From Phycisphaerales bacterium (GTDB lineage Bacteria > Planctomycetota > Phycisphaerae > Phycisphaerales > UBA1924), in assembly GCA_007694925.1 (NCBI GenBank), contig REET01000128.1, forward strand, positions 1-38,617: 38,617 nucleotides of DNA, read 5' to 3'. The position numbers were made by a program, and so were the translations under genes. This document shows positions 1-38,617 of this stretch, piece after piece. Numbering within the stretch: position 1 is the stretch's first letter; the number at the start of each line of letters is the position of its first letter. The notes beneath the pieces were generated by a model. The model was not told where the DNA came from, did not search any database, and worked only from the letters and a program-made list of their open reading frames with translations.

Positions 1-1206
1 GTTGAGGTTCGAGGCCAGCCGGTCGTTCATCCCAGACAAGAGCCTCTTGCCCGAGATGGTCGTGTCGGTGAGCGCCTGGCCGACCGTCAGGCCGAGGTTG
101 GCGGCGGTGTTGCCCGCGGTGCTCGAGTTCTCGTTGATGGTGATCGCGTGCCCGGCCGAGTTGTTCAGGACGAGGCGTTCGCCGTTGGGCCCGATCGAGG
201 CCGAGAGGCCGGCGATGCCCTCTTTCTGCAGCGCCTCGTTGATGCGTGCGACGGCGCCGCCCATCGTCGAGACCGCCGGCGCCTTCTGCACGAACTTGCC
301 GTCCTCTTCCTCATAAACGGCGCCGAGGTTCACGCGGACGGTCTGCTGCGTGCCGCCCCCGGAGTCGTCGATCCGGAGCTCGAAGTCGTAGAGCCCGGTG
401 CCGACGATGTCGCCGATGTAGACGCCGTTGCCGTCGCGCAGGATCGAGAGCTGCGTGTTGGCGCCGATGTAGTACACGCGATCGCCTTCGAGCGTCTGCA
501 CGCCCCCGGTGTCGCTGCTGGAGCCGACCAGGCCGAGCGTCGACGCCGTCGAGCCGCCAAGCGTGTCGCGGATGGTGAACGCCTGGCCGGACTCAGAACG
601 CAGCTCGAAAGCGCCGTCCCGCAGCGTCGCCCGAACATCCACGCCCGTCGCGTCGTTGACCGCCCTGAGCACATCGTTGACCGTCACCGCCCTGGAGAGG
701 TCGACCTCGACGCTCGCCGAACCCTGCTCGATGACGATCTTCCCGCGCTGGATCCCCTCGCCCCCGTTCAGGTCCGAGAGGTTCATGTCGCGGTTCAGCC
801 TGGTCTCGGGGGGTTCGAAGGTGAACTTCGAGGCGCCGAGCCCGGTCGTGTTCCGGTCGGCAAAGCCCCGCGAGAGCATCTGGCGCGACGAGACCAGCCG
901 GTCGACCACGAAGCGGAAGGTCCCCTCCTGCGCCCCGGCGTTCGCGGTCGCCTGCATCACGTCGGGGTCCGACGAAGTCGCGCGACGCGTGTCGAAGGTG
1001 TTGTCGGTCCGGAACTTGCTCGCGGCGGTCCGCAGCGAGCTCATCCGGCTGTTGATGTCCATGAACGCGGCCTGCTGCGACTGCAGCTGCACCAGACGCG
1101 ACTGGATCACCTGCTTGGGCCGGGCCTCGACCTGGAGGAGCTGGGCGATGAGCTGGCGGCTGTCGATCCCGCTGAAGATCCCGACGCTGGAAGTGATGCC
1201 GCCCAT
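1..1206 (-). CDS. fliD: Flagellar hook-associated protein 2 (flagellar cap), C-terminus truncated by window edge
   Basis: Open-ended minus frame (absent from ORF track because no stop in window). Own translation starts MGGITSSVGIFSGIDSRQLIAQLLQVEARPKQVIQSRLVQLQSQQAAFMDINSRMSSL and ends ...SGKRLLSGMNDRLASNLN; typical FliD N-terminus. Confidence 0.9.
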   Translation of the reverse strand, partial: MGGITSSVGIFSGIDSRQLIAQLLQVEARPKQVIQSRLVQLQSQQAAFMDINSRMSSLRTAASKFRTDNTFDTRRATSSDPDVMQATANAGAQEGTFRFVVDRLVSSRQMLSRGFADRNTTGLGASKFTFEPPETRLNRDMNLSDLNGGEGIQRGKIVIEQGSASVEVDLSRAVTVNDVLRAVNDATGVDVRATLRDGAFELRSESGQAFTIRDTLGGSTASTLGLVGSSSDTGGVQTLEGDRVYYIGANTQLSILRDGNGVYIGDIVGTGLYDFELRIDDSGGGTQQTVRVNLGAVYEEEDGKFVQKAPAVSTMGGAVARINEALQKEGIAGLSASIGPNGERLVLNNSAGHAITINENSSTAGNTAANLGLTVGQALTDTTISGKRLLSGMNDRLASNLN

Positions 1207-1293
1207 AGCTGCGAATTCCTCTGGCTTGCCCCGTCCGCGCTCCCGCAATCGGGGTGCCGATCGCAGGGCCGGCGCGGACAGACCGCCGGACGA

Positions 1294-1309
1294 TGCAAAG
1301 GTCGGTCCG
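1294..1309 (-). promoter_or_regulatory. Candidate sigma-54 (-24/-12) promoter for fliD
   Basis: Minus strand reads CGGACCGACCTTTGCA; GG and GC are spaced as in TGGCACN5TTGCA and the -12 half TTGCA is perfect; 88 nt upstream of the fliD ATG. Confidence 0.35.
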
Positions 1310-1447
1310 ATCAGGCCCCCGCCTTCAACGGCGACCGTCGGAACGACGACGCCCGACAGGCAAAGATTCGGGGCCCCGATCCCGATCCCCGGCCTCGGCG
1401 TAAGGTCAGTGGCCCGGTCGCCCGATCTTCAGGGCCCGGAGAGCCTC

Positions 1448-2089
1448 ATGGTCCGATCAGCCAGACCCATCCTGCTCGCCGGCGCCGCCTGCTCGGCCGC
1501 CCTCCTCGCGACCACCCTCTACGGGGGTTCGGTCGCTCTTTCCGGGGGCGTGATCAACTGGCCGGTGCTCGGGTTCGAGGTCATCACCGCGATCGCCGCG
1601 GTCCTCGCCCTGCTCGCCGGTCTCGGCCGCTTCTCGCAGGGGCCGACGATGGCCTTCGCCTGCGCCGCCGGGGCCGCGGTCGTCGGGACGGGGCTCTCCC
1701 TGGTCGCCCGCCAGTTCCCGCCCATGGGCGTGCTGACGCACCCGTTCTTCCTGCTGCGGTTCGCCCTCGCGGCGGCGCTGGTTCTTATCGGGGTCGCGGT
1801 CGCCTTCCAGCGCGAGCCGAAGGCCCTCCGCCCGCTGCTGACCGGTGTCGCCTGCCTCGTCGGCTCGGTGGTGGTCGCGGGCGCCCTCCTGGCCGCCAGG
1901 GGGCTGATGGGCATCGACTCGGTCTTCGCCCGCGTCGGGGCCGTGCTGCTGATCCTCGTGCTGGCGGTCGGGGCGGGGGGGCTGCTGGCCGCGGGCGTGC
2001 ACCTGGTGGTCAGCGCTTTCGAACGCACGCGGATGCCCGAAACCGAAGGAGACCGGGCGGGCGCCGCAGAACCCTCGAACGCCGCATAG
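1448..2089 (+). CDS. Hypothetical multi-pass membrane protein
   Basis: In-frame ATG inside ORF 509..2089 gives MVRSARPILLAGAACSAALLATTLYGG... with about six hydrophobic segments; the upstream part of the ORF is antisense to fliD. Confidence 0.7.
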   Translation: MVRSARPILLAGAACSAALLATTLYGGSVALSGGVINWPVLGFEVITAIAAVLALLAGLGRFSQGPTMAFACAAGAAVVGTGLSLVARQFPPMGVLTHPFFLLRFALAAALVLIGVAVAFQREPKALRPLLTGVACLVGSVVVAGALLAARGLMGIDSVFARVGAVLLILVLAVGAGGLLAAGVHLVVSAFERTRMPETEGDRAGAAEPSNAA

Positions 2090-2189
2090 CGTCCGATGGG
2101 GCGGTCTGCACGAAACCGCAGCGGAGAGATCCCGATAGACCCTACGGCCCGACGCGCCTCACGCGCGGCCAGATGCGCGGAGGCGCGAC

Positions 2190-2888
2190 TTGGAAACATT
2201 GATCAACATCCTGCTCCTGCTGCTCGGCGTGCTCGTCGCGGCGATCGCGGGGCTGATCCTCTGGCGGATGCTCACCCGCAAACGCGGCGAGCCGTTCGTC
2301 CCCGAGAAATCCCGCGTCGACGCGATCGCCGAGCACATGCGAGCCGTCGGCAAGCTGATCGGCCTGGAGGTCTCGGCCAAGGAGATCGCCACCGCGACCA
2401 AGGGGCTGAGCTGGCTCCCGCCGTTGCTGCTCAGCCAGGCCCGCGTCGCGATGATTTTCCACTTCGAGAAGCAGTACTGGATCGACCTGACCCGCGTGCA
2501 GGCGGCCGATGTCGAGCAGGTCGGCGAAACCGAGTTCGTCCTGACGCTCCCGCCTGTGGAGGGCTCGCTCAGGCTGATCGATGTCTCGCCCTACGACATT
2601 CAGGACGGGCGCGTGCTCGGGCTGCTCGATGTCATCCAGGTCAATGCCCCGACGCAGAAGCGGCTGATGGTGCGCGCCCAGGAGCAGGCCGCCCAGCTCT
2701 TCCAGCAGAACGAATCCCGCTACCACGCCGAGGCGGTCCGCAGCATCGAACGCCAGCTCAAGGCCTTCCTCGGGCTCTTTGATGTGCGGATCAGGCTCGA
2801 ATGGCCCGCCTCGCAGGAAACCCCGGGCAACGAGGCCGATCCCCAGCAGACGCAGGCCCCCGCCGGCGTGCTGCCGCAGGGGCGCTGA
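2190..2888 (+). CDS. DUF4230-like membrane-anchored protein
   Basis: TTG start with GCGGAGG ribosome-binding site; N-terminal TM (LINILLLLLGVLVAAIAGLILW) then a soluble domain resembling DUF4230. Confidence 0.75.
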   Translation: METLINILLLLLGVLVAAIAGLILWRMLTRKRGEPFVPEKSRVDAIAEHMRAVGKLIGLEVSAKEIATATKGLSWLPPLLLSQARVAMIFHFEKQYWIDLTRVQAADVEQVGETEFVLTLPPVEGSLRLIDVSPYDIQDGRVLGLLDVIQVNAPTQKRLMVRAQEQAAQLFQQNESRYHAEAVRSIERQLKAFLGLFDVRIRLEWPASQETPGNEADPQQTQAPAGVLPQGR

Positions 2889-2897
2889 AAGGCGGGG

Positions 2898-3104
2898 TCA
2901 GTCCCCGTCCTTGCGCTCCTCGACGATGTTGCCCTCGTCGTCGTAGACATACAGCTTGCCCGGCTCTTCCTTGCTGCAGGCCTTGTGGCTCCCGTCGCAG
3001 AACGGGAACTTCTTCGTCAGCCCGCACCCGCAGACCCAGACCGGCTTGTCCTGCGGCTCGATCTTGATGGGACCGTCTCGGTGCTGTCGGATCAATCTTG
3101 CCAT
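2898..3104 (-). CDS. CDGSH-type iron-sulfur domain protein (NEET family)
   Basis: 68 aa with CGCGLTKKFPFCDGSH, the CDGSH 2Fe-2S signature. Confidence 0.9.
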   Translation of the reverse strand: MARLIRQHRDGPIKIEPQDKPVWVCGCGLTKKFPFCDGSHKACSKEEPGKLYVYDDEGNIVEERKDGD

Positions 3105-3128
3105 CTGCGGCCTCCTCTGTCTTTGTGT

Positions 3129-4055
3129 TCAGGCCGGGCTGCCGACGCCCGCGGCGATCGAGTCCAAGAGCGCCTTGGCCTCCTCGGCGTCGGGGTGCCC
3201 GCCGGCGGTGAAGATCAGCCGGTGGGCCGCGATATCGGTCAGGTTTTCCAGCACATCCTCGGGGATCACATAGTCGCGATTGTGGATCATCGCCGTGGCG
3301 CGAGAAGCCTGCGCCAAGGCGAGCGACCCTCGCGGGCTCAGGCCCACACGGATCGAAGGGTGGTTCCGCGTCGCGTCGGCGATGCGGACGATGTAGTCGA
3401 GGATCGCCCGGTCGACCTTCACCGCGTCGACCTGGTTCTGCAGATCGATCACCTCCGCCCGGTTCAGCACCGGCTTGAGCTCGGCCAGCACCCGCTGGGC
3501 GGGGCGGATCTCCAGCACGCGCAGCTCGTCTTCGGCGGAGGGATACCCCAGCTCGATCCGCATCAGGAACCGGTCGAGCTGGTTCTCGGGGAGCAGGTAG
3601 GTCCCCTCGAACTCGTATGGGTTCTGGGTCGCCAGGACCATGAAGGGCGGCTCCAGGGGGATCACCCGCCCGTCGACGGAGACCTGCTGCTCGCTCATCG
3701 CCTCCAGGAGTGCCGTCTGCGTCCGGGGCGTGGTCCGGTTGATCTCGTCGGCCAGCAGGATGTTGGTAAAGACCGGGCCCTTCTTCAGGACAAACTCGCC
3801 CGTCGCCTTGTCCAGCACGCTCACCCCCAGCACATCGCCGGGCAGAAGATCCGGGGTGAGCTGGATCCGGGTGAACGCGCAGTCGATGCTCCGGGCCAAA
3901 GCCGTCGCCAGGACCGTTTTTCCGACACCCGGCACATCCTCGATCAGGGCGTGGCCCCGGGAGAGCAGGCAGCAGATCAGCCGGTCGACCGCACCTTCGT
4001 TGCCCAGAAAGACTTTGGTGATGTTCTCCCGGAGTTCCTGGATCTTGTCCTGCAT
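3129..4055 (-). CDS. MoxR-family AAA+ ATPase
   Basis: Walker A-like GVGKT, Walker B LLADEINR, ATQNPYEFEGTYLLPENQLDRFLMRI, SPRGSLAL: typical MoxR. Confidence 0.95.
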   Translation of the reverse strand: MQDKIQELRENITKVFLGNEGAVDRLICCLLSRGHALIEDVPGVGKTVLATALARSIDCAFTRIQLTPDLLPGDVLGVSVLDKATGEFVLKKGPVFTNILLADEINRTTPRTQTALLEAMSEQQVSVDGRVIPLEPPFMVLATQNPYEFEGTYLLPENQLDRFLMRIELGYPSAEDELRVLEIRPAQRVLAELKPVLNRAEVIDLQNQVDAVKVDRAILDYIVRIADATRNHPSIRVGLSPRGSLALAQASRATAMIHNRDYVIPEDVLENLTDIAAHRLIFTAGGHPDAEEAKALLDSIAAGVGSPA

Positions 4056-4139
4056 CGTGTCTCCTGGCGTCGCGTTCGGAGTTTAGCGGCCAACGATCCC
4101 GCATCTTGAGGTACGCTGGCACAGGCCGGGGGGCGTTGT

Positions 4140-5180
4140 GTGACCGCCGAGCCGACCGGGTTTGTTCCCTACATGAACCACCAACAGGTCCCCAATCCGA
4201 ACCCCCCGACAGGCGCTGACCCTGTCGCGCAGAGCGAGCGGATCGCCAGAAAACTGGCGGGCGACCTCGCGTGTATCCGCTGTGGGTACAACCTTCGGTC
4301 GCTCAGTGTCCGGTCCGCCTGCCCCGAGTGCGGCACTTCGGTCCTCGCCACCGTACTCAACGCGGTCGACCCCGCAGCCGGCGTGATCGCGCCGATCCGG
4401 CGTCGGCGGCTGGTGGGGATCGGCCTGGTGCTCTGGCCTGCCGCGGCGATCGTCGCCGCCCTGCTCATGTGGCTCAACCGCTTCTGGATCGAGACGGCTG
4501 CGATGATGGAGGTCGGGCGCCTGCCGCCGCTCTGGCTCGGCCCTGCGACGCTGGCGGCGATGGCCCTCTCGGCGCTGGGCTCGATCGCCCTGATCGCCCC
4601 GCACGCGGGGATCCTTCGGCGCGACCGGCTGATGGCCGGGATTGGCACGGCCCTCATGGCGGCGCTCGTCGGCGTCCGGCTGCTCGACGCGGAAGCCCAG
4701 GCGCTCAACCCTGCCTCGTTCCTGAAGGGCTCGACGCTGGACCCCGGGCTGCTCACGCTGCGGGTGATCGGGGCGACGATGGTTGTCGCGATCGTTTTTC
4801 TGTTCAGGCCCAACGCCAAGCTGCTCGCCCGCCGGTCGCAGGTGCTCCGCAGCGGGGGGGCGGAGCGCCAGTCGATGCTGCCCATGGCCGGGGCGATGGC
4901 GTTGGTCTGGCTCGGCGCGGTGCTCGGGCTCGTCGGCGTCTCCGCGGGCGGCGTCGTGCTCGACACGGTCTTCTATGCCGACATGATCCTCACCGGGCTG
5001 GGGGCGGTGCTGTTTACGATCGGGCTGTGGGGCGTCTTCCGCGACTGCCTGCGGATCGCGCCGGTCATCCTCCAGCCGCGGCTTGAGCCCTCGAAGATGC
5101 TGGTCGACGAGTCGGTTCCGGAGCGATCCGCCAGCGAGGGCCGTCCGGCCCCAAAGAGAGCAGGAGGGCTCGGTCAGTGA
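4140..5180 (+). CDS. Membrane protein with N-terminal CxxC-type zinc ribbon
   Basis: CIRCGYNLRSLSVRSACPECG followed by multiple TM segments. GTG start as in ORF track; ATG at 4173 is an equally plausible start. Confidence 0.8.
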   Translation: MTAEPTGFVPYMNHQQVPNPNPPTGADPVAQSERIARKLAGDLACIRCGYNLRSLSVRSACPECGTSVLATVLNAVDPAAGVIAPIRRRRLVGIGLVLWPAAAIVAALLMWLNRFWIETAAMMEVGRLPPLWLGPATLAAMALSALGSIALIAPHAGILRRDRLMAGIGTALMAALVGVRLLDAEAQALNPASFLKGSTLDPGLLTLRVIGATMVVAIVFLFRPNAKLLARRSQVLRSGGAERQSMLPMAGAMALVWLGAVLGLVGVSAGGVVLDTVFYADMILTGLGAVLFTIGLWGVFRDCLRIAPVILQPRLEPSKMLVDESVPERSASEGRPAPKRAGGLGQ

Positions 5181-5599
5181 CGGAAGAACAGCGGGCGTGG
5201 TTCGACGCCCTGGTCGACGAGGCGGTCGGCGAGTTGCCCGAGGGCGTTTTGGCGGTGCTCGACGAGACGCCGCTGGTCGTCCTCGACGAGCCGACGCCGG
5301 AGATCCTCAAGTCGGTGGGGATGGATCCTTCCGAGCCGGGGGCGGGCGCGTCGCTCTTCGGACTGCACTCGGGGATCGCGATCACCGATCGGTCCATCAC
5401 GCATTCCGGGGAGCTTCCCAGCCAGATCCACATTTTCAGGCGTGGGCTGATCGAGCATGTGGGGGGGTGGCGCCGGCTGGAGCGGGACGCCTCGGCGGTC
5501 GATGAACTCTACGAGGAAATCCGGGTCACCCTCCTGCACGAGATCGGGCACCAGATGGGGCTCGACGAGGACGACCTGGAAGGCCTCGGGTACGACTGA
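5177..5599 (+). CDS. Zincin-like metallopeptidase (PF06262/DUF1025 type)
   Basis: HEIGHQMGLDEDDLEGLGY motif; GTGA overlap with preceding gene. Confidence 0.9.
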   Translation: MTEEQRAWFDALVDEAVGELPEGVLAVLDETPLVVLDEPTPEILKSVGMDPSEPGAGASLFGLHSGIAITDRSITHSGELPSQIHIFRRGLIEHVGGWRRLERDASAVDELYEEIRVTLLHEIGHQMGLDEDDLEGLGYD

Positions 5600-5780
5600 A
5601 TTCCGGTCGGTCCTGCCCTGTTTGGCGCCTCGGTTGGCGCGTCGGTTCGCCCGCGATCGCGGGGCTTCGCTGCTGGAGCGGGGTCGATGAAACGGGGCCG
5701 GACTGTTTCCGAATGCCATCGGTGGAGACGCGGCGGGATCGGACCCCCGGTCCCCGCATGTTCCCGAGGAGATCTCAACG

Positions 5781-7559
5781 ATGTTCAAATCCGCAGCAAT
5801 GACCCTCGCGTGCGCCGGTGTGGCGTTGGCGACGGCCGCGTCGACGGCGCTGGCCGACCGTTTCGAGGTCGCGATGATCGAGATGCGTGGCGCGGTCCAG
5901 GAGCGTCCGGGCCCGTTCGACTGGCTGGCGTCCGAGCCCCCCAAGACCCTGGGCGACTACCTGACGATGCTGCACCGCGCCCGCGACGACCAGTCGCTGA
6001 ACGCGGTCGTGGTGCGCCTGCGCGACGCGGCGCTCTCGATGACGCAGATCGAGGAGCTCGGCGTCGCGATGAACGCGGTGCGCGAGTCGGGCAAGAAGGT
6101 CTTCCTCTTCGCCGAGAACTACGGCACCGGCGAGCTGCTTCTGGCCAGCCACGCCGATCGGGCGATCATCCAGGCCGGCGGGGCGGTCTCCTTCCCCGGG
6201 CTGTACATGGAGGAGATGTACCTCGCCGACACGCTGAGCTGGCTGGGCGTCAAGGCGCAGTTCATCCAGGTGGGCGACTACAAGGGCGCCGACGAGCAGT
6301 TCATGAACACCGGGCCCAGCCCCGCGTGGGAAGAGAACATCACGCAGCTGCTCGACAGCATGTACTCGAACATCCGCGATGTGGTCAAGGCCGGGCGCGG
6401 GCTGAACGACCCGCAGCTCGACGAGGCGATGAAGGTCGCCTGGTTCGCCGACGCTGAGAAGGCGATCGCCGTCGGCCTGCTCGATTCGGAGGTCGACCTC
6501 GCCGAGCTCGCTTCGCACCTGGAAACAACTCTGGGCGGCGAGGTGAGCTGGACGGACCGCCCGACGCGCTCGCGGACGCGCTCGCGGATGGACACGAGCA
6601 ACCCGTTTGCGATCTTCCGGATGCTCTCGCAGGACCCCAAGCACACGCCGACGCGCGAGACGATCGCGGTCGTGCACATCGACGGCCCGATCATGGACGG
6701 GGAGTCCTCGCCCGGCGGGCTGTTCGGCGGCGCGACAACCGGCAGCCGCACCATCCGCAATGTGCTCGAAGACCTCCGCAACGACGACAAGGTCGGGGGC
6801 GTGATCATCCGCATCAACTCGCCCGGCGGCTCGGCGATCGCCAGCGAGGTGATCTGGCGCGGGCTCAAGCGTGTGTCCGAGGAGAAGCCCGTCTGGGTGA
6901 GCGTCGGGAACATGGCCGCCTCGGGCGGGTACTACATCGCCGTGGGCGGCGACCGCATCTACACCAACGAGTCGAGCATCCTCGGCTCGATCGGTGTGGT
7001 CGGCGGGAAGATGACTCTGGGCGGGGTGTACGACAAGCTGAAGGTGCGCGTGCACCCGCGTTCGCGCGGGCCGATGGCCGATCTGATGAGTTCGGTCGAG
7101 CCTTGGACCGGGGCGCAGGAGGAGCTCGTCCGCCAGCGGATGACCGAAACCTACGACCTGTTCGCCAGCCGCGTGCGTGAGGGGCGCGACGGGATCAACA
7201 TGCGTCGGGTCGGCGAGGGGCGCCTGTTCACCGGCGACCGCGCGGTGGCGCTGCGGATGGCCGACCGGATCGGCGGGCTCGACGACGCGGTGGGCGACCT
7301 CGCTTCGGAGCTCGGCTGGGAGCGTGGCCGCTTCGATGTGATGCACTTCCCCGGTCCCAAGCCGCTGTCGGAGATGTTCGGCGGCGCGTTCGGGATCACG
7401 GCCCCGCAGGTCGGCGCCGGCGGCGAGTTCGTCTCGCTGATCAAGGGCGTTGTCGGCGACGCGGCGTGGAACACGATCCGCGACCAGCTCGAGGCGATGG
7501 TGCAGGTCCGCAACGAGCCGGTGCTCGTGGTCCTGCCGCGGGCGATCATCATCAGGTGA
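5781..7559 (+). CDS. sppA: Signal peptide peptidase SppA (S49, long form)
   Basis: Signal peptide; GDYKGADEQF (catalytic Lys region) and NMAASGGYYIAVGGDRIYTNESSILGSIGV (catalytic Ser region); ribosome-binding site GAGGAG upstream. Confidence 0.93.
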   Translation: MFKSAAMTLACAGVALATAASTALADRFEVAMIEMRGAVQERPGPFDWLASEPPKTLGDYLTMLHRARDDQSLNAVVVRLRDAALSMTQIEELGVAMNAVRESGKKVFLFAENYGTGELLLASHADRAIIQAGGAVSFPGLYMEEMYLADTLSWLGVKAQFIQVGDYKGADEQFMNTGPSPAWEENITQLLDSMYSNIRDVVKAGRGLNDPQLDEAMKVAWFADAEKAIAVGLLDSEVDLAELASHLETTLGGEVSWTDRPTRSRTRSRMDTSNPFAIFRMLSQDPKHTPTRETIAVVHIDGPIMDGESSPGGLFGGATTGSRTIRNVLEDLRNDDKVGGVIIRINSPGGSAIASEVIWRGLKRVSEEKPVWVSVGNMAASGGYYIAVGGDRIYTNESSILGSIGVVGGKMTLGGVYDKLKVRVHPRSRGPMADLMSSVEPWTGAQEELVRQRMTETYDLFASRVREGRDGINMRRVGEGRLFTGDRAVALRMADRIGGLDDAVGDLASELGWERGRFDVMHFPGPKPLSEMFGGAFGITAPQVGAGGEFVSLIKGVVGDAAWNTIRDQLEAMVQVRNEPVLVVLPRAIIIR

Positions 7560-7630
7560 GCCGATCGCGAGGTTTGTAAAGATCGTGTGAACATTCGCCC
7601 GGGGCGGAGACGCACGGGCAGATCGAGAGC

Positions 7631-7665
7631 GGGGCGCGGCCGAGGGCCGCGCCCCGTGTTTTCTT
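7631..7665 (+). terminator. Rho-independent terminator downstream of sppA
   Basis: GGGGCGCGGCC-GAG-GGCCGCGCCCC perfect 11-bp stem followed by GTGTTTTCTT. Confidence 0.85.
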
Positions 7666-7820
7666 GTGGTGACCTGGCGATCCTGCCGGAGCGCGCGAAG
7701 CGCTCTTTCCGCGGCGCAGGCGGTGTCGGTCGGATGGCGATCTATAGTCGGGGCCTGAGCGGAGGCTGCCGTCGCCGACGCTCATGAGTCTCGTGTCCAG
7801 AATCTTCGGGAGAAACACCC

Positions 7821-8957
7821 ATGGCGGAGCGCCCGCCTGTGTCCGACCCACCCGACCCGAGCGAGGGGATGGACCTCTTCGGCCGGTTTCTGACCGTCTG
7901 GGTGGCGCTGGCGATCGTGGCCGGCATCGCGCTGGGTCGTTTTCTGCCGGTGGTGCCCGAGACCCTGTCGCGGTTCGAGTACGCGCAGGTCTCGATCCCG
8001 GTGGCGGTGCTGATCTGGGCGATGATCTTCCCGATGATGGTGCAGATCGACTTCGCGTCGGTCTTGGGCATCAGGCGGCAGCCCAAGGGCCTGATCGTGA
8101 CGACGACGGTGAACTGGCTGATCAAGCCGTTCACGATGTTCGCGATCGCGTGGTTCTTCCTGCTGGTGGTCTTTTCGCCGCTGATCCCCGAGGACCTCGG
8201 GCGCGAGTACCTCGCCGGGGCGATCCTGCTCGGCGCGGCGCCGTGCACGGCGATGGTGTTCGTCTGGAGCTATCTGACCCGGGGCGACGCGGCGTACACG
8301 CTGGTGCAGGTCTCGCTGAACGACCTGATCATGCTCTTCGCCTTCGCGCCGATCGTGATCCTGCTGCTGGGGCTCTCGGATATCCAAGTGCCGTGGGATA
8401 CGGTGGCGCTCTCGGTGTTTCTGTACATCGTGATCCCGCTCGTGGCGGGCTACATGACCCGCGTGGCGCTGATCCGGCGGAAGGGGATCGAGTGGTTCGA
8501 CGGCGTGTTCATGAAGCGGATCGGGCGCGTGACGCCCGCGGCGCTGATCGTGACGCTCGTCCTGCTGTTCGCCTTCCAGGGCGACAGGATCGTGAACAAC
8601 CCGCTGCACATCCTGCTGATCGCGGTGCCGCTGACGATCCAGACCTTCCTGATCTTCTTCATCGCGTACTGGTGGGCGAAGGCGTGGCGCGTGCCGCACA
8701 ACATCGCGGCGCCGGGGGCGCTGATCGGCGCGAGCAACTTCTTCGAACTGGCGGTCGCGGCTGCGATCGCGCTCTTCGGCCTGCACTCGGGGGCGGCCCT
8801 GGCGACGGTGGTGGGTGTTTTGGTCGAGGTGCCGGTGATGCTGGCGCTGGTGAAGATCGCCAACCGCACGCGCCACCGATTCGACGCGGCTGGGCCCGTG
8901 GAGGGGCCCGGCGCAGAGCCGGAACCCGCCGGCGGGGACCCGGGAGCTGACCAGTGA
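7821..8957 (+). CDS. ACR3-family arsenite efflux transporter
   Basis: About ten TM segments with LGAAPCTAMVFVWSYLTRGDAAYTLVQVSLNDLIMLFAFAPI and ASNFFELAVAAAIALFG, characteristic of ACR3/bile-acid:Na+ symporter superfamily arsenite permeases. Confidence 0.92.
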   Translation: MAERPPVSDPPDPSEGMDLFGRFLTVWVALAIVAGIALGRFLPVVPETLSRFEYAQVSIPVAVLIWAMIFPMMVQIDFASVLGIRRQPKGLIVTTTVNWLIKPFTMFAIAWFFLLVVFSPLIPEDLGREYLAGAILLGAAPCTAMVFVWSYLTRGDAAYTLVQVSLNDLIMLFAFAPIVILLLGLSDIQVPWDTVALSVFLYIVIPLVAGYMTRVALIRRKGIEWFDGVFMKRIGRVTPAALIVTLVLLFAFQGDRIVNNPLHILLIAVPLTIQTFLIFFIAYWWAKAWRVPHNIAAPGALIGASNFFELAVAAAIALFGLHSGAALATVVGVLVEVPVMLALVKIANRTRHRFDAAGPVEGPGAEPEPAGGDPGADQ

Positions 8958-9262
8958 AGATCCGCATCACACCGGACGCGAGGCGGTGGATCGTCGACCA
9001 CGGCGGGGCGGTGATGCTCCGGCTCTCGACCAGGCACGGGTGCTGCGGCGGGACCGCGATGGTCCCCCTCGCCGAGCCGGGCACGCCCGAGGATGAACGC
9101 GGGCATCGGCGGGAGCGCGTCGACGGCGTGGATGTGTATCTTGATGAAGGCGTGGAAGACGAAGGCGCTCAGAACGAAGGCGTCGTGACGATCGACCTCG
9201 CGGGGTTCTGGCGCTGGCGCCGCCTCGTCGTCGATGGCCTTGAGATTCGGGCGGGAGGGTGA
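8954..9262 (+). CDS. Small CC-motif protein; resembles the CC/Se-motif (seleno)protein family
   Basis: 102 aa MKIRITPDARRWIVDHGGAVMLRLSTRHGCCGGTAMVPL...; ATGA overlap with the transporter stop. Confidence 0.7.
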   Translation: MKIRITPDARRWIVDHGGAVMLRLSTRHGCCGGTAMVPLAEPGTPEDERGHRRERVDGVDVYLDEGVEDEGAQNEGVVTIDLAGFWRWRRLVVDGLEIRAGG

Positions 9263-9266
9263 AGCG

Positions 9267-10067
9267 GTGTTCGAACGCGTGCTGATGGCCGTTGACTTTT
9301 CGTCGTCGCTGGCGCCGCTCGTTTCGCGGGCGAAGGCGCTCGTTTCGTTCGGTTGCGAGCGAGTCGAGCTTGTGCATGTGCTCAGCACGCGATATCCCCA
9401 CGCGCCCGCCGAGAGCCACCGCGAGCACTACCAGAGCCGGCTGGACGAGATCGTGAGCTCGTTCGCGGCGGACGGGCTCGAAGCGAAGGGTTCTGTCCGT
9501 GTCGGCGAGCCGGGGCGGGAGCTGGTCAAAGCCGCGGGGGAGGCGGGGTGTGGGCTCATCCTCGCGGGCAAGCGTGGGCGGAGCCGTTTCAAAGAGGCGT
9601 TGCTCGGGAGCACCGCGCTCGATCTGGCGCGGCTGACCGATCGCCCGCTCTGGCTGGAGCCGGACAGCGGCAAAGGCGGCAAGCTCGGGTGCGTGCTGCT
9701 GGCGACCGATGGGTCTGAAGCGGCCGCAGGCGCCGAGAAGATGTTCGCCTCGATCACGCCGCTCGCGGGTCGGGCGATCGCGATGGAGGTGGTGGGGACC
9801 GCTGACGGAGAGGACGAGGGGCGGATCGAACTCGATGACGCCCGGCGGGGGCTCGACGAACTGGCCGCGAAGACCGGGGGAATCGAGACGAGAGCCGTCG
9901 AGGGCTATCCGGCGACGGAGATCGTCAAGGCGGCCGAAGCGGAGGGGGCGGACCTGATCGTCATCGGCAAGCGTGGGCGGTCGAAGATCGAGCGGCTGCT
10001 GCTCGGCAGCGTCGCCGAAACGGTCTGCCGGACGGCCAAGTGCGCCGTGCTGCTTGTGCCGGCGTGA
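9267..10067 (+). CDS. Universal stress protein, two tandem USP domains
   Basis: GTG start MFERVLMAVDFSSSLAPLV...; two copies of G(K)RGRS(R/K).(K/E)..LLGS and a second LATDGSEAA start. Confidence 0.93.
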   Translation: MFERVLMAVDFSSSLAPLVSRAKALVSFGCERVELVHVLSTRYPHAPAESHREHYQSRLDEIVSSFAADGLEAKGSVRVGEPGRELVKAAGEAGCGLILAGKRGRSRFKEALLGSTALDLARLTDRPLWLEPDSGKGGKLGCVLLATDGSEAAAGAEKMFASITPLAGRAIAMEVVGTADGEDEGRIELDDARRGLDELAAKTGGIETRAVEGYPATEIVKAAEAEGADLIVIGKRGRSKIERLLLGSVAETVCRTAKCAVLLVPA

Positions 10068-10094
10068 ACGCAGATTCGGCCGGTAAGGCCCCCC

Positions 10095-10667
10095 TCAGAT
10101 CTCCATGACTTCCTTGGTCTTGGCGTCGACGAGCGTTTCGATCTCCGCCTCGTACTTCTTGACCAGTTCCTGGATCTCGTCCTTGAGGGTCTTGACCTCG
10201 TCCTCGGAGACCGGGTTGGTGTCGGACTTGGTCAGCGCGTCGGCGTGCTTGTTGGCGTCGCGGCGCAGGTTGCGGACGACGACCTTCTGCTGCTCGCCGA
10301 CCTTCTTGCAGTGGGCGGCGAGCTGCTTGCGCCTGTCGCTGGAGAGGGCGGGGATGTTCAGGCGGATCTGCTTGGCCTCGACGACGGGGTTGAGCCCAAG
10401 ATCGCTGTTTTCCAGGGCCTGGCGGATCGCGCCGACCGAGCCGGCGTCGAAGGGCTTGATGAGGATCTGCGAGGGCTCGGGGACGCTGATGGCGGCGAGG
10501 GACTTCAGCTCGGTCATCGAGCCGTAGTAGTCGACCTTGACATACTCGACCAGCGCGGTCGAGGCTCTGCCTGTGCGCATGCCTCTGAGCTCGTCGCGGA
10601 GGTGCTCGACTGCCTTGCTCATGCCCTCCTCGGTTTCGAGGAGGATGGTGTCGGGGTCGGTGCTCAT
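10095..10667 (-). CDS. frr: Ribosome recycling factor
   Basis: MSTDPDTILLETEEGMSKAVEHLRDELRGMRTGRASTALVEYVKVDYYGSMTELKSLAAISVPEPSQILIKPFD...; canonical RRF. Confidence 0.97.
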   Translation of the reverse strand: MSTDPDTILLETEEGMSKAVEHLRDELRGMRTGRASTALVEYVKVDYYGSMTELKSLAAISVPEPSQILIKPFDAGSVGAIRQALENSDLGLNPVVEAKQIRLNIPALSSDRRKQLAAHCKKVGEQQKVVVRNLRRDANKHADALTKSDTNPVSEDEVKTLKDEIQELVKKYEAEIETLVDAKTKEVMEI

Positions 10668-10758
10668 GGCTCTGCTCCTAAGCGTGCGGGCCCCCTGCGG
10701 CCCGGTCGGGATCATACGCGTTTGTGCTGCGGTCGATCGGAAGTTCTGCGCCGTCGGT

Positions 10759-11532
10759 TCAGGAGATCCCCGCCGGCGGGCGGTCGGCGTTGTAGACGAG
10801 CGTGCCGAGGCGCTCGCCGGCGACCATGCGCCGGATGTTGCCCGGCCTCTTGAACTCGAAGATGACGACGGGGATCGCCTGCTCCTGGCACATCGCCAGG
10901 GCGGTCATGTCCATGACGCGGAGGTTCTTGGCCATCGCGTCTGCGAAGGTCAGGCTGTCGTAGCGTTCGGCGGTCGGGTCGAGCTTGGGGTCGGCGGAAT
11001 AGACGCCGTCGACCTTGGTCGCCTTGAGCAGCACATCGCAGTCCAGCTCGCGGGCTCTGAGGGCGGCGCAGGTGTCGGTGGTGAAGAAGGGGTTGCCGGT
11101 GCCGGCGGCGAGGATGACCACGCGCCCCTTCTCCAGGTGCCGGATGGCCCGGGCCCGGATGAACGGCTCGGCGACGGCCCGGACCTCGATCGCCGACATC
11201 ACGCGGCTGTCGATCCCGATGTTCGTCAATGCCTCGCGGAGGGCCAGGGCGTTGATGACCGTCCCGAGCATGCCCATGTAGTCGGCGGTCGCCTGGGCGA
11301 CATCGCCGGACTTTGCAAGCTCCGCCCCCCGGATGATGTTGCCCCCGCCGACGACGACGGCGACCTGGACGCCCTGGGTCGCGGCCTCCTTGATCTCGCC
11401 GGCGATGAGTTCGAGTTCGTCCGGATCGACGCCGAAGCCCGGCGCCTTGCAGAACGCCTCGCCGGAGAGTTTCAGGAGAACCCGCTTGAACGGCCGATTT
11501 TCGGGATCCTGAGCGGGCTGGGCGTCGGACAT
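10759..11532 (-). CDS. pyrH: UMP kinase
   Basis: FKRVLLKLSGEAF...VGGGNIIRGAELA...GTGNPFFTTDTCAALRA...KATKVDGVYSADP: canonical PyrH. Confidence 0.97.
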   Translation of the reverse strand: MSDAQPAQDPENRPFKRVLLKLSGEAFCKAPGFGVDPDELELIAGEIKEAATQGVQVAVVVGGGNIIRGAELAKSGDVAQATADYMGMLGTVINALALREALTNIGIDSRVMSAIEVRAVAEPFIRARAIRHLEKGRVVILAAGTGNPFFTTDTCAALRARELDCDVLLKATKVDGVYSADPKLDPTAERYDSLTFADAMAKNLRVMDMTALAMCQEQAIPVVIFEFKRPGNIRRMVAGERLGTLVYNADRPPAGIS

Positions 11533-11633
11533 GGAGTGTGGTCCTTGGGGGGCTTGGGGAGGCGGGCCCGCGACAGGGCGGGGCGGAAGTGCTCGGGTTC
11601 GGGAACTTTCGGTCGCGATGGCTGTCTAACCCA

Positions 11634-11639
11634 TAGACT
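11634..11639 (+). promoter_or_regulatory. Candidate -10 element TAGACT upstream of the vWA/ExbBD operon
   Basis: CCATAGACTG 44 nt before ATG 11678; same hexamer before the tRNA-binding-domain gene and smpB. Confidence 0.4.
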
Positions 11640-11677
11640 GACCGAACGGACAGGGCGTGCCGTCCGGCCCCACAGGC

Positions 11678-12730
11678 ATGGCCAACCTTACGCGACAATC
11701 CGGATCGCCGCAGGATGCGGCGGCCAACGAACCGGTCCAGCGACCGGCAGGTGGCCCGTCGGCAGGGCCCGCGGGAGCGGCGTCTGCTGTTCCACCCGAG
11801 GACTTTAAGGAGCGAGCGGTCCGCTACCTCAAGCGGGCGTCGGTGGTCGGCGCGGTCGCGACCATCGCGCTGCACCTGCTGCTGGCGATCGTCGCGGCGT
11901 TGATCGCGATTCAAACCCCTTCGGGGCAGATCGGCGGGGCGCCGGGCGAGCAGGTCTTCGAGCTGGCGGTGATGAGCCAGTCGGAGCTTGACGCGAATGA
12001 GGCCGAGGCGCTCTCGTTGGCCGAGCCGAGCGTCGAGATTTCCGAACAGGCGGACGCCGCGGAGATCCCGGCGCTCGACGATCCGGCGGGCATGGACCTT
12101 GCCTCGGACCTGGCGGACCTTGCGACGCTGAGCCAGAGCGGCTCGGGCGGCGGGAGCGAGGGGGTCGGGGGGTTCGATGTCGGGGGCGCGGGCGAGGGGG
12201 CTGCGAGCTTCCTGGGCGTCGAGGCGAAGGGGCGGAGGTTTGTCTTCCTCGTGGATATCTCCGGCTCGATGATGGGCCCGAGGATCGAGGCGCTGCGGCG
12301 TGCGCTCAAGGAATCCGTCGACGCGCTGGACGAGCGGGCGGAGTTCATCATCGTCCTGTTCTGCCACGAGGCGAGCGTGCTGGGCGGCAGGACACGCTGG
12401 CTCCGGGCCGACAGGTCCGGCAAACGCTGGGCGGAGCGGGCGATCGACACCATCCAGGTCTACGGGGGCACCAACCCGCTGACGGGCTTTGAGATCATCT
12501 TCACGCTCAGCCCGAGGCCCGACGCGATCTACTTCATGACCGACGGCATCTTCGCGGAGGCCGAGGCGGACGCGATCATCGCCCAGAACCGAAGACCGAC
12601 GATCCCGGTGCACGCGATCTGCTTCGAGGACCGCTCGGGCGAGGCGATGATGCGCAGGATCGCGGAGATGTCGGGCGGGACTTACACCTATGTGCCGCTG
12701 GACCGTTCCGCGGGCGGGGGTGGGCCTTGA
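11678..12730 (+). CDS. TM-anchored von Willebrand factor type A (vWA) domain protein
   Basis: N-terminal TM LKRASVVGAVATIALHLLLAIVAALIAIQT; vWA with complete-looking MIDAS (FLVDISGSM, GGTN, MTDG). Confidence 0.9.
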   Translation: MANLTRQSGSPQDAAANEPVQRPAGGPSAGPAGAASAVPPEDFKERAVRYLKRASVVGAVATIALHLLLAIVAALIAIQTPSGQIGGAPGEQVFELAVMSQSELDANEAEALSLAEPSVEISEQADAAEIPALDDPAGMDLASDLADLATLSQSGSGGGSEGVGGFDVGGAGEGAASFLGVEAKGRRFVFLVDISGSMMGPRIEALRRALKESVDALDERAEFIIVLFCHEASVLGGRTRWLRADRSGKRWAERAIDTIQVYGGTNPLTGFEIIFTLSPRPDAIYFMTDGIFAEAEADAIIAQNRRPTIPVHAICFEDRSGEAMMRRIAEMSGGTYTYVPLDRSAGGGGP

Positions 12731-13947
12731 AGCGGCCCTCGCAGCGTTTCTTAGAGCGGGCGGTGGCGGCGGGTTTGTTTGGCCTCGCGCTGTCGGCGGG
12801 CGCGGGCGTGCTCGGCGCCGAGCCTCGGGAAGAGGCGGGCGTCGCGGAGGCTTCGGATATCGATCGGGCCGAGGTGCGTCTGCTCGGCCGGGTCGAGCCG
12901 CTCTTGGGCAAGGTCGAAGAGGCTTCGTTCGAGGCGCTGTCTCTGCGTGTAGATGGGGCGACGGTCGAGATCGGCTGGGACCGCGTCGTCCGCATGAGCG
13001 GGCCGGGCGCCGAGAAGGCTGCTGAGTTTCTTGAGCTGGCCGAGAAGGCGTGGCGTTCGCGCCAGCGTCTGGAGCGGGGCGACTTCGTGCTCGCCGAGGC
13101 CGGGTTCGAGGAACTGTTCGGCGTGTACGCCGGGCGGCTGGGGCCGACGGCGCAGGCCGTGGCGGAAGGGGCGCTGCGTTGCAGGCTGCGTCGTGGCGCG
13201 CACGCGTCGGCGATCGGGCCCTGGCTGATGCTGCTGCAGGCGGGTGGCGGGGGGCGGCCGGTGTTCGATGGCGTGCCGGCGGTGGTCGACCCCGAGACGG
13301 GGCTCTGCCCGGCGATCCCGCCGATCTGGACGGAGACGACCGGCGTCCGCCAGCTCGCAGAACGGGGGATCACCCTGCCCTCGGGCGTCGAACCGACCGA
13401 CGAGCGTGCGGCGCTGCTGGGCGCTTGGTACCGCTATGCCGCGTCGGCGACCGTTGGCGAGCGGCAAGACCGGCCCAGCAATAGCGACGATCCGAGCGTG
13501 CGGCTGATCGCCGAGCTGGTGCTCGCCCAGCACGGGACGGGCGTCGAACGCTCCGAGAACAGAGATCGCCTCCGCCAGAGGCTGGATCGATCGCGCGCCG
13601 GGCGGGCGCAGACGCCCGCGTGGCTGGAGGCGTGGATCTACGCGGCGATCGGGCGATCGCTCGTGCGTGAGAACGACGAGGCCGAGCGGCTGCGTGGTGT
13701 GGTGACGATGCTGCACCTGCCGGCGAGGTTCGCCGACGAGCAGCCGTTCCTCGCGGGGCTCTGCCTGGCCGAGGCGGCCGAGGCGATGGACGAACTGGGG
13801 CGGGGCGAGACCGCGGGTCTCTTGCGGGCCGAGCTCCGCAGGAGGTACCCGGGCCACCCCGCGGGTGATGATGCCCCGAACGGCCGAGGGCCGATCCGTG
13901 GCGTGACGATGAACAGCCCCCGAGCCGGGGGCGGACAGGACCATTGA
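12727..13947 (+). CDS. Secreted hypothetical protein in vWA/ExbBD operon
   Basis: Signal peptide-like N-terminus (AVAAGLFGLALSAGAGVLGAE); overlaps the vWA gene by 4 nt and ExbB by 1 nt. Confidence 0.8.
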   Translation: MKRPSQRFLERAVAAGLFGLALSAGAGVLGAEPREEAGVAEASDIDRAEVRLLGRVEPLLGKVEEASFEALSLRVDGATVEIGWDRVVRMSGPGAEKAAEFLELAEKAWRSRQRLERGDFVLAEAGFEELFGVYAGRLGPTAQAVAEGALRCRLRRGAHASAIGPWLMLLQAGGGGRPVFDGVPAVVDPETGLCPAIPPIWTETTGVRQLAERGITLPSGVEPTDERAALLGAWYRYAASATVGERQDRPSNSDDPSVRLIAELVLAQHGTGVERSENRDRLRQRLDRSRAGRAQTPAWLEAWIYAAIGRSLVRENDEAERLRGVVTMLHLPARFADEQPFLAGLCLAEAAEAMDELGRGETAGLLRAELRRRYPGHPAGDDAPNGRGPIRGVTMNSPRAGGGQDH

Positions 13948-14681
13948 TGAACCGGATGCTGATCGCGGCGAACACCGACGCGGAGGGGGGCAAGACGCTC
14001 CTGGAGTACATCCAGAGCGGCGGGGGGATCGGGTATGTGATCATCGCGCTGTCGCTCTTTGCCGTCGGGCTGATCGTGGCGCAGCTCGTGCGTGTGCGGA
14101 TGGAGCGGATGGCCCCGCGCGACTTCGTGCTCGGGCTGGACGCCAGGCTCCGCAAAGGGGATGTGAGGGGCGCGATCGAGTTCTGCTCCCAGCCCGACAA
14201 CGAGTCGTTCCTCTCGCGGGTGTTCCGTTCGGCGCTGACGCGGTGCGCCCGTTCGCCGTTCGGTTTTCTTGAGCTCAAGGGAGCGCTCGAGGAGTCTGGG
14301 CAGATGGAGGTCTCCCGCCTGCAGCGATCCAACGACACGATCGGCGTGGTCGCTTCGATCGCGCCGATGCTCGGGCTGTTGGGCACGGTCGTTGGCATGG
14401 TCGGGGCGTTCGACACGCTCAGCGCCGCCGAGGGGGTCGCCAAGCCCGACCGTCTCGCGGGCAGCATCTCCACGGCCCTGATGACCACCGTGATGGGGCT
14501 GCTGGTCGCCATCCCGTGCACCGCGGCGTACGCCTATCTGCGTGGGCGGATCGACACGCTGGCGTCCAAGGTCGCGGAGGTGACCGAGGAGCTCGCCCAG
14601 CACCTGGACCAGAACGCGGCCCGCAAGCCGAGGCCGGGCACGCCGCCCGCGCAGGCGCCGCAGAGGGGCGAGCCGCGGTGA
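13947..14681 (+). CDS. MotA/TolQ/ExbB proton channel family protein
   Basis: IAPMLGLLGTVVGMVGAFDTLS and LAGSISTALMTTVMGLLVAIPCTAAYAYL: ExbB/TolQ core. Confidence 0.95.
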   Translation: MNRMLIAANTDAEGGKTLLEYIQSGGGIGYVIIALSLFAVGLIVAQLVRVRMERMAPRDFVLGLDARLRKGDVRGAIEFCSQPDNESFLSRVFRSALTRCARSPFGFLELKGALEESGQMEVSRLQRSNDTIGVVASIAPMLGLLGTVVGMVGAFDTLSAAEGVAKPDRLAGSISTALMTTVMGLLVAIPCTAAYAYLRGRIDTLASKVAEVTEELAQHLDQNAARKPRPGTPPAQAPQRGEPR

Positions 14682-15112
14682 ACTTTGTCCAGCGGAAACC
14701 CAGGAAGGTCGGGGGGTTCAACATGACCCCGATGATCGATGTGGTCTTCCAGCTCATCATCTTCTTTCTGTACACCTCGCAGTTCACGACGCTGGTGCGC
14801 ACGCCCCTGGACCTGCCCGAGGAGCGGGGCGACCCGATGAGCGCCGAGCGTCCGGCGACGGTCGTGCTGGACATCGCGCCCGACGGGACGCTGCTGATCG
14901 AGCGTGAGCCCGTCGATCTCGCGAGGTTCGCCTCGGTGGTGCGGGCGGAGATCAACCAGGCCGGGGGCGACGCCTCGAAGGTCACGGTGCTGGTTCGCGC
15001 GGACCGTTCTCTCGACGCGGCGCACGCCAACCGCGTCGCCTCGACGCTCTCGGCGTTGGGGATCCGCGGCTGGAGGCTGGCGACAGAAGCGCCGGCGGGG
15101 GGCGGCCCTTGA
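14678..15112 (+). CDS. ExbD/TolR family biopolymer transport protein (copy 1)
   Basis: FNMTPMIDVVFQLIIFFLYTSQF; GTG start overlapping the ExbB stop (GTGA). Confidence 0.93.
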   Translation: MNFVQRKPRKVGGFNMTPMIDVVFQLIIFFLYTSQFTTLVRTPLDLPEERGDPMSAERPATVVLDIAPDGTLLIEREPVDLARFASVVRAEINQAGGDASKVTVLVRADRSLDAAHANRVASTLSALGIRGWRLATEAPAGGGP

Positions 15113-15528
15113 AGTTCACGCGTGAACACAAGTACGACGACGAGGAGGGCGTGCAGCGCCACATGACCAGCATGATCGATGTGGTCTTCCTGCTGCTGAT
15201 CTACTTCATCCTCACCGCCTCGTTCACGATGCCCGAGGAGGATCTGGCGTCGGGGCTGCAGGCGGAGGCGGAGGGGCCGTCGAGCGCAGCGGATCTGTTG
15301 CCGATGATCGTGACGGTCGATCGCGACAACGGTCGGACGCTCTACCGCCTGGGCGAGCGGGCCTCGGAAGACCCCGAGGCGATCGTCGCATGGCTGACGC
15401 CGCTTCCCAAGGAGGGGGGCGTGTTCGTGCGGGTGACGGATCGGGCGTCGGTCGACGCCGCGGCCAAGGCCCTGAGCGCCTGCAAGAGGGCGGGCTTTAC
15501 GAAGGTGAGCTATGTGCCCGCGGACTGA
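15109..15528 (+). CDS. ExbD/TolR family biopolymer transport protein (copy 2)
   Basis: HMTSMIDVVFLLLIYFILTASF; TTG start overlapping the copy 1 stop (TTGA). Confidence 0.92.
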   Translation: MKFTREHKYDDEEGVQRHMTSMIDVVFLLLIYFILTASFTMPEEDLASGLQAEAEGPSSAADLLPMIVTVDRDNGRTLYRLGERASEDPEAIVAWLTPLPKEGGVFVRVTDRASVDAAAKALSACKRAGFTKVSYVPAD

Positions 15529-18217
15529 CATCCGGACGCACGCGTGGCTCGCGCCGCTGGCGGCGCTGCTGCTGATTGCGCCGTTCGGCTTTGCGCAGGA
15601 GCGTGAGGCCGAGCCGGTCCGCGTCTCGCCCGACGATCGGGTCGAGTCGTTCCTCGAACGCCTGGGCATCGAAGACCTGATGATCGTCCAGCTCCGCGAC
15701 CGGCTCGGGCGTGCGCCCGCGAGCGATCGGCCGGAGATCGCCGAGCGCCTCGGACGCCTCTACGCGATCCAGATGCGCGAAGCGCGGAGCTCCGAAGAAC
15801 GCGAGCGGCTCCTCGCGGCCTCTTACGACATCCTCCGCGAGATCCCAGACCAGGACCACCACCCCCTCCGCGTGATGATCGAGCGGACCCGCTACCTCGC
15901 GGCGGAAGAGATCGCCGAGCGCTGGCGCGTCCGCCTCGCGACCGACCAGGAGCGGGAGGAGGCGGTGCGTTCGCTCCGCGAGGCACGGCGCGGGTTCGCG
16001 GCCATCGCGTCGTCGGCATCGCGACGCATCGACCAGCTCGACCGCCTCGAGCAGCGAGGCAGGGGCGAGGATGTCGAGCACATCCGCGAGCGCAGGACCG
16101 AGGTCGCGGCGATCCACTCAGAGGCCAGGTTCTTCGCCGGCTGGAGCGAGTACTACCTCGCGATGATCCTCGGGAGCTCGCAGTCGGCGACGGCTGCGCT
16201 CCAGGAGTTCGGTTGGCTGCTGGGCGCGCCCGACGGGCGGATCCCTACGCTCGAACGCCTCTCGCGCGACATGCTCGCAAGGGAAGTGGTCGCCAGGGCC
16301 GCGATCGGCGTCGCGCTGGCGTACGCCGTGAGGGGCGACGACGCCGACGCCGTCGCGTGGCTGGACACGATCGAACGCCACCGGGAACTGCCCGATTCGA
16401 TCCGCGCCTCGCTGTTCGAGCGGCGTCTGAGCGTCCTCGCGTCGACGCGTCCTCGCTGGGCGAGGGTCGAGCAGCTTATTGACCAGAGGCTTGCCGCGGC
16501 CTCGCGCGAGTCGAAGCCGCCCTTCTCCGTCCGCGAGGCGAGGCTGCTGACGGTGCTGGCGCTCGAGGCGGTGGAGGCCGACGCGCCCGACCCGCGCCTG
16601 TCGACGCTGATCCTCAAGCTCGCGGAGATCGGGATCGGTGAACTGATCGCGATGGGCGAGATCGGGCAGGTGCTCGACCTCGTCGACCGCTACGCGGGCA
16701 CGCCGGTGATCGGCGAGGGGTTCATCGCTCGCTATGTCGAGGGGCTGCGCGCGTACGAGGAGGCCGAAGCGCTCGCCGCGGCCGGCGACGAAGCGATCGA
16801 GAGCGCCGCGACACGCACCGCCTTCCGCGACGCGGCGCGTGCGCTCGAGCGTGCACTGGTGACCGACGACGCCGAGAACTTCGAACGCGAGGCGATGTCG
16901 GCCCGCCAGCGTCTGGCCTTCGCGTACTTCCGCGCGGGCGAGTACCTGCAGGCGGCCGACCGGTTCGAGCGGGTCTTCCGCGCCGAGCCCGGCGAGCCCC
17001 TGCGCGAGGAAGCGCTCTGGAACGCGGTGCTCGCGCTGGAGCGTGCGGCCGAGATGCCCGGCGCCGGCGTCGACCGGCGATTGCGCACACTCGCGACGCT
17101 CTACATCGGCGAGTACCCCAGGCGCGAGCGGGCGGCGGTCCTGCTCGTCCGGCGCACCGCGGGCGATTCGGCCGACCCGATCACCGCCGTCGAGACGCTG
17201 CTGGCGGTCGATCGTTCGTCGTCGCTGCGCCCCGTCGCAGAGCGCCAGGCCGCCAACCTGCTCTACAGGGTGTACCGCGACAGCTCGGGCGCCGAGCGCG
17301 AGTTCGCCGCGTCGAGGTTCCTCGAAATCGCCGAGGGCGTTGTCGAGCACGAGCGCCGCGCGATGCGCGACGCGACCGGATCGGGCCTCAACGAGCACGG
17401 CACCCGCGCCGCGATCGTGCTGCGCCAGATGCTCGACGCCATGCTCGCGGCGGAGAACCCCGATCCCGCCCGCGCCCGGCGCTCGCTGACGATGCTCCGC
17501 GAGATCGTTTCGATCGCGGGGGTCGACAGCGCGCCGTTCGCCGACGAGCTGCTGTACCGCGAGGTGCAGATCGCGCTGGCGGAGGGGGATGTCGAGTCGG
17601 CGAGCGAGGCGGGACGGCGCCTGCGCCAGGGGGACCACCCGCTGGCCGAGGCCGCCGAAGGCCTGCTCTTCCGCGACGCTTTGGCGAGGTTCCAGCGCGA
17701 TTCGGGCGACTTTCAGGCGGGGCGCGAGGCGGTCGAGTCCGGGCGGAGGCTGCTCTCGATCTCGATGGCCAAGGGCGGGGGGCCGGGCGACCGCCAGTTC
17801 GCCGCGATCTCGGCGCGCGTGGCCGATGTCGCCGCGACCCTCTGGCGCGAGCGGGCCGATGAACAGATGCGAGACACGGCGCTGGAGGTCGACGGGCGGC
17901 TGGTCGACGCGGGCCGGGCCAGCGCCACGACGCTGCTGCGCTTCGCCGAACTCGCCGAAGCCGCAGAAGAGCACGAGCGGGCGCTCGACGCTTGGCGCAG
18001 GCTTTTGACCGGCCTGGACGCGAGCTCGCCCGACTGGTTCCGGGCCCGCCACGAATCGATCCGGCTGCTGATGCGCACCTCGCCGGAGCGCGCGGCGCTC
18101 GTGATGGACCAGCACAAGGCCCTGCACCCCAACTTCGGCCCCGAGCCATGGGGCGAACGGCTGCGCGAGCTCGACCGGCGCCTCGACGCCTTCCGCAGCG
18201 GCGGGGGGGGCGGCTGA
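15512..18217 (+). CDS. Large secreted alpha-helical (TPR-like) protein, 901 aa
   Basis: Signal peptide MCPRTDIRTHAWLAPLAALLLIAPFGFAQ; helical-repeat-like composition; 17-nt overlap with ExbD copy 2. Confidence 0.85.
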   Translation: MCPRTDIRTHAWLAPLAALLLIAPFGFAQEREAEPVRVSPDDRVESFLERLGIEDLMIVQLRDRLGRAPASDRPEIAERLGRLYAIQMREARSSEERERLLAASYDILREIPDQDHHPLRVMIERTRYLAAEEIAERWRVRLATDQEREEAVRSLREARRGFAAIASSASRRIDQLDRLEQRGRGEDVEHIRERRTEVAAIHSEARFFAGWSEYYLAMILGSSQSATAALQEFGWLLGAPDGRIPTLERLSRDMLAREVVARAAIGVALAYAVRGDDADAVAWLDTIERHRELPDSIRASLFERRLSVLASTRPRWARVEQLIDQRLAAASRESKPPFSVREARLLTVLALEAVEADAPDPRLSTLILKLAEIGIGELIAMGEIGQVLDLVDRYAGTPVIGEGFIARYVEGLRAYEEAEALAAAGDEAIESAATRTAFRDAARALERALVTDDAENFEREAMSARQRLAFAYFRAGEYLQAADRFERVFRAEPGEPLREEALWNAVLALERAAEMPGAGVDRRLRTLATLYIGEYPRRERAAVLLVRRTAGDSADPITAVETLLAVDRSSSLRPVAERQAANLLYRVYRDSSGAEREFAASRFLEIAEGVVEHERRAMRDATGSGLNEHGTRAAIVLRQMLDAMLAAENPDPARARRSLTMLREIVSIAGVDSAPFADELLYREVQIALAEGDVESASEAGRRLRQGDHPLAEAAEGLLFRDALARFQRDSGDFQAGREAVESGRRLLSISMAKGGGPGDRQFAAISARVADVAATLWRERADEQMRDTALEVDGRLVDAGRASATTLLRFAELAEAAEEHERALDAWRRLLTGLDASSPDWFRARHESIRLLMRTSPERAALVMDQHKALHPNFGPEPWGERLRELDRRLDAFRSGGGGG

Positions 18218-21069
18218 TGCCCAGCAGAGGCTACGACGCACCGGCGAGGAGGTTTCTCGGCGAGAAGGCGGTGGGCGCAGGGCCCTTCGGCCTGCTCGCG
18301 CTGCCCATCGAGCCCGCCGATGAAGACACCGTCTTCGAGGCGCTGGAGCGGCGCCTCGCCGAGATCGACCGCCACCCCCACGCGCAGACGCCAGAGGCCG
18401 ATGATGCCCGCCTGGCGCTGCACGCCGCGGCGGCCCAGCTCATGGACCCGCAGGTGCAGCGGGCCCTCTTGGAGCGCTGGTCGGAGGGCGCGGGCGAAGA
18501 AGATGTCGGCGAGATGATCGATTACGAGCTGCAGCGTCAGGCGATGCTGCTGCTGGCCGGCGGCGCCCACAACGCTTCGGCGCTGCACCGGCTCTCGCTC
18601 TTGGCGCAGACGCACGGGATCCCTGTCGAACGCCTGGTCGAGTCGATCGTCCACGCCGACGCATCGCCGCAGCGATCCGCGCAGCAGCACGATTCGGCGG
18701 AGACGCCCGCAGACGGGGGCGATTACGACGAAGAGGATCAAGAGAGCAACACCGACAGCCCCGGCGTGACGCCTCCGCCCGCGTGGATGGACGAAGCGCA
18801 CCGCCCGGGCTCTGTCGGGCAGGTGATTCTGCTGTTGGGCGTCGCGGTGGTGGGGCTCGGGGCGATCGCGGCGGTCTCGGTCGTGTTGCTCGCCGACCGT
18901 CTCGGTTCGGCCATTCCCCAGCAGCAGCCTCAGCAGGCCCAGACGACACAGCAACCCCCGCCTGAGGCGCCACCGCCGAGCCCGACCACGGGCGCAGCGA
19001 CGGGGCGCGAATCGGTCAACGGGCAAACCGAGCGTCCGCCGCCGCCCCCCGTGCCCAACGCGACGGAGATCCGCTCGATGCTCGCCGACGCGGCGTCGAT
19101 GCTCGAACTCGACGCCCAGGCCGCGTCGACGGAGTTCCGGCGTGCGGTCGAACTCGCGTCTGCGCACTGGCTGGACCACCGCGCCGACCAGCGCGTCGCG
19201 ATCCGGGCGGAGGTCGTCGGGTTTGTCCACCGCGCCGGCTCGTGGCCCAACGCCTCGTCTCGGGCGATCGGTGCGATCGCCGAGCACCTCGATGTGCTGC
19301 GCGCCGAGCGGGCGCCGGGCGAGGTCGAGATGCGACGCGCCGTCTGGGCGTCGGGGATGCTGGCGCGCCTGCGTTCGGACCGGGACCTGCCCGCCTCGGC
19401 GCGCCTGGCGATCGATGAGGCGCTCGTGGGCGTGGGGGCCGACGCCGGCTTCGCTTCAGGCGCGGGGTTCGAGCGAGGGGCGATGGCCGGGGCGTCGCGT
19501 TTGGGGCTGAAGATGTCGATCGCGGCCCCGCCTTCTTCCAGAGAAGACGGGGATCGGGAGATCCGCGCGTGGGAGGCGTGGCTGGCCTGCATCGAGGCGC
19601 TGGAGCCAACGCCCGGCACGCAGCGCGACAGGGTCGTCCTCGGCGCGCTCGACGCGATCATCTTCGCCGGGGGCGAGGGCGAGCGGGCGAGGGCCGGCGT
19701 GCACGCGGTACGGCTGCTCGCCCCGGAGGTCCGCTGGGGCGACGGGTCGGAAGCGAGGCTCTGGCTGCTGCGGATCGCCGGCTCTGCTCGCGCCGACGCG
19801 ACGCTGGTGCGCACGCTGATGCGGGCGCTCTCTGAACGAGCGCCGGACAGCATGGTCGGCCCGGCGCAGATCCCCTCGGCGCAGGCGATGCAGGCGGACA
19901 GGGCGAGGATCCGAGAGTCCCTCGCCAGGCTGTGGGGGCTCGAGCAGGCCGAGCGGGCCGACGAACTCGGCTACTCGCTGGCGGGGTATTCACGGAACTT
20001 CATCGAGCGGTCCGAGGGCGCGATCGCTCCGCAGGACCACCTCGCCTCGGCCGCGGCGCTCGCCAGGCTCAACCTCGCCTCGGCGCTGCGCTTTGCCGGC
20101 CGGTACGACGAGGCGGGGATGGTGCTGCAGCAGACCGATCGGGTCATCGAGACGGCGCGATCCGGATCCAGGCCGTGGCGCCTCGACGGGCTGTTCGACT
20201 ATGGGCGCGACGAGCACCGCTGGGCGCTGGCGTATCTGCAGGTCGGCCGGCGGGTCGACGCGCGCGTGGCGATGCTCGAAGAGCTCGGGCGGAGCCCGCA
20301 CTACCTGGGCTGGGCCGAGGCGGACATCGTCGTTGCAGAGGCGCTGCGGGGCGATTCACCGCGAGTGCGCATCGCGGCGGGGCAGGTCGTCGAGCGCGTC
20401 GTGGGCCAGCCCCGCGTGGTCAACGCGTTCCTGGAGGTGCTGCCCGACGCGCCGCTGACCCGGCGGAGCGCCGAACTGATCGAGATGGCCGCGAGCGAGA
20501 TGCTGCCCCGCCCCGACGACCCTTCGTTCATGTTCGAGGCGAGGCGGGCGATCGTGCAGCGGCTGCTGCAGATGGCTTCGGAAGAACGCGAGGGCGTGGC
20601 GCTCGACCGGTTGTCGGCGATCGTCGCCGAGGCGTACGCCGAGATCAGCGCCATCGACGACCCCGAGGACGAGATCTCGCTGGGCGACAAGCCCAACCCG
20701 ATGGACGGCGCCGAGCTGCTGCACCACTACTGGCTGTCGCTGGCGAGGCGGGCGCCCTCGTCGGCGATCGCTTCGGTGCCCGGGGGCCTGACGCCCGGAT
20801 CGATCGACGCGCGGATGAACGCGAGGCTGAATCTCGCCGACGGGCCGGTGCAGGCCTTCCTGGCGTACCAGATCGCGATCTGCGAGGCGATGGCGCTGGT
20901 CGTCTCCGCCGAGCGTCCGGGCGTGTCGCCGGAGGTCGAGGCGGTGCTGGCGCAGTTCGAGGACGAACGCCGTGCGGCGGGGCATGTGCTCGAACAGGTC
21001 GCCGCGTGCGAGCGGGCCATGGCCAGGCTCTGGCGCATCAGGCTCGATCTGATCGGAGGCGGAATGTGA
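18217..21069 (+). CDS. Large bitopic membrane protein: cytosolic J-domain-like N-terminus, TM, Q/P-rich linker, long helical C-terminus (950 aa)
   Basis: ATG in TGATG overlap with the previous stop; TM GSVGQVILLLGVAVVGLGAIAAVSVVLLADRL then PQQQPQQAQTTQQPPPEAPPPSP. Confidence 0.82.
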   Translation: MPSRGYDAPARRFLGEKAVGAGPFGLLALPIEPADEDTVFEALERRLAEIDRHPHAQTPEADDARLALHAAAAQLMDPQVQRALLERWSEGAGEEDVGEMIDYELQRQAMLLLAGGAHNASALHRLSLLAQTHGIPVERLVESIVHADASPQRSAQQHDSAETPADGGDYDEEDQESNTDSPGVTPPPAWMDEAHRPGSVGQVILLLGVAVVGLGAIAAVSVVLLADRLGSAIPQQQPQQAQTTQQPPPEAPPPSPTTGAATGRESVNGQTERPPPPPVPNATEIRSMLADAASMLELDAQAASTEFRRAVELASAHWLDHRADQRVAIRAEVVGFVHRAGSWPNASSRAIGAIAEHLDVLRAERAPGEVEMRRAVWASGMLARLRSDRDLPASARLAIDEALVGVGADAGFASGAGFERGAMAGASRLGLKMSIAAPPSSREDGDREIRAWEAWLACIEALEPTPGTQRDRVVLGALDAIIFAGGEGERARAGVHAVRLLAPEVRWGDGSEARLWLLRIAGSARADATLVRTLMRALSERAPDSMVGPAQIPSAQAMQADRARIRESLARLWGLEQAERADELGYSLAGYSRNFIERSEGAIAPQDHLASAAALARLNLASALRFAGRYDEAGMVLQQTDRVIETARSGSRPWRLDGLFDYGRDEHRWALAYLQVGRRVDARVAMLEELGRSPHYLGWAEADIVVAEALRGDSPRVRIAAGQVVERVVGQPRVVNAFLEVLPDAPLTRRSAELIEMAASEMLPRPDDPSFMFEARRAIVQRLLQMASEEREGVALDRLSAIVAEAYAEISAIDDPEDEISLGDKPNPMDGAELLHHYWLSLARRAPSSAIASVPGGLTPGSIDARMNARLNLADGPVQAFLAYQIAICEAMALVVSAERPGVSPEVEAVLAQFEDERRAAGHVLEQVAACERAMARLWRIRLDLIGGGM

Positions 21070-21971
21070 TGCGGCTGATCGCGGCGATGCTTGTGCTGGT
21101 GCTGGTCTTCCCCGCAGGGGCCGAGACGCCCGATGCGCTCGGGCCCTGGGCAGAGCGGCTCGCTTCGCTCACGCCGGACGATCCGGCCGAGTACTTCGCG
21201 CTGGCCGAAGAGATGGCGGCGTTGGCCGAAGACGCCGATCGCAGGGACCGCGAACTGCTCGCGACAGCGCGCCGGCTCTTCGTGCTCGCCTTCGAGCTGG
21301 GCAGGGCGCGGGGAGACTCGGGGCTGAGCGCCAGCGCCTGCATCGGGCTGGCGGCGCTGGCGACCGACGAGCGCGAGCGCCGTTGGCTCCGCGCTCTGGC
21401 GGCGGCGATGGACCCGCGTCACGGCACGCCCGATTGGTCGCGCGTCGATCCCGGCGCCCCTTCGCCCCGGATCGCGCTCCGGGCTGCCGAGGCGATCGGC
21501 CATGTGCGTGCCGGCAACGGGCGCGCCGCACTCGCCCTGTTCGACGACCCGAGCGTGCTCGCCGCGCTGTCGAGGCACGACCGCTTGCTGCACCCCTTTG
21601 GGGCGCGGGGCGGGCTGTTCGACTTGCAGCGCGAGGCGAGGCTCTGGCCCTGCCCCGAGTGCCGCAACACGAGGCTGTCGCGCGATGCACGCGGGCGTGG
21701 GGCTCTCTGCGGGACCTGCAGTGGGGACCCCGGCCCGGACATGACGCCCGACCTGTATGTCGCCCATCTGCGGACTGAGTTCGCCCTGCTCAACGCCGAG
21801 CACGCGACATGGTCCTCACAGCTCGCGACCGACGGGGGGACGCCCCTGCGCGACCCCGATCCAGAAGAGCTCGCCTCGGCGATGCGGATCGACCCCGCCC
21901 GGACGGTTTTTCATGACGGGCGCTGGGTCCGCCCGGATCGCGCCGAGCCGGAGCAGAATCCCGGCCCCTGA
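21069..21971 (+). CDS. Secreted protein with four-Cys zinc-ribbon-like motif
   Basis: ATG in TGATG overlap; signal peptide MRLIAAMLVLVLVFPAGAE; CPECRNTRLSRDARGRGALCGTC. Confidence 0.8.
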   Translation: MRLIAAMLVLVLVFPAGAETPDALGPWAERLASLTPDDPAEYFALAEEMAALAEDADRRDRELLATARRLFVLAFELGRARGDSGLSASACIGLAALATDERERRWLRALAAAMDPRHGTPDWSRVDPGAPSPRIALRAAEAIGHVRAGNGRAALALFDDPSVLAALSRHDRLLHPFGARGGLFDLQREARLWPCPECRNTRLSRDARGRGALCGTCSGDPGPDMTPDLYVAHLRTEFALLNAEHATWSSQLATDGGTPLRDPDPEELASAMRIDPARTVFHDGRWVRPDRAEPEQNPGP

Positions 21972-22076
21972 TCCGCCCCTGATCCGCCCCAGAACCGCAC
22001 CTGAGCCGTCGCGGGGCGCGCCGGGCCAATAGACTCCCGCCCAACCCAACGCGCTGGCAACACAGGAGGCGTCCAC

Positions 22077-22463
22077 ATGGCGGAAGCGACCGAAGGCACG
22101 ACGGAGTCCACAGGCAAGCCGGTTGTCTCGTTCGATGAATTCGCGAGGCTCGACCTGCGTGTGGCGAAGATCACCGCCGCCGAGCCTCATCCCAACGCCG
22201 ACCGCCTGCTCCGCCTCCAGCTCGACGACGGGTCGGGCGAGCCCCGCCAGATCTGCGCTGGGATCAAGGGCCACTACGAGCCGGGCGAACTTGTGGGACG
22301 GCTGATCGTGATCGTGGCGAACCTCGCGCCCCGGAAGATCCGCGGCGAGGAGTCGCGCGGGATGCTGCTGGCCGCCAGCGACGCCGCCAAGGGCGAGGCT
22401 GAGCGCAGCGTGATCCTGCTGAGCCCGATGAGCGAGATCGCGCCCGGCGCGATCGTTTCCTGA
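22077..22463 (+). CDS. Stand-alone tRNA-binding (MetRS beta/CsaA-like) domain protein
   Basis: FDEFARLDLRVAKITAAEPHPNADRLLRLQLDDG...RQICAGIKGHYEPGELVGRLIVIVANLAPRKIRGEESRGMLLAA. Confidence 0.93.
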   Translation: MAEATEGTTESTGKPVVSFDEFARLDLRVAKITAAEPHPNADRLLRLQLDDGSGEPRQICAGIKGHYEPGELVGRLIVIVANLAPRKIRGEESRGMLLAASDAAKGEAERSVILLSPMSEIAPGAIVS

Positions 22464-22484
22464 CAATCCGGACCTGAACCGAGT

Positions 22485-23387
22485 TCAGCCGCCACCGCCG
22501 CCTCGGCGGGGTCGGCGGCCTCCGTCGCGCTGGGGCGGCTCGCGCTCGACGAGGCGGTCGAGGCTCTGTTCGATTCGGCGCATCTGCTCGGCGATGATCG
22601 CGTCGCGCCGATTGCGCCGGTCCTGCACCTCCGACTCCATGGCGCCGAGGCGCTCGCGGAGCCTGGACATCTCCAGGCGGGCGGACGCCTCCCGCGCATC
22701 GAACGAACGCTCCAGCGCCCGCATCACCGCGACGCGGGCCTCCTCGGCGGCGCGATCGTCCTCTGAGCGCACGGCGGCGGCGAGCTGGCGCGTCGAGCTC
22801 GCCATGGCCAGCCCGGCCGCCATCTCGCGGGCGCGGAGCGCCGCGAGTTGCGGGTCTTCTGCACGCAGTTCGGTGAGCTCGCGGTAGCGGGGGCCGATCC
22901 GCCGCAGCAGCTGCCCGAACTCGTCGGGGTCTTCGGTGCGGAGGCGTCGCAGGCGCGAGGCGAGCTCGGGCGACTCCGCGGCGATCGTGTCGAGCAGCTC
23001 CGCACGCGGGTCGGTCTGGAGATTCTCGGCCGATTCGGTTCGGCGCTGCTCCATGCGGCGCAGCCGATCGCGCGGCAACTCGCGGGCCTCGGATTGCACG
23101 GTCTGCGGCTGGTCCGTGCCGGCCGCTTCCCGGGCGTCGTCGTCGCCGAGGCGTTCCAGCGCGCCGTCGATGCGCGAGAGCCGCTGCTGGAGCATCTCGA
23201 TCCGCTGCTGGGTCTCCTCGCGCTGGCGCTGGAGCTGGGCGCGGGTGAGCTCGGGTCGCTGCTGGGCGCTCTCGGCGCTGCGCTCGCCTCCGGCGCCTTC
23301 GGGCTGGGCGAGCGCGAGGGCGGAGAAGGTCAGGGCCGCCGTGGCGAGGCCTGCGAGACCGAGCGTGCGGGCGTGGTTGCGTTTCAT
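22485..23387 (-). CDS. Secreted Arg/Glu/Gln-rich coiled-coil protein (possibly Spy/CpxP-like)
   Basis: MKRNHARTLGLAGLATAALTFSALALAQ signal peptide, then a charged coiled coil; TGATG overlap with anti-sigma gene. Confidence 0.75.
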   Translation of the reverse strand: MKRNHARTLGLAGLATAALTFSALALAQPEGAGGERSAESAQQRPELTRAQLQRQREETQQRIEMLQQRLSRIDGALERLGDDDAREAAGTDQPQTVQSEARELPRDRLRRMEQRRTESAENLQTDPRAELLDTIAAESPELASRLRRLRTEDPDEFGQLLRRIGPRYRELTELRAEDPQLAALRAREMAAGLAMASSTRQLAAAVRSEDDRAAEEARVAVMRALERSFDAREASARLEMSRLRERLGAMESEVQDRRNRRDAIIAEQMRRIEQSLDRLVEREPPQRDGGRRPRRGGGGG

Positions 23388-23839
23388 CACATCGACTCCA
23401 GGACGCTCAGCAGTTCGAGCGTGAACAGGTCGGCTTCGCCGTAGGACTCCAGCGCCGTCGATTCGGCGTGGAGTGCGTTCAGGCGGTTGTCCAGGGGGTC
23501 GCTGAGCATCGACTCCAGCGAGAGCCAGAGGTCCATGTCGGCCGCGACGGTCGCCATCACGGGCGTCGGTGTTCCGATCTGTTCGCCCGGGCGGACGCTG
23601 ATGACAAGGGCCGCGACCCCGATGAGCAGGGCCAGGCAGGCCGCCAAGGCGCCGAGGCGCGACGCCCACGCCGGGCCGATTCGCGCGACCACCGCGGGGC
23701 GTTCGGCACGCAGGCTCGGGGCCGAGGCCTCGGCGATGCGCGACGCCAGGCCCGGGGGCGTCGCGTCGCGTTCGAGAGCGCCGAGCGCGTCGAGGCGTTC
23801 TTCCAGCGGCGTCTTCGGTTGTTCTTGCTCACGGGTCAT
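23387..23839 (-). CDS. Putative anti-sigma factor, single TM
   Basis: Cytosolic N-terminus, TM RLGALAACLALLIGVAALVISV; overlaps the ECF sigma gene by 4 nt. Confidence 0.75.
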   Translation of the reverse strand: MTREQEQPKTPLEERLDALGALERDATPPGLASRIAEASAPSLRAERPAVVARIGPAWASRLGALAACLALLIGVAALVISVRPGEQIGTPTPVMATVAADMDLWLSLESMLSDPLDNRLNALHAESTALESYGEADLFTLELLSVLESM

Positions 23840-24456
23840 GACGCGTGCTCCGCGTTTGGGTGTTCATCCGGTTCGCCGAGCACCTTGCGGAGCTTGGCGA
23901 GGGCCCGGTGGTGGCGGGCCAGAAGCGTGCCGAGGGGTTCCTGCAGCACCTCGGCGATCTGCTTGAAGGTCAGGCCCGCGTGGTGACGCAGGTGGACGAT
24001 CTCACGGTCGGCCTCGTTCAAGGCTTCGAGCGCCTCGCGGAGGCGGGCGAGGTCGGAGGGCAGCCCGTCGCGGTCGCCCGGGCCGGGGCGTGTGTCGGCC
24101 CCCGCGTCGAGCGTTGAGGGGTCGACTGGGGAGGCCTGGCGTTTGGCTCTCCGTGCGTGGTCGCGGAAGCGGTTCATCGCGACCCTGAAGAGCCAAGCCT
24201 CGAAGCGGCCCCGCTCGTCGTACCCGCCCGCCCCGAGTTTTTCCGCCATCGTCACGAACACGGCCTGGGTGATCTCCTCGGCGAGGTCGTCGTCGCGGCA
24301 CCGGCTCCGCACCAGCGCAAAGACCCGGGGGGCGTACGACGCGACCACGCACCGCCACGCCCCTTCGTCGCCGCCGGCCGCTCGGGCGAGCAGCGACGGG
24401 TCATCGGGGGCCGGGGCGGGTCTCGCGCTTCCAGAACTCATCGCGACCCCCGACAT
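23836..24456 (-). CDS. ECF-family RNA polymerase sigma factor
   Basis: LARAAGGDEGAWRCVVASYAPRVFALVRSRCRDDDLAEEITQAVFVTMAEKL (sigma2) and LNEADREIVHLRHHAGLTFKQIAEVLQEPLGTLLARHHRALAKLR (sigma4). Alternative start at 24441. Confidence 0.93.
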   Translation of the reverse strand: MSGVAMSSGSARPAPAPDDPSLLARAAGGDEGAWRCVVASYAPRVFALVRSRCRDDDLAEEITQAVFVTMAEKLGAGGYDERGRFEAWLFRVAMNRFRDHARRAKRQASPVDPSTLDAGADTRPGPGDRDGLPSDLARLREALEALNEADREIVHLRHHAGLTFKQIAEVLQEPLGTLLARHHRALAKLRKVLGEPDEHPNAEHAS

Positions 24457-24702
24457 CTGCTGTGCACAACGCCCGGGCAGGCGTCGTATTGCACCCCGGC
24501 GCTGCGCGTCGGTCCGAAGCGGATATCGGCCGAAAGTGTCGCCAATGGCGGGCCTCCTGAGGCGTCGATCCCTCCCGCCGGGTACAACTGGGACCGGAAG
24601 AAACAAGGACCGACCGTTGTTCGATAAATGGTAGTAACCGCGGCGTTCCTTCCCTTTAGTCCGGCCCCACGAACGACTCCCGACGCGGGGCCCTGCGAAC
24701 CG

Positions 24703-25356
24703 ATGGATTCTGTACGAGTGGGCCAGACCACCGACGAGCAACTGTTTGAACGCTACCGGGCGGGGGATACGGAAGCTTTCCGGACCCTCATCGAGCGTTA
24801 CCACGACGACCTGTACAGGTTCCTGTACCGGTTGCTGGGTGATCGTGTCGCCGCGGAGGATGTCTTCCAGGAGGCGTTCCTGCAGGTGCACGTCTCGGCG
24901 CACAGTTTCGACGCCTCTCGACGTTTTCGGCCCTGGCTCTTTACGATCGCGGCGAACAAAGGGAGGGACTACCTGCGTAAGAAGGGCCGGCGGCAGACGA
25001 TGGATCTGTCCGCCCCGGTTTCCGGCGATGACGGGTCTCGCGGGGCCACCTTTGTGGACCTCATGAAGATCGACACCCCCTCGCCGGACGCCGGGCTCGA
25101 CAAGCAGGAAACCGACAGGCTCGTACAGGCGGCTTTGGGCCGGATGAGCCCGACACTCAGGGAGATCCTTCTCTTGGCTTACTTCCAGCGGCTCAGCTAC
25201 GCCCAGATCGCCGAGGATCTGGGGATCCCGCTGGGGACGGTCAAGTCCAGGCTCCACGCCGCGGTGGCGAGCTTCGCCGGGCACTTCGAGCGGGTCTCGA
25301 AAGAGGCCGGGCTCGGCCCCGGGGGCGAGGATGTGTTCAGGAGCGACAGCCGATGA
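24703..25356 (+). CDS. ECF-family RNA polymerase sigma factor
   Basis: LFERYRAGDTEAFRTLIERYHDDLYRFLYRLLGDRVAAEDVFQEAFLQVH and LREILLLAYFQRLSYAQIAEDLGIPLGTVKSRLHAAV. Confidence 0.95.
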   Translation: MDSVRVGQTTDEQLFERYRAGDTEAFRTLIERYHDDLYRFLYRLLGDRVAAEDVFQEAFLQVHVSAHSFDASRRFRPWLFTIAANKGRDYLRKKGRRQTMDLSAPVSGDDGSRGATFVDLMKIDTPSPDAGLDKQETDRLVQAALGRMSPTLREILLLAYFQRLSYAQIAEDLGIPLGTVKSRLHAAVASFAGHFERVSKEAGLGPGGEDVFRSDSR

Positions 25357-26603
25357 GCATGGACTCAAACCACAACCCGTTCTCGGACGATGAGGCGTTG
25401 AACCCCTCGGAGTTCAATGACGAACCCGACTACGAGGAGACGGCCCAGTCGCTGTCGCCCGAGGATCGGCGGGCGATCGACCGGCTGGTCGACTCGGGCT
25501 GGTCGCCCGACGCCGCTGACTCGGGCGCTGGGAAGGTCGCGGCGCTTCTGGGCGGCCTGGACGGGGTCGCCCTCCCCGAAGACAGAACACTCGCGGATGT
25601 CACCATGGTCCGCGTCGCCCGGCGGCGGGAGCTGGAACGCCGCGAGCCGGAGCTGACCCCCGCCGACGCCGACGCGCTCGATGCGTGGGTGCTCGCCGGC
25701 TTCGACCCCGCCAAGGTGCCCGGCAGCCTGAAGCAGCGTGCCGCGGCCCACGATCGCCTCGCCTCGATGGTGACGGCGGGCGGCAGTGCGCCCGCGATGC
25801 TGATCGATCAGACGCTGGCCCGCGTCCGCGAGGTCGACGAGGCCTCGCTCGAGCCGATCCCGATCGGCCGGAACAGGGGCGGGCGCGTCCGTTTCTGGGA
25901 TTTCGTCGCGGTGGCGGCGTCGCTGGTGATCGGCGCGTCGGTCCTCTGGCCGGTGATGAACTCGGTTCGTGAGGAGAGCCGCCAGACGATCTGCGCGAGC
26001 AACATGCGGGCCTCGGCCTTCGCGATGGGGTCGTACGCGGGGGCCAACCGTGACGCCCTGCCGATGGCCAGCGCCGGGCTGCCCGGACGCCTGTGGTGGA
26101 ATGTCGGCAGGCCCGAGGAGTCCAACTCGGCGAACCTCTTCGAGCTCTCTCGCCAGGACTATGTCGGCCTGGACAGCTTGGCCTGCCCGGGCAACCGGGT
26201 CGCCCCGACCCGCCTGACCGACCCCGCCGCCCGCGACTGGCGCAGGCTGGAGGAGGTCTCGTACAGCTACCGGATCATGTTCGGCAACGACCGGCCGCAG
26301 TGGTCGTCCCCTTCGTCGGTGGTGCTGCTGGCGGACCGTTCGCCTGTGGTGCAGCGGGCGGTGCTGGGCCAGCCGATCCACCCGATGGAGAACTCGCACA
26401 ACCACGGGCGCCGGGGCCAGAATGTCCTGTTCAACGACGGATCGGTGATCTGGCTGGAAACGCCCGAGCTCGCCAACGGGGACAACATCTGGCTGCCCAG
26501 AGACATCGAGATCGTGATCGATCATCTGACCGGGCGTCGGGCGAGCCCGCTGAACGGGTTCGAGACCCCCGCGGGGGTCGAGGACGCGTTCGTCGGGCCG
26601 TGA
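25353..26603 (+). CDS. Putative anti-sigma factor with duplicated cytosolic domain, TM and pseudopilin/H-X-DG-like extracytoplasmic domain
   Basis: ATGA overlap with the sigma gene; TM FVAVAASLVIGASVLWPV; C-terminal HNHGRRGQNVLFNDGSVIWL. Confidence 0.8.
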   Translation: MSMDSNHNPFSDDEALNPSEFNDEPDYEETAQSLSPEDRRAIDRLVDSGWSPDAADSGAGKVAALLGGLDGVALPEDRTLADVTMVRVARRRELERREPELTPADADALDAWVLAGFDPAKVPGSLKQRAAAHDRLASMVTAGGSAPAMLIDQTLARVREVDEASLEPIPIGRNRGGRVRFWDFVAVAASLVIGASVLWPVMNSVREESRQTICASNMRASAFAMGSYAGANRDALPMASAGLPGRLWWNVGRPEESNSANLFELSRQDYVGLDSLACPGNRVAPTRLTDPAARDWRRLEEVSYSYRIMFGNDRPQWSSPSSVVLLADRSPVVQRAVLGQPIHPMENSHNHGRRGQNVLFNDGSVIWLETPELANGDNIWLPRDIEIVIDHLTGRRASPLNGFETPAGVEDAFVGP

Positions 26604-26760
26604 TCTGAGCAGGGGAACAGGGGATCAGGTGAGCGGGAAGGGGTTGGTGGCCCGGGGCGGGGGCTGGGCCTATCGTCTGCGTTCCCGAGCCGACGGGAAT
26701 CGCAGGGATGCCCCTCGATCCTCGGCCGGACAGGTTTTTAGAGCGCCGAAAGGCCACACG

Positions 26761-27054
26761 ATGCCGAAGAACAAGCCGCACAAGGGTGTGCTCAAGCGAG
26801 TGCGGGTGACGCGTACCGGGAAGGTGCGCCACCGCTCCGCGTTCCACAAGCACCTGAGCTCTCACAAGTCGGGCAAGCGTCTGCGTCAGCTGCGTCGGGA
26901 TCGCTACATCGCCAACCCCGAGGCGAAGCGTTTCGAGCAGTTGCTGTTCAAGCGTCTGCGCGGTCGGACGCAGCCCCGCGCCGCGATCCGCCGCAGCCCC
27001 TCGCCGGCCGAGCGCCGTGCGATGCGTGAGGAGCGGGCGAAGAACGCGGATTGA
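26761..27054 (+). CDS. rpmI: 50S ribosomal protein bL35 with extended C-terminus
   Basis: MPKNKPHKGVLKRVRVTRTGKVRHRSAFHKHLSSHKSGKRLRQLR; adjacent to rplT. Confidence 0.93.
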   Translation: MPKNKPHKGVLKRVRVTRTGKVRHRSAFHKHLSSHKSGKRLRQLRRDRYIANPEAKRFEQLLFKRLRGRTQPRAAIRRSPSPAERRAMREERAKNAD

Positions 27055-27174
27055 GCGTTTCTTCCCTTCTCTGTTATCAGATCATCAGAGCCGCACACGC
27101 CCTGGCGGGATCCCTGAAAGCCCCGAACCGGTCATCACCGGCGGGCCCCGGCCGGGCCACTTGGAGACGACGAC

Positions 27175-27549
27175 ATGCCCCGCGTTCGCAAAGGTTCATC
27201 CCGTACCCGGGCCCGCAAGCGCATCCTGCGCGAAGCCCGCGGTTACTACGGCGTCAAGAGCAAGCACAAGTACCAGGCCAAGGACGCGGTCATCCGCGCC
27301 GGCGTCTTCGCCTACCGCGACCGTCGGCGTCGCAAGCGTGACTACCGGCGTCTGTGGATCACCCGCATCACGGCGGCCTGCCGCATGCGTGGGACGCGTT
27401 ACTCGGCGTTCATCAACGGCCTGAAGATGGCCGGCATCGACCTGAACCGGAAGATGCTCAGCGAGGTCGCGATCACCGACCCGGCGGTCTTCGACGAGCT
27501 GGTCGCGATCGCCAAGGAGCACTCGCGGGCGACCCCTGCGAACGTCTGA
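27175..27549 (+). CDS. rplT: 50S ribosomal protein bL20
   Basis: MPRVRKGSSRTRARKRILREARGYYGVKSKHKYQAKDAVIRAGVFAYRDRRRRKRDYRRLWITRI: canonical bL20. Confidence 0.98.
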   Translation: MPRVRKGSSRTRARKRILREARGYYGVKSKHKYQAKDAVIRAGVFAYRDRRRRKRDYRRLWITRITAACRMRGTRYSAFINGLKMAGIDLNRKMLSEVAITDPAVFDELVAIAKEHSRATPANV

Positions 27550-27577
27550 GTCTTTCCAGAACACGATCGAACACGCG

Positions 27578-27613
27578 ACGGCCCGGCACTCCGCCGGGCC
27601 GTTGTTCTTTTTG
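27578..27613 (+). terminator. Rho-independent terminator after rplT
   Basis: ACGGCCCGGC-ACTCC-GCCGGGCCGT perfect 10-bp stem followed by TGTTCTTTTTG. Confidence 0.88.
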
Positions 27614-27637
27614 AAGGCGCGGCGTTCGCTGCGTCGC

Positions 27638-29080
27638 TCAGGGCTTGACGGATTCGAGGGCCTTGATCGCCCGCTCGCGGGCCTTCTTGTGGTCGACGAT
27701 CGGCTCGGGGTAGTCGAGCTTGGCGAAGAGGTCTTTGGCCCGTTCGTGCGGGGCGTGGATCTGCTTTCTGTCGAGGTTCTTGAGCTCGGGGATGAAGCGG
27801 CGGATGAAGTCGCCCTCGGGGTCGAAGCGTTCGCTCTGGCTGGTCGGGTTGAAGATGCGGAAGTAGGGCTGGGCGTCGGTGCCTGTCGAGGCGGACCACT
27901 GCCAGCCCCCGTTGTTGGAGCCGAGGTCGGCGTCGACGAGGCGGTTCATGAAGTACCGCTCGCCCCTGCGCCAGTCGAGGAAGAGGTCCTTGGTGAGGAA
28001 CGAGGCGGCGATCATTCGGAGGCGGTTGTGCATCCAGCCGGTCTGGTTGAGCTGGCGCATCGCCGCGTCGACGATGGGGTAGCCGGTGCGGCCATCTTTC
28101 CACGCCTCGAACTTTTCATCGTCGTCGTCCCATGTGACGCGGTCGTACTCGCGTTTGAAGGCGCGGCCCATGCAGACGCGCGGGAAGCCCGCGAGGATGT
28201 GCTGGTAGAACTCACGCCAGATCAGTTCGTCGATCCAGTGGACGACGCCCTTGGAGCCCGAGTCGATCTGCCCGTCGTTGGCGGCCCGCGCCGCCTCAAC
28301 GCACTGGCGGGGCGAGATGACGCCGAGGGCGAGGTAGGGCGAGAGCGTGCTGGTCGCGTTGACGCCGGGGAAGTCGCGCTTGTCTTTGTAGTCGTCGATG
28401 CGGTCGTCGATGAAGGCGCGGAGGCGGTCTCTGGCGTGGTCTTCGCCGGCCTTCCAGAGGTCGGGGCGGTCGGTGTCGGGATCAAAGCCCTCGATCCTGT
28501 CGGGGACTTTGTCCGGCTTGATGCCGGTGTCGGGGCGGGCGGATGGCGCTCGCCGGACTTTCTTGCAGCCTTCGTTGTCCGGCGTCGCCTTGAACGCCTC
28601 GCGCCACGACCTTTTCAGAGGTGAGAAGACGGTGTACCACCCGCCCTGCTTGGTGCGCAGCTCGCCGGGTGAGAAGTGGGTCTTGTCGTGCAGGGGGTAG
28701 ACCTTGCGCCCGGCTTTTCTGAACACGGCCTCGACGCGTTCGTCGCGGCGTTGCTCGTTGACCTCGTACTCGCGGTTGAAGTAGATGGCGTCGCACTCGC
28801 ACTCGCGGGCGAGCGTGTCGAGGGCGCCCGGCACGCCTTCGAAGCGCGGCGTGGTGACGATCTTCAGCGGGATGTTGATCGAGGCGAGGGACTCAGAGAG
28901 TTCGCGGAGGTTGCGCAGGAGGAAGTTGACCTTCATGGCCCCCCAGTCGTGCTCGCGCCACTGGTCGGGGCAGATGGTAAAGACGCCGACGACGCCGCCG
29001 TCTGCGGCGGACGACGCCTCGGCGAGGGCGGTGTTGTCGCGCGTCCGCAGGTCGCATCTGAACCAGACCAATGCCCGCAT
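27638..29080 (-). CDS. phrB: Deoxyribodipyrimidine photo-lyase (class I CPD type)
   Basis: MRALVWFRCDLRTRDNTALAEA...NNGGWQWSASTGTDAQPYFRIFNPTSQSERFDPEGDFIRRFIPEL. Confidence 0.96.
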   Translation of the reverse strand: MRALVWFRCDLRTRDNTALAEASSAADGGVVGVFTICPDQWREHDWGAMKVNFLLRNLRELSESLASINIPLKIVTTPRFEGVPGALDTLARECECDAIYFNREYEVNEQRRDERVEAVFRKAGRKVYPLHDKTHFSPGELRTKQGGWYTVFSPLKRSWREAFKATPDNEGCKKVRRAPSARPDTGIKPDKVPDRIEGFDPDTDRPDLWKAGEDHARDRLRAFIDDRIDDYKDKRDFPGVNATSTLSPYLALGVISPRQCVEAARAANDGQIDSGSKGVVHWIDELIWREFYQHILAGFPRVCMGRAFKREYDRVTWDDDDEKFEAWKDGRTGYPIVDAAMRQLNQTGWMHNRLRMIAASFLTKDLFLDWRRGERYFMNRLVDADLGSNNGGWQWSASTGTDAQPYFRIFNPTSQSERFDPEGDFIRRFIPELKNLDRKQIHAPHERAKDLFAKLDYPEPIVDHKKARERAIKALESVKP

Positions 29081-29106
29081 GGGGTCCCTTTCGTTTCCGT
29101 CGACTG

Positions 29107-30699
29107 TCAGCCCGCGATCGGGCCGACGCCGAGCTTCTTTCGGAGCCTCTTGCCCGCGACGGTGATCTCGGCGCGTTCTTCTTTGCTCATGCGGTCGACA
29201 TGCTTGAGGATCATCGCCATCCGGTTGTTGCCTTTGAACCGTTCGTGGTTTCGGATCAGGAAGTCCCAGTAGAAGGTGTTGAACGGGCAGGCGGGCCTGG
29301 TGTCGCCCTCGCTGTCGGTTCGCTTGGTGTTGTCGTATGCGCAGTGCTCGCAGTAGTTGCTCATGCGTCCGATGTACTTGCCGCTGGCGGCGTAGGGCTT
29401 GGTGCCCACGACGCCCGGGCGCTTTGAGTCGCCGTCGCAGTGCATGCCCATGCCGATGGTGTTGGGCGTGGTGACCCAGTCGACGGAGTCTGCGAACATC
29501 GCGTAGAACCAGTCGCCGACTTTGCGCGGGTGGACGCCGGCCATCATGGCGAAGCCGGAGAGGATCATCAGGCGCGGGATGTGGTGGCACCAGGCGTGGT
29601 CGAGCACGGGTTCGAGGGCCTCGGCCATGCAGCGCATGTCGGTGTCGCCCGTCCAGTAGAAGTCGGGGAGGTCGGCGTGCTGGTCGAGGCTGTTGCGGTC
29701 GCGGTAGTCCGGGCCCTCGTGCCAGTAGACGCCCCGGATGAACTCGCGCCAGCCGATGAGCTGGCGGACGAAGCCCTCGACGGAGTTGATGGGGGCCTTG
29801 GCGTTCTCGTAGGCCTTGAGGGCTTTCTCGACGCACTCACGCGGGTCGAGCAGCTTGAGGTTCAGGGCGACCGAGAGCATCGAGTGGTAGAGGAAGGGCT
29901 GGCCGGTCCACATCGCGTCTTCGTAGGGGCCGAACTTGCCCAGGCGTTTCTCGATGAACTCGTCGAGCCAGCGCAGGGCGGCACGCCGAGTAACGGGCCA
30001 GATGAAATTCTCGGCGTCGAGGCGGCCCGGGGCATCGGGGTAGCGCCGGTTGACGAGGTCGATCACTTCGAGCGTGATGTCGTCGGGCTCTGCCCACTCG
30101 GGCGGGCGGACGCGGGGCGCAGCCTTGAACGACTCGCGGTTGTCCTTGTCGAAGTTCCACTCGCCCCCGACGGGGTCCTTGCCGTCCATCAGGACGCCGT
30201 GCTTCTTGCGCTGCTCGCGGTAGAAGTACTCCATCACGAGCTGCTTGCGGCCCGAGGCCCACTTGGAGAATTCCTCGGGCGTGGTGTAGAAGTGGTCGTC
30301 CTCGCAGAGGCGCACGGGCACGCCGAAGCGGTCTTCCCAGCTTTCGATCTCTTCCAGCACGCGCCACTCGCCCGGGCGGGTGACGACGATCTCTTCGGGA
30401 GAGAGCTGTTTGAGCGTGCGTTCCAGCTCGCCGGTGAAGGCGTGCGTGTTGTTGGGGTCGTTGACGCGGATGTATCGGACGCGTCGGCCCTTGTCGGCCT
30501 GGGCGATCGCGAAGTGGCGCATCGCGCTGAAGAAGACGGCGATCCGCTGCTTGTGGCTGCGTCCGGCGTGCTGCTGGTCGCCGCTGCCGAGCCCGGTCTC
30601 GGCGTCGCACTCGGCCATCAGGATGACATCGCGCTTGTTGTCGAAACCCTCGAAGCTCGATGCGCTGTCGGTGAGCTGGTCGCCGAAGACAAAGACCAA
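29107..30699 (-). CDS. Cryptochrome/photolyase family protein, iron-sulfur (FeS-BCP/(6-4) photolyase) type
   Basis: RRLVFVFGDQLT...WVTTPNTIGMGMHCDGD...YCEHCAYDNTKRTDSEGDTRPACPFNTFYWDFL; cysteine spacing typical of FeS bacterial photolyases. Start chosen at TTG 30699. Confidence 0.9.
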   Translation of the reverse strand: MVFVFGDQLTDSASSFEGFDNKRDVILMAECDAETGLGSGDQQHAGRSHKQRIAVFFSAMRHFAIAQADKGRRVRYIRVNDPNNTHAFTGELERTLKQLSPEEIVVTRPGEWRVLEEIESWEDRFGVPVRLCEDDHFYTTPEEFSKWASGRKQLVMEYFYREQRKKHGVLMDGKDPVGGEWNFDKDNRESFKAAPRVRPPEWAEPDDITLEVIDLVNRRYPDAPGRLDAENFIWPVTRRAALRWLDEFIEKRLGKFGPYEDAMWTGQPFLYHSMLSVALNLKLLDPRECVEKALKAYENAKAPINSVEGFVRQLIGWREFIRGVYWHEGPDYRDRNSLDQHADLPDFYWTGDTDMRCMAEALEPVLDHAWCHHIPRLMILSGFAMMAGVHPRKVGDWFYAMFADSVDWVTTPNTIGMGMHCDGDSKRPGVVGTKPYAASGKYIGRMSNYCEHCAYDNTKRTDSEGDTRPACPFNTFYWDFLIRNHERFKGNNRMAMILKHVDRMSKEERAEITVAGKRLRKKLGVGPIAG

Positions 30700-30758
30700 T
30701 CTGCGGCAGACGGCGCTCTCCAGGCTCGCGCCCGGGAGGGGGCTTGGCGTCTTGCCTC

Positions 30759-31580
30759 TCAACCGTTCCCGCCCCGCGAGCTTGCGTTGCCATCGCCGAA
30801 GGCGAGCTCGACGATCTGTGGGAGGACGGCCCCGGCGCGGGCCCGCACGCTCTCGTCGACATGGCCGGAGGCCGGTGTCGCGTCGGGGTTGATCTCGACG
30901 GTCGAGGCCCCAGCGGCCCGCGCGAGGTCGGAGAAGCCCGCGGCCGGGTAGACGGTCGCGCTCGTGCCGATGGCGAAGAAGAGGTCGCAGGCGTCCAGGC
31001 GTTCGCCCGCGGTCTCGATCGCCTCGGGGGGGAGCATCTCGCCGAACCAGACGACGCCGGGGCGGAGCACCGTGCCGCGAGGGGTGCGGGGCGGGTAGGT
31101 GTCGAAGGGGGCGGGCAGGTCGCGGAACTCTTCGCCGGTCTCCGTGCAGCGCCAGACTTCGAGCGAGCCGTGGAGTTCGACGACGGATCTGTTGCCGGCG
31201 CGCCGGTGCAGGCCGTCGACATTCTGGGTGAGCAGGATGAAGTCGCGCGAGCGGGATTCGAGCTCGCGTTCGATGCGGGCGAGGGCGAGGTGGCCGGGGT
31301 TGGGCTCGGCTTCGCGGCACTTCATCCGGCGGAAGTCGTACCACTTGGTGACGGTTTCGGGGTCGGCGGCGAAGCCCTCGGGGGTGGCGAGGGACTGGGG
31401 GTCGAAGCTGGCCCAGAGGCCCTCCATGGCGTCGCGGAAGGTGGGGATTTTGCTTTCGGCGCTGACGCCGGCCCCGGTCAGGACCACAACACGCTTCGCC
31501 TCAGCGAGCATGGCGGCGATGCGGCGGATCTGTGCTTCTTGCTGGGGATCCGAACCCCCGGGGGTGGTTTGGTCGCTCAC
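30759..31580 (-). CDS. SIR2-family NAD-dependent protein deacylase (sirtuin)
   Basis: GTG start MSDQTTPGG...VVVLTGAGVSAESKIPTFRD...LLTQNVDGLHRRAGNRSVVELHGSLEVWRC...LRPGVVWFGEMLP. Confidence 0.94.
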   Translation of the reverse strand: MSDQTTPGGSDPQQEAQIRRIAAMLAEAKRVVVLTGAGVSAESKIPTFRDAMEGLWASFDPQSLATPEGFAADPETVTKWYDFRRMKCREAEPNPGHLALARIERELESRSRDFILLTQNVDGLHRRAGNRSVVELHGSLEVWRCTETGEEFRDLPAPFDTYPPRTPRGTVLRPGVVWFGEMLPPEAIETAGERLDACDLFFAIGTSATVYPAAGFSDLARAAGASTVEINPDATPASGHVDESVRARAGAVLPQIVELAFGDGNASSRGGNG

Positions 31581-31697
31581 GCGTGGTCTCTTTCGGCTGG
31601 CGGCTGGCCCTGCGGCGGGGCGTACGCGACACGCGTGCCACCTTCGGGCGTGGAAATCTGTACCATGCCGCGACCACTGAGAATCAGGAGGCGTGAG

Positions 31698-33218
31698 ATG
31701 CGTTCGAAGGTGTTGCATCGGGTCTGTGCGGTTTCGCTGGGCATGGCTGTGTGGATGTTCCCCGCGCTGGGGGCGGATGACAAACCGGCGGTCGATCTGT
31801 CGTTCCGCGTCGCCGATGAACCCAGCGTCACCCGGCACAGCGTGACGATCGACGGGCGAGAGCTCTCCTACACCGCGATGGCGGGGCGGATGGAGCTTCC
31901 CGCGTACGACGGCGAGACCCGGGCCGAGCTCTCGTTCATCGCGTACACCCTCGACGGAGATCATGGACCCGAGGGCCGGCCGCTGACATTCAGCTTCAAC
32001 GGCGGGCCGGGCTCGTCGTCGGTCTGGCTGCATCTTGGCACGCTGGGCCCGCGGCGCGTGCTGATGGACGACGAGGGCATGCCCCTGCCCCCGCCCGGTC
32101 GCGTGGTCGACAACGAGTTCTCGTGGCTGGACCTGACGGACATGGTCTTTATCGATCCGGTGGGGACGGGCTACAGCCGCGCCGAGGAGGGCGTGCGTCC
32201 GACGGAGTTCTTCGGGCTGCGCGAGGACATCGAGGCGGTGGGGGAGTTCATCCGATTGTGGGTGACGCGGAACGAGCGTTGGTCGAGCCCGAAGTTCCTG
32301 ATCGGCGAGTCGTACGGGACGACGCGGGCCGCGGGCCTGAGCAGTTACCTGCAGGAGACGCACGGGATGTACCTCAACGGGGTGATCCTCGTGAGCCCGG
32401 TGCTGAACTTCCAGACGATCCGGTTCAATGTGGGCAACGAGATGCCGTACTGGCTGTTTTTGCCGACCTACGCCGCGACGGCGTTCTACCACGGGCGTCT
32501 GGAGCCGGCGCTCTCTGAGGATCTGCGGGCGCTGCTCGATGAGGTCGAAGAGTTCGCCGAGACCGAGTACCTCGTGGCGCTCGCCAAGGGCGACCGGCTT
32601 ACGAGGGCGGAGCGTGACGAGATCGCCTCCAAGCTCGCCCGGTATACAGGGCTCTCGAAGCGGTACATCGAGCAGACGGACCTGCGGATCGACATCTTCC
32701 GCTTCACCAAGGAGCTGCTGCGCGACGAGGGGGTGACGGTCGGGCGCCTCGACTCACGCTACAAGGGGCGTGACCGGCTGGATGTCGGCGACCGGTACGA
32801 GTACGACCCGAGCTACTCGGCGATCCTCGGGCCCTACTCGACGGCCCTGAACGACTACATGCGCCGCGAGCTGAAGTATGTCAACGACCATCCCTACGAG
32901 ATCCTGACCGGTCGCGTGCGTCCGTGGAGTTATGCCCAGGACCAGAACCGCTACGCGAACCTTGCCGAGAACCTGCGCAGCGCGATGAACCGGAATCGTG
33001 ATCTGCACGCCTGGTTCGCCTGCGGGTACTACGACCTGGCGACGCCGCACTTTGCGGCCGAGTACACGATCAGCCACATGCAGCTCGACCCTGAGCTCCG
33101 CAAACAGGTGATGCTGAGCCATTACGAAGCGGGGCACATGATGTACTTGCGGATCGCGGACCTCGAGAAGCTCAAGGTCGACGCGGTGGAGTTTTACAGG
33201 CAGGCGTTGGGGGATTGA
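31698..33218 (+). CDS. S10-family serine carboxypeptidase-like peptidase
   Basis: Signal peptide; FSFNGGPGSSSVWLHLGTLGP, IGESYGTTRAAGL (Ser), HMQLDPE...YEAGHMMYL (His region); ribosome-binding site AGGAGG. Confidence 0.93.
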   Translation: MRSKVLHRVCAVSLGMAVWMFPALGADDKPAVDLSFRVADEPSVTRHSVTIDGRELSYTAMAGRMELPAYDGETRAELSFIAYTLDGDHGPEGRPLTFSFNGGPGSSSVWLHLGTLGPRRVLMDDEGMPLPPPGRVVDNEFSWLDLTDMVFIDPVGTGYSRAEEGVRPTEFFGLREDIEAVGEFIRLWVTRNERWSSPKFLIGESYGTTRAAGLSSYLQETHGMYLNGVILVSPVLNFQTIRFNVGNEMPYWLFLPTYAATAFYHGRLEPALSEDLRALLDEVEEFAETEYLVALAKGDRLTRAERDEIASKLARYTGLSKRYIEQTDLRIDIFRFTKELLRDEGVTVGRLDSRYKGRDRLDVGDRYEYDPSYSAILGPYSTALNDYMRRELKYVNDHPYEILTGRVRPWSYAQDQNRYANLAENLRSAMNRNRDLHAWFACGYYDLATPHFAAEYTISHMQLDPELRKQVMLSHYEAGHMMYLRIADLEKLKVDAVEFYRQALGD

Positions 33219-33240
33219 AGTCGATTGGGTACCGGCGGAA

Positions 33241-33357
33241 GACCCGACTCTTCGCTTCGCTCAGAGATCGGCGTCCGGGTTGCGTGCATCGCTGCCGGGC
33301 GCATCATCCGCCGCGAGGGAATGACGCCGACCTCTGAGCGAAGCGAAGAGTCGGGTT
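33241..33357. repeat. Long near-perfect inverted repeat (two ~35-nt arms, 47-nt loop)
   Basis: Left arm GACCCGACTCTTCGCTTCGCTCAGAGATCGGCGTC (33241-33275); reverse complement of 33323-33357 is GAACCCGACTCTTCGCTTCGCTCAGAGGTCGGCG TC-equivalent, differing at one internal base plus the outer end. Confidence 0.9.
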
Positions 33358-33385
33358 CAACCTGTCTTCTCAGCTTTAATCGGCT

Positions 33386-35047
33386 TCAACCGATCAGCGA
33401 GCCCGCCAGCGACATGCCCTGGGCCGCGTCGATGCGCACGCGGACGAGGCGTCCGATGAAGTCGGCGGGCGAGCGGCCTTCGGGGGTGTCGAAGAAGACG
33501 ATCTGGTCGCCGTCGGTCCGCCCGCTGAGTTGGACCGGCCCGTCAGCGTCGATCGAGGCGATCGCGCCGTGGCTGTCGGCCGCCTCGCCGGGCTCGCGAC
33601 CCGAGACGGTCAGCGAGATCGTGTGGTTGGCCTTGTTGCGCAGGCTGGACTTCTTGAGCCCGGCCTGTTTCTTCGCCCTGCGGCTGGGCCCTTCGACATA
33701 CACCTCGAACTCGCGCCCGATCTGCGCGCGCCCGATCTCTTCAGAGATCCCGGTCTGCAGCGCCAGCAGTTCGTTGTTGCGCCGGCGCTTCACCTCGTCG
33801 GGCACATCGTCGGGGATGCGGTCGTAGGCGACGGTGCCGGGCCTGGGCGAGTACTTGAAGATGAAGCAGTTCTTGTAGCGGGAGCGCTGGAGAAGGGCCT
33901 TGGTCGCCTCGAAGTCCTCGTCGGTCTCGGTCGGGAAGCCGACGATGATGTCGCCGGAGATCATCAGCGGGCGGCCGAGTTCGGGCTGGTCGAGGTAATG
34001 GCGGGCGCGAGCGATGAACTCGTCGTACTCGGCGACGGTGTAGCCCCGGTTCATCATCTTCAGCATCCGGTCGGAGCCGGACTGGGCGGGCACGTGCAGG
34101 TAGCGGCAGATCCGCGGGTGGTCGCGCATCACCTCCAGCACATCGTCGCCGAAGTCGCGGGGGTAGGAGGTGACGAAGCGCAGGCGCTTGATCGAGGGGA
34201 CCTCGTCGTGGATGCGACGAAGCAAATCGGCGAAGGTCGTCACCCGCTCGCCCGCGAAGGCGTCGCTGCGGCGACCGTCCGCCGAGGCGCCCTTGTAGAT
34301 GCGGCCCTTCTGGGGCTGGAGCATCCCGTTGACCGTGACCGCCGCGCCGTCCTCGTAGCGGTAGTGGTTGACGGTCTGGCCGAGGAGGGTGACCTCGATG
34401 ACGCCCGCGTCTGCGAGCCTCTTGCACTCTTCGACGATGTGGTCGGGCGGGCGGTGCACCTCGGCCCCGCGCGTGAAGGGCACGACGCAGTAGGTGCAGA
34501 ACTTGTTGCAACCCCGCGTGATGCGCACGTACGCCGAGCCGGAATGGTCCGTCGGCGAGATCGCCCGGGAGAGGTCGAGCAACTCAAGGTCGTCCTGGGC
34601 GGCCGCGAGGGTGGCGCTGCGACGGGAGGTGCTCCCCTGCAGGGCGACCTGAGAGGCGGAGCGTTCGGCCCTGAGAGACAGCCGTGTCCGCAGCGCGTTG
34701 TCGATGAGCTCGGGCAGTTTGTCGAGCTCGCCGGGGCCGCAGAGGATGTCGACCACGGGCATGCGCTTGATCAGGTCTTCGCCGTCGCGTTCGGCCATGC
34801 AGCCCAGGACGCCGACGACGGTCTCGGGGCGTTCGGCCTTGCGGGTCTTCAGGTCGCCCAGGCGGCTCCAGACCTTCTGCTCGGCCTGCTCGCGGACCGA
34901 GCAGGTGTTGTACAGGACGACATCCGCCTCGGCCGGATCGGGCGTGAAGCGGTAGCCCAGCGAGGCGAGGCGGCCCCGGACCAGTTCCGAGTCCAGCTCG
35001 TTCATCTGGCAGCCGAAGGTTTCGAGATAGACGCGTCCGGCGGGCAT
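33386..35047 (-). CDS. miaB: tRNA-2-methylthio-N6-dimethylallyladenosine synthase
   Basis: MPAGRVYLETFGCQMNELDSELVRGRL...GCNKFCTYCVVPFTRGAE (radical SAM)...TRAM-like C-terminus. Confidence 0.95.
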   Translation of the reverse strand: MPAGRVYLETFGCQMNELDSELVRGRLASLGYRFTPDPAEADVVLYNTCSVREQAEQKVWSRLGDLKTRKAERPETVVGVLGCMAERDGEDLIKRMPVVDILCGPGELDKLPELIDNALRTRLSLRAERSASQVALQGSTSRRSATLAAAQDDLELLDLSRAISPTDHSGSAYVRITRGCNKFCTYCVVPFTRGAEVHRPPDHIVEECKRLADAGVIEVTLLGQTVNHYRYEDGAAVTVNGMLQPQKGRIYKGASADGRRSDAFAGERVTTFADLLRRIHDEVPSIKRLRFVTSYPRDFGDDVLEVMRDHPRICRYLHVPAQSGSDRMLKMMNRGYTVAEYDEFIARARHYLDQPELGRPLMISGDIIVGFPTETDEDFEATKALLQRSRYKNCFIFKYSPRPGTVAYDRIPDDVPDEVKRRRNNELLALQTGISEEIGRAQIGREFEVYVEGPSRRAKKQAGLKKSSLRNKANHTISLTVSGREPGEAADSHGAIASIDADGPVQLSGRTDGDQIVFFDTPEGRSPADFIGRLVRVRIDAAQGMSLAGSLIG

Positions 35048-35231
35048 GGCTGCAACTCTACGCGGCCAGAACCACGGGCGCTGGGCGCGGGGTGCTGGGC
35101 GCAGGGATGGCAAAGCCAGGCCGAAGGCCGCCTCAAACCCCAGCGCCCCGCGCCCCACTCCCCGCGCCCTCGCCGGAGGCGTGCAGCGTCCGGCGCCGTG
35201 GCGGGGCCGCGGGTCCGGATACACTCGCGCG

Positions 35232-36887
35232 ATGCGTCTCCGCCTGCCCCGCAGACTTTCGCTGGCCAACAAGTGCCTCCTGCTCTTCGGCGGGGCGGTG
35301 GTGCTGATCGTGCTGGCCGCCCTGGCGCCGCCCTGGCTGCGGATGAACGCCCTGGTCGAGGACCGCCAGCGGGAGCTGCTCCGCCAGAAGATGGACACCT
35401 GGCAGCGCCTGGACGCTCGGGCGGTCGAGCAGGGGGCGCCCCGCACCATCGACGAGCGGGGGACCGTCGAGCACGGGGGGATCCGCGTGCGGCGGATGAC
35501 CATCGAGGAGGCGGAGGCGGCCGCCGAAGAAGACCCTCGGCACGCGCGGGCCCTGCGCTATTTCGAGGAGGACCCGATCCGGCGCGAGCGGATGTGGTCG
35601 AACTGGGACGGGATCGTGCGGGTGTACAGCTACTACAGGGCCGTCGGACCCGCCGAGGGGGGGCAGCGTCTGGCGGGCCTGATGGTCATCGAGCAACGCT
35701 CCGACGACACCGCGACGGCGCTCGTCGTCAACACCGTCTACCAGCTCAGCGCCGGGCTGGTGGTGCTCGCGCCGGCGATCGTCGTCTTCTACCTCATCAC
35801 GCACAAGCTCGTGCTCGGCCCCGTGCGCCAGCTCCGCGAGACGGCCGAGAAGGTCAAGGGCGGCGATCTGCACACACGCTCGGACATCCGCACCGGCGAC
35901 GAGTACCAGGAACTCGCCGAGGCCTTCAACAGCATGCTCAGCGAGCTCCAGACGGCCCACGACCAGCAGCGGTCGGTCAACCGGGCGCTCGACCTCAAGC
36001 TCAACGAGCTCGCCCAGGCCAACAGCGTGCTGTACGAGGCCAACCGCCTGAAAGCCGACTTCCTCGCCAATGTCAGCCACGAGCTGCGCACGCCGCTGAA
36101 CTCGATCATCGGCTTCGCCGAGCTCCTCCAGGACATCGCCCGCCAGGAGGCCCAGGACAACCCCGAGAACACGCACACCGCCAAGAGGCTTCGGTACCTC
36201 TCGAACATCGTCGACGCGGGCAAGGGACTCCTCGAGATGATCGAGAGCCTGCTGGAGATGGCCAAGATCGAGGCCGGCCGCATCGAGCTGCGCTTCGAGC
36301 CGCTGGTCTTGCGTGAGGCGTGCGAGACGCTGGCGGCGCTAATCCATCCCCAGGCGTCGCGCAAGGGGATCGAGGTGATCGTGGATGTGCCGCGGGAGCT
36401 GCCGGTGATCCGGACCGACGCCAAAAGGTTCCAGCAGATCATCTTCAACTTCCTCAGCAACGCGGTGAAGTTCATCGAGCCCGCCGAGCGGACCGGACGC
36501 CCGGGGCGGATCACGGTGCGGGCCGAGCGGCTGATCGCCGCGAGCGCCGGGGACGCCGACGCGGTCCGGATCTCGGTGATCGACACCGGCCCGGGCATCC
36601 CGCCCGAGGAGCAGGCCAGGATCTTCGAGAAGTTCCACCAGGTCGAGACCGGGCACACGCGCGAGCACCGCGGCACGGGCCTTGGCCTGGCGATCGCCAG
36701 AGAATTGGCGACGATCCTGCAGGGGGAGATCCAGGTCGACTCGGCGGTGGGCCAGGGCTCGATGTTCAGCCTGATCGTCCCGATCCGGCCCGACGAGACC
36801 CGCGTGCGGGAGACCAGGCTCGAAAAGGCCTTCCGCGCCTCGCTCGCCTCAGGACGCTCCCCGCGGACCTTGGTCTCGGGCGATTGA
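35232..36887 (+). CDS. Membrane sensor histidine kinase (HAMP, HisKA, HATPase_c)
   Basis: Two TMs, HAMP (LGPVRQLRETAEKVKGGDLHTRSDIRTGDEYQELAEAFNSML), FLANVSHELRTPLNSIIGFAELL, NFLSNAVKF, DTGPGIPPEEQARIFEKF, GTGLGLAIARELA. Confidence 0.95.
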   Translation: MRLRLPRRLSLANKCLLLFGGAVVLIVLAALAPPWLRMNALVEDRQRELLRQKMDTWQRLDARAVEQGAPRTIDERGTVEHGGIRVRRMTIEEAEAAAEEDPRHARALRYFEEDPIRRERMWSNWDGIVRVYSYYRAVGPAEGGQRLAGLMVIEQRSDDTATALVVNTVYQLSAGLVVLAPAIVVFYLITHKLVLGPVRQLRETAEKVKGGDLHTRSDIRTGDEYQELAEAFNSMLSELQTAHDQQRSVNRALDLKLNELAQANSVLYEANRLKADFLANVSHELRTPLNSIIGFAELLQDIARQEAQDNPENTHTAKRLRYLSNIVDAGKGLLEMIESLLEMAKIEAGRIELRFEPLVLREACETLAALIHPQASRKGIEVIVDVPRELPVIRTDAKRFQQIIFNFLSNAVKFIEPAERTGRPGRITVRAERLIAASAGDADAVRISVIDTGPGIPPEEQARIFEKFHQVETGHTREHRGTGLGLAIARELATILQGEIQVDSAVGQGSMFSLIVPIRPDETRVRETRLEKAFRASLASGRSPRTLVSGD

Positions 36888-36933
36888 ATCACGCGGCAGG
36901 CGTCGGCGGCTTCCTAGACTCCCGGCCCAACCC

Positions 36934-37428
36934 ATGGCCAGGAAGAAGAAAAAACAGGGCACCGGCACGCCGACGATCGAGAACCGTCGCGCACGCTACG
37001 ACTACGAGATCGGCGAGACGCTGGAGGTCGGCATCGTGCTGACCGGCTCGGAGGTCAAGAGCGTCCGCGACGGGAAGGTGTCGCTGCAGGAGGGGTATGT
37101 GCGCGTCAACCCGCGCGTGCCGAGGCTGATCCTGGTGGGGGTGAACATCGCCGAGTACCAGCCCGCCGGCCCGGCCAACCACAAGCCGGTGCACGACCGG
37201 ATCCTGCTCGCCCACAACCGCGAGATCGACAAGTTCGCCAGTGCCGTCGAGCAGAAGGGGGCGACGATCGTGCCCCTGAAGATGTTCTTCAACGACGACG
37301 GACGCATCAAGCTCAAGATCGGCGTCGGCGTGGGGCGGGGCCAGTCCGACAAACGCCGCGCCATCGGCGAGCGGGAGGCCAGGCGCGACATCGAGCGGGC
37401 GATGGCCCGGGGCCGCATCGGGCGTTGA
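36934..37428 (+). CDS. smpB: SsrA-binding protein
   Basis: IENRRARYDYEIGETLEVGIVLTGSEVKSVRDGKVSLQEGYVRV...HNREIDKFASAVEQKGATIVPLKMFFNDDGRIKLKIGVGVGRGQSDKR. Confidence 0.97.
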   Translation: MARKKKKQGTGTPTIENRRARYDYEIGETLEVGIVLTGSEVKSVRDGKVSLQEGYVRVNPRVPRLILVGVNIAEYQPAGPANHKPVHDRILLAHNREIDKFASAVEQKGATIVPLKMFFNDDGRIKLKIGVGVGRGQSDKRRAIGEREARRDIERAMARGRIGR

Positions 37429-37441
37429 GCCCGGACCGCAT

Positions 37442-38617
37442 CTACGCCCCGGCGGGTTCCAGCCTGCCCAGCGTGCACTTGTCCAGCGGGAACGCGTCGA
37501 GCGTTTCGCGCAGATCAGCGAGCGTGACGCGGTTGATCCGGTCGAGCTCGACCTCCAGCGGCAGGTACTCGCCGAGATACGCCCACATCCGCCCGAGCCG
37601 CTGCATGCGGTCGGCGGGCCTCTCGCCCCCGATCGTGACGGTCGTGGCGAAGCGGGCGCGGAGGCGGGCGAGGTCGTCCTCGTTCAGAGAGTCCCGCAGG
37701 CCGGCGATCTCACGCTGCATCGTCGCCCAGATCTCGTCGGCCCGTTCGGGGGCGCCCGTCGCGTAGAAGTAGTACGCCCCGCACCCGTCGTGGGGGTCCG
37801 AACCGGCCACCGCCTGCTCGGCGATCCCCGTCTCGACCAGCGCCCAGTGCAGGCGGCTGTTGTCCGGCCCGCCCAGGATCTGCCCGAGCAGCGCCGCGGC
37901 GTAGCGACGGTCGTCGTCCATCGCCGGCCCGTCGGCGAACGCCAGCAGGTGCGTCCGGTTCACGCGGTCGGACTTCTCGACGAACGACTCGCAGGCGACG
38001 GGCGGGCGGCTGTTGTCGCGCGCGGGCTTGGTCCGCTGCCACGACGCGCACAGCGACTGGATCTGGTCGCACGCGCTGTCAAAGTCCACACGCCCGGCGA
38101 GGGAGACGACCGTGTTGTCGGCCGAGTAGCGAGCGGTGAAGTAGCCGAGCATCTGGTCGCGGGTCAGCGCCGCGATGCTCTCGACCGACCCGAGCACGCG
38201 GTGGCCCATCGGGTGCCCCGCGTAGTGGCGGCGCATCGTCTCCTCGTAGACGACCCAGAAGGGGTCGTCCTTGTACATCGCGATCTCTTCGAGGATGACC
38301 TGTTTCTCGGTGTCGAAGTCGCTCTGGCGGAGGGCGGGGCGCATCATCTTCGACAACAGCTCGATGTTCTTCTCCATCGCCTCGGGCAGGACATGGGCGT
38401 AGAAGCAGGTGATCTCGTGGCTGGTGTAGGCGTTGTTGCGGGCGCCGATCTCGTCAAACCCCCGGTTGATGTCCTCGGCCGAGAGCTCCTCGGTCCCCTT
38501 GAACATCATGTGCTCGAGGAAGTGGCTGACGCCCTCGATCTCGTTGGGCTCGTCTCGCCCGCCGGTCTTGACGAAGAAGCCCGCGCCCGCGGACTCGGCC
38601 GCCGCGTCGGTCTCGGC
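37442..38617 (-). CDS. M16-family zinc metallopeptidase, N-terminus truncated by window edge
   Basis: Frame stays open to 38617; own translation of the edge gives AETDAAAESAGAGFFVKTGGRDEPNEIEGVSHFLEHMMFKGTEEL with HxxEH. Confidence 0.94.
   Translation of the reverse strand, partial: AETDAAAESAGAGFFVKTGGRDEPNEIEGVSHFLEHMMFKGTEELSAEDINRGFDEIGARNNAYTSHEITCFYAHVLPEAMEKNIELLSKMMRPALRQSDFDTEKQVILEEIAMYKDDPFWVVYEETMRRHYAGHPMGHRVLGSVESIAALTRDQMLGYFTARYSADNTVVSLAGRVDFDSACDQIQSLCASWQRTKPARDNSRPPVACESFVEKSDRVNRTHLLAFADGPAMDDDRRYAAALLGQILGGPDNSRLHWALVETGIAEQAVAGSDPHDGCGAYYFYATGAPERADEIWATMQREIAGLRDSLNEDDLARLRARFATTVTIGGERPADRMQRLGRMWAYLGEYLPLEVELDRINRVTLADLRETLDAFPLDKCTLGRLEPAGA

Follow-up and report, generated by a model that had tools for sequence, protein, structure and literature searches.

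Here we describe an eight-gene operon of a Phycisphaerales bacterium that, judging from its sequence, probably specifies a vWA-type force transducer that acts across the envelope and is driven by the proton motive force. The operon lies on contig REET01000128.1 (assembly GCA_007694925.1), of which the whole stretch of 38,617 nucleotides was analysed and is referred to as the window. To our knowledge, the only proton-driven force transducers that are understood are Ton, Tol and a few relatives. The genes of the operon and its two flanking genes are as follows.

10098-10715: frr, flank outside the machine, found in 59/80 loci
10762-11532, minus strand: pyrH, flank outside the machine, divergent neighbour in 74/80 loci
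11678-12730, plus strand: putative vWA force transducer, 350 aa; likely start ATG 11678
12727-13947, plus strand: sec406, secreted LSm-barrel/TPR-like protein, 406 aa; likely start TTG 12727
13947-14681, plus strand: ExbB/TolQ-type proton channel subunit, 244 aa (PF01618, 2e-28); likely start ATG 13947
14678-15112, plus strand: ExbD/TolR-type subunit 1 (PF02472, 8e-20); likely start GTG 14678
15109-15528, plus strand: ExbD/TolR-type subunit 2 (PF02472, 1e-14); likely start TTG 15109
15512-18217, plus strand: P901, secreted TPR solenoid, 901 aa; likely start ATG 15512
18217-21069, plus strand: P950, bitopic helical-solenoid protein, 950 aa; likely start ATG 18217
21069-21971, plus strand: secreted zinc-ribbon protein, 300 aa; likely start ATG 21069

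The gapless run of eight genes proposed for positions 11678-21971 by a first-pass annotation is borne out: all eight frames are open, with GC3 of 0.86-0.92 and codon-position G+C typical of the genome, and the genes overlap by 1-17 nt at their junctions. In relatives, the median junction gap is -4 nt at five junctions and +3 nt between sec406 and ExbB. The 17-nt overlap of ExbD2 and P901 (15512-15528) is conserved as well (median -17 nt, 54 loci); overlaps are otherwise usually 4 nt. Pfam assigns to the operon proteins a vWA domain, one MotA_ExbB domain and two ExbD domains; sec406, P901, P950 and the zinc-ribbon protein match no Pfam family above cut-off. These parts and their order, like the motif, active-site residues and distribution described below, are read directly from the sequences.

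The first gene product consists of a cytoplasmic N-terminal tail, a single TM helix (residues ∼55-78), a low-complexity linker (∼80-175) and a C-terminal vWA domain (Pfam VWA_3, 3e-14, residues 188-337). The vWA domain contains a full MIDAS (D193/S195/S197/T265/D289), which is invariant in 81/81 vWA proteins. The TM helix carries T62-x3-H66, with His66 present in all 79 aligned N-termini and position 62 occupied by Ser in 77 and Thr in 2 of them, and the rest of the helix is variable around these two nearly invariant positions. Ser-x3-His is likewise found in 11/11 distant planctomycete vWA proteins. The same spacing separates S16 and H20 in TonB, and S18 and H22 in TolA. Since the helix thus carries the TonB/TolA-type docking core, the locus appears to encode an energy transducer, namely the vWA protein. 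The earlier claim that the locus has no TonB/TolA-like protein is therefore right for the TonB C-terminal domain only (no PF03544 match), and it fails for the docking helix. PMC12204202 gives SHLS as the motif for motor binding by TonB and TolA; the Leu and second Ser of this motif are not kept in the vWA helix, with A/S at +11 and a variable residue at +15. The helix was also considered as an ExbD-like pore helix, as in the second vWA family described in PMC12204202, and this was rejected because it contains no Asp and the operon already has two ExbDs. The two docking residues are immediate targets for point mutants, in a class for which no phenotype is reported.

The motor genes retain the residues expected of a proton channel. 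T147 and T181 of ExbB are invariant in 63 homologues, and the proton-site Asp21 of ExbD1 and Asp24 of ExbD2 are each invariant in 61. The best match of the operon ExbB is TolQ. From these features we infer docking, force transmission, partner contacts and an envelope role along the following lines. ExbB (expected to be a pentamer) and the ExbD1/ExbD2 pair would form an inner-membrane motor powered by protons, and the vWA protein would dock beside it via the Ser/Thr-x3-His TM helix, like TonB and TolA. The flexible linker would carry the motion to the periplasmic vWA domain, which may bind and release the LSm-TPR, TPR, bitopic solenoid and zinc-ribbon scaffolds through metal-dependent MIDAS contacts. 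In genomes where no motor genes lie beside the vWA gene, its product would make use of an ExbBD that has been relocated, or of a paralogous one.

The AlphaFold2 model of sec406 (pLDDT 88) consists of a signal helix, a five-stranded Sm/LSm-like barrel (48-91) and a TPR-like helical array, and TPR matches are seen among members of its family. The barrel resembles Hfq/LSm folds in Foldseek searches (probability ∼1, with weak E-values of 0.3-1). Assignment of sec406 to a known protein was rejected, as no structure matched over its whole length (best E 0.24). P901 is a TPR solenoid, with profile matches to designed CTPR proteins (1e-4) and TPR Pfam domains in family members. P950 is modelled as all-helical (AlphaFold2, pLDDT 84), with a TM segment at 200-228, a disordered linker and a periplasmic helical solenoid of 660 residues (282-942). 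Its cytosolic helices (22-89) fit a J-domain-like pattern and have a fairly conserved HP in place of HPD. The sole PDB profile match of this N-terminal domain is DnaJ2, weak at E=1.4, and the DnaJ Pfam is found in 2/44 proteins at 0.03; no J-domain protein is among the matches listed for the full-length fold search. The zinc-ribbon protein has a helical N-terminal part and the motif C195xxC198..C214xxC217, of which the Cys residues are 86-98% conserved in 58 homologues, while W248, W286 and E47 are invariant.

A single scan of genome contigs with the vWA protein yielded 80 Phycisphaerae loci, the frames of which were searched with the window proteins. The partners recovered are sec406 (77 loci), ExbB (62), P901 (72), P950 (64) and the zinc-ribbon protein (58), with many contigs ending early. 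Across these loci the operon genes share a strand throughout, and their order is almost always kept. The first-pass annotation had named a lack of co-conservation of the ExbBD genes with those for the vWA and large proteins as an outcome that would undo its reading, and this did not occur. The divergent upstream pyrH is always on the minus strand, and the conserved pyrH-frr neighbours place the operon at a constant site in the chromosome. P901 matches are present in 93/392 genomes of the phylum, many of them weak and of TPR type. Strong full-length matches are concentrated in the family of the window, its order and one distant family. In the family of the window, P901 is found in 30/31 sampled genomes and in 24/24 of those of good quality. 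The complete eight-gene order recurs in the distant planctomycete family (L170, L171), and reduced sets are found in others (L184, L189). In the distant-family genome that carries the full operon L171, a second, more diverged vWA-sec406-ExbB-ExbD-ExbD-P901 set is present (L173:8784-15153). A Phycisphaerales-type operon is also found in a record titled 'Cyanobacteria bacterium' (L073), which groups with L054 (support 100) and is probably a mislabelled bin. Viral carriage of the operon was rejected, as no relatives were found among viral contigs.

The motor genes are separable from the rest of the operon. In 13/75 readable loci, ExbB, ExbD1 and ExbD2 are missing between sec406 and P901, while vWA, sec406 and P901 remain, as do P950 and the zinc-ribbon protein where the contig extends that far. 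sec406 and P901 then overlap by 4 nt (8/9 motorless loci measured), or are fused into one open frame at the site of the missing motor (L040:10449-14531, L046:10982-15013). The persistence of the other genes, and the way in which sec406 and P901 have come to overlap by 4 nt or to fuse, would suit an envelope assembly complex of vWA, TPR and solenoid proteins that works without a motor, with ExbBD as an optional energiser. We consider this unlikely, since Ser-x3-His is kept in 11/11 of the vWA proteins from motorless loci for which the TM region could be read, an operon-type ExbB-ExbD-ExbD set is found elsewhere in 5/13 motorless genomes (L095, L101, L113, L117, L118), and other ExbB paralogues are present in all of them. 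In 7/13 motorless genomes no operon-type motor was found, and every ExbB there scores like an outside paralogue; the remaining genome (L043) is counted in neither the five nor the seven. The ExbBs of the five relocated motors nest within the operon ExbB clade and form one clade on the ExbB tree (SH-aLRT 85); the vWA+P901+P950 tree scatters those genomes. In L118, the relocated set (L118:3973-5782) is separate from the vWA operon and has an ftsH-like gene and molybdopterin-biosynthesis-like genes close by. Most simply read, the transducer of motorless genomes continues to be driven by a motor supplied in trans. The proposal of the first-pass annotation that an ExbBD motor is coupled to vWA and helical periplasmic proteins thus gains from gene order, fixed location, docking motif and co-occurrence, and is weakened by the 13 loci at which the motor is absent in place. 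These natural motorless variants with the docking residue kept offer a direct test of whether ExbBD motors are interchangeable between transducers.

The motor-driven vWA transducer shares ExbB, ExbD and a transducer TM helix with Ser-x3-His with the Ton system, but has two different ExbDs, a vWA domain in place of the TonB C-terminal domain, and no receptors in the operon. The docking motif and ExbBD would allow the vWA protein to open an outer-membrane channel for import of nutrients or macromolecules, as TonB does, and planctomycetes reportedly take up large polymers. Such a role is rather unlikely, as the operon lacks an outer-membrane barrel or receptor, is fixed by pyrH-frr rather than near transport genes, and belongs to a family in which Plug is found in only 4/31 genomes, with none found in the genome of the window itself. 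TonB_C is found in 2/31 family genomes, both matches being weak, and Omp85 in 28/31. TolB_N (PF04052) was found in 0/31 family genomes, although the Pfam model may miss a divergent planctomycete TolB. With P901 in 30/31 and Omp85 in 28/31 of these genomes, against these low counts of TolB_N, TonB_C and Plug, the machine appears to be core to a diderm family in which standard Tol and Ton parts are mostly not found. Its near-universality there, together with the failure to find TolB and the rarity of TonB-receptor plugs, makes the operon a good candidate for energising the outer envelope.

Resemblance to Tol-Pal lies in the best match of ExbB to TolQ, a core, chromosomally fixed operon and a TPR protein (compare CpoB); the operon differs in lacking TolB and Pal, and no OmpA-family match is present among its eight proteins. 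Because the operon is near-universal in the family and receptors are absent, we tentatively favour a Tol-like envelope role, in which the machine might serve anchoring or constriction at the outer membrane or cell wall, and not TonB-receptor uptake. That the Phycisphaerales vWA machine took over the core trans-envelope job of Tol-Pal, with a modular motor that was moved or lost and a paralogous motor swapped in, is a more doubtful suggestion.

The operon is not the only transducer of its genome. The assumption that the genome has no other Ton-like transducer was rejected, as contig C22 (L197:2031-3720) contains a gene for a TonB-like protein, which has an SLALH helix and a Pro/Glu-rich linker but no Pfam TonB_C match, accompanied by an ExbD-like gene and a short ExbB-like one. 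Contig C132 (L194:9698-11345) contains a further ExbB-ExbD-ExbD set without a nearby transducer gene, which is possibly a shared motor.

The core of the machine is not undescribed, contrary to part of the first-pass annotation, because PMC12204202 (Mol Biol Evol, June 2025) had proposed, for the PVC group including Planctomycetes, a class in which an SHLS-bearing vWA force transducer is encoded next to TolQ, a pair of TolRs and a TPR protein. There, the vWA transducers are modelled with AF3, their function is given as not known, and only 'many' are said to carry SHLS. Compared by description, the Tichowtungia-type transducers likewise have one TM helix with Ser-x3-His, a low-complexity linker and a C-terminal vWA domain, and their neighbourhood likewise includes a TolQ-like gene, two different TolR-like genes and a TPR gene. 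The vWA gene is first in the operon described here, whereas it is downstream of the TPR, tolQ and two tolR genes in that account. Relative to the Tichowtungia type as described there, a second TPR-type protein, with an LSm-like barrel, the 950 aa bitopic solenoid, the zinc-ribbon protein, and the motorless and fused forms are additions. A literature search found no later work on the vWA transducer class. As far as could be found, the vWA-first eight-gene operon, with its LSm-TPR, bitopic and zinc-ribbon partners, fixed locus and motorless forms, is therefore new, and to this extent the claim of novelty stands.

A gliding-related role is suggested in PMC12204202. On such a reading, an Agl-Glt-like gliding or adhesion machine would use the motor to move vWA/TPR complexes and so displace the cell, and the make-up of one ExbB, two ExbDs and TPR proteins does recall Myxococcus Agl-Glt (one TolQ, two TolRs, TPR scaffolds and a vWA adhesin). 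Here, by contrast, the transducer is a membrane-tethered vWA protein with a docking helix, no Glt or Agl homologue is found in the operon, and near-universality in the family points to a core function and not to one tied to lifestyle, so that gliding is quite improbable. Homology to GltA-K was rejected, the only match being to the low-complexity linker of GltJ (E=0.046, 12.8 bits where the cut-off is 450).

The surroundings of the operon contain several other genes of interest. A MoxR-like ATPase gene lies at 3132-4055 and is seen again in 26 loci, which would fit a Bat/MoxR-type vWA chaperone operon. This reading is extremely unlikely, as the ATPase is ∼7 kb away, beyond pyrH-frr and on the other strand, and the operon itself contains ExbBD, a vWA protein with one N-terminal TM helix and no protein matching DUF58. 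On the other side of the operon, a gene at about 23836-24300 (minus strand) is sigma-factor-like by sequence alone; after it come a short gene and one for a Glu/Arg-rich protein, the latter present in 16 loci. Another sigma-factor-like gene, with ECF sigma Pfam matches, is present on the opposite strand at 24628-25353.
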